The translations under genes were made by a program, and so were the position numbers. Below the pieces are notes generated by a model, which was given only the letters and a program-made list of their open reading frames with translations, was not told the origin of the DNA and searched no databases. Shown here piece by piece: positions 1 to 64,000 of a DNA stretch of 64,000 bases (its first letter is position 1; every line of letters starts with the position of its first letter). The stretch is from Alphaproteobacteria bacterium (GTDB taxonomy: Bacteria > Pseudomonadota > Alphaproteobacteria > Micavibrionales > Micavibrionaceae): assembly GCA_016125135.1 (NCBI GenBank), contig WGMJ01000011.1, positions 1-64,000 of the forward strand, given 5' to 3'.

Positions 1-174
1 AATAAACCTGACGAAAACGTGGTCGAGGGGAATGCCCCCAGCGCACCGGCCAAGGCCCGTATCAAGAAAAAATTCATTATTACGACGATTATTTCTGTTT
101 TTTTATGGCTTGCCATCTGGGGTTTAACCCAATCCGACCTATTTAGTTTTAGAGACTGGGCCGACAAATGGTAA
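1..174 (+). CDS. DUF1467 family membrane protein, C-terminal part
   Basis: The first frame is open from base 1 to a TAA at 172-174 and gives the last 57 residues of a protein whose start lies outside the window. A basic stretch (KARIKKK) is followed by one hydrophobic membrane segment (FIITTIISVFLWLAIWGL) and a short polar tail ending FRDWADKW. DUF1467 proteins are small two-helix membrane proteins of unknown function that sit immediately upstream of proS-lolC-lolD-dnaE in many alphaproteobacteria. The assignment rests on this gene order and on the tail, because only a fragment is visible. The next gene overlaps it by 7 bases. Confidence 0.65.
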   Translation, partial: NKPDENVVEGNAPSAPAKARIKKKFIITTIISVFLWLAIWGLTQSDLFSFRDWADKW

Positions 175-746
175 GATTATTCCTGCTTCTTCTTTATTTC
201 TCTGCGCCTGCCTTTGCACAAGAGCAGATCACCGAGCTTTGCCAAACGTTGCAAGCGCATAAACCAGCTGACGATATAAATTACAAAGCAGGCGTTGATG
301 TAAACGGTAATGCTGTTGTATCTGCCGATATTAACGGCGCTAATAATTTTTTTGCAGGCCAGCCTTTTAGTTTTCCGCTCACTGTTGATGCAGCTGCGTA
401 TCTGGGTGTGCCGCCGCCTGCGGGCGTGGAAATGAAAGGTAATATCGGCGATATAAAAGTCTACCCTGACGGGCGCGTGAGCTTTAACGGACAAGACATT
501 TCGCAACAAGTCATGCAGAAATGCGATACTGTGGAACCTGCCTCGGGCAATACGGCGGCAACTATCGCTGCGCCCGATGCACCTGTTGTCGCTGCCCCGC
601 TGCCAGCTGACGACCCTAACGCCATTATGCGGGAAACACTCGCCCCGCCTGTGCCTGCTATTCAGGCCCCTGTAACCGCAAGCCCGAACCTGCCTGATAG
701 CGAAGAATTTTTCGGGGGTGACGGGCAGGAACGGTTGAACGACTAG
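168..746 (+). CDS. Secreted protein of unknown function
   Basis: This 192-residue protein begins with a clear signal peptide (MVRLFLLLLYFSAPAFA, cleavage expected after AFA, about residue 17), so it should be periplasmic or outer-membrane associated. The mature part has a globular N-terminal half with two cysteines (CQTLQ near residue 25 and QKCDT near residue 118) that could form a disulfide. A low-complexity Ala/Pro-rich tail follows from about residue 125. I recognise no known domain. The start overlaps the upstream DUF1467 stop by 7 bases, which suggests translational coupling, and proS follows after 37 bases. A longer open frame on the opposite strand (177-806) looks like a shadow. Confidence 0.75.
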   Translation: MVRLFLLLLYFSAPAFAQEQITELCQTLQAHKPADDINYKAGVDVNGNAVVSADINGANNFFAGQPFSFPLTVDAAAYLGVPPPAGVEMKGNIGDIKVYPDGRVSFNGQDISQQVMQKCDTVEPASGNTAATIAAPDAPVVAAPLPADDPNAIMRETLAPPVPAIQAPVTASPNLPDSEEFFGGDGQERLND

Positions 747-783
747 GCTTTTCCCTATATAAAAATGATAGAGGAAAATAACC

Positions 784-2256
784 ATGTCGAACGCACCTGC
801 TGCCAAAGCATCAAACTATAAATCAGCGATCCAGCCTACACGCGCTGAAAACTTTCCAGAGTGGTATCAGGCTGTTGTCAAAGAGGCTGATCTTGCTGAA
901 AGCTCTGCTGTTCGTGGTTGTTACGTTATCAAGCCATATGGCTATGGCATGTGGGAGAATATCCAGCGTGAACTTGATGCTCGTATTAAAGAATGCGATG
1001 TACAAAATGCTTACTTTCCGCTTCTTATCCCTGTTGAATATTTAAGCAAGGAAGCCGAGCACGTAGATGGTTTCGCAAAAGAGTGTGCCGTTGTTACCCA
1101 TCACAGATTAGAGAAGGGGCCAGATGGCAAGCTTATTCCCGCCTCGCCACTCGAACATCCTTATGTGATCCGCCCGACATCGGAAACAATTATCGGTGAA
1201 ACAATTAAAAACTGGATCCAGTCATATCGTGACCTGCCATGCAAGTTGAACCAATGGTGTAACGTTATGCGTTGGGAAATGCGCCCACGTGTATTTCTGC
1301 GCACAGCAGAATTTCTATGGCAGGAAGGCCATAATTGCCTGGAAACTGCAGATGGATCACGTGAAGATGCGCTTTTAATGTTGAGCGTTTATAAAGACCT
1401 CATGGAAAACTGTCTCGCGCTGCCTGTTATGGAAGGTGAAAAAACAGCCGATGAACGTTTCCCCGGCGCGATTGCCACTTATACACTTGAGCTGATGATG
1501 CAGGATGGCAAAGCATTGCAAGGCTGTACGTCACATGACCTTGGCCAGACTTTCTCGAAATCATGCGATATCAAATTTCAGGGCAGGGACGGGAAAGAGC
1601 AGCACGCCTGGACAACATCTTGGGGCCTCACAACACGCACAATAGGTGCAATCCTGATGGCGCATGGTGATGATGACGGCGCTATTATGCCGCCTGTTGT
1701 TGCCACCTATCAGGTCGCTATTATTCCATTCCTGAAAGACGATGCAGGCAAAGACGCGCTGTTAGGATACTGCAACAAAGTAAAGACCGCACTGAAAGCC
1801 AAGGGTATCCGTGTATCGCTTGATGCATCAGATGTCCGCGCGTCAAACAAAACATGGGACGCTATTAAGAAAGGTATCCCGCTACGTGTCGAGATCGGTG
1901 AGAAGGAAATGGCGGAAGGTAATGTCACCCATATTCGCCGTGATCTGGGTAAAGACAGTAAACAAACAGTCTCGGTTGACGAATTCGTTAATAATGCCGA
2001 GAGACTTTTGCAGGATATTCACAAATCAATGTTCGAAAAGGCCAAGGCCTTCCGCGATAGCCATATCTTCGATGTAAAAACAGTTGATGAAGTGCGTGAT
2101 TTCTTCAAAGCCGATAAAGCGGGTTTTGTCCGTGCAGATGTGTCTATTCTTGAGGATAAAGCACTAGAGGCTGTGCGTAAGGAATTCGCAATTACGCCGC
2201 GCTGCATACCATTTTCAGATAGCGGTAAGAAAGTGCTTTTAGGTAAGTCTTATTAA
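784..2256 (+). CDS. proS: Proline--tRNA ligase, archaeal/eukaryal-type
   Basis: This 490-residue class II synthetase charges tRNA-Pro with proline. Motif 2 is MRPRVFLRTAEFLWQEGH (residues 167-184) and motif 3 is GLTTRTIGAILMAHGDDDGA (281-300). An anticodon-binding domain follows (about 305-410), then a C-terminal domain. The sequence has no editing-domain insertion between motifs 2 and 3 and ends in a C-terminal Tyr (GKSY). Together with the motif wording this marks the archaeal/eukaryal-type ProRS also found in Thermus, rather than the roughly 440-residue form usual in alphaproteobacteria. The C-terminal zinc-site cysteines typical of the archaeal type appear to be missing: PRCIPF is followed by only 15 residues. 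An AGAGGAAA ribosome site precedes the ATG, and the stop overlaps lolC (TAATG). Confidence 0.95.
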   Translation: MSNAPAAKASNYKSAIQPTRAENFPEWYQAVVKEADLAESSAVRGCYVIKPYGYGMWENIQRELDARIKECDVQNAYFPLLIPVEYLSKEAEHVDGFAKECAVVTHHRLEKGPDGKLIPASPLEHPYVIRPTSETIIGETIKNWIQSYRDLPCKLNQWCNVMRWEMRPRVFLRTAEFLWQEGHNCLETADGSREDALLMLSVYKDLMENCLALPVMEGEKTADERFPGAIATYTLELMMQDGKALQGCTSHDLGQTFSKSCDIKFQGRDGKEQHAWTTSWGLTTRTIGAILMAHGDDDGAIMPPVVATYQVAIIPFLKDDAGKDALLGYCNKVKTALKAKGIRVSLDASDVRASNKTWDAIKKGIPLRVEIGEKEMAEGNVTHIRRDLGKDSKQTVSVDEFVNNAERLLQDIHKSMFEKAKAFRDSHIFDVKTVDEVRDFFKADKAGFVRADVSILEDKALEAVRKEFAITPRCIPFSDSGKKVLLGKSY

Positions 2257-3500
2257 TGTTCAACCCGTTCGAACGATTACTGGCATTTCGTTACCTGCGC
2301 GCCCGCAAGGCCGAGGGGTTTGTTTCCGTTATCGCGACGTTTTCGTTTCTGGGCATTCTATTAGGCGTTGCCACGCTTATTATTGTCATGTCCGTTATGA
2401 ACGGTTTCAGGGCTGAACTCTTTGACCGCATACTGGGTTTGAACGGGCATATCAATGTCTATGTGCCGGGGCAGCCGCTTGAGGATTATAAAGACCTCGT
2501 TAAGAAAATCGAAAAAACAGAAGGCGTATCATTTGCTTTCCCGACTATTGAAGGCCAGGCGCTTGTAAATGCCAACGGTACGGCCAGCGGTGTTGTTGTA
2601 CGCGGTATCCGCGCCGAAGATATGGCGCTGAAGCCGGTTTTAAAAGACAGCTTCAAAATGGGGAACCCCGCATTGCTCGTGGGCAACCGCGTAGCTATTG
2701 GAAACAAAATGGCAGAGCGCTTACGCCTGCAAATTGGCGATAAATTGCTGCTGACCGCACCAAAGGGCAAACAAACACCTTTTGGCAATATTCCACGCTC
2801 AGCGCAATTTGAAGTCGCAGGCGTTTTCGATGTCGGCATGCATGAATATAATAATAATTTCATTTTTATGCCGCTGCCTGCCGCACAAGGGTTTTTCGAC
2901 TTTGATACGAGTGATGTTTCCATGCTCGAGATATTCCTTGCGAATTTGAATGACCTCGAGAAGGCCAAGCTCGCTGTTTATAAAGCTATGGATGGCATGG
3001 CAAATGTGTATGATTGGCGCGATGCAAATAGCAGCTTTGTGAATGCGCTTGAGGTCGAGCGGAATGTTATGTTCCTCATCCTTACGCTTATTATCATCGT
3101 TGCAGCGTTCAATATCATTTCCAGCATGATTATGCTCGTGAAGGACAAAGGCCCTGATATTGCGATTATGCGCACAATGGGGGCTTCCAGCGGTTCCATG
3201 CTCAAAATATTCATTTTAACAGGTGCAAGTATTGGTATTGCCGGTACAGTCATTGGGGCTGGGCTGGGCATTGCTTTCGCGTTGAATATTGAAGCCATCC
3301 GCGGCGTACTACAAACCCTAACAGGAACCGAGCTATTTTCATCGGAAATCTATTTCCTTACGCAACTCCCCGCCAAAATAGACTGGCATGAAGTAGCAGC
3401 TATTATATGCACATCCATCATTATATCCGTGTTGGCAACAATCTACCCTGCATGGCGTGCCGCCAAGCTAGACCCTGTGGAGGGCCTGCGCTATGGCTGA
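2256..3500 (+). CDS. lolC: Lipoprotein-releasing ABC transporter permease LolC/LolE
   Basis: The 414-residue inner-membrane permease of the Lol system extracts outer-membrane lipoproteins from the inner membrane and hands them to LolA. The N-terminus has the family opening (FERLLAFRYLRARKAEGFVSV) followed by a first membrane helix (about 25-50). A large periplasmic MacB-like domain spans about 50-270, and three further helices lie at about 275-300, 320-345 and 380-400. It ends with the family signature YPAWRAAKLDPVEGLRYG. A single LolC/E protein probably forms a homodimer with LolD, as in many alphaproteobacteria. It is coupled to proS by a 1-base overlap and to lolD by an 8-base overlap. Confidence 0.95.
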   Translation: MFNPFERLLAFRYLRARKAEGFVSVIATFSFLGILLGVATLIIVMSVMNGFRAELFDRILGLNGHINVYVPGQPLEDYKDLVKKIEKTEGVSFAFPTIEGQALVNANGTASGVVVRGIRAEDMALKPVLKDSFKMGNPALLVGNRVAIGNKMAERLRLQIGDKLLLTAPKGKQTPFGNIPRSAQFEVAGVFDVGMHEYNNNFIFMPLPAAQGFFDFDTSDVSMLEIFLANLNDLEKAKLAVYKAMDGMANVYDWRDANSSFVNALEVERNVMFLILTLIIIVAAFNIISSMIMLVKDKGPDIAIMRTMGASSGSMLKIFILTGASIGIAGTVIGAGLGIAFALNIEAIRGVLQTLTGTELFSSEIYFLTQLPAKIDWHEVAAIICTSIIISVLATIYPAWRAAKLDPVEGLRYG

Positions 3501-4173
3501 TGCACTCCTTGATGTCCGCAATCTACAAAAATCATACAAGCAGCCGGAAGGCGTGCTGAATATTCTGCATGATGTCACATTCAGCATCCGTAAAGGCGAA
3601 ATTGTTGCGCTTGTGGGGCCTAGCGGGTCGGGTAAGTCAACATTACTGCATATGGTAGGCCTGCTTGATAGACCAACAGGCGGCGAGATATTCCTCAACG
3701 GCCACGAAGCTGGCCAGTTAAACGATAAAGAAAAAACATTACTGCGCAGGCAGTATCTGGGCTTTGTTTATCAATTTCACTATCTGCAATCAGAATTCTC
3801 GGCGCTCGAGAATGTTATCATTCCGCAAATGATTGCGGGTACAGATAAAAGTAAGGCCGAAGAGAAGGGGCGCGAGATCCTAGCCGAAGTAGGACTTGCG
3901 CATCGTTATGATCACAGGCCAGCACGTCTTTCAGGCGGTGAGCAGCAACGTGTTGCTATTGCCCGCGCACTGATTAAAGACCCAGCGCTTCTTTTAGCGG
4001 ATGAGCCTACAGGTAATCTTGATCCGCAAACATCGGATGATGTGTTCAATATGCTTGTGAAGCGTGTGCGCCAGCAAGGTATTGGTGCAGTCATCGCCAC
4101 CCACAACATGGACCTCGCCAAACGGATGGACAGGGTGCTGACTATTCAGGATGGCGTTCTGAAGGCATTGTAA
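3493..4173 (+). CDS. lolD: Lipoprotein-releasing ABC transporter ATPase LolD
   Basis: This 226-residue cytoplasmic ATPase drives lipoprotein release by LolC/E. The Walker A motif GPSGSGKST lies at residues 42-50, the Q-loop is in FVYQFHYL, the ABC signature LSGGEQQRVAIARAL is near 140-154, Walker B is LLLADEPTGNLD, and the H-loop is in IATHNMDL. Length and motifs are standard for LolD. The gene overlaps lolC by 8 bases and ends the proS-lolC-lolD unit. No convincing terminator follows, only a palindrome at 4295-4313. Confidence 0.97.
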   Translation: MADALLDVRNLQKSYKQPEGVLNILHDVTFSIRKGEIVALVGPSGSGKSTLLHMVGLLDRPTGGEIFLNGHEAGQLNDKEKTLLRRQYLGFVYQFHYLQSEFSALENVIIPQMIAGTDKSKAEEKGREILAEVGLAHRYDHRPARLSGGEQQRVAIARALIKDPALLLADEPTGNLDPQTSDDVFNMLVKRVRQQGIGAVIATHNMDLAKRMDRVLTIQDGVLKAL

Positions 4174-4220
4174 TTTTATTTCAAAATTGCCGCATTACTA
4201 TTATTTTTATAATTTTAAGT

Positions 4221-4250
4221 TTGACTTTAGGTAATTATATAGCTTAATCT
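4221..4250 (+). promoter_or_regulatory. Putative sigma-70 promoter upstream of the 57-residue gene
   Basis: TTGACT (4221-4226) is separated by 18 bases from TAATCT (4245-4250). It lies in an AT-rich gap after lolD and 130 bases before the small gene at 4383, and could also drive dnaE. The -10 box is weak, so this is tentative. Confidence 0.35.
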
Positions 4251-4294
4251 CTTAGCAGATGCAGCAAAACCTTGCCCTCGTCGTGGTTATTATT

Positions 4295-4313
4295 CTTGGC
4301 GCCTAGCGCCAAG
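4295..4313. repeat. Short perfect palindrome
   Basis: CTTGGCGC-CTA-GCGCCAAG forms an 8-base-pair stem with a 3-base loop in the lolD-dnaE gap. No T-run follows on either strand, so it is not a standard intrinsic terminator. It could be an operator, a transcript-stabilising hairpin or a Rho-independent site of poor quality. Confidence 0.5.
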
Positions 4314-4382
4314 CACATCATCTATCTCAAAACACATCGTTATCAGACCAAACAAAAAACCTAAGAAAAAGAGGGATTTAAC

Positions 4383-4556
4383 ATGACTAAACAAGATTGC
4401 AGAGCAGCACATGCATTTGCTTCAACGGATGGACAAACAGTAACAGTAACTATGGGCGATGGCTCGTATACCGTAAGCCGTGAGGAATTCGAGAGATCAC
4501 AGTCGGATGACGAATTTGCACCGTCACCAAACGCAAATATGGAGTTCAGGCTTTAA
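4383..4556 (+). CDS. Small hypothetical protein (57 residues)
   Basis: ATG at 4383 is preceded by AGAGGG (4370-4375) at normal spacing, and the frame runs to TAA at 4554-4556. The product begins MTKQDCRAAHAFASTDGQ, continues with a beta-like stretch (TVTVTMGDGSYTVSREEFE) and ends in a polar tail (PSPNANMEFRL). It has no membrane segment or signal peptide. I do not recognise the family. It stands alone between lolD and dnaE, with its own possible promoter. The good ribosome site makes it a likely real gene. Confidence 0.6.
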   Translation: MTKQDCRAAHAFASTDGQTVTVTMGDGSYTVSREEFERSQSDDEFAPSPNANMEFRL

Positions 4557-4616
4557 GCTTGTTGATTGAAGGGCAAAAAAGCTGGTTTTAAGCCATTTTT
4601 TGCCTAAAGTGGGTGT

Positions 4617-7600
4617 ATGTTCATTCATCTTCACCTGCATTCGTCATATTCTTTGACGGAAGGCGCCATTAAACCAAAGGCGCTGGTGAAGCATTGTAAG
4701 TCAGAGAATATCCCCGCTGTAGCTGTTACCGACACAAACGATCTTTTTGGTGCGATGGAATTTGCGCTTGAAGCGGCCAGCAATGGCATCCAGCCTATCA
4801 TCGGCACACAAATTGAACTCGCAGGAAAAGCCGGCCAGCTTGTATTGCTTGCGCAAACTGCACAGGGCTACCGCAACCTCTGCGCCATCGTGAGCGAGAT
4901 ATACCTGAACCGTAAAAACGGAGAAGACTTAAGCGTTCCACTGCAATACGTCCTTGATAAAGCAGAAGGCATTATTGCCTTAACTGGTGGTAAGGAAGGG
5001 CTACTTGCTAAAGCATTACTTGAAGGCAAGCGTGAGTTAGCGCAAAGCCAAGTAGAGCAACTTTTCACGGCTTTCGGTGACAGGCTGTATATAGAGCTAC
5101 AACGCCACGGGCTTCCGCACGAGAAAGTCATCGAGAGCGACCTTATTGATTTCGCCTATAAATATAATATCCCGCTTGTGGCCACGAACGAGCCCTACTT
5201 CTTGGAACCGGATATGTTTGAAGCGCATGATGCGCTGTTATGTATCGCTGATAAAACTTTCGTCCATGAGGCAAACCGGAGACGGGTCACGCCTGAACAT
5301 TACTTCAAGTCAGATGTCGAGATGCAGTCTTTGTTTAAAGACCTGCCCGAGGCTATTGAGAATACAGTAGAAATTGCAAAGCGATGTTCATTCCTGTTGC
5401 AGGAAATCAAACCACTTCTGCCGAAATTCAGCGACGATGAAAACAAGGAAATTGTTGACCGTGCCACCGAGGGCCTGAAATGGCGGCTTGAGAATTACGT
5501 GAAGGATAAACCGCACGAACCATACTATGACCGCCTCAAGTTCGAGCTTGATACGATCGTAAAGATGGGTTTTGCCGGTTACTTCCTTATCGTGTCTGAC
5601 TTTATCGGTTGGGCGAAAGACCATGACATCCCTGTGGGGCCGGGGCGTGGTTCAGGCGCGGCATCTGTTATCGCGTGGGCGTTGAAGATCACCGACCTTG
5701 ACCCGCTGCATTTCAACCTGCTGTTCGAGCGTTTCCTGAACCCCGAACGTGTATCGATGCCTGATTTTGATATCGATTTTTGTCAGGAACGCCGTGACGA
5801 AGTTATCCGCTATGTGCAGCAGAGATACGGCGATGACCGCGTGGCGCAAATTATCACCTTTGGTAAATTGCAAGCGCGCGCTGTGGTGCGTGATGTCGGG
5901 CGCGTGCTCAATATGCCGCTGGGGCAGGTGGATCGCATCGCGAAGATGATCCCCAACAACCCTGCAAACCCCATTACGCTGGAAGAAGCGATTGCAGGTG
6001 ATCCTGAAATGCAGGCCCTGCGCGAAAGTGACCAGATACTCAATAAGCTTTTCACAATTGCGTTACAGCTTGAAGGGTTAAACCGTAATGCCTCCACCCA
6101 CGCGGCGGGTGTCGTGATTGGTGACAGGCCGCTTGTGGAATTACTGCCAGTGTACCGCGATGAAGAGGGCAACATGCCCGCGACGCAGTTCAACATGAAA
6201 TATATCGAGCAGGCGGGGCTTATCAAATTCGACTTTCTGGGCTTGAAAACACTTACCGTTATTCAAAAAGCGATTGAAATGATCGCCCATAAAACGGGTG
6301 AAAAGCTCGATATCCTTAAAATCCCGCTGGATGATGAAATAACCTACAAGCTACTCAGCGCTGGTAACACCGCAGGCGTGTTTCAGGTTGAAAGTGCGGG
6401 TATGCGTGACGTGCTCGTGAAAATGCGCCCAGACAGGTTTGAAGATATTATCGCCCTTGTTGCGCTTTACCGCCCTGGGCCTATGGATAATATTCCGCAG
6501 TTTATCGATGTGAAAAACGGTAAGCAGGAGGCCGATTACCTGCACCCCAAACTACGCCCGATGCTGGAAGAAACCTACGGCATTATGGTGTATCAAGAGC
6601 AGGTGATGCAGGCCGCGCAGATACTCTCGGGCTACACACTTGGCGGCGCTGATTTACTTCGCCGCGCCATGGGTAAAAAGATTCAATCCGAAATGGACGC
6701 ACAGCGCGCACAATTTATAAAAGGCGCGGCTGAACATTCACAAGTAGATGCAGGGCAGGCCTCCGCTATTTTCGACCAGGTCGATAAGTTTGCGGGCTAC
6801 GGTTTTAACAAGGCACACGCAGCGGCTTACGCGCTTATCTCGTACCAAACGGCATGGTTAAAGGCTAATTACCCTGTTGAGTTTATGGCAGCATCCATGA
6901 CGCTTGATATGGGCAATACCGACAAGCTGGCTGGCTTCAAGCAAGAGCTTGACCGTATGGGCATTGCGCTCCTCCCGCCGGATATCAATAAATCAATCGT
7001 AACGTTTGCGGTGGAAGACGGCGCAATCCGTTACGCACTTGGCGCTATCAAGGGCGTGGGCGCTGATGCCATGCAAATGCTCATTAACGAGCGCAGCGCG
7101 AAAGGTGGGTTCAAATCGCTGGAAGATCTTATGAAGCGCGTTGATTCAAAATGCATGAACAAGCGTATTCTGGAATCCCTTATTAGCGCCGGTGCGTTTG
7201 ATAATATGGTGCCAAACCGTGCTAAAATTTATAACGCGGTTGAAGCGATACTGGCCTTTACTGCACGCGCAGCTGATGAACGCTCGACAGGCCAAACAAG
7301 CTTATTTGGTGGCAGCGCAGCCGTAGAGGAAGAAAAAATCCCTTTGCCTGACATGAAAGACTGGGCATTGCTTGAGAAACTGGGGTACGAGTTCGATGCG
7401 ATTGGCTTTTACTTGTCCTCACACCCGCTTGAGGCGCAAGCAGGCTTGCTGCGTGCTAACGGTATTACCTTTGTAAATGATGTGGCTGAAAAAATGCAGG
7501 CCAGCCCCAAACAACTTTTCAAAATGGCAGCGGTGATATTGAAGAAGCAAGAAAAGGTTTCATCAAAATCAGGCAATCGTTTCGGCATCCTTACACTCTC

Positions 7601-7997
7601 CGACCCCACAGGCGTGTTCGAGGGGATGTTGTATAGCGAAAACTTGATGCGCTTCCGTAGCGTGATCGAGGAGGGCAAGCCGTTTTCGTTAAAGGTGCTG
7701 GCAGAACTAAACGGTGAGCAAGTGCGCTTCCTCGTGCAGGATATCCAGAAATTTGAAGATGTGCTTAACCGCAATATCCGCGATATTACTTTAACCCTCA
7801 GCCGTACCGAGCAAATCAAAACGCTGAAAGAAAATCTAGATGCAGCCGAGAAGGGCAGCGTTGGGGTGCTCGTGCATATTGATGACCGCAAGCACGGCAC
7901 CTGCGAATTCCGCCTGCCTGGCCGCTGGAACCTCACCGCCCAAAAAGCCGAACTCTGGCAACGCGATGGTGTAGCGGATAAAATTGGGTTTGTTTAG
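4617..7997 (+). CDS. dnaE: DNA polymerase III subunit alpha
   Basis: This 1126-residue replicative polymerase carries an N-terminal PHP domain (HLHLHSSYS near residue 4). The C-family palm includes GPGRGSGAASVIAWAL and the catalytic MPDFDIDFCQERR, and finger and helix-hairpin regions follow. A C-terminal OB region begins around FKMAAVILKKQEKVSSKSG. A beta-clamp-binding motif QTSLF sits at residues 893-897. Length and motifs are those of DnaE1. ATG at 4617 gives the normal start (MFIHLHLHSSYSLTEGAI). The position downstream of lolD is conserved in alphaproteobacteria. Confidence 0.98.
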   Translation: MFIHLHLHSSYSLTEGAIKPKALVKHCKSENIPAVAVTDTNDLFGAMEFALEAASNGIQPIIGTQIELAGKAGQLVLLAQTAQGYRNLCAIVSEIYLNRKNGEDLSVPLQYVLDKAEGIIALTGGKEGLLAKALLEGKRELAQSQVEQLFTAFGDRLYIELQRHGLPHEKVIESDLIDFAYKYNIPLVATNEPYFLEPDMFEAHDALLCIADKTFVHEANRRRVTPEHYFKSDVEMQSLFKDLPEAIENTVEIAKRCSFLLQEIKPLLPKFSDDENKEIVDRATEGLKWRLENYVKDKPHEPYYDRLKFELDTIVKMGFAGYFLIVSDFIGWAKDHDIPVGPGRGSGAASVIAWALKITDLDPLHFNLLFERFLNPERVSMPDFDIDFCQERRDEVIRYVQQRYGDDRVAQIITFGKLQARAVVRDVGRVLNMPLGQVDRIAKMIPNNPANPITLEEAIAGDPEMQALRESDQILNKLFTIALQLEGLNRNASTHAAGVVIGDRPLVELLPVYRDEEGNMPATQFNMKYIEQAGLIKFDFLGLKTLTVIQKAIEMIAHKTGEKLDILKIPLDDEITYKLLSAGNTAGVFQVESAGMRDVLVKMRPDRFEDIIALVALYRPGPMDNIPQFIDVKNGKQEADYLHPKLRPMLEETYGIMVYQEQVMQAAQILSGYTLGGADLLRRAMGKKIQSEMDAQRAQFIKGAAEHSQVDAGQASAIFDQVDKFAGYGFNKAHAAAYALISYQTAWLKANYPVEFMAASMTLDMGNTDKLAGFKQELDRMGIALLPPDINKSIVTFAVEDGAIRYALGAIKGVGADAMQMLINERSAKGGFKSLEDLMKRVDSKCMNKRILESLISAGAFDNMVPNRAKIYNAVEAILAFTARAADERSTGQTSLFGGSAAVEEEKIPLPDMKDWALLEKLGYEFDAIGFYLSSHPLEAQAGLLRANGITFVNDVAEKMQASPKQLFKMAAVILKKQEKVSSKSGNRFGILTLSDPTGVFEGMLYSENLMRFRSVIEEGKPFSLKVLAELNGEQVRFLVQDIQKFEDVLNRNIRDITLTLSRTEQIKTLKENLDAAEKGSVGVLVHIDDRKHGTCEFRLPGRWNLTAQKAELWQRDGVADKIGFV

Positions 7998-8096
7998 CCT
8001 CTAATAAAAACCTATAGGTTTGACTCGGCGTAGTCATTCGCCTGCAAGGCCTTACGTTCAACGCTGTTTTGCGTATAGCTCACCTGAAGTAATAAA

Positions 8097-8120
8097 GGGT
8101 GGCGCATAACCACCTTCTTA
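8097..8120 (+). terminator. Weak candidate terminator after dnaE
   Basis: GGTGG (8098-8102), a 7-base loop, and CCACC (8110-8114) are followed by TTCTT. The stem is only 5 base pairs and the T-run is broken, so it is tentative. The rest of the 214-base gap after dnaE shows nothing else clear. Confidence 0.25.
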
Positions 8121-8211
8121 GCTGAGGGTGATCAATTAATAGGAAATTTGTCCTTTTTACGTTTTCTTAATTGGATGCAGCTATATTTATTGTCATAACA
8201 AAGGAAAAATT

Positions 8212-8538
8212 ATGCTGGAGCCTAAAATATTGAAGCCTGGAGATACGCTTACACTGGTTCAAATATATCACGCAAGCGGACAAAGAGTTGAAATAAAAGG
8301 CAGCATTGTGCCTTCTGATGATGCGGGGGAGTATGACTTTAGCGGTGTGCAGGAAAGATATGCTTTTGGCAAAGATGTTGAGCGTACAGTTGGGCTTCTA
8401 GATATTGAGGTTTCAGGTGCCAATAGGGGCAGTCCGCGCCTTCACACCTTTAATATGGGCGGTGTGGACGTAACAGGGACTATTGAAAACCTCCCTCGTA
8501 ACGAAGGCATTAGATTTACCCCTGTTCAGCAAATATAG
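8212..8538 (+). CDS. Hypothetical protein (108 residues)
   Basis: ATG at 8212 follows AAAGGAAAAA, a plausible ribosome site. The product has no signal peptide or membrane helix. It reads like a small beta-rich domain (LKPGDTLTLVQIYHASGQR, VEIKGSIVPSDDAGEYDF, a Gly/Val-rich segment NMGGVDVTGTIENL). I do not recognise a family. It is the first of three small unknown genes between dnaE and rpsB and shows no clear similarity to the other two. It is separated from them by a 293-base gap that holds an inverted-repeat element. Confidence 0.6.
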   Translation: MLEPKILKPGDTLTLVQIYHASGQRVEIKGSIVPSDDAGEYDFSGVQERYAFGKDVERTVGLLDIEVSGANRGSPRLHTFNMGGVDVTGTIENLPRNEGIRFTPVQQI

Positions 8539-8593
8539 GCTTTATCCGAATACTGAGATGAGAATTTTCAGAGTGCTGTAAGCACTACTCGTC

Positions 8594-8674
8594 AAAAGCC
8601 TCACATCAAGAATTTGACTTTTATCACTATGGATTCCCGCCTTCGCGGGAATGACGGAAGGAGCTGAGGCTTTT
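8594..8674. repeat. Nested inverted-repeat element (REP/MITE-like)
   Basis: Outer arms AAAAGCCTCA (8594-8603) and TGAGGCTTTT (8665-8674) are perfect 10-base inverted repeats. They enclose an inner palindrome ATTCCCGC-CTTC-GCGGGAAT (8633-8652). The same 20-base inner palindrome recurs at 11659-11678 as the stem of the tsf terminator. The layout resembles small non-autonomous or REP-type elements. ATTCCC...GGGAAT palindromes are known as dispersed repeats in other bacteria, for example Neisseria dRS3. No transposase is nearby. Confidence 0.6.
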
Positions 8675-8782
8675 ACTAACCCCGCTAACTTCGGCACGGC
8701 ATACTTATTTGCCTGCAAGACTTAGTGCTTGTCCTTCTGACTAAGCAGGGATAGGAATTTATGCAGATTTTCTAATTTTCAC

Positions 8783-8811
8783 TTGCTTTTCATTAATAGG
8801 CATATTAAGTT
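8783..8811 (+). promoter_or_regulatory. Putative weak promoter upstream of the paralogue pair
   Basis: TTGCTT (8783-8788) is followed after 17 bases by TAAGTT (8806-8811), 21 bases before the ATG at 8832. The boxes match sigma-70 consensus only partly. Confidence 0.3.
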
Positions 8812-8831
8812 ACGTAAAATTAGAGGGTAAA

Positions 8832-9275
8832 ATGCAAACAAATACCTATATTGAAATATTCACAAAAGGCGCCATCGCTGTTGAAAGTGTGCAACTCATT
8901 CAGGTTCCGAGTAGAGATATGGCTGATCTTACAGGTATTATTCCTGTGGGTGCGCATGCTATTCGTTTCCATGACAAGGAGCTGATTGCAGGCATTCCTG
9001 TAGGCAGAGATAATGAATCGCCAAAAATGTACCTAGGCGGTCAAATTCTGGACCGCGGCGCTATGAAAAGCCGCCATGGCAACACAGCCGCCGCCCGTTT
9101 TGCTATTGCTAGCATGACACGCCAAGAGGGCTTTGCCCGTTACCCGGGCGAGGATACAAGCCCGACCCACGCTGTAAAAACACCTGACGGGCAGTTTTAT
9201 GCACTTTCCAGTGACGATGTGGTAGTAGATAAAAAGGGTGGAAAGCAAATATGGCCTGCCCATAAAGCCGCATAG
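8832..9275 (+). CDS. Hypothetical protein, paralogue of the next gene
   Basis: This 147-residue cytoplasmic protein is preceded by a GAGGG ribosome site. It shares an ordered set of motifs with the 136-residue product at 9295: VPSRDM/VPSRDI near the N-terminus, an AIRFHD/SIRFFD strand, a YLGGQILDRGAM/FFGDVLTRDELA segment, THAV/SHAV, and a C-terminal QIWP. This identifies a tandem duplication of a family I do not recognise. It has no signal peptide, no membrane segment and no obvious catalytic triad. The two genes are 19 bases apart and probably co-transcribed, ending before the rpsB leader. Confidence 0.7.
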   Translation: MQTNTYIEIFTKGAIAVESVQLIQVPSRDMADLTGIIPVGAHAIRFHDKELIAGIPVGRDNESPKMYLGGQILDRGAMKSRHGNTAAARFAIASMTRQEGFARYPGEDTSPTHAVKTPDGQFYALSSDDVVVDKKGGKQIWPAHKAA

Positions 9276-9294
9276 ATAAAGGAATACAAAGCAC

Positions 9295-9705
9295 ATGATC
9301 AAAAAAACATTTATGGAAGTAGTTTACCCTGCACTTGGCCACCGCGAGGACGTTTACAGGCTAGAAGTGCCATCACGTGATATCAACGAAGTTAAGATTC
9401 CCCATTTAGATGAGGTCATTTCGATCAGGTTTTTTGATCAGGCGCATTACACCGTGGATGGCAAGCAATTCGCGGAAGATCCTGAAAATATTGGTCCGCG
9501 TATCTTTTTTGGCGATGTGTTGACCCGTGATGAGCTAGCAGCTGATACACAGGGCTTTGAAGCGCAAAGACACCGTACAGTCGAGTTTATGGACAATCAT
9601 AATATTTCCCACGCAGTTCGTAGCCGTAAGGAATACCGCCCTATATTGCACGAGGATCAGGTTTACTCACGCGAAAAACAGCAAATCTGGCCAAAACCGG
9701 CCTGA
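9295..9705 (+). CDS. Hypothetical protein, paralogue of the previous gene
   Basis: This 136-residue product of the tandem duplication shares VPSRD, SIRFFD, the LTRDEL segment, SHAV and the C-terminal QIWPKP with its upstream neighbour. The beginning (MIKKTFMEVVYPALGHREDVYRLEVPSRD) looks like a beta-hairpin start matching IEIFTKGAIAVESVQLIQVPSRD in the partner. Ribosome site AAAGGAAT lies upstream. Function is unknown. The gene ends 160 bases before rpsB, so it may be unrelated to ribosome synthesis. Confidence 0.7.
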   Translation: MIKKTFMEVVYPALGHREDVYRLEVPSRDINEVKIPHLDEVISIRFFDQAHYTVDGKQFAEDPENIGPRIFFGDVLTRDELAADTQGFEAQRHRTVEFMDNHNISHAVRSRKEYRPILHEDQVYSREKQQIWPKPA

Positions 9706-9865
9706 TTTTTCTTGCATTCCGGCCATAAATCTGGCTTTATGCGGCTAATTTCACAGATAGGGAAAGGCAGGCTTTCTTCCAAGTCAGCTCGCTGTTCCGG
9801 TGTTTCGGGAATTGGCCCGTTATACAATCCCTATCGAGGTACAACTGGAAAAAGGAGAAAACCTC

Positions 9866-10669
9866 ATGGCAATGCCTGAAGTATCAATGCGCGCGCTTTT
9901 AGAAGCTGGCGTTCATTTTGGTCACAACACACGTCGCTGGAACCCGAAAATGCGTGACTATATTTTCGGCGTCCGCAACAACATTCACATTCTGGATTTG
10001 CAGCAAACTGTTCCGATGCTGGAGCAGGCTCTGCAGGCCCTACGCGCGATCGCAGCCAAAGGTGGCCGCGTTCTGTTCGTGGGCACGAAAATGCAAGCAC
10101 GCGATATCGTAGCTGAAACTGCAAAACGTTGCGGTCAGTACTACGTGAACTATCGCTGGCTTGGTGGCATGATGACAAACTGGAAAACAGTCAGCCAGAC
10201 AATTGCCCGTCTGAAAGAAATCGAAGGCCTGCTGGCGAACGAAAAATCAGGCTTGAAAAAGAAAGAGCGCCTGATGCTTGCCCGCGAGCGCGACAAGCTG
10301 CAGCTTTCTATTGGTGGTATCCGTGAGATGGGTGGCCAGCCTGATGCGCTGTTCATCATCGACACAAACAAGGAAGACATTGCGGTAAAAGAAGCAAACC
10401 GCCTTGGCATTCCTGTGATCGGTGTGCTTGACAGCAACAGCGACCCTGCTGGTATTACATTCCCGTTCCCGGGCAATGATGATGCGATCCGCGCGATCGA
10501 GACATACTGCAACCTTGCAGCTGCTGCTATTCTTGATGGTATTCAGGAAGATCTAGCGAAGTCTCAGAAAGACATCGGCGAGAACGCAAACGTGAAGGTT
10601 GAGCTGAAATCATCTTCAGCTGCTGCCAACACCGACGCTGAACCTGAAAAACAAGCCGCTAACGCTTAA
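9866..10669 (+). CDS. rpsB: 30S ribosomal protein S2
   Basis: This 267-residue small-subunit protein binds the ribosome at the head-platform junction. The start at 9866 ([20 protein letters not shown]) is chosen because AAAGGAG (9851-9857) lies just upstream and the family begins here. The frame is open upstream but the extra residues match nothing. Conserved blocks include [32 protein letters not shown] and [16 protein letters not shown] variable Ala/Glu/Lys tail ends the protein. The 160-base leader (9706-9865) probably contains the promoter and may be autoregulated. It heads the rpsB-tsf unit. Confidence 0.97.
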
Positions 10670-10688
10670 TCAATAAGGAGTATCTGAT

Positions 10689-11621
10689 ATGGCTGATATT
10701 ACCGCATCAATGGTAAAAGAGCTGCGCGAAAAAACAGGCGCAGGCATGATGGACGCAAAAAATGCGCTCGTTGAAAACAAAGGCGACATGGAAGCATCTG
10801 TTGACTGGCTTCGTAAAAAGGGTCTGGCGAAAGCTGCCAAGAAATCAGGCCGCACGGCTGCTGAAGGCTTGGTTGGCGTTGCTGTAACAGCTGATGGCAA
10901 AACAGGCGCTTTGCTGGAAGTGAACTCGGAAACGGACTTCGTTGCCCGTAACGAGCAATTCCAGACATTTGCCAAAAATGCCAGCAAGCTTGCGCTTTCA
11001 GGCAATGACGATATTGCAGCTCTGGGCGCTTCTGCCTATGGAAACGGCAAAACAGTGCAGGAAACACTGACCGAACTGATCGCAACGATCGGTGAGAACA
11101 TGAGCCTGCGCCGTGTTTCTAAATTGTCAGTTTCACAAGGTTGCGTATGCACATATGTACACAATGCTGTGTCACCTGACCTTGGTAAAATCGGTGTGCT
11201 TGTTGCGCTTGAATCAGCAGCCTCTGCTGACAAGCTACAAACACTAGGCAAGCAACTGGCAATGCATATTGCTGCTGCAAACCCCGAGTTCCTTGATTCA
11301 TCAAGCGTTGACCCTACAGCTCTTGAACGTGAGAAAAACGTTCTGCGCGAGCAAGCTGCTGCTTCAGGCAAGCCAGCCGAGATCATCGAGAAAATGCTGA
11401 CAGGCCGTGTGCAGAAATTCTACGAAGAAGTCTGCCTCGTCGAGCAAACATTCATTATGGATGGCGAAACACGCATCAAAGACCTGCTTGAGAAATCAGG
11501 CAAGGAGTTTGGTGCGCCTGTGAAACTGGCCAGCTACAAGCGTTTCCAGCTTGGTGAAGGCATCGAGAAGGAAGAAACCGACTTCGCAGCTGAAGTAGCT
11601 GCCGCTGTTGGTGCTGCTTAA
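10689..11621 (+). CDS. tsf: Elongation factor Ts
   Basis: This 310-residue guanine-nucleotide exchange factor recycles EF-Tu. The N-terminal UBA-like region has the EF-Ts signature ([19 protein letters not shown]) and is followed by the core domain with [17 protein letters not shown], then a dimerisation subdomain and C-terminal module ([11 protein letters not shown]). It has an AAGGAG ribosome site 8 bases upstream and lies 19 bases after rpsB. A strong intrinsic terminator follows, closing the unit. Confidence 0.98.
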
Positions 11622-11655
11622 AAGCTTAGAAAACCACAGAAAATTGTAAAAAATC

Positions 11656-11686
11656 GATATTCCCGCCTTCGCGGGAATATCTTTTT
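11656..11686 (+). terminator. Intrinsic terminator after tsf
   Basis: An 11-base-pair stem GATATTCCCGC (11656-11666) with loop CTTC pairs with GCGGGAATATC (11671-11681), followed by TTTTT (11682-11686). Its central 20 bases are identical to the palindrome at 8633-8652, so a dispersed repeat seems to serve as terminator here. Confidence 0.85.
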
Positions 11687-11720
11687 GTGGTTATATATTC
11701 CACGAATTGGAGCTTACCTT

Positions 11721-12452
11721 ATGGCAACAGCGAATATCCCCTATAAGCGCATCCTTCTGAAAATGTCGGGCGAAGCCCTGATGGGCCAGAAGGAATTTGG
11801 CCTTGATCCCGAAACAGTTGAGCGTTATGCGCAGGATGTGAAGGAACTTATAGGCCTAGGTGTTGAAGTTTGTGTTGTTGTGGGTGCCGGTAATATCTTT
11901 CGTGGTGTTTCGGGTGCCTCTCAAGGGATGGACCGCACGACCGCCGACCAGATGGGTATGCTCGGTATTGTTATCAATGCGCTTTGCTTACAAAACGTGC
12001 TTGAAAATATTGGCGTTCCAACACGCGTGCTATCAGCTATCCAGATGGACCAAGTTGCCGAGCCATATATCCGCCGCCGTGCAATGCGCCATATGGAGAA
12101 GGGCCGTGTTGTTATTTTCGCAGCCGGTACAGGTAACCCTTATTTTACATCCGATACAGCGGCGACGCTCCGTGCATCTGAAATGAACTGCGACCTGATC
12201 GCCAAGGGTACAAAAGTGAACGGTGTTTATACAGCTGACCCACAAAAAGACCCGTCTGCAACAAGATTTGATAAAATTGATTATATGGATGTTCTGACCA
12301 AAGAATTAAAAGTTATGGACGCAACAGCTATTTCACTCGCGAAAGACAATAATATTCCTATCATGGTGTTTAACATTCGTGAGAAGGGTAATCTTGTGAA
12401 GGTTCTGCAAGGGCAGGGCGAATTCACAATCGTTGGCAATATCAAAAAATAG
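11721..12452 (+). CDS. pyrH: UMP kinase
   Basis: This 243-residue amino-acid-kinase-fold enzyme phosphorylates UMP to UDP for pyrimidine nucleotide supply. Conserved blocks are [45 protein letters not shown] and [20 protein letters not shown]. The ATG at 11721 is preferred. An in-frame TTG at 11685 lies inside the terminator T-run, while the family start and a TTGGAG ribosome site sit at 11721. It begins the pyrH-frr-uppS-cdsA-dxr-rseP series. Confidence 0.97.
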
Positions 12453-12470
12453 AATAAAGAGGAGAAAACA

Positions 12471-13025
12471 ATGTCATTCAATATCAACGAAACCAAACAG
12501 CGTATGCAAAGTAGCTTTGAGTCACTCGAGAAAGATTTCACGGGTCTGCGTACAGGCCGCGCATCGGTGAACATGCTCGAGCCTGTTGTGGTTGAGGTGT
12601 ACGGCTCCAAAATGCCGCTGAACCAGGTGGGCACTGTTTCAACACCTGAAGCGCGTTTGCTGACTGTTCAGGTGTGGGACGCAAGCCAAACGAAAGCTGT
12701 AGAAAAAGCAATCCGTGAAGCAGGTTTAGGCTTGAACCCGCAAGCAGAGGGGACGCTCATACGCGTGCCTGTGCCCGAGCTTTCAACAGAGCGCCGTGCC
12801 GAGCTTGTAAAAGTTGCTGGCAAATATGCAGAAGCGTCACGCGTTGCTATTCGTAACATTCGCCGTGACGGTATGGATAATGTAAAGAAGCTCGAGAAAG
12901 ACAAGCAGATCACAGAAGATGATGCCAAGCGCCACTCGGACGAAGTACAAAAAGCAACAGATGAATTCATTAAAAAGATCGACGATCTGCTTTCGAAAAA
13001 AGAAGCCGACGTTATGAAGGTTTAA
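12471..13025 (+). CDS. frr: Ribosome recycling factor
   Basis: This 184-residue protein splits post-termination ribosomes together with EF-G. It shows the family's long three-helix bundle and conserved blocks ([54 protein letters not shown]). GAGGAG precedes the ATG. The stop overlaps the uppS start by one base (TAATG), indicating coupled translation. Confidence 0.98.
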
Positions 13026-13771
13026 TGAAGCAGCAACAAACCATTCAAAAGCCGAAACATATCGCCATCATTATGGATGGTAATGGCCGCTGGGCGAAAC
13101 AGCGCGGCTTGCCGCGTACTGCAGGCCACCATCAGGGGATTGAAGCCACCAAGCGTGCTGTAAAATCGGCCTTAGAACTTGGCGTTGAATATCTCACGCT
13201 TTTTGGATTTTCTTCGGAAAACTGGAGCCGCCCTGCAGAAGAAATAAACGAACTGATGCGCTTACTGCGCACCTATTTAAAGGCCGAGACTTCAGAGCTT
13301 CATAAAAGCGGCACAAGGTTGCGTGTCATAGGGAATATTTCCGAATTCGATGAAGATATTGTAACGCTTATCCGGCAGGCGGAAGCACTAACAGCAAATA
13401 ACAAGAAGCTGAACCTGACGATTGCGCTGAATTATGGCGGACGGCAGGAAATTGTGCATGCTGCAACAAAATTTGCACTTCATTGCCAGAAAGAAGGTAT
13501 TACACCGAGCGAAGAAATCACGAAAGCTGTATTCCCGCTGTTCCTTTATACGGCTGAAATTCCTGATCCGGATATTATGATCAGAACAAGCGCTGAAATG
13601 CGGATTAGTAATTTCCTGCTTTGGCAGATGGCATATACCGAATTTATCTTTACTGAAAAACTATGGCCTGACTTTAACAAGGCCGATATGGAACAAGCGA
13701 TAAGCGAGTTTGCCTCGCGTGACCGTCGGTTCGGAAATGTTAGCAGTAATAAGGATGCTAAAAAACAATGA
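13025..13771 (+). CDS. uppS: Isoprenyl (undecaprenyl) diphosphate synthase
   Basis: This 248-residue cis-prenyltransferase makes C55-PP, the lipid carrier for peptidoglycan and O-antigen, from FPP and IPP. The catalytic block is IAIIMDGNGRWAKQRG with Asp near residue 18. Further family blocks are LTLFGFSSENWSRPAEE, IALNYGGRQEI and RISNFLLWQMAYTEF. The usual RTGGE/RTSGE reads RTSAE here, a small deviation. It overlaps frr by 1 base and cdsA by 4. Confidence 0.96.
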   Translation: MKQQQTIQKPKHIAIIMDGNGRWAKQRGLPRTAGHHQGIEATKRAVKSALELGVEYLTLFGFSSENWSRPAEEINELMRLLRTYLKAETSELHKSGTRLRVIGNISEFDEDIVTLIRQAEALTANNKKLNLTIALNYGGRQEIVHAATKFALHCQKEGITPSEEITKAVFPLFLYTAEIPDPDIMIRTSAEMRISNFLLWQMAYTEFIFTEKLWPDFNKADMEQAISEFASRDRRFGNVSSNKDAKKQ

Positions 13772-14466
13772 GCGAAGGGATGTCAAAAACCCTTATGCTG
13801 CGCTGGCTTTCGGCGGCAATTCTTATTCCGTTTGTTATTTATGCACTCTCGGCAGGTGGGCTGAAGTTCTATTTTTTTATCGGGGCAGCACTGATTGTTA
13901 CTTTGCTTGAATGGCAAAAAATTGCAGCCAGTTTACCACGTTTCCGCATATCGCTTGGCCTGCTTATGGCGGTTTATTTTATTTGCGGGTTTCTAACCTT
14001 TGGTAAAATCTATCACCGTGAGCCGAACGGTGAATTCTGGGCGCTAACCCTTATGCTCGTCGTCTGGGCCAGTGATACTGGCGCTTACTTTGTTGGCAAA
14101 TGGTTGAAAGGGCCTTTATTGGCACCAACAATTAGCCCGCGTAAAACATGGGCTGGTTTTCTGGGGGCCATGGTCGCTGGCGGCGCATCTCTTAAACTGA
14201 TTATCATTCTTGCGCCTGTCTTCAATATTCTTTTTCCGAATAATCTAGCGCCAAGCCTTGATAAACTTCTTATTGCGTTCGGTGTGGGTATGCTACTTGG
14301 CGCAATTGGCCAGTGGGGCGACCTGATGATTTCGATTTTCAAACGCAAAGCAAACGTAAAAGACTCTGGCGGGCTTATCCCCGGCCATGGCGGCTTGCTT
14401 GACCGTATTGACGGATTGTTATTGGTAGCGCCGTGCTTTTACTTGTGGATACGGGTTCTCACGTGA
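13768..14466 (+). CDS. cdsA: Phosphatidate cytidylyltransferase
   Basis: This 232-residue integral membrane enzyme makes CDP-diacylglycerol from CTP and phosphatidate for all phospholipids. Several hydrophobic helices are present, with conserved blocks WASDTGAYFVGKWLKG, ISPRKTWAGFLGA and GDLMISIFKRKANVKDSGGL plus PGHGGLLDRIDGLL near the C-terminus. It is slightly shorter than the E. coli enzyme (285), as is common in this class. It overlaps uppS by 4 bases (ATGA) and dxr by 4 bases. Confidence 0.95.
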   Translation: MSEGMSKTLMLRWLSAAILIPFVIYALSAGGLKFYFFIGAALIVTLLEWQKIAASLPRFRISLGLLMAVYFICGFLTFGKIYHREPNGEFWALTLMLVVWASDTGAYFVGKWLKGPLLAPTISPRKTWAGFLGAMVAGGASLKLIIILAPVFNILFPNNLAPSLDKLLIAFGVGMLLGAIGQWGDLMISIFKRKANVKDSGGLIPGHGGLLDRIDGLLLVAPCFYLWIRVLT

Positions 14467-15614
14467 AGACGCTTCATATTTTTGGCGCGACAGGGTCAAT
14501 CGGCTCATCTACGCTCGCCGTTGTTACAAAAAATAAAAATCTATTCTCACTTGAAACAGTAACGGCCAACAGCAACGCAGAAAAGCTGGCTCAAATTGCA
14601 ATCGAATATAAGGCAAAGCACGCAGTCATTGCCGATGAAAAACAATTCGATGTTTTAAAGAAGGCTTTGAGCGGTACAAATATAACTTATGCTGCCGGTC
14701 GCGCTGCAATTAAAGAGGCGGCAAGCCGCCCTGCCGATATGATGATGGCTGCCATTACAGGCATTGCGGGTCTGCCATCGGTTTATGAGTATTTAAAGCA
14801 AGGCAAACGCCTGCTGCTTGCTAATAAAGAATCCATGGTCACAGCTGGTGATTTAATGAAGCGCCGCGCACGTGAGAGTGGCGCAGAAATTATCCCTGTC
14901 GATAGCGAGCATAACGGTGTCTTTCAATGTTTCGAAGAACAGAACCGCGATAAAGTTTCCCGTATTATTCTGACCGCATCGGGTGGCCCGTTTTATGAAA
15001 CGCCAGCAAACGAACTTCAAAATGTAACAGTCGAGCAAGCTCTTAAGCACCCGAACTGGTCAATGGGTGCAAAAATTTCAGTTGATAGCGCAACAATGAT
15101 GAACAAAGCGCTGGAAGTGATTGAGGCAGCTTATTTGTTTGACTTGCCCCCTGCGCAAGTTGATGTACTGGTTCACAGGCAATCAATTATTCATGCGCTT
15201 GTAGAATATAATGATGGTTCACTACTGGCCCATATGGGCATGCCCGACATGCAAACAGCAATCGCACATGCTATGGCTTACCCCGCACGTTTAAATGAGG
15301 GCGGGAAACGGATAGATATCACAGCGCTTGCAAAACTGACGCTTGTGCCACCAGATACGCTGCGCTTTCCTTCTGTTAAACTCGCTTACCATGCTTTAGG
15401 GCAGGGGAGTGAAGCCTGCATAGCTTTGAACGCAGCAAATGAAGCAGCTGTGGGCGCCTTTTTACAGAAAACACTCTCGTTTCAGGCGATTACACGAACA
15501 GTTGAAAAAACACTCGAAAAGGCCGACAATCACGCAATCTGCAGTCCTGACGAAGTTCTCGACTATCACCATCACTACGAAAAGAAAGCACAAGAAATAT
15601 GGAAGAGTTTTTAG
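14463..15614 (+). CDS. dxr: 1-deoxy-D-xylulose 5-phosphate reductoisomerase
   Basis: This 383-residue NADPH-dependent enzyme converts DXP to MEP in isoprenoid synthesis. I start it at GTG 14463, which overlaps the cdsA stop (GTGA) and places the Rossmann motif IFGATGSIGSSTL at residues 6-18 as in the family. Upstream in-frame GTG codons would add residues with no counterpart. Metal-site blocks are IIPVDSEHNGVFQC and TASGGPF, and the substrate loop contains HPNWSMGAKISVDSATMMNK. It overlaps rseP by 16 bases. Confidence 0.95.
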   Translation: MKTLHIFGATGSIGSSTLAVVTKNKNLFSLETVTANSNAEKLAQIAIEYKAKHAVIADEKQFDVLKKALSGTNITYAAGRAAIKEAASRPADMMMAAITGIAGLPSVYEYLKQGKRLLLANKESMVTAGDLMKRRARESGAEIIPVDSEHNGVFQCFEEQNRDKVSRIILTASGGPFYETPANELQNVTVEQALKHPNWSMGAKISVDSATMMNKALEVIEAAYLFDLPPAQVDVLVHRQSIIHALVEYNDGSLLAHMGMPDMQTAIAHAMAYPARLNEGGKRIDITALAKLTLVPPDTLRFPSVKLAYHALGQGSEACIALNAANEAAVGAFLQKTLSFQAITRTVEKTLEKADNHAICSPDEVLDYHHHYEKKAQEIWKSF

Positions 15615-16984
15615 GGTTCCTTGTAACAGCCGCCAATAACATCTGGACATACGGCGTTACTTTTATTGTTGTCCTTTCAATACTCGTCTTCATTCATGAA
15701 TTTGGACATTACTTTATTGCGCGCCTTTGCGGTGTGCGCGTTGAAACATTCTCGATTGGTTTCGGGCCCGAGCTTTGGGGTCGCACAGACAAACATGGCA
15801 CGCATTGGAAAGTGTGTCTTGTACCGCTTGGCGGCTACGTAAAAATGTTCGGCGATACTGATGCTGCCAGCGGCGGCCACGCTGAAGGTGTTGAAATAGG
15901 CGACCATGTGCGGCCATTCACAGATGAAGAAAAGAAAGTGACGTTTTTCAATAAAAGTGTCGCGCAGCGCTCGGCCATTGTTTTTGCTGGCCCTGGTATC
16001 AACTTCCTGTTCGCCATTGTTATTCTTGCATGTTTGTATGCTTCTTTCGGCAAGCCAGTAACGCCACCAGTTATTGCCGCTGTCGAAGTTGAAAGCGCGG
16101 CCGATAATGCTGGCCTGAAGCCGAATGACAAAGTGCTCAGTATTAACAGCAAACATATAGAAAGTTTCGATGACATACGCCGCACAGTTATGCTGGCGCT
16201 TGATGCGCCGCTTAAAATAGAAGTCGAGCGTGATGGCAAAGTGCAGGTTATTACTGCACGCCCAGCACGCAAAGAGTCAGAAGACCGTTTTGGCTTCAAG
16301 CATGAGCGCGGTCATTTGGGGGTGCTTGGCCCTACTAATGGTTTTGATGTCACTTCGATTGAAGCCATTAATGAAAAGCCCTATGAAACATTATCCGAGA
16401 AGCAAGATGCTTTGGCGAATATGATGGGCCGTGTTGGTACTATTACGTTGAAAAAAGAAAACGATACACTGACACATGTACGCATTATGCCTGCTGCCGA
16501 CCTGAACAAGGAGTTGCTGGCAAAGCAGGGGGAAGCGGCGAACGTACTGGCTTTGTCACCCGTCTCATTAATGACAGTGATTGAGCTCAGCCCGATCCAT
16601 GCCACAACTGAAGCTGTGAAAAAAACATGGCAAATTATGGTCGATACACTCGGCGCCATCTGGCAGATCATCACTGGTGAACGCAGCACAAATGAACTGG
16701 GTGGTTTAATTCGTATCGGCGCCTTTGCAGGTGATATGGCGCAACAGGGTTTGATTGCTCTTATCAGCTTTACGGCTTTGCTTTCGATCAATCTCGGGCT
16801 TATCAACCTGTTCCCAATCCCGATGCTGGATGGTGGGCACCTGGTTTTTTACGCCGCTGAGCTGGTCCGCGGCAAACCAATCCCCGAACGCGTGCAGGAA
16901 TATGCCTTCCGCGTTGGCTTCGTGATGCTGATTACGCTGATTGTGTTTTCAAATCTGAATGATGTTTTACAGCTGATTTTTTAA
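15599..16984 (+). CDS. rseP: Site-2 intramembrane zinc metalloprotease RseP
   Basis: This 461-residue membrane protease cleaves transmembrane anti-sigma factors and signal-peptide remnants. The active-site HEFGH is at residues 33-37 in the first helix. The third ligand lies in NLFPIPMLDGG (403-413). A PDZ domain covers about 157-215 (VESAADNAGLKPNDKVLSIN), and a second, degenerate PDZ-like region lies near 245-300. It is longer than many alphaproteobacterial RseP proteins (about 370-390), which suits two PDZ-like modules. It sits in the usual place before bamA, but two minus-strand genes intervene. Its stop overlaps the converging gene by 4 bases. Confidence 0.95.
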   Translation: MEEFLGFLVTAANNIWTYGVTFIVVLSILVFIHEFGHYFIARLCGVRVETFSIGFGPELWGRTDKHGTHWKVCLVPLGGYVKMFGDTDAASGGHAEGVEIGDHVRPFTDEEKKVTFFNKSVAQRSAIVFAGPGINFLFAIVILACLYASFGKPVTPPVIAAVEVESAADNAGLKPNDKVLSINSKHIESFDDIRRTVMLALDAPLKIEVERDGKVQVITARPARKESEDRFGFKHERGHLGVLGPTNGFDVTSIEAINEKPYETLSEKQDALANMMGRVGTITLKKENDTLTHVRIMPAADLNKELLAKQGEAANVLALSPVSLMTVIELSPIHATTEAVKKTWQIMVDTLGAIWQIITGERSTNELGGLIRIGAFAGDMAQQGLIALISFTALLSINLGLINLFPIPMLDGGHLVFYAAELVRGKPIPERVQEYAFRVGFVMLITLIVFSNLNDVLQLIF

Positions 16985-17823
16985 GCGATAAGCGGCCCCA
17001 GCGCAGTTTGCGGGCGTCTGAAATGCGCTTTGCTTTCCATGTAGGCTCGGTTGCCTAAAATCAGTTGCATGTTTTTGGGGCCTTGCTCAAGCGGGATGAT
17101 TTCCATTTTAAAATCTTTTATTTGCAAACCAGCAAATTTTCCTGAGTTGGCAATATGCGCAGTACGCTCAGAGGCTGGTACCTGCGCGCTATGATATGTC
17201 GCAAGCGCACCTTGCATAAAGATACAGGGCAGCTTGTTGGGCGCACGGAAATATAACAAATTTTGATATATGTCACTTGTGATGGAATCCCAAATATTTC
17301 CACCTGCAGGCCCCATGAACAGTACAGTTGCGCATTCATCGTCCGGGGCCTCCGTATGCGTAATTGTATGCCTTAAAGTAAATGCCATGGAATCCGCATG
17401 GATGTCAGTATTGTTTTCCTCATGGGCTAATGTCTTCGCATGAAAGCCTACATGCTTATTCCCTATAATTGTTTCTTGAAACGCTATATAGGTGCTGGGA
17501 ATATTTCTGGCGCCCATTTCTTCTTTCAAAATAATTGCGCCGCGCATGTGAAACATAATCAGATCTTGTAGAGAATAGGCGCTTGAATCCTCATTTTTTT
17601 TCATGGCTTCGTATTGAAAAATATGCGCAGCCGCAAGTAGCTCGGCAACTTGAGGCTCATCAGAGAAGGCCATGCCGTTTGAGAAAATAACTGAGAAACT
17701 TCGTTCAACCCATTCATCACGGGGGCCTAGTCTGGTTTTAAATGACAGGTGCAAGGGCAAGTAGTTTACGGCCGCCCATAGTGCGGCCTGCTGGAATTCT
17801 TGAAGAGGATTAGGATCTGTCAT
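16981..17823 (-). CDS. Unknown protein with HxD...H...R pattern, paralogue A
   Basis: This 280-residue protein is cytoplasmic by appearance, with no signal peptide or membrane helix. It has IHADS (His142, Asp144) and, 69 residues later, YHSAQVPASERTAH (His211, Arg220, His223). That is the spacing of the facial triad plus 2-oxoglutarate-binding Arg of Fe(II)/2OG oxygenases. The upstream paralogue shares HxDS, [YF]HS...P...RT.H, an FSNGMAFSDE/IKDGIAFTDD segment and a CATVLFMG/CGTVIYVG strand. The oxygenase reading is inference; I do not recognise the exact family. It overlaps its partner by 4 bases (ATGA) and converges with rseP. Confidence 0.75.
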   Translation of the reverse strand: MTDPNPLQEFQQAALWAAVNYLPLHLSFKTRLGPRDEWVERSFSVIFSNGMAFSDEPQVAELLAAAHIFQYEAMKKNEDSSAYSLQDLIMFHMRGAIILKEEMGARNIPSTYIAFQETIIGNKHVGFHAKTLAHEENNTDIHADSMAFTLRHTITHTEAPDDECATVLFMGPAGGNIWDSITSDIYQNLLYFRAPNKLPCIFMQGALATYHSAQVPASERTAHIANSGKFAGLQIKDFKMEIIPLEQGPKNMQLILGNRAYMESKAHFRRPQTALGPLIA

Positions 17824-18797
17824 CCTAGCTCCGGGTCTTTAGGGATTGCAGAGGCCTGCGTTTGCTTGCAGAGCGCCATAGGCAATTTATTCAATAGGGT
17901 TTGCGGTATAACAACACGTTCAACAGCAAAATTTGAAAACTCAATATGGCGCGTGTTTTTAGTGCGCGTACTATGTACTGTGCGCATACCGTTTTGCGGC
18001 ATTTGGCTTCCGCTATGGAATGTACTTGTAAAGCATGTATCGCCATGACTGAAGTTGTGGGCATTCCCGCGAAAATAAACCGGCACATCGTTTGGCGTAA
18101 TGTAATAAGAAACATTTGCAGGTAACGCTTGCGGTGCTTCAGGGCTTGTAAATTTGAAGCCTGATCGCCCCTCTGCTGCCTTTTTCAGGTCTTGATGGCT
18201 GCCAACATAAATAACAGTCCCACAATCTACGCCAGAAGATTTGGTAACCGTTCTGGCGATATGATTTTCATCAGCAAAACTGTCCTGATGCATATCTTCG
18301 TCTTTACCGTTCCATCTGAATTGAACGCATGAGTGAGAACTTGAGGCAGAAAGTAAGCCGCCAAAATTTGCATCATCGCGTGGAACATCGGGGTTACCAA
18401 GGACTTTATATCTCTCACCTTCAGCTGCATTTAACGCCATGGCGAGCTTGTCTTCGAAAATTGCCTGATGCTCGGCATTTTCTATTTTCTCGAGACATAC
18501 ACAGGCAGCAATTGATTGTAGTAGTTCAGCGGTTGCAAGATCGGGAATAGATCCCAAGATGCTTTTGCGTGCTGTTAAAACAAGAATTTCTGTCGCCACT
18601 GCGCGATCATCGGTAAAGGCAATGCCATCTTTAATAACGACATAGGCTTCACGCTGGGCAATAAGAGGGGCTGCTTGTGGTGGATTGGTATTTTCAATTT
18701 TGTATTTAATCTTGATGGTTTTGACGGCATCAAATTCCGTAGCGCTTTTAAATATCTGGCGTGCTGAGAGCGACTTATTGTGATCAGGCCGTGTCAT
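17820..18797 (-). CDS. Unknown protein with HxD...H...R pattern, paralogue B
   Basis: This 325-residue first gene of a two-gene minus-strand operon placed between rseP and bamA has MHQDS (His170, Asp172) and FHSGSQMPQNGMRTVH (His261, Arg272, His275), matching paralogue A in order and wording. It has a longer insertion between the two motifs. The pattern fits a double-stranded beta-helix Fe(II)/2-oxoglutarate oxygenase, but this is inferred from motifs only. It has no signal peptide. A TTGACA/TATTTT promoter lies so close to the ATG that the message would be leaderless, and I see no ribosome site. Confidence 0.75.
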   Translation of the reverse strand: MTRPDHNKSLSARQIFKSATEFDAVKTIKIKYKIENTNPPQAAPLIAQREAYVVIKDGIAFTDDRAVATEILVLTARKSILGSIPDLATAELLQSIAACVCLEKIENAEHQAIFEDKLAMALNAAEGERYKVLGNPDVPRDDANFGGLLSASSSHSCVQFRWNGKDEDMHQDSFADENHIARTVTKSSGVDCGTVIYVGSHQDLKKAAEGRSGFKFTSPEAPQALPANVSYYITPNDVPVYFRGNAHNFSHGDTCFTSTFHSGSQMPQNGMRTVHSTRTKNTRHIEFSNFAVERVVIPQTLLNKLPMALCKQTQASAIPKDPELG

Positions 18798-18804
18798 GGT
18801 CGAT

Positions 18805-18834
18805 AAAATAGCAAATAATATATAATTATGTCAA
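18805..18834 (-). promoter_or_regulatory. Promoter of the HxD...H...R gene pair
   Basis: On the minus strand TTGACA (18829-18834) is followed after 18 bases by TATTTT (18805-18810). The -10 box ends 8 bases before the ATG at 18797, so transcription would start at or next to the start codon. Confidence 0.55.
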
Positions 18835-18867
18835 TAATTTAGTTGCTTATTGCCAGAATCAGCCCCA

Positions 18868-18896
18868 TTGCATAAAAAGGCGACACAATATACCTT
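18868..18896 (+). promoter_or_regulatory. Putative promoter for bamA
   Basis: TTGCAT (18868-18873), a 17-base spacer and TACCTT (18891-18896) lie 40 bases before the bamA start. bamA needs its own promoter here because the inserted minus-strand genes separate it from rseP. The match is only moderate. Confidence 0.35.
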
Positions 18897-18935
18897 AACA
18901 AGGCTGATTAACCGATTTCCTCCGGGGTTCTTAAC

Positions 18936-21188
18936 GTGCGGATTCTTTTAAGTTTTCTTTTCTTTTTGGTGCTCACTTTTCCTGCCTTTGCCCAGCAGGT
19001 TAACCGTATCAATATTGTTGGTGCTGAACGTGTGGAACCGACCACAATCATGACCTACATGAACTTGCGTGAAGGCGACCAGCTTTCACAAGAAGCGCTT
19101 GATAATGCTCTTAGAAGCTTGTTCGCAACAGGATTGTTTGCCGATGTGCAGGTAACGCAATCTGCAGGGACAGTGACAGTTGCCGTCAAAGAAAACCCGA
19201 TCATTAGTGAAATCGCGTTTGAAGGTAATGACGAGCTTGAAGATAACGAATTGATGAACGAGATCCGCTTGCGCCCACGTCAGGTTTTCACGAAAAGCCG
19301 CGTGCAGGAAGATGTTGCAAGGCTGTTCCAAGTATACCAGCGTAACGGACGCTTTGCTGCAAAGATTGACCCCAAGATTATCCAACGTGACCAGAACCGC
19401 GTTGATCTTGTTTTTGAAATAAGCGAAGGCGCTGAAACTGAAATTGGTGGCGTTCGCTTTGTTGGTAACAAGCGCTATGGGGACGATGCGCTTCGTGATG
19501 TTGTCGCATCCAAGGAAAGCCGTTGGTACAATTTCCTATCCAGCAATGACCGTTACGATGCCGACCGCCTTTCATATGATGAAGAGCTGTTGCGTAAGTT
19601 CTACCTGTCGCAAGGCTATGTAGATTTCCGTGTGCTTTCATCGGTTGCAGAGCTTGCGCCTGACCAGAAATATTTCTTCATTACCTATACTGTAGAAGAG
19701 GGTGAACGTTATAAATTTGGCAAGGTTGATATCACTTCTGGTGTAACAGAGATTAAGCCCGATATGATTGCCGAAGAACGCACGACCGAAACCGGCGAAT
19801 GGTATGATGCTGATCAGGTCCAGAGCGATCTTGATAATATGACTGATATTCTTGGCAAGCAGGAATATGCTTTTGCAACGGTTCGCCCGCAAATGACGCG
19901 TAACCGTGATACCCAAACAGTAGATCTGACATACCGTGTCGAGCCCACGCCCAAGAATTTTGTTGAGAGCGTAAACATTGCCGGTAACATGCGGACAATG
20001 GATAAGGTTGTTCGTCGTGAAGTTGAAATGGTAGAAGGCGATGCTTTTAACAAGACAAAACTTGCTAAGACAGAGCAGAATTTGCGCAATCTGGATTACT
20101 TCGAAAAAGTTGAAGTAAAACCCGTTGCCGGTTCAGCGCCTGACCAAACGCAGATCGATATTAATGTTGAAGAAAAATCGACCGGTGAAATGTCGATCGG
20201 TGCTGGTTTCTCGACAACCGATGGTCCTCTAGCTGACTTCCGTATCCGCGAGCGTAACTTCATGGGTAAAGGACAAGATTTGCAATTTGCTACAACAATT
20301 GCCGGTGAAAGAACCGAGTTTGATGTAGGCCTGACAGAGCCTTACTTTATGGACCGCGACCTTGCTGCTGGTATTGACTTGTTCCACATGACACGCGACC
20401 TGCTTGATGAAAGCTCGTATAACCAGCGTAGAACGGGTGCAGGCTTGCGACTGGGCTACCCGCTATCAGAAAACTGGCGCCAGACTTTGCGCTACCGTTT
20501 AGAGCGTAACGATATTTTTGACATTCAAAACGGTGCTTCGCGTTACATTCGTGATCAGGAAGGCCAACGCGTCACTTCTGCATTCGGCCAAAGACTGACC
20601 TACGATACGCTTGATAACAGACAATTTCCGACTGAGGGCAATAGTTCGTGGATCGATGTTGAAGCTGCAGGCGCTGGTGGTGATGCACAATACATCTCTA
20701 CAAAACTTGGTTCGGTGCAGTATTTCCCTGTTGCAGAAAACTGGGTTTTCAGTCTTATGGGTGAGGTAGGGTCCATCAGTCCGCTTGGTGACTCTGATAT
20801 CCAGATTAACGAACGCTTCTTCCTTGGCGGTCAGAATTTTCGTGGCTTCGCACAAGCAGGCGTAGGTCCACGTGATACAGCCTCCGATGACGCGCTTGGT
20901 GGCCGTAAATTCTACCGCAGCACGGCCGAGCTTTCATTCCCGCTGGGGCTGCCTGAAGAATATGGCATTCAGGGCTATGCCTTCCATGATATGGGTTCTG
21001 TTTTTGACCTTGATGATGGCAATAACCCGAGCGTTGCAACCGATGCCTCACTCCGCGCAGCGGCAGGCGTTGGTCTATCATGGCGCTCGCCATTTGGTCC
21101 GCTACGTGTTGACCTCGGCTTCCCGTATCTGAAAGAAGATTACGATGAAGAAGAAATCTTCCAATTTAACTTCGGTACAAGATTCTAA
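18936..21188 (+). CDS. bamA: Outer-membrane protein assembly factor BamA
   Basis: This 750-residue Omp85 protein folds and inserts outer-membrane beta-barrels. It starts at GTG 18936 with a signal peptide (MRILLSFLFFLVLTFPAFA). Five POTRA domains cover about 20-420 (for example RINIVGAERVEPTTIMTYM and EIAFEGNDELEDNEL). The 16-strand barrel follows, with the loop-6 motif NFRGF near FFLGGQNFRGF and a terminal strand ending FNFGTRF (C-terminal Phe). Length is normal. It opens the bamA-skp-lpxD-fabZ-lpxA-lpxI-lpxB series. Confidence 0.97.
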   Translation: MRILLSFLFFLVLTFPAFAQQVNRINIVGAERVEPTTIMTYMNLREGDQLSQEALDNALRSLFATGLFADVQVTQSAGTVTVAVKENPIISEIAFEGNDELEDNELMNEIRLRPRQVFTKSRVQEDVARLFQVYQRNGRFAAKIDPKIIQRDQNRVDLVFEISEGAETEIGGVRFVGNKRYGDDALRDVVASKESRWYNFLSSNDRYDADRLSYDEELLRKFYLSQGYVDFRVLSSVAELAPDQKYFFITYTVEEGERYKFGKVDITSGVTEIKPDMIAEERTTETGEWYDADQVQSDLDNMTDILGKQEYAFATVRPQMTRNRDTQTVDLTYRVEPTPKNFVESVNIAGNMRTMDKVVRREVEMVEGDAFNKTKLAKTEQNLRNLDYFEKVEVKPVAGSAPDQTQIDINVEEKSTGEMSIGAGFSTTDGPLADFRIRERNFMGKGQDLQFATTIAGERTEFDVGLTEPYFMDRDLAAGIDLFHMTRDLLDESSYNQRRTGAGLRLGYPLSENWRQTLRYRLERNDIFDIQNGASRYIRDQEGQRVTSAFGQRLTYDTLDNRQFPTEGNSSWIDVEAAGAGGDAQYISTKLGSVQYFPVAENWVFSLMGEVGSISPLGDSDIQINERFFLGGQNFRGFAQAGVGPRDTASDDALGGRKFYRSTAELSFPLGLPEEYGIQGYAFHDMGSVFDLDDGNNPSVATDASLRAAAGVGLSWRSPFGPLRVDLGFPYLKEDYDEEEIFQFNFGTRF

Positions 21189-21219
21189 GATTTAACATTA
21201 ACAAAGGTGTGTAACTTCC

Positions 21220-21744
21220 ATGCGTAAACTCTCGCTTCTTCTTTTAACCCTTGCGTTCTTCATGCCGCATATGGCCCAAGCGGCCGATGTAAAAATTGGC
21301 GTCCTTGATACAGCTATTATCATGTCGAAAAGCAAGGCCGCACAAAGCCTGCAAAGCCAGCTAAAAACAACCCGCGATGCTTTTGACAAGGAAGTGGCGG
21401 ACTTTGACAAGAAAATGCAGGACAAGGAAAAGGCCCTGAAAGATCAGCAAGGCAAAGCCGACGCAGCCGAATTTGATAAGCAGCGTAAACAGGCTGAATC
21501 AGACTTTATTAAGGGTCGTGCGGCGCTTCAGCAGAAAAAGCTGAATATCGAGAAATCAATTACAGCGGCAACATCACAGATTCAGGAAAAGCTTGTTTCG
21601 ATCGTTGGTGATATCGCCAAGAAAGAAAAGCTCAACATAGTCCTGACACGTCAGCAGGTTGTAACAATGGACGAAAGCATGAACATTACCGACAAGGTTC
21701 TGGGGCAGCTTGACTCCAGCCTTCCCACGGTTTCATTGAAATAA
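21220..21744 (+). CDS. skp: Periplasmic chaperone Skp/OmpH
   Basis: This 174-residue protein has a signal peptide ending AQA (about residue 21). After the conserved beta strand VKIGVLDTAIIMSKSKAA comes a long charged alpha-helical region (about 45-120) rich in Lys, Asp and Gln that forms the tentacle-like coiled coil. The C-terminal strand is LNIVLTRQQVVTMD. Skp trimers hold unfolded outer-membrane proteins for BamA. It lies 31 bases after bamA and 9 bases before lpxD, as in most Gram-negatives. Confidence 0.93.
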   Translation: MRKLSLLLLTLAFFMPHMAQAADVKIGVLDTAIIMSKSKAAQSLQSQLKTTRDAFDKEVADFDKKMQDKEKALKDQQGKADAAEFDKQRKQAESDFIKGRAALQQKKLNIEKSITAATSQIQEKLVSIVGDIAKKEKLNIVLTRQQVVTMDESMNITDKVLGQLDSSLPTVSLK

Positions 21745-21753
21745 GAAAGAGCC

Positions 21754-22749
21754 ATGGCTGACCCTCGCTTTTTTCCGCCGCCTGCCCCTGTTGCTTTAGG
21801 GGTGCTTGCGGAAAAAACGGAAAGCCAACTAGCCGATCAATCCTGCCATCTTTACCAGATCACGGATGTCGCCGCGCTTGATAGTGCCGGTGAAGGTCAC
21901 ATCTCGTTCCTTGATAATGTAAAGTACAAAGACAAGTTCGCCGCCACAAAAGCAGGGGCTTGCTTTGTACGAGAAGAATTCCTACCACTTGCACCGCAAG
22001 GTGTTCGTTGCCTTGTATCACCAAACCCTTACCGCTCTTATGCATTGGCTGCGCAGTTGCTTTACCCCGAGTTTAAACCACCCCAAACAGTTGTTTCACC
22101 GCAGGCGGTTGTTGATGCTTCAGCCAAAATAGGGAAAGGCTGTTTCATTGAGCCTCATGTTTATATCGGGCCGAATGTCGAGATCGGTGATAATTGCCGT
22201 ATTCGAGCAGGCGCCTCTATTACGCATGCTCTTATCGGGAGCAACGTGCATATCTATCCGGGTGTGCGTATCGGGCAGGATGGCTTTGGCTTTGCGATGG
22301 ATCGTCGTGGTTTTGTAAAGGTGCCCCAACTTGGTCGTGTTGTTATTGGGAACGGGGTCGAGATTGGCTCTAATTCCTGTATCGACCGCGGTGCACTGGG
22401 TGATACGGTCATCGGGGATGGCACATGGATCGATAATCTGGTGCAGATAGGCCATAACGTCAAAGTCGGCCGTAATTGTGTCCTTATTGCCCAGTGCGGC
22501 ATTGCAGGCAGCACGGTGCTGGAAGATTTCGTTATTATTGCTGCTCAAGCTGGTGTGGCAGGGCACTTACATTTGGCCCAAAGGGCACGTGTAGGGGCTA
22601 AATCAGGCGTTATGCGGGATGTAGGAGCCGGTGAAGAGGTTTTAGGCATTCCAGCGGTACCAAAACGGGAGTTTTTCCGCCAAACAGCCAGTCTTGGAAG
22701 GTTGATCGAACGGGAAAAATCGTCTAGAAAACCTATTAATGACCAATGA
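21754..22749 (+). CDS. lpxD: UDP-3-O-(3-hydroxyacyl)glucosamine N-acyltransferase LpxD
   Basis: This 331-residue enzyme adds the second hydroxyacyl chain in lipid A synthesis. The N-terminal uridine-binding domain (about 1-105) contains [14 protein letters not shown] left-handed beta-helix of hexapeptide repeats runs from about 110 to 300 ([20 protein letters not shown]). The catalytic His lies in [14 protein letters not shown] near residue 235. It overlaps fabZ by 11 bases. Confidence 0.97.
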
Positions 22750-23206
22750 TCTGACCACCACCAATGAAGTGATCGACGTCAAGCGCATCATGGAAATGAT
22801 CCCGCATCGTTACCCCATGCTGCTGGTCGATAAAATTCTGGAATATACGCTCGGTGAGAGTGCTATAGGGCTCAAGAATGTCACAATCAATGAACCATTC
22901 TTTCAGGGCCATTTCCCCGGTGCGCCTATTATGCCAGGTGTACTGATTGTTGAAGCTATGGCACAAACAGCTGGTGTATTGGTTGTTAAAAGCATGGGCA
23001 AGGACGCCGAAGGCAAGCTTGTTTATTTCATGACAATCGATGAAGCACGCTTCCGCAAGCCTGTTGTACCAGGTGATAGCCTTTATATCCACGTGACCAA
23101 AGAACGTGCCCGCGGTAATATCTGGAAGTTCAAAGGCGAGGCCAAAGTCAACGGCGTAACCCATGCTGAAGCTATTTTCAGCGCTATGATCCTCGACCGC
23201 GAATAA
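22739..23206 (+). CDS. fabZ: 3-hydroxyacyl-ACP dehydratase FabZ
   Basis: This 155-residue hot-dog-fold dehydratase of fatty acid elongation carries active-site His58 ([13 protein letters not shown]) and Glu72 ([12 protein letters not shown]), with [11 protein letters not shown] upstream. It lacks isomerase activity, which is supplied by FabA elsewhere in this window. Placement between lpxD and lpxA is the classic arrangement that balances membrane fatty acid and lipid A supply. Confidence 0.98.
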
Positions 23207-23273
23207 AGCCTCTGTAAAACGCTGCAACACCGTGTGAATTGCCGGTTTTCCGCCATTTTTCTACATTTATTCT

Positions 23274-24080
23274 ATGACGAGTACGATTCACCCAACTGCA
23301 GTTATTGATTCCAACGCCCGTATTGGCAATGGCGTAAATATTGGCGCCTATTGCGTTATCGGGCCTGATGTATGGTTGCACGATAATGTAACGCTCAAGC
23401 CCCATGTCGTCCTTGATGGCGATACTGAAATCGGCTCGGGGACAATCGTGTATTCTTTTGCATCTATTGGCGCGGCCCCACAAGATTTAAAATATAACGG
23501 TGAGAAAACAAAACTCGTTATCGGCAAAAATAACGTCATCCGCGAGCACGTTACAATGAACCCCGGCACAGTGCAGGGTGGTGGCGAAACACGCGTAGGT
23601 GATAACTCACTTTTTATGGTTGGCGTTCATGTGGCGCATGATTGTCAGCTCGGCAATAATATTGTCATGGCAAACAATGCAACGCTTGCTGGCCATGTGC
23701 ATGTTGGCAATAACGTAATCATTGGTGGCCTTTCGGCTGTTCATCAATGGATCCGCATTGGCGACTTTGCGATCATCGGCGGTATGTCAGGTGTCGAGAA
23801 TGATGTGATCCCGTTTGGCCGTGTAAAAGGCGAGCGTGCCTTCCTCGATGGTTTGAACATTATCGGTATGGAGCGCAACGGCTTCACAAAGGATCAAATT
23901 AAAGCAGCACAGCGCGCTTTTAATGAGCTCTTCGGTGAGCAAGACACGCTTGAGCAACGCTTGCAGAAGGCTGCTACAGATTACGCATCTGAAGAAGCCG
24001 TTATGCGTATTGTTGAATTTGCCCGCAACAAAACAAAATTCCCGCTATGTGCGCCTTCCCGCAAACAGAAAGCGGCGTAA
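23274..24080 (+). CDS. lpxA: UDP-N-acetylglucosamine O-acyltransferase LpxA
   Basis: This 268-residue enzyme catalyses the first lipid A step. The N-terminal left-handed beta-helix begins IHPTAVIDSNARIGNGVNIG. The catalytic His lies in MVGVHVAHDCQLGNN (about residue 124). The C-terminal alpha-helical domain contains IIGMERNGFTKDQI. Length is normal. The 67-base gap after fabZ holds nothing obvious. It overlaps lpxI by 34 bases. Confidence 0.97.
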   Translation: MTSTIHPTAVIDSNARIGNGVNIGAYCVIGPDVWLHDNVTLKPHVVLDGDTEIGSGTIVYSFASIGAAPQDLKYNGEKTKLVIGKNNVIREHVTMNPGTVQGGGETRVGDNSLFMVGVHVAHDCQLGNNIVMANNATLAGHVHVGNNVIIGGLSAVHQWIRIGDFAIIGGMSGVENDVIPFGRVKGERAFLDGLNIIGMERNGFTKDQIKAAQRAFNELFGEQDTLEQRLQKAATDYASEEAVMRIVEFARNKTKFPLCAPSRKQKAA

Positions 24081-24865
24081 AATCCGTCGGCATTATTGCT
24101 GGTGGCGGTACAGTGCCGCACCTGCTTGCTGAAAAACTTCAAGCGCAGGGCATCACGCCCTATATTGTTGCTATCAAGCCTTTTGCTGAAGAGCACTTAA
24201 AGAAATTTCCGCATCTGTTTATTCGTTTCGGGCAGGTTGGTAAAGCGCTAAACTGGCTGAAACAAAATAATGTGCAAACGCTTTTGTTTATCGGCGCACT
24301 CAAACGCCCGCCGCTCTGGAGCATCTGGCCTGACTTCACAGCTTTACGCCTTATATTAGCAGCGCTGTTAAAGAAGCAGGGTGATGATGCCCTCTTGCGA
24401 GGTGTAAAGGGTTTTATCGAGAATGAAGGTTTTACGTTTAAAGGTATTCATCATTTTATGCCTGAATATCTGGCAGGTAGCGGTGTTCTCGGCACTGTAA
24501 AGCCAGACGCAAATACCGATATCCAAATGGGCTTTACGGCTTCACAAGAGCTAGGCCGTAATGATATTGGCCAATCCGTTATTATCAAGGACGGGCAGGT
24601 TATAGGCCGTGAAGACAAGCACGGCACGAACCATTTGATAAAAACAAAAGGCGGGGCAGGTGCAATACTTGTAAAAACCTGCAAGCCGCAACAAGACCAT
24701 GACCTTGATATGCCAACAATTGGTGTGCAAACAATTATGCTGGCTGCCGAGAAGGGTATGAAAGGTATTGCTGTGCAGGCAGGCCTTACGCTTATTGTCA
24801 CGCCGGAAGAAACCATTAAAGCCGCGAATGAAAATAATATTTTCCTCTACGGTATTTCATCATGA
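24047..24865 (+). CDS. lpxI: UDP-2,3-diacylglucosamine diphosphatase LpxI
   Basis: This 272-residue enzyme hydrolyses UDP-2,3-diacylglucosamine to lipid X. It is the alphaproteobacterial replacement for LpxH. The N-terminal domain has a GIIAGGGTVPHLLAEKL nucleotide-site motif. The C-terminal DUF1009 domain contains SVIIKDGQVIGREDKHGTNHLI and VGVQTI-like (IGVQTIMLAAEKG) blocks with catalytic Asp. The ATG at 24047 is the nearest possible start, giving an unusually long 34-base overlap with lpxA. It overlaps lpxB by 4 bases. Confidence 0.95.
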   Translation: MCAFPQTESGVKSVGIIAGGGTVPHLLAEKLQAQGITPYIVAIKPFAEEHLKKFPHLFIRFGQVGKALNWLKQNNVQTLLFIGALKRPPLWSIWPDFTALRLILAALLKKQGDDALLRGVKGFIENEGFTFKGIHHFMPEYLAGSGVLGTVKPDANTDIQMGFTASQELGRNDIGQSVIIKDGQVIGREDKHGTNHLIKTKGGAGAILVKTCKPQQDHDLDMPTIGVQTIMLAAEKGMKGIAVQAGLTLIVTPEETIKAANENNIFLYGISS

Positions 24866-25926
24866 AGAAGCTTTTCATTATTGCAGGCGAGGCCTCGGGG
24901 GATCGTATTGGTGCGGCACTCATAAAAAAATACTACGCGCAAGGTTATGAGATCACAGGCATTGGCGGGCCGCTTATGGAAGAGGCTGGCCACTTTAAAA
25001 GCCTGTTCCCGATGACAGATCTTAGCGTTATGGGCATTGCCGAGATTTTGCCTAAATTGCTTTTGCTGCTTGGCCGTATTGATGAAACAAAGAAGGCACT
25101 TGCACGCTTTAAACCCGATATTGTGCTGACAATTGATAGCCCGGATTTTTCTTTCCGCATTCAAAAAGTTGTTAAAGATACACAAAAAATTCATGTCGTT
25201 GCACCAACAGTCTGGGCATGGCGGGCAGGCCGCGCAAAGAAGATCAGTAAGTTTCTGGATGAGCTATGGTGCCTCTTCCCGTTCGAGCCGCCTTATTTCG
25301 AAAAGCACGGACTAAAAACGCTTTATATAGGCCATCCGTTAACATGGGAGGCGTTGCCGGTAAAAGAAATGAATGTAAAGCCGCAAAGGCTCGGGATTTT
25401 TCTGGGAAGTCGCGATGGTGAAATACAGCGTCATGCTGATTTTTTTATGAAATCAATCAGGTCAATGAATGATGTTGAATTTATTTTCCCGACGCTTCCG
25501 CATCTGCATGAAAAGATAGAAAAGAAAGTGTTGGAGTACCTACACCCCGGCACGTTCACTGTTGTTTCAGATCCGCAAACAAAATGGGCTGACTTCCTTT
25601 ATTGTGATGTCGCTATAGCGGTTTCAGGTACAGTAGGGCTTGAACTGGCTTATTTAGGCGTGCCGCATATCATCGCTTATAAAATGAACTGGTTTACGGC
25701 CATGCTTGTGCGCTTACTGGTACGGGTAAAATTTGCACATCTGGCAAATATTATCCTCGGGAAACAAGTTGTACCCGAGTTTATTCAGGAGAATGCCACG
25801 CCTGAAAACATAAAGGCCGCCATCGGCGACCTTATGTCAGAGAATAGTTTATCAGCTATAAATCAAGCGGCTGATTTCGAGGCCTTACGCTCAGTGCTCG
25901 CACCGCGCTTATCTAGCGCTACGTAA
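24862..25926 (+). CDS. lpxB: Lipid-A-disaccharide synthase LpxB
   Basis: This 354-residue GT19 glycosyltransferase joins lipid X with UDP-diacylglucosamine. Conserved blocks include [46 protein letters not shown] and the C-terminal nucleotide-binding [23 protein letters not shown] (split by one or two substitutions). It is slightly shorter than E. coli LpxB (382). It ends 64 bases inside the converging gltA gene, so both C-termini share the same DNA. Confidence 0.95.
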
Positions 25927-27197
25927 GGGCGTGGTTCGGCGCCTGTATAAAGCTGGCGTGGGCGGCAAATACGCATACCGGGGTCTTCCACCATTTCTTT
26001 CCACTGCGATACCCAGCCGGTTGTACGCGCCAAAGCAAACAACACTGTAAACATAGATGTCGGGAAGCCGATTGCCTTCAGGATAATACCTGAATAGAAA
26101 TCAACATTCGGGAAGAGTTTGCGGGAAACGAAATATTCATCCTGCAATGCAATCTTCTCAAGCTCCATGGCGAGCTCAAGCAGCGGGTCTTCAATGCCGA
26201 GGTCTTCCAACACTTCGTGGCATGATTCTTTCAGCACAGCTGCGCGCGGGTCATGGTTTTTATAAACACGGTGACCAAAGCCCATAAGGCGGAACGGGTC
26301 ATTCTTGTCTTTTGCACGGGCCAAAAATTCAGGAATACGGTCTTTATGGCCGATCTCGGCAAGCATCTCGAGAACTTCCTGGTTTGCACCACCATGTGAT
26401 GCCCCCCATAATGATGCAATACCGGCCGCGATACAGGCAAACGGGTTCGCCATAGACGAGCCTGATTGACGCACGGTTGATGTTGAGGCGTTTTGCTCGT
26501 GGTCAGCATGTAGAATAAAGATGCGGTCCATTGCTTTTGCAACAACGGGGTTCACTTTATAAGGCTCTGCTGGCACGGCGAAGGTCATATGGAGGAAATT
26601 CTCGGCATATGACAGGTCGTTGCGCGGATAAACAAACGGCTGGCCGATTGAATATTTGTATGTCATCGCGGCAAGCGTTGGTAATTTTGCAATCAGGCGG
26701 TGGGCTGAAATTTCACGCTGTGCAAGATCATGGATATCAAGCGAGTCGTGATAGAACGCTGAAAGCGCACCAACCACACCACACATAATCGCCATGGGGT
26801 GGGCATCACGGCGGAAACCACGGAAGAAGAACTGAAGTTGTTCATGTACCATCGTATGGTAGGTAATGTTATGGCTGAATTCTTTCAGTTGTTTTTCGCT
26901 TGGCAGATCTCCGTAAAGCAACAGGTAAGCCACTTCGATAAATGAACTCTTGCCTGCAAGGTCCTCAATACTATAGCCGCGGTGCATCAACTGGCCTTTT
27001 TCACCGTCAATAAAAGTAATGGCCGAAGGGCAGGAAGCTGTGGAGGTAAAGCTCGGGTCATACGAGAACATGTTCGTGGATTCATAAAGCTTGCGCATGT
27101 CGATAACATCGGGGCCGTAAGAGCCTTCGATCACCGGAAACTTGAAGCTTTCGCCGGTTGCGTCGTTTGTAAGGGTAAATGTTTTGCTGTCAGCCAT
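25863..27197 (-). CDS. gltA: Citrate synthase
   Basis: This 444-residue type II citrate synthase condenses oxaloacetate and acetyl-CoA. Catalytic blocks are [19 protein letters not shown] (His), [15 protein letters not shown] (His) and [10 protein letters not shown] (Asp). The N-terminal domain contains [20 protein letters not shown]. The family normally ends near RPRQLYTG...RxYVxxxxR. Here an additional tail of about 13 residues ([13 protein letters not shown]) runs into lpxB and creates a 64-base convergent overlap. A TATAAT promoter lies 28 bases upstream of the start. Confidence 0.97.
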
Positions 27198-27224
27198 GAG
27201 GGAAATCCTTGAAAAGATAAGAGA

Positions 27225-27253
27225 ATTATACGCCCCTTATTAAACGCCTTAAA
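27225..27253 (-). promoter_or_regulatory. Promoter of gltA
   Basis: On the minus strand TTTAAG (27248-27253) is followed after 17 bases by a perfect TATAAT (27225-27230), 28 bases before the gltA ATG. AAGGAT lies just before the start codon. Confidence 0.5.
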
Positions 27254-27278
27254 GGTGAAAAAAATGATAAATTTATTA

Positions 27279-27306
27279 TTGACATAAATTTATATCTCCC
27301 TAACAT
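27279..27306 (+). promoter_or_regulatory. Promoter of the 161-residue gene
   Basis: A consensus TTGACA (27279-27284) with a 16-base spacer precedes TAACAT (27301-27306), 30 bases upstream of the ATG at 27336. Confidence 0.6.
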
Positions 27307-27335
27307 TCAAGCCATAACTAGAGGAGACATAAAAA

Positions 27336-27821
27336 ATGAAAAAGCTTTTTTCCGCCGCAGGCGCTGTTCAAGATAAAGAATCCCGCGCAGCAATGATTGC
27401 AGAGATGCAGAAACGTGCTAGCAGTTTCTATCCGCTAATAAAGCAGATTGGCGAGGCCGCCGGCCTGCATGTATCGCGAGATAAAAAAGAGGTACGTTTT
27501 TGGGGAGACCGGGAAATTGCAAACGAACAATATTATATAAGAGACGAGCCTTTCAGCAACAGCCAGCGACTCTACGTTGCATCATACAGACTCCAACATG
27601 ATCGCTATTCTATAGGATATGGAAATATACTACATCCTCAAAAACGCTTTGATGACGCAAGAACCAATAATGTTCCCGATCAAATAGCCTACGCACTTGG
27701 TTTATCGTTTCCTGAAAAGGCAGCCGAAATTGATGCCGCGGTAAAAAAATACAAAAGGGAGCAGCTTGTAAAACGCTTCCCAATTCTTGATTTTAGGCTG
27801 AGCAGTTTGCTCCCTGCATAA
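27336..27821 (+). CDS. Hypothetical protein (161 residues)
   Basis: The gene has its own promoter, a strong GAGGAGA ribosome site (27321-27327) and a strong terminator, so it is a monocistronic unit. The product is hydrophilic and mixed alpha/beta. An N-terminal helix (KESRAAMIAEMQKRASSFYPLIKQI) leads into a strand-rich centre (EVRFWGDREIANEQYYIRD, YVASYRLQHDRYSIGYGNI) and a basic C-terminal helix (AAVKKYKREQLVKRFPIL). It has no signal peptide or known motif. I do not recognise it. Local base composition looks AT-richer than the flanking core genes, which could indicate acquisition. Confidence 0.7.
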   Translation: MKKLFSAAGAVQDKESRAAMIAEMQKRASSFYPLIKQIGEAAGLHVSRDKKEVRFWGDREIANEQYYIRDEPFSNSQRLYVASYRLQHDRYSIGYGNILHPQKRFDDARTNNVPDQIAYALGLSFPEKAAEIDAAVKKYKREQLVKRFPILDFRLSSLLPA

Positions 27822-27831
27822 GTTTAAAAAA

Positions 27832-27854
27832 AGCCGCTGTCAGCGGCTCTTTTT
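27832..27854. terminator. Intrinsic terminator between converging small genes
   Basis: AGCCGC (27832-27837), loop TGTCA, GCGGCT (27843-27848), then CTTTTT. An A-run precedes the stem (AAAAAAA up to 27832), so it can act in both directions for the genes at 27336 and 27881. Confidence 0.85.
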
Positions 27855-27880
27855 AATTTTAAATATTTACTGAGTAGGAT

Positions 27881-28294
27881 TTAGGGACTGACAGGCTTTG
27901 CATTTTCAAGTATTGAATTAAAGGGCGCACGTTGGAAAATACAAGCACTTGCCATTACAATACCGTCCATAATTCCTGAAGATATAAACTTTGATCCCTT
28001 TTCATTAAAGTTATCATAGTTGTATTGACCCAAAGCCCTTGAAAGCTCATCGAGGTTCATGTGTGAAACTGGTCCAAGCTGTACATCTGTATTACAATTC
28101 TCTTGCATAGTTTCATTTGCCACGGCATCAAACGCCTCTTCGGCCGTACAGTTGGCAGTTTTCATACATACCGCAACTTGTCCCATGAAGTCTTTTGCTG
28201 CTTCAGAAACATCTACATAGCCTCGCGAATAAGCTTCATATGTCATGAGCCTAAAGGCAGAGCCGGCTATATCTTTAATAGATTTTGCTGCCAC
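27881..28294 (-). CDS. Hypothetical protein (137 residues)
   Basis: A near-consensus promoter, an AAAGGAGA ribosome site and a shared terminator define a single-gene unit. The product is probably all-helical and cytoplasmic (MAAKSIKDIAGSAFRLMTYEAYSRGYVDVSE). Cysteines lie in AVCMKTANCTAEEAF and near QENCNTD. The C-terminus is Gly/Ala-rich (FISSGIMDGIVMASACIFQ). I recognise no family. It converges on the 161-residue gene and lies upstream of nothing in the same direction except gltA, so function cannot be guessed from context. Confidence 0.7.
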   Translation of the reverse strand: MAAKSIKDIAGSAFRLMTYEAYSRGYVDVSEAAKDFMGQVAVCMKTANCTAEEAFDAVANETMQENCNTDVQLGPVSHMNLDELSRALGQYNYDNFNEKGSKFISSGIMDGIVMASACIFQRAPFNSILENAKPVSP

Positions 28295-28326
28295 TTTTTA
28301 TCTCCTTTAATTTTTAATTATATAGA

Positions 28327-28355
28327 TTTATAATCAAGAATTATGTTAAAGTCAA
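28327..28355 (-). promoter_or_regulatory. Promoter of the 137-residue gene
   Basis: On the minus strand TTGACT (28350-28355), an exact 17-base spacer and TATAAA (28327-28332) lie 32 bases before the ATG. This is among the best sigma-70 matches in the window. Confidence 0.7.
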
Positions 28356-28380
28356 TAAAAATATGTAAAAAAATGTGGAA

Positions 28381-29763
28381 TTAGCTAAGCCTTTTTAATA
28401 TTTCATCTTTTCCTAGGATTTCCATGATGTGAAATATGCTGGGGGAGGTGCCGCGACCCGTAAGAGCGGCCCTAAGAGGCATACCGACTTGCCCCATTTT
28501 CAAGCCGTTTTCATTGGCGAATGATTTAATGGCAGCTTCAATTGACGGAGCAGTAAAATCACCAATAGTTTGAATCACTTCTGCAATTTTTTTTAAGTTT
28601 TGCTTTGCTTCAGGCGTTAGAATTTCTTTTGCCTTGTCATCAAAATCAAGGGGCGTTTCTTTTGTTAAAAAGACTGTTTCATCAGCAAGTTGCACTAAAT
28701 TTTTATTGCGATGCTTTAATTCATCCATCAACTTCAGCATGCGGGTCTTGGCTTCGTCTGAAACATTCACGCCGCGCCGTGTTAGCAGTTCGGCCGTCAA
28801 GGTTACAAGGCGGGCATTGTCGGCCTGCAACATATAATGCGCGTTCACGCTGTTTAGTTTGTCGAAATCAAGGCGGGCAGGGTTCTTGCCGATCTTCTCG
28901 AGCGTGAACCATTCCCTGGCTTGCTCTACTGAGAAAATCTCCTCGTCACCATGAGACCACCCCAAACGAGCAAGGTAGTTCACCATCGCTTCCGGCAAAT
29001 AGCCCATATCGCGGTAATCAAATACGCTGGCAGCGCCGTGGCGTTTGGAAAGCTTCGTGCCATCTGGCCCCAGAATAAGCGGAATATGGGCATAAGTTGG
29101 TAGCTGCCAACCCATGGCGATATAAATCAGATTCTGGCGGAAGGTATTGTTCAAATGGTCGTCACCGCGCACAACATGGCTAACGCCCATATCATGGTCA
29201 TCAACCACAACCGAGAGCATATAGGTGGGGGTCCCGTCTGAGCGCAGCAGCACAAAATCATCAAGCTGCTTGTTTTCAACTGTTACATCACCTTGCACTT
29301 TATCATGCACAACGCTTTCGCCTTCCAGCGGCGCTTTGATACGGATAACAGGCTTTACGCCCGCGGGGGGCGTTTCTTTTGAATCGCGCCAGCGACGGTC
29401 ATAAAAAGTCGGGCTGCCTTCAGCTTTTGCTTTCTCGCGCATCGCTTCAAGTTCTTCAGGCGAGCAGTAGCAATAGTATGCTTTACCTTGCTTCAATAAT
29501 TCATGCGCCACTTCGGCGTGGCGGCCACGCGCTTCAAACTGCGATACAATCTCGCCGTCCCAGTCCAGCCCCAGCCATTTAATGCCGTCAATAATAGCAT
29601 CCACATATTCAGGTTTGAAACGCTCGCGGTCGGTATCTTCGATACGGAAGAGCATTTTGCCTTTTTGGCCACGCGCAAACAGCCAGTTAAACAGGGCTGT
29701 GCGGGCCGTGCCGATATGCATAAAACCGGTGGGGGAAGGGGGAAAGCGGGTTACAATCGTCAT
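28381..29763 (-). CDS. gltX: Glutamate--tRNA ligase
   Basis: This 460-residue class I synthetase charges tRNA-Glu (and possibly tRNA-Gln where an amidotransferase is used). The HIGH-type motif is in PSPTGFMHIGTARTALFNWL (residues 9-28) and the KMSKS-type motif is KLSKRHG near residue 240. A zinc-type region reads YYCYCSPEEL. The C-terminal anticodon-binding helices end KDEILKRLS. It is divergent from comEC with about 30 bases between starts, so the promoters must be very compact or lie inside genes. Confidence 0.97.
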   Translation of the reverse strand: MTIVTRFPPSPTGFMHIGTARTALFNWLFARGQKGKMLFRIEDTDRERFKPEYVDAIIDGIKWLGLDWDGEIVSQFEARGRHAEVAHELLKQGKAYYCYCSPEELEAMREKAKAEGSPTFYDRRWRDSKETPPAGVKPVIRIKAPLEGESVVHDKVQGDVTVENKQLDDFVLLRSDGTPTYMLSVVVDDHDMGVSHVVRGDDHLNNTFRQNLIYIAMGWQLPTYAHIPLILGPDGTKLSKRHGAASVFDYRDMGYLPEAMVNYLARLGWSHGDEEIFSVEQAREWFTLEKIGKNPARLDFDKLNSVNAHYMLQADNARLVTLTAELLTRRGVNVSDEAKTRMLKLMDELKHRNKNLVQLADETVFLTKETPLDFDDKAKEILTPEAKQNLKKIAEVIQTIGDFTAPSIEAAIKSFANENGLKMGQVGMPLRAALTGRGTSPSIFHIMEILGKDEILKRLS

Positions 29764-29793
29764 AGCGCAAAAACTACCATAAGCGCCTTTTCT

Positions 29794-31824
29794 ATGCTAC
29801 ACGGGAATATGCATTTTCTGGGGGAATTCTACTATAAACAGCGCCCAAACGCCTTTTTGTGGGCGCCTGTTTTCGTAGGCCTCGGGATTGCGCTTTATTT
29901 CGCTCTGCCGCTCGAGCCTGTTTATATACTCTCTATCTCTATCTCTGTCTTTGCTTTTGCGCTTGTTGCAACGCTCGCCGCTTATTTCCAAAAAGAACAA
30001 AATGCAAAATGGGATGTAATATGGCTCCTTGCGCTTGCCTTGCTTTGGGCTTCTGCCGGTTTTATCGCCTCACAATACAGAACGGATTCTGTAAGCACGC
30101 CGATGTTACAGCGTGACATCCGCATAACAGAAGTAAGCGGACGCGTGATTGATTTCGATTATGGCGAAACCGAAGAGAGCGCGATCCTTGTTCTTGACCT
30201 TGTCACAATTGAAAAACTAAAACCCGAAGAAACACCGCGTAAAATAAGACTGACAGCCAAACAGGCAGGCACGGTGAAAGTGGGGGATACAATTACGGCC
30301 CTTGCAGGTTTGCACCCGCCTTCAGGTCCGCTTTACCCGGGCGGGTATGATTTCAGACGGCATTTCTATTTCAAGGGTATCGGCGCTATAGGCTTTAGCT
30401 TTAAACCGCCTGTTATTACGGCGAGTACTACAATACAAAACGGCTTTTTTGAAGGCGCGCGTAATCATATTTCTAAACGCGTGCATGATTTGCTGAAAAG
30501 CACCTATGCGTCTATCACCGTTGCTTTTATGACAGGTGAACGGGCAGGGATGGAAGAAAGCGATTGGAAAGCACTTCGTGAATCCGGCCTTGCGCATTTG
30601 ATGGCAATTTCAGGCATGAATATTGGCCTTGTTGCAGGAATCGTCTTTTACCTTGTACGTTTTATGCTCGCGCTGTTCCCACCTTTAGCGCTGAATTTAC
30701 CCATTAAAAAAATTGCCTGTGTACCGGCTTTTATAGCGGCGGCGTTATATACATTTCTTGTGAACACGCCAATCCCTGCCGAACGCGCACTCATTATGAC
30801 CGGCTTTGCCTTGCTGGCAATCATGCTTGACCGTAACCCGTTTTCCCTGCGTATGGTGGCCATTGCTGCTGTTATTGTGCTCCTCACAACACCCGAAGCC
30901 TTACTAGGCACCAGCTTCCAGATGTCCTTTGCAGCCGTTATGGTGTTAATTGCCTATATTGAATATTGGCAAACCCATAAAAAGCCGCGGCAAACACAGC
31001 CGAATTTCTTTGCAAAGTTTATTATCGCGCTGTTCTGGATTTTGATTACGTCACTCCTTGCAACAGCGGCAACGGCACCATTTAGCCTCTATAATTTCCA
31101 GCAATTTTCTGTGTCGGGCATTATTGCGAATTTACTAGCCATTCCGCTCTCAAGCTTTGTCACGATGCCCTTTACATTGCTCACCTACCTGACCATGCCC
31201 ATAGGCGGTGACCGCCCGTTTATCCTGATTACACATTGGAGTATCGAAACCATGATGGCTATTGCACACTGGGCTGCAAACTGGCCCTACGGTGTTGTAC
31301 GTACACACGCATGGCCAACATTATCGCTCGTGCTTTTTGTGGGCGGTGGCTTATGGCTTGTGATTATTGCGGGCCGCGCGCGATTGCTGGGCTTTGTACC
31401 AGTCGCGTTAGCGATCATACCGTTTATGCTTTACCAGCCACCCGATATTCTGGTCGATGCCGAAGGCAAACTCGCCGCCATTAAAACCGAGCAGGGGATG
31501 ATTGTGAATAACGGCCGCACAGAAAGTTTTACGCGCAAGCTCTGGTCACAATATTGGGGGCTTGATGAAACAGAGTTTGATATTTTCAAAAAATCGGACG
31601 CACTGAAATGCGATGCACAGGCCTGCCGTTATAAAGCGGAAGGAAAAACTGTATCATTTGTGTCAGATCTTACAGTTCTACCGGAAGAAAAAGCGGGGGC
31701 GGATATTGCGGTCCCGCTGAATAAGCGCCCGCCCCAATGGTATAGCGGCGCATGGGCCATCTGGCTTAAAGACGGGCAGCAAGAATACGCATTTCCAGCC
31801 CAAACCCGCCCTTGGACGCGTTAA
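29794..31824 (+). CDS. comEC: ComEC/Rec2 family competence-like membrane protein
   Basis: This protein of about 676 residues has many membrane helices. A DUF4131/OB-like N-terminal region runs to about 230 (ITEVSGRVIDFDYGETEES). The competence domain starts with FMTGERAGMEESDWKALR and HLMAISGMNIGLVAG. The C-terminal soluble region corresponds to the metallo-beta-lactamase domain of classic ComEC but has no HxHxDH motif, so it is probably not a nuclease. ComEC forms the DNA uptake channel in the inner membrane. I start at ATG 29794 (29809 is an alternative). The frame extends further upstream into gltX, but those residues are antisense gltX and not expected. Confidence 0.88.
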   Translation: MLHGNMHFLGEFYYKQRPNAFLWAPVFVGLGIALYFALPLEPVYILSISISVFAFALVATLAAYFQKEQNAKWDVIWLLALALLWASAGFIASQYRTDSVSTPMLQRDIRITEVSGRVIDFDYGETEESAILVLDLVTIEKLKPEETPRKIRLTAKQAGTVKVGDTITALAGLHPPSGPLYPGGYDFRRHFYFKGIGAIGFSFKPPVITASTTIQNGFFEGARNHISKRVHDLLKSTYASITVAFMTGERAGMEESDWKALRESGLAHLMAISGMNIGLVAGIVFYLVRFMLALFPPLALNLPIKKIACVPAFIAAALYTFLVNTPIPAERALIMTGFALLAIMLDRNPFSLRMVAIAAVIVLLTTPEALLGTSFQMSFAAVMVLIAYIEYWQTHKKPRQTQPNFFAKFIIALFWILITSLLATAATAPFSLYNFQQFSVSGIIANLLAIPLSSFVTMPFTLLTYLTMPIGGDRPFILITHWSIETMMAIAHWAANWPYGVVRTHAWPTLSLVLFVGGGLWLVIIAGRARLLGFVPVALAIIPFMLYQPPDILVDAEGKLAAIKTEQGMIVNNGRTESFTRKLWSQYWGLDETEFDIFKKSDALKCDAQACRYKAEGKTVSFVSDLTVLPEEKAGADIAVPLNKRPPQWYSGAWAIWLKDGQQEYAFPAQTRPWTR

Positions 31825-31826
31825 TT

Positions 31827-31856
31827 TTGCTTATTTTATGGCAAATATTGTAAAAT
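31827..31856 (+). promoter_or_regulatory. Putative promoter giving a leaderless message
   Basis: TTGCTT (31827-31832), an 18-base spacer and TAAAAT (31851-31856). The -10 ends 6 bases before the ATG at 31863, so transcription should start at the start codon. No ribosome site is visible between them. Confidence 0.4.
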
Positions 31857-31862
31857 GACTCC

Positions 31863-32567
31863 ATGAGAGATGATATCATCCAGCTCAGAGAATTTCCCAC
31901 CGATAGCCCTATCTATCAGGAAATTTTAACAACGCTTTGCGAGTTCAATAACCTTGGGTTTCAAGGCCCCGTCATTCAAGGGGGTGCATTACGCGATATT
32001 TTTATAGGCCGTGAAAAGAAAATTAAAGACTTTGATATGCTCGCTGGCTTTCCAGCATCGATTGATTTAACACAAAATGATGACGCTATTATAAGAAGCA
32101 TTGAAGAAATGTTGGCCAATAGCTCCTTATTTTCAGATGCACAAAAAATAACTTTTACCTCTATGGATGGCGTAGGCCAAATAAGCCGGAACGAAGAGAC
32201 TGGATATATTGGCTGTGCTGTTAATATCATGCTGGGGAACAGAGAAGTTAGCCTAAGTCTTACAAATCAAGTTGGGCAATTGCAAACACTGCAAAAAGTT
32301 ATAGGAACTTGCTCTCCTGTGAATACAATTATTATGGATCATACAGGAGATGTTTACGCGCACAAAAATTTCGCCATTGACGCGCAAAATAAGGAGTTTA
32401 ATCCATTCTTTACGCAGACAGAAAGACTAGCACGTTCATTCACCGAAAAAGTGGATGTAAATTTTGAAGAAATGAACTTCAGCTACCGTTCACAAAAAAT
32501 GGCTGATAAAGGCTATACAACGCGTGGTTTTACAATGCCAAACGGTGAAGTAAAGCCACTTTTTTAA
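31863..32567 (+). CDS. Nucleotidyltransferase-fold-like protein
   Basis: This 234-residue cytoplasmic protein contains QGGALRDIFIGREKKIKDFDM (Gly40-Gly41, Arg44-Asp45, Asp56-Phe-Asp58), the GGxxRD...DxD pattern of the head domain of tRNA CCA-adding enzymes and poly(A) polymerase-like nucleotidyltransferases. It lacks the helical body and tail of those enzymes and is about half their length. A later segment (HTGDVYAHKNFAIDAQNKEFNPF) resembles the region after the head domain. It is probably a stand-alone nucleotidyltransferase of unknown substrate, inferred from motifs. It overlaps lexA convergently by 4 bases. Confidence 0.65.
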   Translation: MRDDIIQLREFPTDSPIYQEILTTLCEFNNLGFQGPVIQGGALRDIFIGREKKIKDFDMLAGFPASIDLTQNDDAIIRSIEEMLANSSLFSDAQKITFTSMDGVGQISRNEETGYIGCAVNIMLGNREVSLSLTNQVGQLQTLQKVIGTCSPVNTIIMDHTGDVYAHKNFAIDAQNKEFNPFFTQTERLARSFTEKVDVNFEEMNFSYRSQKMADKGYTTRGFTMPNGEVKPLF

Positions 32568-33253
32568 TTATAAACCCGCAGAATTGATGCCAATTCGCCT
32601 TGCACCTTGATGCGGTCGGCTTCAAGCTCGCGGTCTTCATATTCGTCGTTCTCGGCTTCAAGAATAACTTTGCCCTTACTGCGGCGCAGGCGTTTGAGCG
32701 TTGCTTCTTCACCATCAACAAGTGCTACAATAATGGCACCATCACGCGCGTTATGAGCTTTGCGAATAATTGCAATATCACGGTTATTAATACCGGCGTT
32801 GATCATAGAGTCCCCCTCAACGCGGAGCGCGTAATAATCACCAGGCCCCATAAAGCTAAGTGGAAACTCAATATACTCACCGTGATGCTGAATGGCTTCG
32901 ATCGGCGTACCGGCAGCGATTTTGCCAAGAAGCGGGATAAACTCTTTGCTGGAATTTGCAGGCATATCAAAGCCTGAACCGGCTTTCGGTGCAAATGGCG
33001 TTACATTGTTTGATTTGGCTGATGATGCACCGCTTGTATTCTCTGGTAGCTTACGCACTTCCAGTGCGCGGGCGCGGTTATGTAGACGCTCTAAATATCC
33101 ACGCTCTTCCAATGCGCTGATAAGACGGTGAATACCTGATTTTGATTTCAGACCCAGTGCTTCCTTCATTTCATCAAAGGAGGGGGATACCCCGTTCTCC
33201 CGTAAATGGGCATCAATGTATAAAAGCAGGTCGCGTTGTTTCTCGGTAAGCAT
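32564..33253 (-). CDS. lexA: SOS repressor LexA
   Basis: This 229-residue repressor of the DNA-damage response has an N-terminal winged helix (residues 1-70) containing the recognition region KSKSGIHRLISALEERG. A variable linker follows. The self-cleavage site is Ala114-Gly115 (KIAAGTPIEA), and the Ser149 (EGDSMINAG)/Lys187 (EEATLKRL) catalytic dyad belongs to the S24 peptidase domain. Length is usual for alphaproteobacteria. A promoter and palindromic operator lie immediately upstream, consistent with autorepression. Confidence 0.97.
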   Translation of the reverse strand: MLTEKQRDLLLYIDAHLRENGVSPSFDEMKEALGLKSKSGIHRLISALEERGYLERLHNRARALEVRKLPENTSGASSAKSNNVTPFAPKAGSGFDMPANSSKEFIPLLGKIAAGTPIEAIQHHGEYIEFPLSFMGPGDYYALRVEGDSMINAGINNRDIAIIRKAHNARDGAIIVALVDGEEATLKRLRRSKGKVILEAENDEYEDRELEADRIKVQGELASILRVYN

Positions 33254-33279
33254 GGCAAAACCCCAGAATGTTTATATTT

Positions 33280-33323
33280 TGTACACTTCCGTACATATTA
33301 TGTTCTTTTCTGGTAGAACGCAA
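33280..33323 (-). promoter_or_regulatory. lexA promoter with palindromic operator
   Basis: On the minus strand TTGCGT (33318-33323), 17 bases, TAATAT (33295-33300), then the palindrome TGTAC-N6-GTACA (33280-33295) exactly over the expected start of transcription. The placement suits a LexA autorepression site. The sequence is not the usual alphaproteobacterial GTTC-N7-GTTC. Another imperfect repeat, GTTC-N10-GAAC, lies in the spacer. Confidence 0.55.
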
Positions 33324-33328
33324 GCGCT

Positions 33329-35182
33329 TTATTGAATAGTCGTGTTGCCGCCATAAGCACGTTGTAAAAGCGGCTGATTTACACGCACACCGGCCTCGCG
33401 ACGCAAATGCGCGATCAGTGCCAGTTGCCAGTTTTCTTGCAAGCGTTGGCTATCGATATCATCAAGGCGGGCATTTTCAGTGTTGTTGAATGTTACTGAT
33501 TCTACTTTTACAAGCGTCACACCTTTGTCATCCGGCACAACGGCATATTCACCCGAGGACATCATAAAGGCACGGCTACGTAATGCTTCTGCCAGCCCGT
33601 CATTTTTGCCGCGCTGGATTGTCACTGTTCTGGTTTTACCTGCGGCAACTTTATCAAGGCTTGTCTCGCCTTTTTCAAGTTGTGGCACAAGCGCCTGTAC
33701 TTTCACAATATTGGCTGCATGTTTCTCACGCGCGAGCCATGAATCGGCTACTTGTTGCTTCACTGTTTCAAATGGCTTGAAGCCTGCCTGCACATCTTTG
33801 GTCACTTCCACAAAAACAGTGGAACCATCGGGCAAGGCATTCACAGAGTAAGCACCGCTTTCTTCTTCAGGGAAGATCATTGTACGCAGGAACGAAGCGC
33901 CAGCCTTGAAACCTGTGACTTTCAGCTTACCAGCTTCAACATCAGCAGGTGTAGCATCGGCAAAACGGTCAAGCTTCATATCGAAATGCTTTGCAATCTC
34001 GTTTAGGCTTTCTCCACCTTGCAAACGTGTTTCAATATCGGCCACCATGTCGTAATACTGTGTTGCAGCCTTATCGTTTTTCAGCGCTATTTCGTGGTTT
34101 TTGCGCAGCTCGGCGACTTCCGGCGCTTTTGCAGGCAGAATATCAACAAGGTTTACAACATAGACACCCAATGGTGTTTCAACAGGGCCAATGAGTGTTC
34201 CCGGCTTGGCTGTGAAAACGGATTCAGCAAGTTCGGCTGGCAATATCGATTTCTCGTATGATGCTTCACCAAGGAAAGCCGATTTTGATTTTGTAACATC
34301 TTCAACAGCTTCGGCCAGCGTTTTACCTTCTTTTACAGCGGCAGCAACCTTTTCTGCTGTTGCCACATCATCCAACAAGGCTTGTTGCAGTTTACGCTTC
34401 TCGGGTTTTTTCAAGCGTGTTTCATTTTCCTTGTAGTAATTGATCAGATCTTCATCGCTAACACTGATATTCTTTGTAAGGGTTTCAGGCGAGAAATAAC
34501 CAATCGTGCCCGAGCGCATAGCAGGGGTGGCAAAGCTGCTCTTTATTGTTTCGTAGTAAGCTTGCAGATCCTCATCTGTTGGCTGCTGCTCGATTTTAAC
34601 ATCACTATCGTTAAAAGAAGCCAGCTTCAAAACACGTGATTGTGATTGCACGGCAGCCAGTTCTTTTTGCAGTTTTGTTGATACAGGCAAAGTACTGAAT
34701 GCATCTGTGAAGTAATCGCGCACGATATCAATACGCATACCTTCAATAAAAGTATGTTCGTCAATTCCTTGCGCCTCAAGAATTCGCTTCAAGCCTTCTT
34801 TCTTGGTAATACCTTGCTGTACCACCGGCTCAAGCATGCCGGAAAGATTTTTGGCAACAACCTCATCATTCGCCCGCAGGCCAAGCTTGTATATGTATTG
34901 GTCAAGCAGGGTGCGGTTTATCTCGGTATTCAGGAATTGGTCAACAACACCCAGACTATAAGCTTGCTCGGGTGTCATGCCGCTTTGCTGCAAGTAGCGG
35001 CGCAACTGGTGATCAAAATTCTGGATATTCATTTTTTCGCTGCCAAAGCGCGCAACCGTGTTTGATGTCAGGCCGCCTCTGAAGAAGCCACCGGCATCGG
35101 TTAGCACGAGACCACCCGTTGCCAAAACAAGGATCCCCATGAAAATGGCTGAAGCCACACCTGAGCGCATTTTTTGCAGCAT
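33329..35182 (-). CDS. ppiD: Peptidylprolyl isomerase PpiD
   Basis: This 617-residue periplasmic folding factor is anchored by one N-terminal helix (about 10-30, VASAIFMGILVLATGGLVL). A SurA-N-like chaperone region (about 40-200) contains QNFDHQLRRYLQQSGMTPEQA. A parvulin-type PPIC domain lies near 260-360 (AEKVAAAVKEGKTLAEAVED and GPVETPLGVYVVNLVDILP), and a long C-terminal chaperone part follows. It helps secreted proteins leaving the Sec translocon, which fits secG nearby on the other strand. It is divergent from tpiA with 34 bases between starts. Confidence 0.93.
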   Translation of the reverse strand: MLQKMRSGVASAIFMGILVLATGGLVLTDAGGFFRGGLTSNTVARFGSEKMNIQNFDHQLRRYLQQSGMTPEQAYSLGVVDQFLNTEINRTLLDQYIYKLGLRANDEVVAKNLSGMLEPVVQQGITKKEGLKRILEAQGIDEHTFIEGMRIDIVRDYFTDAFSTLPVSTKLQKELAAVQSQSRVLKLASFNDSDVKIEQQPTDEDLQAYYETIKSSFATPAMRSGTIGYFSPETLTKNISVSDEDLINYYKENETRLKKPEKRKLQQALLDDVATAEKVAAAVKEGKTLAEAVEDVTKSKSAFLGEASYEKSILPAELAESVFTAKPGTLIGPVETPLGVYVVNLVDILPAKAPEVAELRKNHEIALKNDKAATQYYDMVADIETRLQGGESLNEIAKHFDMKLDRFADATPADVEAGKLKVTGFKAGASFLRTMIFPEEESGAYSVNALPDGSTVFVEVTKDVQAGFKPFETVKQQVADSWLAREKHAANIVKVQALVPQLEKGETSLDKVAAGKTRTVTIQRGKNDGLAEALRSRAFMMSSGEYAVVPDDKGVTLVKVESVTFNNTENARLDDIDSQRLQENWQLALIAHLRREAGVRVNQPLLQRAYGGNTTIQ

Positions 35183-35216
35183 TGCGTAATTACTCCCGAT
35201 CTATTAGAAAAACTGT

Positions 35217-35942
35217 ATGCAGAATATACGAAAGCTTATCGCAGGCAATTGGAAAATGAACGGCGCGCGCAGCGCTATTGATAACTTTGTTACCGCTATT
35301 AACGGGCATAATACAGTGCATGATGTTCTTATCTGCCCGCCTTTTCCCTATATCGGTGCTTTTACAGGTGCGAAATTCGATATTGGCGCGCAAGATTGTT
35401 CGAGCCAGCCTGAAGGCGCATTTACGGGCGAGGTTTCCGCAAAAATGTTAGCCGATATTGGCTGTAGCCATGTGATTATAGGTCATTCCGAGCGCCGCCA
35501 ATATCACGGCGAGGAAGGTTTGCTCTTACGCCAGAAGCTTTTACAGGGCAAAGAGGCCGGTTTAAAACTTATCCACTGCGTTGGTGAAACATTGGCCGAG
35601 CGCGAAGCCGGCGAGGCAAAAGACATTGTAGAAGGCCAGATTATCGCTGAAATGCCTGATAATTTGAGCGCTGAAAGCTATATCGTCGCTTACGAGCCTG
35701 TCTGGGCTATTGGCACCGGTAAAGTGGCCAGCACGCAGGATATCGCCGAAATGCATTTGCATATACATAATATATTACAGAGCAGGCTAGACAATCCTGC
35801 CGCAATCCGTATTTTATACGGCGGTTCCGTAAAACCGGAAAACGCCAAAGAGATCGGGGCTGTACCCCATGTCGGCGGGTTCCTTGTTGGTGGTGCCAGC
35901 TTGAAAGGCGAAAGCTTCTTGAGCATTATTCAAAGCTGTTAG
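35217..35942 (+). CDS. tpiA: Triosephosphate isomerase
   Basis: This 241-residue glycolytic TIM-barrel enzyme interconverts DHAP and glyceraldehyde 3-phosphate. It opens with LIAGNWKMNGA (Lys). Catalytic His lies in VIIGHSERRQ, the Glu in VAYEPVWAIGTGKVAS (flexible loop 6), and the phosphate site in ILYGGSVKPENA. Length is normal. The tpiA-secG-pyrG order is conserved in alphaproteobacteria. A 13-base gap separates it from secG. Confidence 0.98.
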   Translation: MQNIRKLIAGNWKMNGARSAIDNFVTAINGHNTVHDVLICPPFPYIGAFTGAKFDIGAQDCSSQPEGAFTGEVSAKMLADIGCSHVIIGHSERRQYHGEEGLLLRQKLLQGKEAGLKLIHCVGETLAEREAGEAKDIVEGQIIAEMPDNLSAESYIVAYEPVWAIGTGKVASTQDIAEMHLHIHNILQSRLDNPAAIRILYGGSVKPENAKEIGAVPHVGGFLVGGASLKGESFLSIIQSC

Positions 35943-35955
35943 GGCAGAAAATTTT

Positions 35956-36324
35956 ATGAGTACAGTACTTCTCGTTATCCATCTTATTCTTGCACTGGCC
36001 ATTATCGGGCTTGTGCTGCTGCAACGTTCTGAAGGCGGTGGCCTTGGTATTGGCGGCGGCAACGGTGGGCTTGGCTCATTTGCATCCGTGCAATCAACAG
36101 CAGGCGCACTCACACGCATCACAGGTATTTGTGCCGCACTCTTTTTCTGCACAAGTTTGATACTTGGTATCATGGCCGGCAACACAGCAGGCAAAACAAC
36201 AAACGTTCTTGATCTGGTTGACCAACAACCTGCAGCAATTGAAAAAGCAGTTGATGCAAAACCGGCAGATGAAGCCACCAAACCCGAAACGCCTAAAGCA
36301 CCGCAGGTTCCAGTAGGGGATTAA
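35956..36324 (+). CDS. secG: Preprotein translocase subunit SecG
   Basis: This 122-residue membrane subunit of the SecYEG channel has two helices (about 4-20 and 55-75), separated by the characteristic [15 protein letters not shown] segment and the [16 protein letters not shown] block. The C-terminal tail is hydrophilic and Ala/Pro/Lys-rich (from about 90), as often found in this class. Its TAATG junction overlaps pyrG by one base. Confidence 0.95.
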
Positions 36325-37949
36325 TGTCACGATATATCTTTATTACGGGCGGCGTGGTTTCCTCACTTGGAAAGGGCCTCGCCTCCGCCGCGCTGGGCGC
36401 ATTATTGCAGGCGCGTGGTTATTCTGTCCGTCTTTGCAAGCTTGACCCGTATTTGAATGTAGACCCCGGCACCATGAGCCCGTTCCAGCATGGTGAAGTG
36501 TTCGTGACAGATGACGGCGCAGAGACTGACCTCGACCTTGGGCATTACGAGCGCTTCACAGGCCGCCCCGCCACCAAGACAGACAGCACAACGACGGGCC
36601 GCATTTATTTAAGTGTGCTGAATAAAGAACGAAAAGGGGATTACCTCGGCGCAACCATTCAGGTGATCCCGCATATCACTGACGAGATTAAAGACTTTTT
36701 GAAAGAAAAAGACGGTACGGCTGATTTTATCCTAGCCGAGATTGGCGGCACGATTGGTGATATTGAGGGGCTGCCATACTTGGAAGCTATTCGCCAGTTC
36801 GGGAATGATATTGGCCGCGGCAATGCGCTTTATATGCATGCAACCCTGCTACCATATATCGCAGCCGCAGGCGAGTTGAAAACCAAACCTACACAACACT
36901 CGGTGAAAGAGTTGATGAGTGCAGGTATCGCGCCCGATATTCTTCTTTGCCGTGCCGATAGGCCAATAGAAGAGGGGGACCGCAAGAAAATTGCCTTGTT
37001 CTGCAATATTCCGTACGAGCGCGTTATTCCGGCATTGGATGCCAACTCGATTTACGATGTACCATTGGCCTATAATAACGAAGGGCTCGATGCACAGGTG
37101 ATTAAATGCTTCGGCCTGCCTGATAAAGCGCCCGCGCTTTCAACATGGAAAACAATTTCCGAGCGTATCTGGCAGCCAGAACATACAATTAAAATTGCAA
37201 TTGTCGGTAAATACACAAACCTGACCGATAGTTACAAATCACTCAACGAAGCGCTTGTGCATGGCGGCATTGCCAATAAAACAAAAGTCGAGCTGAAATT
37301 TGTTGAAGCAGAAATTTTTGAAGATGAAAGCAAAATTTTTGAGCTGGAAGATGTAAACGGCATTCTTGTACCGGGCGGTTTCGGCTCACGGGGGACAGAA
37401 GGTAAAATTCGCGCGGCGCAATTTGCACGTGAGAAAAACGTTCCTTATTTCGGAATCTGTTTTGGTATGCAAATGGCCGTTATTGAAGCCGCGCGTAATC
37501 TGCTTGGCCTCAAAGGTGCAAGCTCTACTGAATTTGGCCCCTGTGATATTCCTATCGTTGGCCTGATGACAGAATGGGTAAAGGACAACGAAAAAGTTGC
37601 GCGCTCGAACAAAGATGATATGGGCGGCACAATGCGCCTTGGCGCTTTTCCCGCCATGTTAAAAGCAGGCTCTAAAGCCGCGCAAGCTTATAACGCAACA
37701 GAAATTTCTGAACGTCACCGCCACCGCTATGAAGTTGATATCAGCTATGCCAAGAAGCTGGAAGAGAAGGGGCTACTTTTCTCGGGCCTTTCACCCGATG
37801 GCAATCTGCCAGAAATTTGCGAATATAAAAACCACCCATGGTTTGTCGGCGTGCAGTTCCACCCCGAGTTAAAATCCAAACCGTTTGATCCGCACCCACT
37901 TTTTGTGGCATTTGTTAAGGCCGCGCTTGAACAGTCGAAGTTGGTATAA
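36324..37949 (+). CDS. pyrG: CTP synthase
   Basis: This 541-residue enzyme aminates UTP to CTP. The N-terminal synthase domain (about 1-265) begins [19 protein letters not shown] with the P-loop-like [10 protein letters not shown]. The C-terminal class I glutaminase domain has the nucleophile in [12 protein letters not shown] (Cys near 376) and the His-Glu pair in [14 protein letters not shown]. Length and motifs are normal. It overlaps both secG and the following hydrolase gene by one base. Confidence 0.98.
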
Positions 37950-38590
37950 TGAAGCCTGATTACAAAACCATATCTATACTTGGTGACTCTATAGCCAACG
38001 GCTACTTTGACCTAGGGACCAATGGCTGGGTTAATCGTCTCATTGCAAAACTACAAGCAAAAAAACCGTACGGATTTTACTGTCGCAATTTTGCCGTCAG
38101 TGGTGACCGCATACCCGAATGCCTGTCACGATTTCGTTCAGAGGTCGTCAGTAACCCAGGAGATCCGGGCGATCCCCTAATCATTGCTTGCGGTGTAAAT
38201 GATCTTTCTCGTTGGGGCACACGCGACAGTGAGCTCAGTATATCGCCACCTGTCCGGTTAAACTATTGGAATAAGCTTTTGAGCGATGCCAAGAAATTTT
38301 TTGATCGCATATACATTTGTGAAATTCTTCCCGTTGATGAAAGCCGTGTGCCGGCACGTGAAGACGATTATGGCCTGAAGCAATACTATAGAAATGACGA
38401 CATTGCGGCCTATAACACAGAGTTAGCAAAGCTCGCTAAGAAATATGGCGTAACCTATATTAGCTTCTCGCAAGAATTACAAAATATCGATTGGAACAAT
38501 CATCTGTTCGACGATGTGCATCCAAACGAAAAAGGGCACGCCTTCATTGCGGAACATATATATTCCGTTATTTCAAAAGATTTGCTTTAG
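37949..38590 (+). CDS. SGNH/GDSL-family hydrolase
   Basis: This 213-residue esterase-like protein has all family blocks: GDS at residues 12-14 (nucleophile Ser14), a block II Gly region (NFAVSGDRI), GVND at 82-85 (oxyanion Asn) and DDVHP with Asp189 and His191. There is no signal peptide, so it probably acts in the cytoplasm on an ester such as an acyl or acetyl group; the substrate is unknown. It overlaps the pyrG stop by one base and is followed 8 bases later by an acetyltransferase gene, perhaps as a pair. Confidence 0.88.
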   Translation: MKPDYKTISILGDSIANGYFDLGTNGWVNRLIAKLQAKKPYGFYCRNFAVSGDRIPECLSRFRSEVVSNPGDPGDPLIIACGVNDLSRWGTRDSELSISPPVRLNYWNKLLSDAKKFFDRIYICEILPVDESRVPAREDDYGLKQYYRNDDIAAYNTELAKLAKKYGVTYISFSQELQNIDWNNHLFDDVHPNEKGHAFIAEHIYSVISKDLL

Positions 38591-38598
38591 CTTTAGCC

Positions 38599-39219
38599 AT
38601 GGACATTACAATTAAGCCCGCACAAGAGCTATCTGAATATGAAGTACGTGGCATGGCTGGTGTAATGAACCAAAGCTATTATCTATCAAAAATGGCAACA
38701 AGCTTTCAGAACGGGTTAAGCATGAATATAAAACAGCTTTGTGCTTATGCTACCGCTGATAGCTCAATTATAGCCACCTGCGTAATTAAAGTTCACCAGA
38801 GTGATAATTATCATCCCATATCTGATGCCTATCCCTCTGTATATTTTAAACATATGGCCGTGATGCACGAGCATCAAAGTAAAGGCATAGGTACGGCTCT
38901 TGTTAGAAAGGCACTCCCCCAGGCTTTTAAGTATTTCGAAACTCCCATTATATGGAGCGAATCTGCTGAATTAGGCGCGTTAAAATTCTACAATCGCCTT
39001 GAAGCATGGTTTTCCATCTCTTCGATTGAAAAAGCAAACCCTAAAATTAGCCCTCAGGAAAATAAAACATGTTTAAAAGCTATGTTAGAACATTCTGGGA
39101 TTAATCAGTGGCGACTTCCCAATGATATTCTATTTGCATGGGTTGCAGATAATGCGCCGGCGCAAGCATACCTTACATCCCACGTTTTTCGAAAACAGGG
39201 AATCATCAACACGTACTAA
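38599..39219 (+). CDS. GNAT-family acetyltransferase (206 residues)
   Basis: The start at 38599 (MDITIKPAQELSEYEVRGM) is chosen because further upstream the frame only repeats pyrG-distal hydrolase DNA. The acetyl-CoA binding motif A is MAVMHEHQSKGIGTALVRKAL (His-Gln-x-x-Gly-Ile-Gly), followed by WSESAELGALKFYNRLEAW, the motif B region. The C-terminal 60 residues are not recognisable. The substrate is unknown. The junction of 8 bases with the GDSL hydrolase suggests co-transcription. Confidence 0.8.
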   Translation: MDITIKPAQELSEYEVRGMAGVMNQSYYLSKMATSFQNGLSMNIKQLCAYATADSSIIATCVIKVHQSDNYHPISDAYPSVYFKHMAVMHEHQSKGIGTALVRKALPQAFKYFETPIIWSESAELGALKFYNRLEAWFSISSIEKANPKISPQENKTCLKAMLEHSGINQWRLPNDILFAWVADNAPAQAYLTSHVFRKQGIINTY

Positions 39220-39223
39220 GTAT

Positions 39224-39529
39224 TTAATTGAATTTCCGAACAAAACATCCGGCATCAAGAAGAACTGCTTCGCCAGAAACTTTTTGACCGGCCTTTAACT
39301 TTAAATTTTTTGCATCAGAACGGTTAATAAATGCGCCGACTTCTGTTCGCATGCCGAAGCCAACTGCTGATTCAAATTTAACAGCTAAGCGTGAGAGGTT
39401 TTGATCTGCCATAAACTCACGGACATTGCCTGTGAAGCCATTTTGGCGGGCAGCGTTGTAAAGTGTTCGAACATGGCTTGCAACATCTATAACTTCACCT
39501 GTGAAGGTTTTTAGGTTTGAATCTGACAT
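39224..39529 (-). CDS. Hypothetical protein (101 residues)
   Basis: I start at ATG 39529 because GGAGGG lies 8-13 bases upstream. A more upstream in-frame TTG would fall on that ribosome site. The product looks like a small soluble alpha+beta protein: helix VASHVRTLYNAARQNG, then VREFMADQNLSRLAVKFESAVGFGMRTEVGAF, then a beta segment (LKAGQKVSGEAVLLDAG). No family recognised. It converges on the GNAT gene with 4 bases between the stops and is divergent from kdsA. Confidence 0.7.
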   Translation of the reverse strand: MSDSNLKTFTGEVIDVASHVRTLYNAARQNGFTGNVREFMADQNLSRLAVKFESAVGFGMRTEVGAFINRSDAKNLKLKAGQKVSGEAVLLDAGCFVRKFN

Positions 39530-39625
39530 GGTTATCCGCCCTCCCAATATATTATGGCAAATATAACTTTGTTTTTCACGTAAAGTGTTCTATAGCATTG
39601 GTAGCAAATTTTTTGAGAGAAAAAA

Positions 39626-40450
39626 ATGAAAACTGTAAAAGTTAATGACAAAGTTTCCTTTAAAAACGACCAGCCTTTTGTATTGATTGCAGGCCCGTGT
39701 CAGTTAGAAACAGAACAGCATGCCTTTGATATTGCAGGCACTTTAAAAGAGTTAACAACCAAGCTTGAAATTCCTTTCATCTATAAAACATCCTACGACA
39801 AGGCAAACCGTACTTCAGTAAGTGGCAAGCGCGGGGCAGGAATCGAGAAGGGTTTGGAGGTTTTTGCAAAGCTGAAAAAAGAACTCTATGTGCCGGTAAT
39901 CACTGATGTTCACACAGAAGAACAATGCAGTATCGTTGGTAAAGTCGTTGATATTTTGCAAATCCCTGCATTCCTCTGCCGTCAAACCGATATGTTGCTC
40001 GCAGCAGGTAACACGGGCCGCGTAATTAATGTGAAAAAAGGCCAGTTCCTTGCACCTTGGGATATGAAGAATGTTGCTGCAAAAATTGCAAGCACAGGGA
40101 ATGACAATATTCTGCTTTGCGAACGCGGCGCGAGCTTTGGTTACAACACTTTAGTTTCCGATATGCGTTCGCTCCCTATTATGGCGGAAACAGGCTACCC
40201 CGTTATTTATGATGCGACCCACTCGGTGCAGGAACCAGGCGGCAAAGGGACATCATCAGGCGGTAACCGCGATATGGTGCCGTATCTAGCAAAAGCGGCA
40301 ATTGCCGTTGGTGTTGCAGGCGTGTTCATGGAAACACACCAAGACCCTGACAACGCCCCCTCTGACGGGCCCAATATGGTGAAGCTGCAGGATATGGAGC
40401 GCGTCCTGAGCACGATGAAAGAAATCGATCTAATTACAAAAAGGAAGTAG
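39626..40450 (+). CDS. kdsA: 3-deoxy-8-phosphooctulonate synthase
   Basis: This 274-residue TIM-barrel aldolase condenses arabinose 5-phosphate with PEP to form Kdo-8-phosphate for the lipopolysaccharide core. Conserved blocks are [66 protein letters not shown] and [17 protein letters not shown]. The KANR segment and lack of a Cys in the first block should allow a metal-independent classification to be tested. GTG of the next gene follows 1 base after the stop. Confidence 0.97.
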
Positions 40451-40451
40451 C

Positions 40452-40865
40452 GTGCAAGTTCGTTACGGCCAAAGCGGCGATCTGGACTGGCTTTGCGAAA
40501 ACGATATTCATGTTGGCAAAGATTGGATTAAGCGCTGCTTGGGCAATCAAGAATATGTCGTTGCCTTGCAGGATAATAAAATTATTGGCTTTTTACGCTT
40601 TAGCTTTTTCTGGGGCAAAATTCCCTATATGGATATGGTATGGGTTCCTGAAGCTGGTAGAAAGCAGGGAACAGGCACAGCGCTCTTCAATTTCTGGGAA
40701 GCAGAAATGAAAAAAGTAGGCGCCAAGGTGCTTATGACTTCATCTGTTATACATGAACTTGAGCCACAAACATGGCATAAGAAAAACGGGTTTCAGGAAT
40801 CTGGCCAGCTACACTTTGGTAACTTTGACCCTACAAAAGAGGTCTTTTTTATCAAAAACTTATAA
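40452..40865 (+). CDS. GNAT-family acetyltransferase (137 residues)
   Basis: It starts with GTG 40452 one base after kdsA, so it is probably translated together with it. The motif A region is YMDMVWVPEAGRKQGTGTALFNFWEAEM (Arg-Lys-x-x-Gly-Thr-Gly) preceded by strand NKIIGFLRFSFFW. The C-terminal part (VIHELEPQTWHKKNGFQESG) carries the typical motif B ending. It is the second of three different GNAT genes between 38.6 and 43 kb. The substrate is unknown. Confidence 0.8.
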   Translation: MQVRYGQSGDLDWLCENDIHVGKDWIKRCLGNQEYVVALQDNKIIGFLRFSFFWGKIPYMDMVWVPEAGRKQGTGTALFNFWEAEMKKVGAKVLMTSSVIHELEPQTWHKKNGFQESGQLHFGNFDPTKEVFFIKNL

Positions 40866-42515
<1,650 letters not shown>

Positions 42516-42516
<1 letters not shown>

Positions 42517-42992
42517 TGGCACAATGGATGCCAATGCTGAAAAACCATATTAATGAAGTTGCCGCGCTGGGCGACCGCATTCATACAAATTACCCAGAAA
42601 GCCTTGAATCATTCCGCTCAAAATTCACAGCATCTCCTGAAACATGCTTTGTGCTTCTGGATGAAGGCATTTGCGCAGGTTATGCACTTGCCCATCCTGC
42701 GGAATATCTAAACCCGCCAGCACTCAATACAATTCTTGGCCAGCCTTCTACAAATCATGATTGTCTGCATATACATGACATTGTAATAGACACGCCTTAT
42801 CGTGGCGCGGGGCTTTTAAACGTTCTCATGAGCAAATTGTCAGCATTTAAAATCCATCCGAAACAAACCCTGATCGCCGTTGGCGGCACAGCGCCTGTTT
42901 GGACGCGCTACGGGTTTCAGGAAATCAAAAACCCGCAATCAGACGCTATTTGCCGCACCTATAGCACCAGCGCCCTTTATATGTGCAGATAG
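42516..42992 (+). CDS. GNAT-family acetyltransferase (158 residues)
   Basis: The 158-residue product shows a GNAT core: CFVLLDEGICAGYALAHPAEY, HIHDIVIDTPYRGAGLLNVLMSKL (motif A, Arg-Gly-Ala-Gly) and TAPVWTRYGFQEIKN (motif B). The substrate is unknown. It overlaps DUF1491 by one base. It is the third GNAT gene in this neighbourhood and is not obviously related to the other two beyond the fold. Confidence 0.8.
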
Positions 42993-43057
42993 GCGCTCTT
43001 TTGTTTGACAAAAAACGTCAATCTGGTGTACTTCCTGCTGCATAAATAAGTAAAAAA

Positions 43058-44629
43058 ATGAACGAACAACAAATCCATAAACGCCGCACATTTGCGATTA
43101 TCGCGCACCCTGACGCGGGTAAAACAACGCTCACCGAAAAGCTGCTGCTTTACGGGGGTGCGATCGAGCTTGCAGGCGCTGTGAAAGCCAAGGGCGACCG
43201 CCGCCGTGCGCGGTCCGACTGGATGAAGGTTGAGCAAGAGCGCGGAATTTCGGTGACCGCTTCGGTCATGACGTTTAATTATTCTGGCCTCACCTATAAC
43301 CTGCTTGATACACCGGGCCACGAAGATTTTTCGGAAGATACATACCGCACACTCACGGCTGTTGATAGTGCTGTTATGGTGCTTGATGCTGCAAAAGGTA
43401 TCGAGGCGCAAACGCTGAAACTTTTCGAAGTCTGTCGTATGCGTGATATCCCTATTATTACCCTCATCAATAAAATGGATAGAGACGGGCAAGATCCGTT
43501 CGCGCTGATGGATGAAATCGCCGAGCGGTTGCAGCTAGAAGTAACACCGCTTACATGGCCTATAGGTATGGGGCGCGACTTCAAAGGCTGTTACGACCTT
43601 GTGAACAAGCAGTTGATCCTCTTTAACCGTGGCGATAAAGAATCCCGCGCTGCTGGTCTTAAATTTACCGATTTGTCTGACCCGAAGCTCGTTGAAATTA
43701 TCGGGCAGGAATTTACTGACAAGCTCCGCGAAGATGTGGAAATGATTACAGCGCTCTGCAAGCCGTTCGATAAACAGGCGTATTTGGAAGGCCACATGAC
43801 ACCCGTATTCTTCGGTAGCGCTATTTATAACTTTGGTATCCCAGAGCTTTTAAATGGCATTGGGCAATTCGCCCCGTCACCGCGTGTGCAAAAAGCCGTC
43901 GAGCGTGAGATTCAACCTGAAGAACAAAAAGTTACGGGCTTCGTGTTTAAAATTCAGGCGAATATGGACCCCAAACACCGTGACCGCATTGCGTTCTTCC
44001 GTTTATGTTCTGGCAAGTTTAACCGCGGCATGAAGCTGTTTCATTCACGCTCTGATAAAAATCTAATTATCCACTCACCGCTTATGTTCATGGCGTCTGA
44101 TCGCGAGATGGTTGATGAAGCTTTCGCGGGTGATGTTATCGGCCTGCCGAACCACGGTAATTTACGCATCGGTGATGTTTTAACCGAGGGCGAGAAATTG
44201 ACCTTCCCCGGTATTCCATCCTTCGCGCCTGAATATATGCGCCGCGTGCTCGCTGACGACCCGATGAAAGCAAAGCATCTTTCAAACGCACTCGAGCAGT
44301 TGGCAGAAGAGGGCGTTGCCCGCGTGTTCAAGCCGCTTGTTGATTCAACCTACATTGTCGGCGTTGTCGGGCCTTTGCAGTTCGATATTCTCGCTGACCG
44401 CATCCGCACCGAATACAACATCCCCATCCATTTCGAGGATACAGCTCTTTACGCTGCCCGCTGGGTCAAGGCCGAGGATAGCGCCAAACTTAAAAACTTC
44501 ATTGATTCCAACCGTATGGCCGTGGCCAACGACCATGACGGCGACCCTGTCTTTCTGGCACGGAATGCCTGGCATTTGGGTGACGCGCAGGAGAAAAACA
44601 GCGAAATCCGCTTCGTTGCCAATAAATAA
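43058..44629 (+). CDS. prfC: Peptide chain release factor 3
   Basis: This 523-residue translational GTPase removes RF1/RF2 from the ribosome after termination. G1 is AHPDAGKTTLTEKLL, the RF3-specific GDRRRARSDWMKVEQERGISV block covers switch I, G3 is DTPGHEDFSEDTYR, and G4 is NKMDRDG. Domain II and the RF3 C-terminal domain (FRLCSGKFNRGMK, VGPLQFDILADR) follow. Length is normal. It has 65 bases upstream without visible promoter elements of quality. Confidence 0.97.
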   Translation: MNEQQIHKRRTFAIIAHPDAGKTTLTEKLLLYGGAIELAGAVKAKGDRRRARSDWMKVEQERGISVTASVMTFNYSGLTYNLLDTPGHEDFSEDTYRTLTAVDSAVMVLDAAKGIEAQTLKLFEVCRMRDIPIITLINKMDRDGQDPFALMDEIAERLQLEVTPLTWPIGMGRDFKGCYDLVNKQLILFNRGDKESRAAGLKFTDLSDPKLVEIIGQEFTDKLREDVEMITALCKPFDKQAYLEGHMTPVFFGSAIYNFGIPELLNGIGQFAPSPRVQKAVEREIQPEEQKVTGFVFKIQANMDPKHRDRIAFFRLCSGKFNRGMKLFHSRSDKNLIIHSPLMFMASDREMVDEAFAGDVIGLPNHGNLRIGDVLTEGEKLTFPGIPSFAPEYMRRVLADDPMKAKHLSNALEQLAEEGVARVFKPLVDSTYIVGVVGPLQFDILADRIRTEYNIPIHFEDTALYAARWVKAEDSAKLKNFIDSNRMAVANDHDGDPVFLARNAWHLGDAQEKNSEIRFVANK

Positions 44630-44658
44630 TTGACATAGCATATCAAAGTATCTAATTT
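44630..44658 (+). promoter_or_regulatory. Promoter of the small lipoprotein gene
   Basis: TTGACA (44630-44635) begins directly after the prfC stop, with an exact 17-base spacer to TAATTT (44653-44658). The gene's GTG is at 44681, after an AGAGGAGAG ribosome site (44668-44675). Confidence 0.65.
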
Positions 44659-44680
44659 CCTCTCAATAGAGGAGAGTCAG

Positions 44681-45019
44681 GTGTTAAAATTATCACATGC
44701 TGCAATAGGTTTTGCTTTGGCTGTTAGCGCTTGCGCACCGGCGAGCGATAATAATATTGCCGAAACTGTACCTCAGGCATCTTCTTCACCAACTGAAGAT
44801 CAACCACTTCTAAGCGAAACTTACCCGCCAGCCTCAAGAGCTGAAGCCCGCGAGCAATATATCCGTGAACTGTGCGATGCCGCGGGCGGCGGCGTTATGC
44901 TGGCTGTTCCTGTAAATGGCGGTGAAGAAGCGCGTGTTGTGGCATTCTCGTACCAATGGGACGAAGAAGACCGCGCATGTCGTGTTATAACACGTGATGT
45001 CACTGACCTAAGGCCATAA
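44681..45019 (+). CDS. Small lipoprotein of unknown function
   Basis: This 112-residue protein begins with a lipoprotein signal peptide, with hydrophobic AAIGFALAVSAC and lipobox LAVSAC giving an acylated Cys near residue 18. The mature part is first disordered and acidic (to about 65), then a compact domain with two Cys residues (ELCDAAGGG and EDRACRVIT) that may form a disulfide. GTG start with AGAGGAGAG. I recognise no family. It has its own promoter and lies between prfC and the SUF operon. Confidence 0.75.
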   Translation: MLKLSHAAIGFALAVSACAPASDNNIAETVPQASSSPTEDQPLLSETYPPASRAEAREQYIRELCDAAGGGVMLAVPVNGGEEARVVAFSYQWDEEDRACRVITRDVTDLRP

Positions 45020-45033
45020 TTTCGCGTTTTTCC

Positions 45034-45082
45034 TTGCTTTTCTGACCATGAATCGCCATATATATCGTACAAATTTAGTACG
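45034..45082 (+). promoter_or_regulatory. SUF operon promoter with palindromic operator
   Basis: TTGCTT (45034-45039) precedes an AT-rich TATATAT at about 45059-45065. Immediately downstream lies the palindrome CGTAC-AAATTTA-GTACG (45066-45082), 10 bases before the regulator's ATG at 45092. Its position over the transcription start suggests autoregulation by the Rrf2-type protein encoded next. The promoter spacing is loose (19 bases), so the operator is the firmer part. Confidence 0.5.
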
Positions 45083-45091
45083 GTATTAAGA

Positions 45092-45511
45092 ATGCTTCGC
45101 ATCTCGAAACTAACGGATTACGCCATTGTGGTTCTGGCCAGCCTTGCCAGCAGCCCGAAAGGCCGCATGGCCGCAGGGGAACTAGCAGAATTAACAGGCC
45201 TGCCTGAGCCAACAGTCTCGAAAGTATTGAAGCTGGTCTCCAAACAAAGCTGGATGGAATCAACCCGCGGCGTAAATGGCGGTTACCGGCTTGCAAGTAC
45301 ACCCGATGCAATCAATGTAAAAAACATCATTGCCGCAATTGAAGGCCCTGTGAGCCTGACATCATGCACCGATGAAAATGGCAAAGCGTGTGATTATCAC
45401 AGCAAATGCTCGATGAATGGTTGCTGGGACCCGATCAACAAAGCGATCAATGACAGCCTTGAAAATGTAACGCTGGCTGATTTGATGAAGCAGAAGAGGG
45501 CCGCATCATGA
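45092..45511 (+). CDS. Rrf2-family SUF system regulator
   Basis: This 139-residue transcription factor has an N-terminal winged helix ([19 protein letters not shown] recognition region, then [10 protein letters not shown] wing). Cys92, Cys100, Cys106 and Cys111 lie in the C-terminal half, where IscR-like proteins bind an Fe-S cluster; the last three are spaced C-x5-C-x4-C. It corresponds to the Fe-S assembly SUF regulator subgroup of Rrf2 proteins found ahead of suf operons in proteobacteria. It probably senses cluster status and represses the operon. It overlaps sufB by 4 bases. Confidence 0.92.
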
Positions 45512-46962
45512 GTTCAATGACAGCCGAAACAGTTGCAACCGTTGAAAGCCTCAAGAAGTACGATGCAGGCTTCGTTACTGATATTGAAACAGATAAAGCG
45601 CCCAAAGGTTTAAGCGAAGATATTATCCGCTTTATTTCGGAGAAGAAAAAAGAACCGAAATGGATGCTCGACTGGCGCTTGAAAGCCTATAATCACTGGC
45701 AGAAAATGCCCGAGCCAACATGGGCCAAACTTACACATAAGCCACTTGATTATCAGGACGCCTATTACTATTCTGCGCCGAAAAGTGCTGCAAATGCACC
45801 TAAGTCATTGGATGAAGTTGACCCCAAACTCCTTGAAACTTACGAGAAACTTGGCGTTCCACTGAAAGAGCGCGCCATATTGGCAGGCGTTGCGGTGGAT
45901 GTGGTCTTTGATAGCGTTTCCGTTGCGACTACCTTCAAAGAAACACTCAAAGAAGCCGGCGTTATATTCTGCTCGATCTCCGAAGCCGTGCGTGAACACC
46001 CCGAGCTGGTTAAAAAATATCTCGGGTCGGTTGTGCCATATGCTGATAACAAACATGCCTGTTTAAACTCCGCCGTGTTTACCGATGGTTCTTTTGTTTA
46101 CGTGCCGCCAAATGTGCGCTGCCCGATGGAGCTTTCAACCTATTTCCGCATTAACGAGCGCAATACAGGCCAGTTCGAGCGCACGCTCATCATTGCCGAT
46201 AAAGGTTCCTACGTTTCATATCTTGAAGGGTGCACGGCGCCAATGCGTGATGAGCACCAGCTTCACGCCGCTGTGGTTGAGCTCATCGCGCTTGACGATG
46301 CTGAGATTAAATACTCGACTGTTCAAAACTGGTACCCCGGTGACGAGCAGGGCAAAGGCGGGATTTATAACTTCGTAACCAAGCGCGGGATTTGCGAAGG
46401 TAAAAACTCGAAAATTTCATGGACGCAAGTTGAAACCGGCTCGGCCATTACATGGAAATACCCAAGCTGCATTTTAAAAGGTGAAAATTCGGTTGGTGAA
46501 TTTTATTCGGTTGCCATTACCAATAACTACCAACAGGCCGACACTGGCACAAAAATGATCCATATCGGCAAGAACACGAAAAGCCGTATTATCTCCAAAG
46601 GTATATCAGCGGGCCATTCGAACAACACCTACCGCGGTCTTGTTAAAATTCTGGGCGGTGCTGATGGTGCACGTAATTTCACACAGTGTGACTCGCTTCT
46701 GGTTGGTAACAACTGCGGCGCGCACACCGTGCCTTATATCGAAACAAAGAATAGCTCGGCCAAGCTCGAGCATGAGGCCACAACCAGCAAAATTTCAGAA
46801 GACCAGCTTTTCTATTGCCAGCAGCGCGGCATTGATGAAGAAGCTGCCGTCGGGCTTATCGTGAATGGTTTCTGCCGCGAGGTCATGCAGAACCTGCCCA
46901 TGGAATTCGCTGTCGAGGCACAAAAGCTTATCGCTATCAGCCTTGAAGGGAGCGTAGGTTAA
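45508..46962 (+). CDS. sufB: Fe-S cluster assembly scaffold SufB
   Basis: This 484-residue core component of the SufBC2D scaffold, on which Fe-S clusters are built, has family blocks [61 protein letters not shown] and [11 protein letters not shown], followed by the beta-helix core ([39 protein letters not shown]). Length is normal. It is followed after only 2 bases by a small membrane protein gene instead of sufC. Confidence 0.97.
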
Positions 46963-46964
46963 TT

Positions 46965-47198
46965 ATGAAGAATATGCGGTATTACTTTTTATTCGCGTTC
47001 GCAGGCTTAATAGCGGCAACTGTACATGCGCCTGCAACATTTGCGGCTACGACATATTCGTTTTTCGTCGGGGCGATAACTTCTTTTTTCATCGTATGCT
47101 TCCTGTCTTGTATCTATCCAGAATACTACAGGGGCCATATGGCTCGTGAGAAAATCAAACATTGCACCGCACACGGTTTTTACCGCGGCGCGGCATAA
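46965..47198 (+). CDS. Small membrane protein inside the SUF operon
   Basis: This 77-residue protein sits between sufB and sufC. It has two hydrophobic segments (about residues 6-27, FLFAFAGLIAATVHAP, and 32-50, FFVGAITSFFIVCFLSC) and a short basic tail (HMAREKIKHCTAHGFYRG). The first may be a signal peptide ending AxA (TFA). Cys45, Cys49 and Cys67 are present. GAAGGGAG lies 12 bases before ATG 46965; ATG 46974 is an alternative. The family is not recognised. Its location suggests a link with Fe-S assembly, but that is inference. Confidence 0.65.
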   Translation: MKNMRYYFLFAFAGLIAATVHAPATFAATTYSFFVGAITSFFIVCFLSCIYPEYYRGHMAREKIKHCTAHGFYRGAA

Positions 47199-47209
47199 GG
47201 AGAAATAAC

Positions 47210-47959
47210 ATGTTGGAAATCAAAGATCTAAAGGCAGAAATTGAAGGCAAGGAAATCCTGAAAGGTATTTCCCTAAAAATTAAGGCTGGCGAGGTACATG
47301 CCATAATGGGGCCGAACGGTTCGGGCAAATCCACACTATCGTATGTGCTGGCAGGCCGTGAAGACTACGAAGTCACAGGCGGCGATGTAACACTTGAAAG
47401 CGAAAGCATCATGGAAATGCCGCCGGAAGAACGCGCAGCGAAAGGTTTGTTTCTGGCGTTCCAATACCCTGTAGAAATTCCGGGCGTACAAATGACAACC
47501 TTTATGAAGGAGTCACTTAACGCGCTGCGCAAACAACGCGGCGAGAAGCCGCTCGACCCGCTTGAATTTCTGAAACTGATGAAAGCAAAATCAAAAGAGC
47601 TAGGCATTAGTGAGGAGATGATGAAGCGCGCCGTGAATGTCGGCTTTTCAGGCGGTGAGAAGAAGCGTAACGAGACATTACAAATGGCGATGCTGGCACC
47701 AAAAATGTGTATTCTTGATGAAACAGATAGCGGCCTTGATATTGATGCGCTGAAAATTGTAGCCGACGGCGTGAACAAGCTCCGCGCGCCTGACCGCTCA
47801 TTCCTTATTATTACGCACTACCAGCGCCTGCTTGACTATATCAAGCCTGATGTTGTGCATGTGCTTGCAAACGGCCGCATTGTAAAAACAGGCGGGCCGG
47901 AACTGGCGCTTGAACTCGAGAAAAACGGATACGGAGACCTGCTTGATGCAGCCGCTTAG
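47210..47959 (+). CDS. sufC: Fe-S cluster assembly ATPase SufC
   Basis: This 249-residue ABC-type ATPase works with SufB and SufD. I start at ATG 47210 because AAGGAG (47198-47203) precedes it and the family begins MLEIKDLKAEIEG here. Walker A is GPNGSGKST, the SufC-specific block is ERAAKGLFLAFQYPVEIPG, the signature is FSGGEKKRNE, and Walker B is ILDETDSGLDIDAL. It overlaps sufD by 14 bases. Confidence 0.97.
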   Translation: MLEIKDLKAEIEGKEILKGISLKIKAGEVHAIMGPNGSGKSTLSYVLAGREDYEVTGGDVTLESESIMEMPPEERAAKGLFLAFQYPVEIPGVQMTTFMKESLNALRKQRGEKPLDPLEFLKLMKAKSKELGISEEMMKRAVNVGFSGGEKKRNETLQMAMLAPKMCILDETDSGLDIDALKIVADGVNKLRAPDRSFLIITHYQRLLDYIKPDVVHVLANGRIVKTGGPELALELEKNGYGDLLDAAA

Positions 47960-49019
47960 AAAAGATCTTTCAGCACCGTTTGATCCGGTGGTCATCCCCA
48001 CTTCCGCGCAGGAAGAGTGGAAATACACCAACCTGCAATCAATGGTCATGAAGCTCGGTCTTACACGGACCGAAATGCATATCCCCGATATTTCGGATAT
48101 GACATTCTTTACGCATGATCTAACGCCGTCTCAAACCGAAGCACCCAAAACGGTACTGGCTAAAACAGTAACAAGTCGCCCGAAGTCATTATACGGTTTT
48201 ACGGTTCCGCAAGGTGAACGGATTATCACACCGCTTATCATTCGTCACACAGCAGAGGAACAAACCTATTTGCCAGACTGGCAAGTTCTGACGCTTGAAC
48301 CAAACTCTGCATTCTTCCTGATAGAATATTTCGAAGAAGGGGCAGGGAGCTGGCACAATGCGTTCGCACAAATCAAGCTAGCGCGCGATTCAAAGCTTAC
48401 ACATATCCGTTTCTTTGAGGGCAAAGCCGATACAATCCATACTGTCACAACCCATGCTTTGCTGGCTGAAAATGCCAATTACAAGCAAATCAGCCTTACA
48501 ACCTCGGCCGGACTTTTACGGCAGGAAAACCATATCGAGCTTCAAGGCGAACATGCCGAGGTGACAATAGGCGGCATTATTGCGCTGCACGGAAAAGACC
48601 ATGTCGATAATACAATTCTTATCGAGCACAAGGCCGAGAATTGCCGTTCGAACCAGCATTTCAAATATCTGCTGAATGATGAAAGCAAGGGCGTATTCCA
48701 GGGCAAGGTGCATGTTCACAAGCAAGCGCAAAAAACCGATGGTTTCCAGCGCTGCAATACTATTTTGCTTTCGCCTGACGCTGTTATGAACACAAAGCCC
48801 GAGCTTGAGATCTATGCCGATGACGTTAAATGTTCGCACGGCACAACGACAGGCGAGCTTGATGAGACGCCTTTATTTTACCTGCGTTCACGCGGCCTGC
48901 CTGAAAAAGATGCACGCCGCTTGCTTTTACAAGCCTTTATTGGTGAAGTGCTGGAGCTTGTAGATGATGAAAACACACGCACTGAAATGGAAGCGAAGGT
49001 GACTGATGCTCTCCTTTAA
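47946..49019 (+). CDS. sufD: Fe-S cluster assembly protein SufD
   Basis: This 357-residue partner of SufB in the SufBC2D complex starts at ATG 47946, inside the end of sufC. It shows the family opening EEWKYTNLQ, the beta-helix core (ITLTTSAGLLRQ-like KQISLTTSAGLLRQENHI, ALHGKDHVDNTILIEHKAE) and the C-terminal block CSHGTTTGELDETPLFYLRSRG (in two parts) with GLPEKDARRLLLQAFIGEVL. It is somewhat shorter than the E. coli protein (423). It overlaps sufS by 14 bases. Confidence 0.93.
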   Translation: MQPLRKDLSAPFDPVVIPTSAQEEWKYTNLQSMVMKLGLTRTEMHIPDISDMTFFTHDLTPSQTEAPKTVLAKTVTSRPKSLYGFTVPQGERIITPLIIRHTAEEQTYLPDWQVLTLEPNSAFFLIEYFEEGAGSWHNAFAQIKLARDSKLTHIRFFEGKADTIHTVTTHALLAENANYKQISLTTSAGLLRQENHIELQGEHAEVTIGGIIALHGKDHVDNTILIEHKAENCRSNQHFKYLLNDESKGVFQGKVHVHKQAQKTDGFQRCNTILLSPDAVMNTKPELEIYADDVKCSHGTTTGELDETPLFYLRSRGLPEKDARRLLLQAFIGEVLELVDDENTRTEMEAKVTDALL

Positions 49020-50229
49020 GAAACCATCTGCCGTGTCATCACCCAAGCGTGCGGATTTCCCGATCCTGCGCAATAACCAGGCGCTTGTTTATCTTGATAC
49101 AGCTGCCAGCGCCCAAAAGCCTGATGCCGTATTACGGGCCATGAGTCATGTGGCTGAAACCTACTATGCCAATATTCACCGTGGCATATATAAAAACTCG
49201 CAAGTCACGACCGATGCTTTTGAACGCGCGCGCGAAACAGTCTCCCGTTTTATCAACGCGCCTGATACGCGCGGCGTTATTTTTACCCGCAATACAACAG
49301 AAGCCATTAATCTGGTCGCTAGCAGCTGGGGCAGGGCGCATCTAAAAGCGGGAGATGAAATTATCCTCTCTGCGATGGAGCATCATGCCAACATTGTGCC
49401 GTGGCAGATGCTGCGTGATGAAATTGGTATTGAAATTAAAATTATCCCGCTCAAGCAAGATTGCACGCTGGATCTTGAAGCCTATGAGAAACTACTTTCG
49501 CCACGAACAAAGCTTGTGAGTGTCGTCCATATTTCAAACGGTACAGGCGTTATTAACGATGTGAAAACCATTATTACAAAAGCAAAAACATATAACCCGC
49601 AAATTATCACGCTGGTTGATGCCTCGCAGTCTGTTGTCCATAGCAAGGTTGATATGCAATCACTTGGCTGTGATTTTCTTGCTTTTACAGGGCACAAACT
49701 CTATGGCCCGACAGGTGTTGGTGTGCTTGCGGGCAAGTACGAAATTCTTGAAGCCCTGCCGCCATATCAAGGTGGCGGCGATATGATTGAAACAGTAACG
49801 TGGGACAAAACAACTTTCCGTGCACCGCCTGCTCGCTTTGAAGCAGGGACACCGGCCATTCTCGAAGTTATCGGCCTAGCAGCCGCCATTGATTATTTAG
49901 GGGATAATTTTTATGCAGGCGAGGATGATCTAAGCAAATATACCTTCGAAAAGTTAAGCACGATTGAAGGGCTTACAATATACGGTAGCCATGCACCACG
50001 TATCGGCATTTTCTCGATGAATTTTGCAGGTGTCCACCCAACAGATGTTGCAGAGATATTAAACCAGCAAAATATCGCCGTGCGCTCAGGCCATCATTGC
50101 TGTATGCCGCTGATGCAGGCTTTAGGCGTTACGGGTACATTCCGCGCGTCACTTGGCTTGTATAATATCAAAGCCGATATAGATAAATTAGTAGAAGGGC
50201 TGATTAAAGCCAAAGGGTTGCTTTCATGA
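49006..50229 (+). CDS. sufS: Cysteine desulfurase SufS
   Basis: This 407-residue PLP enzyme supplies sulfur from cysteine. The PLP Lys lies in CDFLAFTGHKLYGPTGVG, the substrate His in AMEHHANIVPWQ, and the active Cys in RSGHHCCMPLMQALGV near residue 364, the usual position for the group II (SufS-type) desulfurases. No sufE gene is visible in the operon, so the sulfur acceptor is encoded elsewhere. It overlaps sufT by 4 bases. Confidence 0.96.
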   Translation: MLSFKKPSAVSSPKRADFPILRNNQALVYLDTAASAQKPDAVLRAMSHVAETYYANIHRGIYKNSQVTTDAFERARETVSRFINAPDTRGVIFTRNTTEAINLVASSWGRAHLKAGDEIILSAMEHHANIVPWQMLRDEIGIEIKIIPLKQDCTLDLEAYEKLLSPRTKLVSVVHISNGTGVINDVKTIITKAKTYNPQIITLVDASQSVVHSKVDMQSLGCDFLAFTGHKLYGPTGVGVLAGKYEILEALPPYQGGGDMIETVTWDKTTFRAPPARFEAGTPAILEVIGLAAAIDYLGDNFYAGEDDLSKYTFEKLSTIEGLTIYGSHAPRIGIFSMNFAGVHPTDVAEILNQQNIAVRSGHHCCMPLMQALGVTGTFRASLGLYNIKADIDKLVEGLIKAKGLLS

Positions 50230-50639
50230 AAGCCGTAGCGAACGAAGAAATGGTAAGAAATGCCGTGGGTGACGAGTTTGATGAACTCGCGGAGCCGCCT
50301 GCGTTAACAGCTGACCGTGCACACAAGATGTTTGCAAAAGTCCGCGAGGCTTTGCAAAATGTGTTTGACCCCGAAATTCCTGTAAATGTTTATGAGCTGG
50401 GCCTCATTTACAATATCGCGTTTATAGACAAGGAAGACGGGACGGTTGATGTCGATGTAAAAATGACGCTGACCTCACCCGCTTGCCCCGTTGCGCAGGA
50501 AATGCCCCAGATGGTGCAAAGCGCGATATTTCCGCTCGCCGGCATAGGTGATGTAGATGTCGATATTGTGTGGGACCCGACGTGGACACCTGCCATGATG
50601 GCCGAAACCGCCAAACTGCAACTGAATATGTTTACGTGA
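50226..50639 (+). CDS. sufT: SUF-associated MIP18/DUF59 protein SufT
   Basis: This 137-residue DUF59 (MIP18-type) protein has the conserved NVFDPEIPVNVYELGLIYNI block and the active-site-like Cys in MTLTSPACPVAQEMPQ. SufT proteins help Fe-S cluster maturation and lie in many suf operons between sufS and sufA. A short N-terminal extension (about 30 residues) precedes the domain. It overlaps sufS by 4 bases and is 7 bases from sufA. Confidence 0.93.
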   Translation: MKAVANEEMVRNAVGDEFDELAEPPALTADRAHKMFAKVREALQNVFDPEIPVNVYELGLIYNIAFIDKEDGTVDVDVKMTLTSPACPVAQEMPQMVQSAIFPLAGIGDVDVDIVWDPTWTPAMMAETAKLQLNMFT

Positions 50640-50646
50640 GGCATCC

Positions 50647-50994
50647 ATGTTCAAACTAACCACCAACGAAATTAAAGTAACCGAAAACGCCCGCGATTAT
50701 TTGCGCTCTATTGTTGGTGATGCAAAAGGCTTGCGTTTACGCATTGCACACGGCAAAGGCTGCAGCGGCAATGAATACCGTATGGAGCCTGTAACAGATG
50801 CAAACTTCAACGAGAAGGATGACGCGCTTGAGGTCGAGCAGGGGCTAACATTATTTATCCCGAACGTCGATGTGCTGAAATTCTTCGGTAGCACGGTTGA
50901 CTTTATTGAAGATGATCTCGGCAGCAAGAAGCTAAAAATTACAAACCCGAATGAAACAGGCCGCTGTGGCTGTGGTGAATCAATCGCGTTTTAA
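50647..50994 (+). CDS. sufA: A-type Fe-S carrier SufA
   Basis: This 115-residue carrier takes clusters from SufBCD to apo-proteins. Its three ligands are Cys39 (HGKGCSGNEY) and Cys107/Cys109 in the terminal GRCGCGESIAF. Length is normal. It is the last gene of the SUF operon and is followed 26 bases later by a strong terminator. Confidence 0.96.
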   Translation: MFKLTTNEIKVTENARDYLRSIVGDAKGLRLRIAHGKGCSGNEYRMEPVTDANFNEKDDALEVEQGLTLFIPNVDVLKFFGSTVDFIEDDLGSKKLKITNPNETGRCGCGESIAF

Positions 50995-51020
50995 CCCACT
51001 CAAAATCCGGACAATAAAAA

Positions 51021-51044
51021 AGGCCGCAATTCGCGGCCTTTTTT
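51021..51044. terminator. Bidirectional terminator between sufA and the dusA operon
   Basis: AGGCCGC (51021-51027), loop AATTC and GCGGCCT (51033-51039), followed by TTTTT and preceded by AAAAA. It serves sufA on the plus strand and the small gene at 51066 on the minus strand. Confidence 0.9.
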
Positions 51045-51065
51045 GAAACTTGATTTCACTAAGAA

Positions 51066-51218
51066 TTAAGCTGGGTAAGCTGAAGGCTCTGCTTCGTTAC
51101 CTTTTCTCTTAGGCGCTTTAGGAACAGGGGCAGCTGGCAGATTTGCTGGTGGTACGCCTAAACGCACGTAAACCATCTGTTGTTCAGCTCTAGACATACC
51201 AGAAAAAGCACTTGCCAT
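51066..51218 (-). CDS. Small hypothetical protein (50 residues)
   Basis: On the minus strand ATG at 51218 follows a perfect GGAGG (51224-51228) that overlaps the stop of the preceding gene. The frame ends with TAA at 51066. The product starts MASAFSGMSRAEQQMVYVRL and continues with a Pro/Ala/Lys-rich tail (PPANLPAAPVPKAPKRKG). It has no membrane helix, is basic and probably partly disordered. No family is recognised. It is the last gene of a tightly spaced dusA-linked operon. Confidence 0.65.
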   Translation of the reverse strand: MASAFSGMSRAEQQMVYVRLGVPPANLPAAPVPKAPKRKGNEAEPSAYPA

Positions 51219-51229
51219 TTTATCCTCCA

Positions 51230-51808
51230 TTAATCCTTAAGAAAAACCGAACCGACTCCTGTCAAATCCTTATTTTCCTTAAATGCTTTGTATACTTCAC
51301 CATGCCCAAGTTCATCAATAATGTCAAGAACCGTTCTTAACTTGAACTTTTCATGGATCTCATCTGCTATTCTACACATACATAAAATTATGTCAAGGCT
51401 TTTTGAGTAAATAATTTGTGCCTGCTCCTCCATAGGTAAGTGCTTGGAAGGCCTCGTAAAACCAACAATTTTATGCTCTGCCTCACGCAGGCCGCAGGCC
51501 ACGGCCAAGGCCAGAATTTCTGCAGGATTTTTCTTACCCGAAGGGGCAAAAATATAAACTGTATCCTCGTCGGGCAAATTAAACGTAATTTCCTTACCTT
51601 TGATTACTTTAATTGGAATATTATAGGTATTTTTAACCTCGAGAAGCCGTAGCCCTTCAGGAATTTTCTCAAGGATTTCAATAGCTTCATTTAAAATGCT
51701 ATCACCATCAGGATGCGTCATATCAAGACCGGCTTTATCGGATCCTCCTTTGGCGCTGAAGGCATCCAACATCCCCTGCGTAATTCCTAATTCGTCCATT
51801 AAATTCAT
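51230..51808 (-). CDS. Hypothetical protein (192 residues)
   Basis: This soluble protein has an acidic, helical N-terminus (MNLMDELGITQGMLDAFS) and a beta-rich middle (IPIKVIKGKEITFNLPDEDTVYIFAPSGKK). A helical, Cys-bearing part follows (EILALAVACGLREAEHKIVGF and KSLDIILCMCRIADEIHEKF). No known catalytic motif is visible, and I do not recognise the family. It is third in the dusA operon, 9 bases after the 221-residue gene and 11 bases before the 50-residue gene. Confidence 0.7.
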   Translation of the reverse strand: MNLMDELGITQGMLDAFSAKGGSDKAGLDMTHPDGDSILNEAIEILEKIPEGLRLLEVKNTYNIPIKVIKGKEITFNLPDEDTVYIFAPSGKKNPAEILALAVACGLREAEHKIVGFTRPSKHLPMEEQAQIIYSKSLDIILCMCRIADEIHEKFKLRTVLDIIDELGHGEVYKAFKENKDLTGVGSVFLKD

Positions 51809-51817
51809 GTGGATAAC

Positions 51818-52483
51818 TTACTGTTTTCCTTCAAAAAACTGCATAGGGTTCGCTTCCGAGGCTCTAACCGCCGCCTGAAGAGCCGTCGAGAGATCCTTTT
51901 CCCAAAGCCCGCGTTCGGCAATACGGACATGACCTAGGTTATTTACCTCGATTTTAGCCCGTACCAAAGCTCCAGCATATACCATAGGTGCTGTAACCTC
52001 AAATTTGCCATCTGAAGGCTCTGTTTTGACTGATACATAACCAGTCCCTGCCGTGAGGTCATAAGGCATATAGCCCCCTACAAAGCGCGAACGGCCTGGG
52101 TCAGCCTCGTCAGGGTTTACGATATAGGCATCGCCATCTTCAAATATCACGTTCATAAAAAAGAAATTCAAATAAGGGAGAACGGTCAGCTCGTTGAGCT
52201 GGAATTCACCATGCTCGGCGCAAGCGGCATTCGTCGCATAAATAGGCACTTCGGTGCCATCGAGATGCTCGAAGAAATTCACGCCGTTGCTTAAAAATTC
52301 GATTGTAAAAACGGGCAGGGCGGCATAGTTCGTTAAACGGTACCAACCAACCGTGCGATAAAAAGGAAGATGCCCACGGCTTATATCACTCGTCGTTGGT
52401 GAAAAAAGAACAGCATCAGCTGGCGACTTGATTTTTTCAATCAAGTCATTTGTTTTTTCGGGTTCGAGCTTAAGCCAGTCCAT
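51818..52483 (-). CDS. Hypothetical protein (221 residues)
   Basis: This soluble protein overlaps the end of dusA by 14 bases, a sign of coupled translation. The N-terminus (MDWLKLEPEKTNDLIEKIKS) is helical. The rest looks like a beta-rich fold with many aromatics (GHLPFYRTVGWYRLTNYAALPVF, YLNFFFMNVIFEDGDAYIVN) and a C-terminal helix (TALQAAVRASEANPMQFFEG). I recognise no motif. As a co-transcribed neighbour it may be linked to tRNA modification, but there is no direct evidence. Confidence 0.7.
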   Translation of the reverse strand: MDWLKLEPEKTNDLIEKIKSPADAVLFSPTTSDISRGHLPFYRTVGWYRLTNYAALPVFTIEFLSNGVNFFEHLDGTEVPIYATNAACAEHGEFQLNELTVLPYLNFFFMNVIFEDGDAYIVNPDEADPGRSRFVGGYMPYDLTAGTGYVSVKTEPSDGKFEVTAPMVYAGALVRAKIEVNNLGHVRIAERGLWEKDLSTALQAAVRASEANPMQFFEGKQ

Positions 52484-53429
52484 GAAGCGATTCTAACGTT
52501 TTCCGAAGGATATTGCCATTTGTTTCGAGCCGCAACGGGCTTTGTGAGAGAAATTGCCGCCATCTCCGCGCGCCCTTTAGCCCTTTGAACAGGCCCAGCA
52601 TATGACGCGTTGCGGCATGAGCAGTGATTTGCTGCGAATCAATATAGTCCGCCATAGACGTTATAACGTCATGCCGCGCGGGAAGTTCCGCCCCCGTTTG
52701 TACTTTCTCGATTTCGGCGAGCAAATACGGGTTCTCGTAAAATTCGCGGCCTATCATCACACCATCAAAAATATCAAACAGTGCAGATACATGTGCGGCC
52801 GTTCTCACGCCGCCATTGAGATGAATTTGCAAATGGGGATATTCCTTTTTCAAGCGCTCGGCAACATCATAACGTAGCGGCGGGATCTCGCGGTTCTCCT
52901 TCGGGCTTAAGCCTTTCAGCCACGCTTTACGTGCATGGATAAAAAATGTGTTACAGCCTGCCGCCACCTGCTTTTGAATAAAAGCTTCCAGAAATTCGTA
53001 ATCTTCGCTGTCATCAATCCCGATGCGACACTTCACCGTCACGGGCACTGAAACAACTTCACGCATCGCGGCAACACATTCAGCAACCAGATCAGGCTCT
53101 GCCATTAAACACGCCCCGAATTTGCCTCGCTGCACACGGTCGCTCGGGCAGCCGCAATTCAGATTAATTTCATCATAGCCATACTCGGCACCGATTTTTG
53201 CGGCCTCTGCCAGTTCACGCGGGTCACTTCCGCCAAGCTGTAATGCCACCGGCTGCTCCGCTTTATCAAAGCCCAGCAGGCGTTCGCAATCTCCATGAAT
53301 AACAGCGCCCGCCGTTACCATTTCGGTATAAAGCCATGCAGAAGGCGACAAAAGACGATGGAAAAACCGGCAATGGCGGTCAGTCCAATCCATCATAGGC
53401 GCAACAGATATTCTTTTTTCTAAACTCAT
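52470..53429 (-). CDS. dusA: tRNA-dihydrouridine(20/20a) synthase DusA
   Basis: This 319-residue FMN enzyme reduces uridines 20/20a in the tRNA D-loop. It begins RISVAPMMDWTDRHCRFFHR, the DusA opening. INLNCGCPSDRVQRGKFGACLM contains the catalytic Cys (GACLM). KCRIGIDDSEDYEF and HARKAWLKGLSPKENREIPPL are DusA-type, and the flavin-binding FDGVMIGREFYENPYLL follows. Only 14 bases separate its ATG from the divergent SH3 gene. It is the first gene of the minus-strand operon. Confidence 0.95.
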   Translation of the reverse strand: MSLEKRISVAPMMDWTDRHCRFFHRLLSPSAWLYTEMVTAGAVIHGDCERLLGFDKAEQPVALQLGGSDPRELAEAAKIGAEYGYDEINLNCGCPSDRVQRGKFGACLMAEPDLVAECVAAMREVVSVPVTVKCRIGIDDSEDYEFLEAFIQKQVAAGCNTFFIHARKAWLKGLSPKENREIPPLRYDVAERLKKEYPHLQIHLNGGVRTAAHVSALFDIFDGVMIGREFYENPYLLAEIEKVQTGAELPARHDVITSMADYIDSQQITAHAATRHMLGLFKGLKGARRWRQFLSQSPLRLETNGNILRKTLESLHGLA

Positions 53430-53443
53430 GTTATTTTGAAAAC

Positions 53444-53941
53444 GTGATTTGGCGTTTGTTTACCACGTATCTGTGTTTGATCGCAATTTTTGCGGCTTCT
53501 CCGGCTCTTGCGAACGAGAAGGGCAAAATACCCCGCTTTGCCTCGTTGAAGTCCAACAAGGTCCATGCACGGGCAGGGCCGGGCACCCAGTACCCTATTA
53601 AATGGGTTTATCAGAAAAAAGGCTTGCCTCTTGAAATCATATACGAATTCGAAGGCTGGCGCCGTGTCCGCGATATGAAGGGCGATAAAGCATGGGTCCA
53701 TAACACGCTGCTTTCGGGCCAGCGTACAGCCATCATCAAGGCTGAAAAAACCACGGCGCTTTATAAGCGGAAAGACCTCTCGCTCCCCAATAACAAGGTT
53801 ATTGCTAGTCTGGCAGGGGGGCTGGTTGTACGGGTCGAATCCTGTGATCCCAAGGTTTGCGAAATCGATGCCGGCAGCGCCAAAGGTTACATAAAAAAAG
53901 AATTGCTTTGGGGCATTTACCCGAACGAGCAAATCAAATAG
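53444..53941 (+). CDS. Secreted bacterial SH3-domain protein
   Basis: This 165-residue protein starts at GTG 53444 with a signal peptide (IWRLFTTYLCLIAIFAASPALA). The body is a bacterial SH3-like pair: FASLKSNKVHARAGPGTQYPIKWVY, LPLEIIYEFEGWRRVRD, AWVHNTLLSGQRTAII, and a second half ending GYIKKELLWGIYPNEQ. It matches the COG3807 type common in alphaproteobacteria. Such proteins are thought to bind peptidoglycan. Its role is not known. Confidence 0.85.
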   Translation: MIWRLFTTYLCLIAIFAASPALANEKGKIPRFASLKSNKVHARAGPGTQYPIKWVYQKKGLPLEIIYEFEGWRRVRDMKGDKAWVHNTLLSGQRTAIIKAEKTTALYKRKDLSLPNNKVIASLAGGLVVRVESCDPKVCEIDAGSAKGYIKKELLWGIYPNEQIK

Positions 53942-53999
53942 ACTTTGATTCACAGGGTTCCCTGTATCTTATCCACAGACTTATCCAGATACTTCATCT

Positions 54000-55001
54000 A
54001 TGGTTCTCACAAATAAAGCCGAGATTATCGGTAAAATACAAGAGCAGATGCTTGATCGCGCGAAACACCCCCGTCGCGGTACCGATACACGCGCGCTTAT
54101 TCATCAGATGGCTGGCTTGATCGTCGAGATCAGTTTGTTCTTCGACGAAGCGTATGAAGTCGTGGATTCAACACTCACAAAATTATCACGCATGCTGCAC
54201 ACAACGCCGTGGGAGTCTGATCTTCCAATCTGGGCGCATGTTGATCCGCACGTGCTTGATTTCAATGTTGAGGTTGGCCGCCAGCTTATCCGTTCACACG
54301 CCATGACATGGGGCTCTTGCGAATACGAATTCCATGAAATGGTGATGTATCTCATTCAAAACACCCTTATTTCATTGGAAGAAGATGGTATTCCGCGCCG
54401 CGAGTCATTCCGCCTTTTAGCTGACTGCACCTACAAAGGCGCAATGCTTGAGGCCGCCGCCCATGAACTGTGCGATGCTATTATCGAGCAGAAAATTTCA
54501 ACAAGCCTGTGGTCACTGGCTGATAGCTTCACAAGTCTTGCAGCCATGGCTGGTTTATATCAGGGCCGCTATATGCTCGGCGAAGAAGATGTTGCACAAA
54601 CAATTACACGCAGCCGCATTACAAATCTCGGCGTTGAAAATTTAATGGCCGTAATGACACAAGAAGCACACCGCTTTGGTGTACCTGTTGCAGGTGACTG
54701 GCGCACAGGTTTAGCCGCGAATGACTGCCCCGTTTCACCGCCATTTCATTTAATGTTCGATGTCGAATCGCTGGTTACGAATTTCTTCACTTCTGCCAAA
54801 ATCGAAGCTGAAAACGAGCAAGCCGTAGCCCTTGCCAAAGCCGCAGGCCGTTTACTGGCCGTTATGGCGGGGGGGGACGAGCCTGAGGTCACCCCGCTTA
54901 TCGCCAAGCCTTTGGCCGTAGGGGCCATGACAGAGAGCTTTCTAGCGACCCTCCAGCATGGACGGGAAAACCTGCGCGAAATGCAGGAACATCTGGATTA
55001 A
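54000..55001 (+). CDS. Hypothetical protein (333 residues)
   Basis: This soluble, probably all-helical protein has no signal peptide, membrane helix or known motif. Notable stretches are [20 protein letters not shown], a His-rich segment ([33 protein letters not shown]) and [19 protein letters not shown]. It is transcribed alone between the SH3 gene and fabA. I do not recognise the family. Confidence 0.7.
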
Positions 55002-55009
55002 ATTTTCCA

Positions 55010-55015
55010 TATAAT
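55010..55015 (+). promoter_or_regulatory. Putative -10 box of the fabA operon
   Basis: A perfect TATAAT begins at 55010, 46 bases before the fabA ATG at 55061, but I find no good -35 at the usual distance. Between it and the start, GCCGC (55035-55039) and GCGGC (55056-55060) form a short inverted repeat directly before the ATG. Confidence 0.35.
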
Positions 55016-55060
55016 ACAGCTTCTATTGAAAAAAGCCGCATACATCTTTATAAAAGCGGC

Positions 55061-55627
55061 ATGAACCAAATACTCACAAAGACATTAGAAACAATTGAAA
55101 TGATCAAACAAAAGTCACAATACACGTTTGAAGATTTGCTCGCATGTGGCGAAGGCAAACTCTTCGGACCAGGTAACGCAAAATTACCGGCGCCACCAAT
55201 GTTGATGTTTGACCGTATCACACAGATTTTCGGTGAAGGCGGTTTGTTCGGCAAAGGCTTCGCAGAGGCCGAGCTTGATGTAAAACCGAACCTCTGGTTT
55301 TTTGATTGCCACTTCAAAGGCGACCCTGTTATGCCGGGTTGTTTAGGCCTTGATGCATTGTGGCAGCTTGTTGGTTTTTACCTCGGCTGGACGGGCGCTC
55401 CCGGTTCAGGCCGCGCACTTGGTTTGGGCGAGCTAAAACTCACAGGCCAAGTATTACCAACCAACAAAAAGGTAACATACAGAATTGACCTGAAACGCGT
55501 TATCAACCGCAAACTGGTGCTCGGCATTGCCGATGGTGTCATGAAGGTAGACGATCAGGTGATTTACGAAGCCAAAGACCTGAAAGTCGGGCTTTTCGAA
55601 AACCCAAGCGTTCTGGCAACAGCTTAA
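55061..55627 (+). CDS. fabA: 3-hydroxydecanoyl-ACP dehydratase/isomerase FabA
   Basis: This 188-residue hot-dog-fold enzyme introduces the cis double bond for unsaturated fatty acids. Active residues are His84 ([13 protein letters not shown]) and Asp98 ([11 protein letters not shown]). The family normally begins near [20 protein letters not shown]. Starting at ATG 55061 adds about 13 residues, whereas ATG 55100 gives the usual length of about 175. Neither has a strong ribosome site, so the start is uncertain. It leads fabA-fabB-fabI. Confidence 0.95.
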
Positions 55628-55642
55628 ACCCACGAGGACAAT

Positions 55643-56884
55643 ATGATCTCAAACGGACAGCGCCGCGTCGTCGTAACCGGTCTTGGCATTATTTCCTGCA
55701 TTGGTAATTCGCAAGACGAAGTGCTGGCATCTCTACGTGCTGGTAAATCAGGCATTACATTTTCGCCTGAATATGCCGAGCTGGGTTTCCGTTCACAAGT
55801 ATACGGCAAGCCGAATATTGATCTGAACGCTGTTATTGACCGCCGCTTGATCCGCTTTATGGGTGATGCCGCTGCCTATACACATCTGGCTATGGAGCAA
55901 GCGATTGCTGACTCAGGCTTGGAAGAAAAAGATATCGTAAACGAGCGCACAGGGGCTGTGGTTGGCTCAGGCGGCCCTTCAACCCGCGCACAAGTTGAAG
56001 CCGCAATTAAAACCAAAGAAAGCGGCCCGCGCAAAGTAGGCCCCACCCAAGTACCGAAATGTATGTCGTCAACTGTTTCGGCAAATATCTGCACAAACTT
56101 CAAAATTAAAGGCATCAACTATACAATTTCATCTGCTTGCTCGACCTCTGCACATTGTATTGGTAACGCGGCAGAGATGATTGCCTGGGGCAAGCAAGAT
56201 GTAATGTTTGCCGGCGGCGGCGAGGAGCTAGACTGGGCGTTGTCTGTCCTGTTCGATGCAATGGGCGCCATGTCATCGAAATATAACGAAACACCCGAGA
56301 AAGCCTCACGCGCTTATGACGCAAACCGTGACGGCTTCGTGATTGCTGGTGGCGGTGCAGTGCTCGTTTTGGAAGAGCTTGAGCACGCAAAAGCACGCGG
56401 CGCTAAAATATACGCAGAAGTAACAGGCTACGGCGCAACATCAGACGGTGCCGATATGGTTGCACCAAGTGGTGAAGGCGCTGTTCGCTGTATGCGCCAA
56501 GCCATGGGCACGCTGAAAACACCCGTCACCTACATCAACACACACGGTACATCAACGCCTGTTGGCGATATGACTGAAATTGAAGCTGTGAAGGAAGTTT
56601 TTGGCAAAGCCGAGCAGGACATGCCTTATCTTAGCTCCACCAAGTCAATGACAGGCCACTCACTGGGCGCAACAGGCGCACAGGAAGCCATTTATTCACT
56701 GCTTATGCTGAAGCATAATTTTGTGTGCCCAAGCATTAACATCGAAACGCTGGACGAAGCAGCAGGCAATATGCCGATTGCACGTCAGCTGATTGAAAAT
56801 GTTAACCATCAATCTGTACTTTCCAACTCTTTTGGCTTCGGCGGTACAAACTGCTCGCTCGCCTTCTCGAAATATGAGGGCTAA
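55643..56884 (+). CDS. fabB: 3-oxoacyl-ACP synthase I FabB
   Basis: This 413-residue condensing enzyme elongates the unsaturated intermediates from FabA. The nucleophile lies in [15 protein letters not shown] (Cys near residue 164), with the two His ligands in [17 protein letters not shown] and [20 protein letters not shown]. The N-terminus is [20 protein letters not shown]. Length is normal. It is 15 bases after fabA and 3 bases before fabI. Confidence 0.97.
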
Positions 56885-56887
56885 ACC

Positions 56888-57709
56888 ATGGGCGATCTAA
56901 TGAAGGGTAAAGTCGGGTTGGTTATGGGGGTCGCGAACGATGCCTCCATTGCTTACGGCATTGCAGAATCTATCGCAGCGCAAGGCGGCGAACAAATATG
57001 GACATACCAAGGTGATGCGTTCAAAAAACGGGCCGCGCCACTGGCTGAAAAACTCGGCGTAAAAGGGCTGATTGATTGCGACGTGACAAACGAGGAAGAC
57101 CTCGACCGCGTTTTTGCCGAAGTCAAAGCCAAATACGGCAAGCTTGATTATCTGGTGCATTCAATTGCGTTCTCAGACAAGGAAGAGCTTAAAGGTCGCT
57201 ACGTGAATACAAGCCTTAAAAACTTCCTGCATTCCATGCATGTGTCTTGCTATTCATTCACATCTGTTATGCGCCGCGCCGCGCCATTAATGAAGGATGG
57301 CGGCTCTGCCATTACCCTCTCTTACTACGGCTCAACAAAAGTGATGCCAAGCTATAACGTCATGGGTGTTGCCAAAGCTGCTTTAGAGGCTTCAGTGCGT
57401 TACCTCGCGGCTGATCTCGGCCCCGATAATATCCGCGTTAATTCAATTTCCGCCGGCCCAATGCGCACACTCGCAGGCGCCGTTATTGGCAGCGCACGCA
57501 AAACATTCAAATATAATGTTCTCACTTCACCTTTACGCCGCTCAGTTGAGCTTGAAGAATTGGGCAACACAGCTGTTTATCTGCTCTCCGATATGTCGAG
57601 CGCAGTCACTGGTGAAATCCACTATGTTGATTGCGGCTTTAACGTGGTTGGTATGTGCCCAAGCGAGCAGTGGGATAGCTTGATTAACGGAAAAGGAGGA
57701 GAAGCGTAA
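56888..57709 (+). CDS. fabI: Enoyl-ACP reductase FabI
   Basis: This 273-residue SDR enzyme completes fatty acid elongation using NADH. The nucleotide-binding start is VGLVMGVANDASIAYGIAES. The active-site Tyr and Lys are in YGSTKVMPSYNVMGVAKAAL (Y-x6-K), and the later block is LRRSVELEELGNTAVYLLSDMSS. FabI is the target of triclosan. Its stop overlaps the start of a 54-residue gene (TAATG) after GGAGGAG. Confidence 0.97.
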   Translation: MGDLMKGKVGLVMGVANDASIAYGIAESIAAQGGEQIWTYQGDAFKKRAAPLAEKLGVKGLIDCDVTNEEDLDRVFAEVKAKYGKLDYLVHSIAFSDKEELKGRYVNTSLKNFLHSMHVSCYSFTSVMRRAAPLMKDGGSAITLSYYGSTKVMPSYNVMGVAKAALEASVRYLAADLGPDNIRVNSISAGPMRTLAGAVIGSARKTFKYNVLTSPLRRSVELEELGNTAVYLLSDMSSAVTGEIHYVDCGFNVVGMCPSEQWDSLINGKGGEA

Positions 57710-57873
57710 TGAGTCAAAGAACAACTTTAGGATCAGATTTAGTACATATTTTTGCAATCGCCTTAACTTTAGGTTTGGGCGCGTTTGCAATTAGCCATGC
57801 TCAATCTGATGAATCTGAACGTCCTGCGGTTGAACAGCTTAATCCGACAGTAAAAGATCTGGCGCATCGGTAA
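57709..57873 (+). CDS. Small membrane protein coupled to fabI (54 residues)
   Basis: ATG at 57709 overlaps the fabI stop, and GGAGGAG (57694-57700) sits 8 bases ahead. The frame ends at TAA 57871-57873. The product MSQRTTLGSDLVHIFAIALT has one hydrophobic helix (about residues 11-29, LVHIFAIALTLGLGAFAIS) followed by an acidic, polar tail (SDESERPAVEQLNPTV). I recognise no family. It overlaps the converging glycerophosphodiesterase gene by 35 bases. The TAATG junction makes it a likely real gene. Confidence 0.6.
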   Translation: MSQRTTLGSDLVHIFAIALTLGLGAFAISHAQSDESERPAVEQLNPTVKDLAHR

Positions 57874-58567
57874 AGATGCCGCTAATCCCCATATGGAATA
57901 AATGATGCGCCATCTGTGCATCGTTAATTGTATAAGCGAGCAGGGGCTTGTTTAGCTGTCTGTATTCATTCAAGCGCTCAATAGTTAACTCCGCACCGTT
58001 AATATTAAGCGTTGTAATATCCAGATAATCGGCATATTCCTGCCAGTTCTCGTGCGGCTCTTTTTCAAGTAAATAGCCACGTAGCCATTCAGGTGCCATA
58101 TCTTTGCATGTTTCCAATGATACCGCCTCGAAGGACGACAATAAAAGTTTTTGAGGCTCATCCCAGTAGCGTGCCAAAATATCCAGCGCAACTTCTGCTG
58201 TTTCAAGTTCACGCCCAGGACAAGGCTTTATTTCAAGGTTCAAACACATATTCAGATTAATAATCTCTTCGAGCGCTTGCTCCAACGTCGGGATTTCCGT
58301 GCCGATAAAGCTATCAGAAAACCAGCTTCCGCAATCAAGGTCCTGCAAGGTTGCAAAATCTGTCTCTGCTACTTTGCCTGTGCCGTTTGTTGTACGGTCT
58401 AGCTCGTCATCATGGAATATAATCGCAACGCCGTCTTTACTCAGCTTTACATCAAGCTCGACCCATTGCAGGCCCATATCGGCAGCCGTGCGGATACCAT
58501 CAAGCGTATTCTCGGGGGCGTAGGCGGCCGCACCGCGATGACCAATAATTTTAGGAAGTTTTAACAT
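57839..58567 (-). CDS. ugpQ: Glycerophosphodiester phosphodiesterase
   Basis: This 242-residue TIM-barrel enzyme hydrolyses glycerophosphodiesters to glycerol 3-phosphate and an alcohol. Motifs are IGHRGAAAYAPENTLDG (catalytic His and Glu), VELDVKLSKDGVAIIFHDDELDRTTNGTG (in two parts) and LNLEIKP. There is no signal peptide, so it is cytoplasmic, like UgpQ. It lies 2 bases after the P450 gene and overlaps the small fabI-linked gene by 35 bases. Confidence 0.93.
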   Translation of the reverse strand: MLKLPKIIGHRGAAAYAPENTLDGIRTAADMGLQWVELDVKLSKDGVAIIFHDDELDRTTNGTGKVAETDFATLQDLDCGSWFSDSFIGTEIPTLEQALEEIINLNMCLNLEIKPCPGRELETAEVALDILARYWDEPQKLLLSSFEAVSLETCKDMAPEWLRGYLLEKEPHENWQEYADYLDITTLNINGAELTIERLNEYRQLNKPLLAYTINDAQMAHHLFHMGISGIFTDAPDLLLSD

Positions 58568-58569
58568 GA

Positions 58570-59817
58570 CTACACAGGTTGTACTTGAATCTTTAACTCG
58601 CCTCTTGGGACCATAAAGCCGATGCTTTTGCGCTCGCCTTCAAAATGCTGGGTCGTTTCAATATCAAAATTCTTCAGTAGCGCTACAATAAAATGGACGC
58701 TTTCCTGCATGGCAAGCCGTTGCCCGATACAGCTACGCAGGCCATAGCCAAAGGGGATATAGGCATTTTTTGGAATAGGGCCGTTAAAACGGTCGGGGTC
58801 AAATTTATCTGGCTCGTTGAAGTAAGCTGCGTTTCTTTGAATACCACGAATATCTACCCGTAGCATATCGCTAGGTTTGATCTCCAATGCGCCAAACGAC
58901 ACAGGCTTTGTGGCGTTTCTAAAACTGCCATGGACGGGCGGGTGGAGCCTCAAAGATTCTTTGACAACATTCTCGATGAGCGGATATTGCGTGCCATCCG
59001 AACGTGCCTCGGCAACAGCCCTTTCAAGAATAGCTGGTTCTTTTGTCATTTCATCAATTGCAAAAGCAATCGCGGTTTGTGTTGTAAAAAACCCTGCTAG
59101 TAGTAGTGACGTAATCTGGTCGTAGATTTCACTCTCGGTTAGAGCCGATCCATCAGGGTTTTTAACTTTCAAAAGGTCACTGAGAATATCGTTCTTGTCA
59201 TAGCCTTCATCTCGCGCTTTACGAATGAAATTCATAACATCTTGTGAAGGCCGTGAAAGCGTATCGGGGGATCTTGGTCTTCTATGAACAAACGGAATAG
59301 GGAGGCCCTGTTGCAAAAGTATAACTTGCGCAAAATGGGAAAGGTTCGGGCGTTTTTGCAGGTCCTTTACCAAACCTGCGATATCCATTTTGATTTGCGG
59401 AGATTCAATCAAACCGCGCGCTATGACTGCACAGGTGAATTCTTCAGTCAGTGAGAATACATTAACTGTCTCTGACTGGCCTAGTGCTAACCTGTTAAAA
59501 ATACGGGCGCTTTCCGATTCCATAATGGGACGAAAGCGGTCTTCAATACTTTTCTGACGGAAGGGAACATGCAACATCTGCCTGCGTGATTTCCAAGGCG
59601 CGCCTTCTTGTCCCATAATACCTGTGTCAAACATGCCGTGAAATAAAGTCAGAAAGGTTTTTTCCAAATGGAAGGTTTCGTTATCGCGTAGAATTTCTGC
59701 AGCGATATCCGCATCGGTAATATCAATTGTACGGTTAAAGAACTTTTGGCGAATAAACACATGCGCAGAGGGCTGCGCAACGACTCTCCCAAGACCTTTT
59801 TCTACAATCTCTGTCAT
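58570..59817 (-). CDS. Cytochrome P450 with altered I-helix
   Basis: This 415-residue bacterial P450 has the ExxR motif ESLR (Glu287, Arg290) and the heme-binding loop FGYGLRSCIG with Cys363. The I-helix motif, normally AGxDTT or AGxET, reads AGFFTT (241-246), so the acidic residue for proton delivery is replaced by Phe. It is soluble with no membrane anchor. No redoxin gene is adjacent, so the electron donor is elsewhere. The substrate is unknown. Two bases separate it from ugpQ, so it heads a two-gene operon after the pnp terminator. Confidence 0.9.
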   Translation of the reverse strand: MTEIVEKGLGRVVAQPSAHVFIRQKFFNRTIDITDADIAAEILRDNETFHLEKTFLTLFHGMFDTGIMGQEGAPWKSRRQMLHVPFRQKSIEDRFRPIMESESARIFNRLALGQSETVNVFSLTEEFTCAVIARGLIESPQIKMDIAGLVKDLQKRPNLSHFAQVILLQQGLPIPFVHRRPRSPDTLSRPSQDVMNFIRKARDEGYDKNDILSDLLKVKNPDGSALTESEIYDQITSLLLAGFFTTQTAIAFAIDEMTKEPAILERAVAEARSDGTQYPLIENVVKESLRLHPPVHGSFRNATKPVSFGALEIKPSDMLRVDIRGIQRNAAYFNEPDKFDPDRFNGPIPKNAYIPFGYGLRSCIGQRLAMQESVHFIVALLKNFDIETTQHFEGERKSIGFMVPRGELKIQVQPV

Positions 59818-59864
59818 ATTATTTTTGTATAGAGCCGCACGGGCAGGGTCAACGCATAAAAAAA

Positions 59865-59889
59865 ACGGGCGGATAACCGCCCGTTTTTA
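59865..59889. terminator. Terminator after pnp
   Basis: ACGGGCGG (59865-59872), loop ATAA and CCGCCCGT (59877-59884) form an 8-base-pair stem. On the minus strand, the direction of pnp, it is followed by a T-run (complement of the A-run before 59865). A T-run on the other side allows bidirectional use. Confidence 0.85.
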
Positions 59890-59906
59890 TTCAGAAATAA
59901 GGTTAA

Positions 59907-62045
59907 TTAACCAGCTTCTTTCATTTCGGCTTTCTCAGGTTTTGGCAGGATTTCGCCTGTTTCCTGATTCACGCGCTTCATGGAAAGTTTGATCTTGCCG
60001 CGGTCATCAAAACCAACGAGAAGTACTTTCACCATGTCGCCTTCTTTCACGATATCTGTCGTTTTGTTGACGCGCTGTGGTGCAAGTTCAGAAATGTGAA
60101 CCAAACCGTCTTTTTCCTTCATGAAGTTTACGAACGCGCCGAAGTCAGCTGTTTTTACAACTTTACCGTTGTAAACCTTACCTACTTCAGGGTCTTCCGT
60201 AATGCCTTTGATGATTTCAACGGCTTTTTCAATCGCATCCAGATCAACAGCAGAGATTTTCACTGTGCCGTCATCAGAAATGTCGATTTTTGTTTTCGTT
60301 TGCTCGATGATCTCACGGATCACTTTACCACCTGAACCGATCACATCACGGATCTTGTCAGTCGGGATTGTGAGAACAGCCATTTGCGGTGCGTAACGGC
60401 TGATTTCCTCACGTGAATCCGTAAGAGCCTCCGCCATCTTGCCCAGAATATGCTTACGGCCAGCATTCGCCTGCTCGAGAGCAATCTTCATGATTTCTTC
60501 GTTGATCGAAGTGATCTTCAAATCCATCTGAAGCGCTGTAATACCTTTTTCTGTACCGGCAACTTTGAAGTCCATGTCACCAAGGTGATCTTCATCACCC
60601 AGAATATCAGAAAGAACTGCATAGTCTTTGCCTTCCTTGATCAAACCCATCGCAATACCGGCAACTGGCGAATTCAACGGCACACCGGCATCCATCAGTG
60701 CGAGGGATGAACCACAAACTGTCGCCATAGAGCTTGAACCGTTCGATTCAGTGATCTCGGAGACAAGACGCAGCGTGTAAGGGAAATCAAGCTTCGTTGG
60801 CAGCAGCGGGCGGATCGCGCGCCATGCCAGTTTACCGTGGCCAATCTCGCGGCGGCCCGGTGAACCCATACGGCCTGTTTCACCAACAGAGTAGGGAGGG
60901 AAGTTATAGTGCAGCAGGAAATGCTCGTGGAATTCACCTTCCAGCGCATCAATTAACTGCTCGTCATCACCTGTACCAAGCGTTGTTGTCACAATCGCCT
61001 GTGTTTCACCACGTGTGAACAACGCAGACCCGTGAACGCGTGGCAGAACACCTGTTTCACATACGATGTTACGGATATCTGTTGTACCGCGACCATCAAT
61101 ACGCTTTTTGGTGGAGAGAATGTTGTTACGCACAACTTCTGCTTCCAGCGCATGGAATTTGCTTTCAACTGTTTCTTTTGTCAGCAGGCTGTCTTCTTTT
61201 ACGAATTCAGCAACAACAGCTTCGCGCACCTTGCCAACATTCTCGTAGCGCTTCTGCTTAACAGGCTCTTTGTAAGCATCGGCCACTTGTGCCGCATATT
61301 TCGCTTTCATCGCGTCTGCCATCGCCTTGATTTCAGCAGGCACTTCAGGCACTGGCCACGCTTCAGCGTTTACCTGTGCTTTCAGCTTGTTGATCGCTTC
61401 AATCACAGGCTGGAATGACTTCCAACCAAATGTCACAGCACCCAGCATCACTTCTTCAGAAAGCTCTTTCGCTTCTGATTCAACCATCAGCACGCCTTCT
61501 TGCGTACCAGCAACCACGAGGTCAAGCTGGCTTGTTTCGCGCTGTTGTAGTGTTGGGTTTAAAATATATTCGCCATTCTCGAAACCAACGCGTGTACCTG
61601 CAATCGGGCCAAGGAACGGAACGCCTGAAATTGCCAATGCAGCTGAACAGCCGATCATGGCAACAATATCAGGTGTGCTTTCCATGTCGTGTGAAAGAAC
61701 CGTTGCAGTCACCTGCACTTCGTTCAGGAATTCTTCAGGGAACAGCGGGCGGATCGGGCGGTCGATCAAACGCGATGTCAGCGTCTCGCCTTCTGAAGGG
61801 CGGCCTTCACGGCGGTGAAACGAACCAGGGATGCGACCAGTTGCGTAGTGTTTCTCTTGGTAGTTAACAGTGAGTGGGAAGAAATTCTGGCCTTCTTTCA
61901 CTTTTTTGGCAGCAACTGCGTTGCAAAGTACAATTGTATCGCCATAAGTGACCATCACAGATGAGGCCTGACGTGCAATTTTACCTGTTTCGAGTGTGAG
62001 TTTACGGCCCGCGAATTCGAGCTCGACTTTCTTGATATCAAACAT
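59907..62045 (-). CDS. pnp: Polyribonucleotide nucleotidyltransferase (PNPase)
   Basis: This 712-residue 3'-5' phosphorolytic exoribonuclease is a core of the RNA degradosome. Two RNase PH domains lie at about 10-220 and 310-540. The KH domain (about 550-610) contains [20 protein letters not shown]. The C-terminal S1 domain (about 620-690) begins [19 protein letters not shown]. Length is normal. rpsO, which normally precedes pnp, is not next to it here. A terminator at 59865 ends the transcript before the P450 gene. Confidence 0.97.
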
Positions 62046-62229
62046 AGATAGAGTCCTAGTGTTTACTAAAGTTAATATTTACAAAGACTGGAGGGGGGCG
62101 GTGGACAGTAAAACGGACTGAGATATAAGTCCCTTGGGTCCGTTCAATCGTCAACCGGAATCCGTCCGGCCTTTGCAACTGGCCTATTTCATGCCATCCT
62201 TAAGAACAAAAGTCAAACAGAAATATCAT

Positions 62230-62820
62230 ATGTCAACTTTAGTATTACTCCGCCACGGGCAAAGCGAATGGAACCTCGAAAACCGTTTTACCGGCTTCAA
62301 GGATGTTGAACTCAGCCCCAAGGGGATCGAGGAGGCAAAAGCCGCCGGTCGCATCCTGAAAGAAAAAGGCTTCAAGTTCGATGCCATTTTTACAAGCGTT
62401 TTAAAACGCGCCATAAACACCACAGAATTGGCCCTTAAAGAGACTGTGCCGCTAAATGACGGTGTTCAGGTTCAGCGCTTCGCAGAGCTTAATGAACGCG
62501 ATTACGGTGACCTTACCGGCCTCAATAAAGAAGAGACCCGCCTGAAATACGGCGACGAGCAATTCAAGATCTGGAGGAGGGGTTATGACACCCCCCCGCC
62601 GGGCGGCGAAAGCCTGAAAGACGTGGTGGAGAACCGTGTCCGCCCGTGGTATGCAGCAAATCTTAAGGAATTGTTAAAGGGTGATAAGACTATACTAATA
62701 GCAGCACACGGAAATTCCCTCCGCGCCCTGTTAATCGTTTTAGGGCTACGCACACCGGAAAATATAAACGAGACCGAGCTCGCCACAGGTGAGCCGATGA
62801 TATTTGAGATACAAGGTTAG
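62230..62820 (+). CDS. gpmA: 2,3-bisphosphoglycerate-dependent phosphoglycerate mutase
   Basis: This 196-residue glycolytic mutase has the catalytic His in LRHGQSEWNLENRFTGFKDV (residue 9), the second His in IAAHGNSLRALL, and the Glu of ELNERDYGDLTGLNK. I start at ATG 62230 (MSTLVLLRHGQ) as in the family, because the upstream reading frame carries no homologous residues. The C-terminus is shorter than E. coli GpmA (250), as is usual in this class. The 184 bases upstream (62046-62229) hold no clear gene. One base separates it from amn. Confidence 0.9.
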   Translation: MSTLVLLRHGQSEWNLENRFTGFKDVELSPKGIEEAKAAGRILKEKGFKFDAIFTSVLKRAINTTELALKETVPLNDGVQVQRFAELNERDYGDLTGLNKEETRLKYGDEQFKIWRRGYDTPPPGGESLKDVVENRVRPWYAANLKELLKGDKTILIAAHGNSLRALLIVLGLRTPENINETELATGEPMIFEIQG

Positions 62821-62821
62821 A

Positions 62822-64000
62822 ATGTTAGAACAACTATTTGGAAAAACAAAAAAATTTAAAGACGCGGACGAAGCTGTCGCAGAAGTCCAGAGAATATATA
62901 ACGAGAATATCAAAATCCTCGCTGACGGGTTTTCGGCCTTTGCAAACGGTAAAGCCAACGACACAAAAATAAAGGCTTACTATCCATTCTTGCGCTTCAA
63001 TCATACAAAAGCCAACCGCGTCGATTCACGCCGTTCATATGGCTATGTGAGCAAAGAAGGGGCCTACGAGACAACTCTTACGCGCCCCGATATTTTCGGC
63101 CACTACTACCGCGAACAATTAAAACTACTCCTACAAAACCATGATATCCAAATCGAGGTCGGGACGAGCAAAACCTCAATCCCTATTCACTTTGCCTTGG
63201 GCGAGCATTTCCATGTGGAGCAAGACCTGACCGAAGAACAAGTTGCGCAAATCCCTTACGTGTTTGACCAGCCTGACCTTGCCATTCTCGATGACCAGAT
63301 CCCGAACGGGACATACGTAGTAAAACAGGGCGAGCCATACCCGCTGGCGCTTTTCACAGCCCCGCGCGTCGATTTAAGCGTGCTTCGTTTGCGCCATTAC
63401 ACTGGTACGGACGCCGCACACTTCCAGAACTATGTTATTTTCACGAACTACCAGTTCTATATTGATGAATTCATCAAAATCTGCCACCAAACGATGACGC
63501 AAACCGACAAGGCTGACCTGCGCAAAGAACGCAGCGAATACACAGCCTTTATTGAGCCAGGGAATAAGATTACAGCTAACAAGAATATCGAGAATAACAA
63601 AGAGCAAGATAGCGGCGGCACGCCATTACGTCGTATGCCGCAAATGCCAGCCTACCATTTGAAACGCGTTGATGGTTCGGGTATCACGATGGTGAATATC
63701 GGCGTTGGCCCTTCAAACGCCAAAACAATTACCGACCATATTGCCGTTTTGCGCCCGCATGCATGGATTATGCTAGGCCACTGCGCAGGGCTTCGTAATT
63801 CGCAAAATATGGGCGACTATGTTCTTGCTCACGGGTATTTACGCGAAGATCATATTCTTGATCGTGACTTGCATCCATCTATCCCCATTCCTGCGCTCTC
63901 GGAAATTCAGGTCGCGCTTGAAAAAGCAGTGGAGAAGGTGACTGGCCTTGAAGGGTTTGACCTCAAGAAAATCATGCGCACCGGAACTGTTGCTACAATT
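62822..64000 (+). CDS. amn: AMP nucleosidase, N-terminal part (cut by window end)
   Basis: The ATG at 62822 is one base after the gpmA stop, and the frame is open to the window end, giving 393 codons of a protein that is about 480-490 residues in relatives. It matches AMP nucleosidase: an N-terminal domain (ADGFSAFANGK, TAPRVDLSVLRLRHYTGTD, HFQNYVIFTNYQFYIDEF) followed by the nucleoside phosphorylase-like catalytic domain (MPAYHLKRVDGSGITMVNIG, VGPSNAKTITDHIAVLRPH, LGHCAGLRNSQNMGDYVLAH). It splits AMP into adenine and ribose 5-phosphate. Confidence 0.93.
   Translation, partial: MLEQLFGKTKKFKDADEAVAEVQRIYNENIKILADGFSAFANGKANDTKIKAYYPFLRFNHTKANRVDSRRSYGYVSKEGAYETTLTRPDIFGHYYREQLKLLLQNHDIQIEVGTSKTSIPIHFALGEHFHVEQDLTEEQVAQIPYVFDQPDLAILDDQIPNGTYVVKQGEPYPLALFTAPRVDLSVLRLRHYTGTDAAHFQNYVIFTNYQFYIDEFIKICHQTMTQTDKADLRKERSEYTAFIEPGNKITANKNIENNKEQDSGGTPLRRMPQMPAYHLKRVDGSGITMVNIGVGPSNAKTITDHIAVLRPHAWIMLGHCAGLRNSQNMGDYVLAHGYLREDHILDRDLHPSIPIPALSEIQVALEKAVEKVTGLEGFDLKKIMRTGTVATI

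Follow-up and report, generated by a model that had tools for sequence, protein, structure and literature searches.

The question raised by this locus is what is encoded by three small genes packed behind dusA in a genome of the Micavibrionaceae, and what holds them together. The window, i.e. the whole stretch of DNA analysed, comprises 64,000 nucleotides of a genome of 2.2 Mb in 23 contigs. In it, dusA (52470..53429, reverse strand, as are all genes of the group) encodes a tRNA dihydrouridine(20/20a) synthase whose identity is secure, with matches to NCBIfam PRK11815 (E 2e-148, 493.8 bits for a cut-off of 269) and to Pfam Dus (2.3e-78). It overlaps by 14 bases gene A (51818..52483, 221 aa), a putative partner or adaptor family for which no library family was found. 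After a gap of 9 bases follows gene B (51230..51808, 192 aa), which appears to be a short DUF6782-related zincin-fold protein lacking the metal-binding motif, and after a further 11 bases gene C (51066..51218, 50 aa), an Ala/Pro-rich small protein. The lengths, the overlap and the gaps had been given by an earlier, sequence-only reading of the window, and they agree with the open reading frames (ORFs) re-derived from the sequence.

The shared terminator named in that reading is likewise present. It is a bidirectional intrinsic terminator at 51016..51044 (both strands), with a 12-bp stem and T runs on both strands, lying between sufA (forward) and gene C (reverse), so that it also serves the convergent suf operon. 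The folding of this stretch has a z score of -4.23 against shuffles, none of 200 being as good; the stem is not among the predictions of a consensus terminator scanner, probably because the T run pairs into it. The statement that each gene has a ribosome site stood only for C, where GGAGG at a spacing of about 5 bases makes a strong site by eye; for B the candidate is a GGA about 18 bases upstream, and for A, whose start overlaps dusA, no site was seen by eye. That start of A is supported by aligned orthologues, with W3 nearly invariant in one alignment and invariant in another. A promoter scan gave three promoter-like sites against 4.3 in shuffles, and Rfam gave no match within 49000-55700. 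Taken as a whole, dusA-A-B-C is probably one transcription unit.

Within this unit, A and B belong together most closely. Of 58 related genomes, BLAST found relatives of A in 56, with 124 matches overall, and relatives of B in 38; a profile of B matched in 44 of the 58 at E 0.001 or less. Strong B-like matches (B profile, E 1.9e-15 or better) occur in 40 of the 58, the weaker rows of the profile search, from 5.4e-11, lying mostly in longer DUF6782 frames. The best A copy stands immediately upstream of B in 39 of these 40 genomes, with a hit-to-hit gap of -12 to 147 nt, and in the fortieth (G055) A and B are on different contigs, both near contig ends. Moreover, the two are fused into one frame of 353-403 aa in six genomes (G001, G006, G007, G010, G011 and G035), with 20 residues between the profile boundaries in all six. 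Among the 18 genomes without a strong B match, A is found right behind dusA in only two (G041 and G045, with a completeness of 73% and 64%), and the coordinates show no A copy at that place in the other 16. A is also carried by named contigs (36 loci), several of which are labelled Micavibrio, a predatory bacterium, and one of these M. aeruginosavorus. One such set in a relative (L116) has A at 4977-5609, B at 5606-6169 and a 50-aa ORF behind them. By these comparisons A and B form a pair conserved across the Micavibrio order. The proposal that the genes make an operon of linked function is supported by the adjacency of A and B, by their fusions, and by a small ORF that follows B in 45 of 56 loci.

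As to what B is, direct Pfam scans give no answer: window B has no match at E 1 or less, does not reach the Pfam gathering score of DUF6782, and is missed by a PF20573 search of the window genome, which lists three other places. To this extent the original finding of no recognisable domain holds, but profile comparison points to B as a remote DUF6782 relative. A DUF6782-type profile built from six proteins near other A copies, with no B included, was run against 1,952 ORFs (repeats included) and gave 58 matches at E 0.1 or less, namely its own six proteins, one further DUF6782 and 51 B, with 2.4e-7 as the best E of a B. An alignment of 47 B compared by hhalign with 30 HExxH-bearing DUF6782 of other orders has a probability of 97.1 over 149 columns, against 0.9 or less for the same B alignment with A, DusA, FabA, SufS, the SH3 family and an unknown neighbour family; homology over the zincin core holds in this comparison and with the profile made of DUF6782 only. 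In single Pfam scans of 30 B members, two match DUF6782 (E below 0.05, best 0.0013) and three DUF6958 (best 0.0035), all weakly, and by Pfam alone DUF6958 would be as well supported; DUF6782 is favoured on the strength of the profile tests and of its having A as a neighbour too. Matches of window B to PspE (E 0.016) and DfrE (E 0.02) are far below the cut-offs and were read as chance, and a PDB sequence search with B gave nothing.

The AlphaFold2 model of B (33 sequences, pLDDT 86.3, pTM 0.78) is confident and has a zincin-like arrangement. Its best structural match is the HExxH domain of 8s5f, an alpha-ketoglutarate oxygenase (Z 10.5, rmsd 3.6, 148 residues; VIA), and its second is SjiH-Ni (22ob; Z 7.7), as identified in the available part of its source; many zincins follow at Z 5.5-6.6. 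The matches near Z 6, among them peptidases and several bacterial toxins, were taken to reflect no more than a common fold, and Foldseek alone found no match at E 0.001 or less. The likeness to 8s5f lies in the zincin-like fold: identity is 10%, and B has neither the metal-binding motif nor a radical-SAM domain. On profile comparison and model, B is distantly related to DUF6782 (PF20573, "putative metallopeptidase"), shorter than it, and outside that family as Pfam defines it. The two align over about 150 columns and share a related neighbour A, and they differ in length, B having mostly 168-205 aa and the DUF6782 proteins compared mostly 280-490. None of the papers searched uses the term DUF6782. 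The window genome also holds, on its contig C11, a tandem pair of motif-less DUF6782 proteins (L177:5287-6258 and 6119-7393) and a separate 330-aa DUF6782 that carries HELSH and has an N-terminus looking, by eye, like a signal sequence (L178:5829-6821).

The main difference from DUF6782 concerns the active site. By alignment and column counts, the place of HExxH in motif-bearing DUF6782 relatives corresponds to residues 105-109 of B (CGLRE; 51482..51496, reverse strand), and residues 136-139 (KSLD; 51392..51403, reverse strand) hold the place of the third-ligand glutamate (137) and of the aspartate that follows it (139). Among 47 separate B, the first His, the Glu and the second His of the motif are each found in none, and the second-His column has E in 35, Q in 5 and D in 4. 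The third-ligand column has Glu in one, His in 14 and Asp in one, compared with Glu in all 30 of the DUF6782 chosen for HExxH, for which this residue was not a selection criterion. The combination of HExxH with a third-ligand glutamate, expected of a metallopeptidase, is absent from B, and the iron-binding HExxH of the HExxH oxygenases is lacking in 47 of 47.

What the separate B keep instead is a cluster of charged residues, with R108 in 40 of the 47, E109 in 35, K136 in 39 (R in 6) and D139 in 43, the last column being D also in 27 of the 30 motif-bearing relatives. The six fused B domains stand outside this count. HExxH is absent from all of them, although a His occupies the second-His position in that of G035; the D is present in all six and K136 in just two, so that the cluster is weaker in the fused form. 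Since His or Asp occupies the third-ligand column in 14 and one of the 47, and one fused domain has the His mentioned above, a stray ligand and hence residual metal binding is possible in some B. Judged from its sequence B is a pseudo-enzyme, and we infer for it a new binding role, because a merely decaying site should not be expected to keep charged residues in the same place. Rhomboid pseudoproteases and CspC, so far as the available parts of their sources describe them, likewise have a protease fold without catalytic residues and likely act by binding; they differ from B in fold (rhomboid and subtilisin-like, respectively). In the Micavibrio order, those DUF6782 proteins that lie close to other A copies, which are longer than B, are mostly without the motif too, with one exception (L215, HEKRH).

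For window C, the best E outside its own genome was 0.1 and no alignable relative was found. We therefore looked at position, counting as a small ORF one of 30-110 codons that starts with ATG and begins within 72 nt of the B stop. The first set of 43 distinct loci, fixed in advance, took in 37 of the 40 B genomes together with 6 named loci; 38 of the 43 have such an ORF, compared with 21.8% in dinucleotide shuffles and with 20.5% for the stretches behind 342 other ORFs. All remaining distinct B loci, 13 in number, were then added and gave seven, which makes the 45 of 56 quoted above and leaves 11 without, the shuffle expectation of about 21% being drawn from the first 43 loci only. The counts take in some atypical ORFs (L075, 105 aa and no ribosome site; L081, 102 aa; L099, 81 aa), and L119 and L120 give the same small ORF. 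A ribosome-site word at fair spacing precedes it in 22 of 43, against 2.9% in mononucleotide shuffles. Elsewhere a small ORF is less common, being found after 2 of 21 other A copies, after 1 of 13 A of other orders, and after DUF6782 in 1/7 and 2/7, and the small gene thus belongs to the A-B locus.

The small ORFs are rich in Ala (14% versus 8%) and poor in Cys and hydrophobic residues, and 11 of the 38 have P-x-P in the last 15 residues where 2.2 are expected; C is probably a disordered small protein with a proline-rich tail. Some of them form a clearly homologous subfamily: a profile of L092 and L101 matches L129, L136, L119 and L125 (E 3e-10 to 3e-5) and perhaps L018 (E 0.0024, the best of 900 shuffled decoys being 0.013), and it does not match window C (E 3.4). 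Between L101 and L092, both of 49 aa, replacement changes are far below silent ones (pN 0.26 versus pS 0.97), of which only the direction is informative as the silent sites are saturated. The codon score of window C is middling: 11% of 189 shadow ORFs reach it, and 6% of 296 pieces of real genes score no higher.

Gene A proved more obscure in itself and more informative in its company. Searches of Pfam, NCBIfam and PHROG gave nothing, or single chance-level matches far below the cut-offs; D-Glu_cyclase (E 0.05 for window A) is one such, and of 32 A members not one matched it at E 0.05 or better. Against PDB sequences the best E is 0.03 (ToxS). The AlphaFold2 model (34 sequences, pLDDT 83.6, pTM 0.77) has no clear fold match, Foldseek alone finding nothing at E 0.001 or less, and the likeness of its C-terminal half to cystatin and NTF2-like folds, with Z up to 6.3 over 69 residues, is within the range of common arrangements. 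A is an undescribed family, as far as the libraries searched go.

In the 58 relatives, 82 A copies lie away from B and dusA, and at least 22 of these have a DUF6782 within 4 kb, in all 22 cases downstream and on the same strand, where uniform placement would give about one. The other 60 have no DUF6782 within 4 kb among the matches listed, so A seems also to act without DUF6782. The association extends beyond the order. Among 289 genomes of the class, 20 have A, 24 have DUF6782 and 12 have both (Fisher p 4e-10, kinship ignored), and without the three genomes of the Micavibrio order nine still have both (p 2e-7, kinship again ignored). In five of those nine A directly adjoins DUF6782, with HExxH intact in L170/L234, L179, L180 and L230 and absent in L171; in the other four, the A loci examined (L166, L168, L169, L175 and L235) have no DUF6782 neighbour. 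Tandem arrays of HExxH DUF6782 genes were seen in other alphaproteobacterial orders (L180, L230, L231, L232 and L237), and six genomes have at least nine DUF6782 matches each. In one locus a DUF6624 protein (L103:6473-7063) separates an A copy from two DUF6782 genes.

In a sample of the phylum (299 genomes), the A domain was found outside the class in one genome (G430), which encodes two large proteins with it: one of 1,501 aa combines nSTAND1 with ankyrin repeats and has A at 1301-1482, and the other, of 1,576 aa, has nSTAND1 with A at 1172-1334 and stands beside a 461-aa SIR2 + TIR protein. The latter nSTAND1 gene and its SIR2-TIR neighbour (L254:3873-10018) form an arrangement which we take to resemble known anti-phage systems. 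Two more genomes with A (G869 and G854) came from 300 of the order to which G430 belongs. G869 encodes an nSTAND1-ankyrin-A protein of 1,619 aa; at a distance of 1.3 kb from it lies an A relative of 258 aa, with the gene for a type IV coupling protein 3 nt downstream (L257:7410-9656), and in G854 such a gene lies 1 nt downstream of a 250-aa A relative (L258:4716-6972). The A-like domain of the three nSTAND1 NTPases (L253, L254 and L257) lies in their C-terminal part and is common to gene A (domain E 4.4e-36 and 4e-29; sequence E 3e-27). There it is one domain of proteins of 1,501-1,619 aa, with ankyrin repeats in two of the three, whereas here A stands alone with B. Among the genes around other A copies are housekeeping genes of various sorts, which argues against one fixed pathway. 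Two further A copies lie on contig C4 of the window genome (L072:6536-7159 and L176:5155-5793), one of them adjoining a URO-D (hemE-like) gene, and the relative L102 is similar, with URO-D and ferrochelatase genes. From this company we infer that A behaves like a versatile adaptor or sensor domain.

How the unit might work can be outlined as follows. Its functional core would be A-B(-C), with dusA mainly sharing the transcript. A, as adaptor, would be stably bound to B in the cytosol, and B, no longer a catalyst, would serve as a scaffold that holds a peptide or protein in what was once its substrate groove. A complex of A with a non-catalytic B is the reading that we prefer, at somewhat better than even chances. 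C, co-encoded, small and probably disordered, is for these reasons the leading candidate for a ligand or modulator of the B groove; this role, guessed from position, is much less likely than the A-B complex itself. A bolder version, speculative and well short of probable, would make A-B-C a new kind of peptide-recognition unit, where A holds B, the pair recognises a dedicated, fast-diversifying C, and A works in other alphaproteobacteria with the still active enzyme. It would see the active site of B rebuilt as a charged binding site, and the A domain as one shared with immune-like STAND NTPases.

Several other explanations were weighed. It may be that A is a chaperone or adaptor for secreted proteins, with DUF6782 and B as cargo, as could be suggested by the 250-258 aa A relatives of two genomes outside the class, which stand 1-3 nt upstream of the gene for a type IV coupling protein, and by the DUF6782 tandem arrays beside A in other orders. 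However, a chaperone would hardly be expected to be fused to its cargo as A is to B in six genomes, dusA-A-B is usually accompanied by suf, SH3 and fabA genes, and by eye window B and C have no signal sequence. We regard this explanation as unlikely.

Distinctly unlikely, too, is a remnant of peptide modification, in which the DUF6782 proteins would be peptide-modifying HExxH oxygenases and A-B-C a RiPP-like group, with B keeping the peptide binding and C as precursor or former precursor. There is a precedent: the available text of PMC12636437 describes a HEXXH protein of zincin-like fold, earlier taken for a metallopeptidase in annotation, that is an oxygenase acting on a RiPP precursor, and two other HEXXH proteins that hydroxylate and cleave their precursors. 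The two best structural matches of B, 8s5f and SjiH-Ni, would also suit this explanation, as would a C that is a short and variable ORF. Against it, B has no HExxH, the named neighbours in the window include no known maturation, export or leader-peptidase gene, the C-type ORFs have no common leader across loci, and motif-bearing DUF6782 loci elsewhere mostly lack the small ORF, one of seven having it.

The link with dusA bears on a third possibility, a tRNA or stress function in which A, B and C assist or regulate dihydrouridylation. dusA lies within 1 kb upstream of A in 31 of the 40 strong-B genomes and 1,004 and 1,214 nt away in two more. Three of the 40 are unevaluable, A being within 1 kb of a contig end (G012, which has no dusA match, G052 and G036), so that the link is kept in 33 of 37 evaluable genomes. 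Its usual setting is a block that opens with suf genes, continues on the opposite strand with B-A-dusA and closes with an SH3 gene, an unknown gene and fabA; dusA-A-B occurs also in some genomes without suf genes next door. In the window, a gene at 54000-55001 (forward strand) encodes a protein of 333 aa that matches neither a Pfam nor an NCBIfam family below E 0.1, and it is kept beside the SH3 gene and fabA in most dusA loci examined. The synteny with dusA on which the sequence-only reading was to be judged is therefore largely there but not obligatory, since four genomes (G002, G044, G053 and G057) keep A and B together with dusA elsewhere. This steady link and the overlap of dusA with A in the window speak for a function tied to dusA; those four genomes speak against it, and so does the presence of dusA in 56 of 58 genomes versus strong B in 40, by which dusA does not need A-B. 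Beyond their position by dusA, we found nothing tying A, B or C to tRNA or stress. The relatives of B are HExxH metalloproteins, and those of A are encoded elsewhere next to DUF6782 proteins or a secretion coupling protein, or form part of STAND NTPases. The suggested tie to tRNA or stress biology found no support and is improbable.

Least of all, and very improbable, the genes would be immigrant cargo of an element integrated at dusA, a known integration target according to the available part of PMC4482086, or a toxin-antitoxin pair, since the site described there is in the 5' end of dusA and A-B lies behind its 3' end, the pair occurs in seven families or more of the order (B in f1, f2, f3, f5 and f7; A behind dusA in f4 and f6) and mostly within the conserved suf-dusA-fabA block, none of the 17 pattern matches of the A profile to viral contigs was confirmed as a relative, A and B have no PADLOC match, and fusion and wide inheritance fit poorly with a toxin and antitoxin. 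A tblastn search with one motif-bearing DUF6782 found none in phages and plasmids.

With the complex of A and a non-catalytic B as the preferred reading, two widespread protein families of the Micavibrio lineage gain a testable identity. A would be a protein that repeatedly accompanies DUF6782 metalloproteins and that also occurs as a domain within certain STAND NTPases. B would provide a case of a bacterial pseudo-metalloenzyme in which the lost active site has seemingly been replaced by a conserved charged site, and its motif-bearing relatives beside the same partner family A allow the comparison to be made. The small gene behind B is kept in position and variable in sequence, and genes of this sort would be missed by homology-based annotation.
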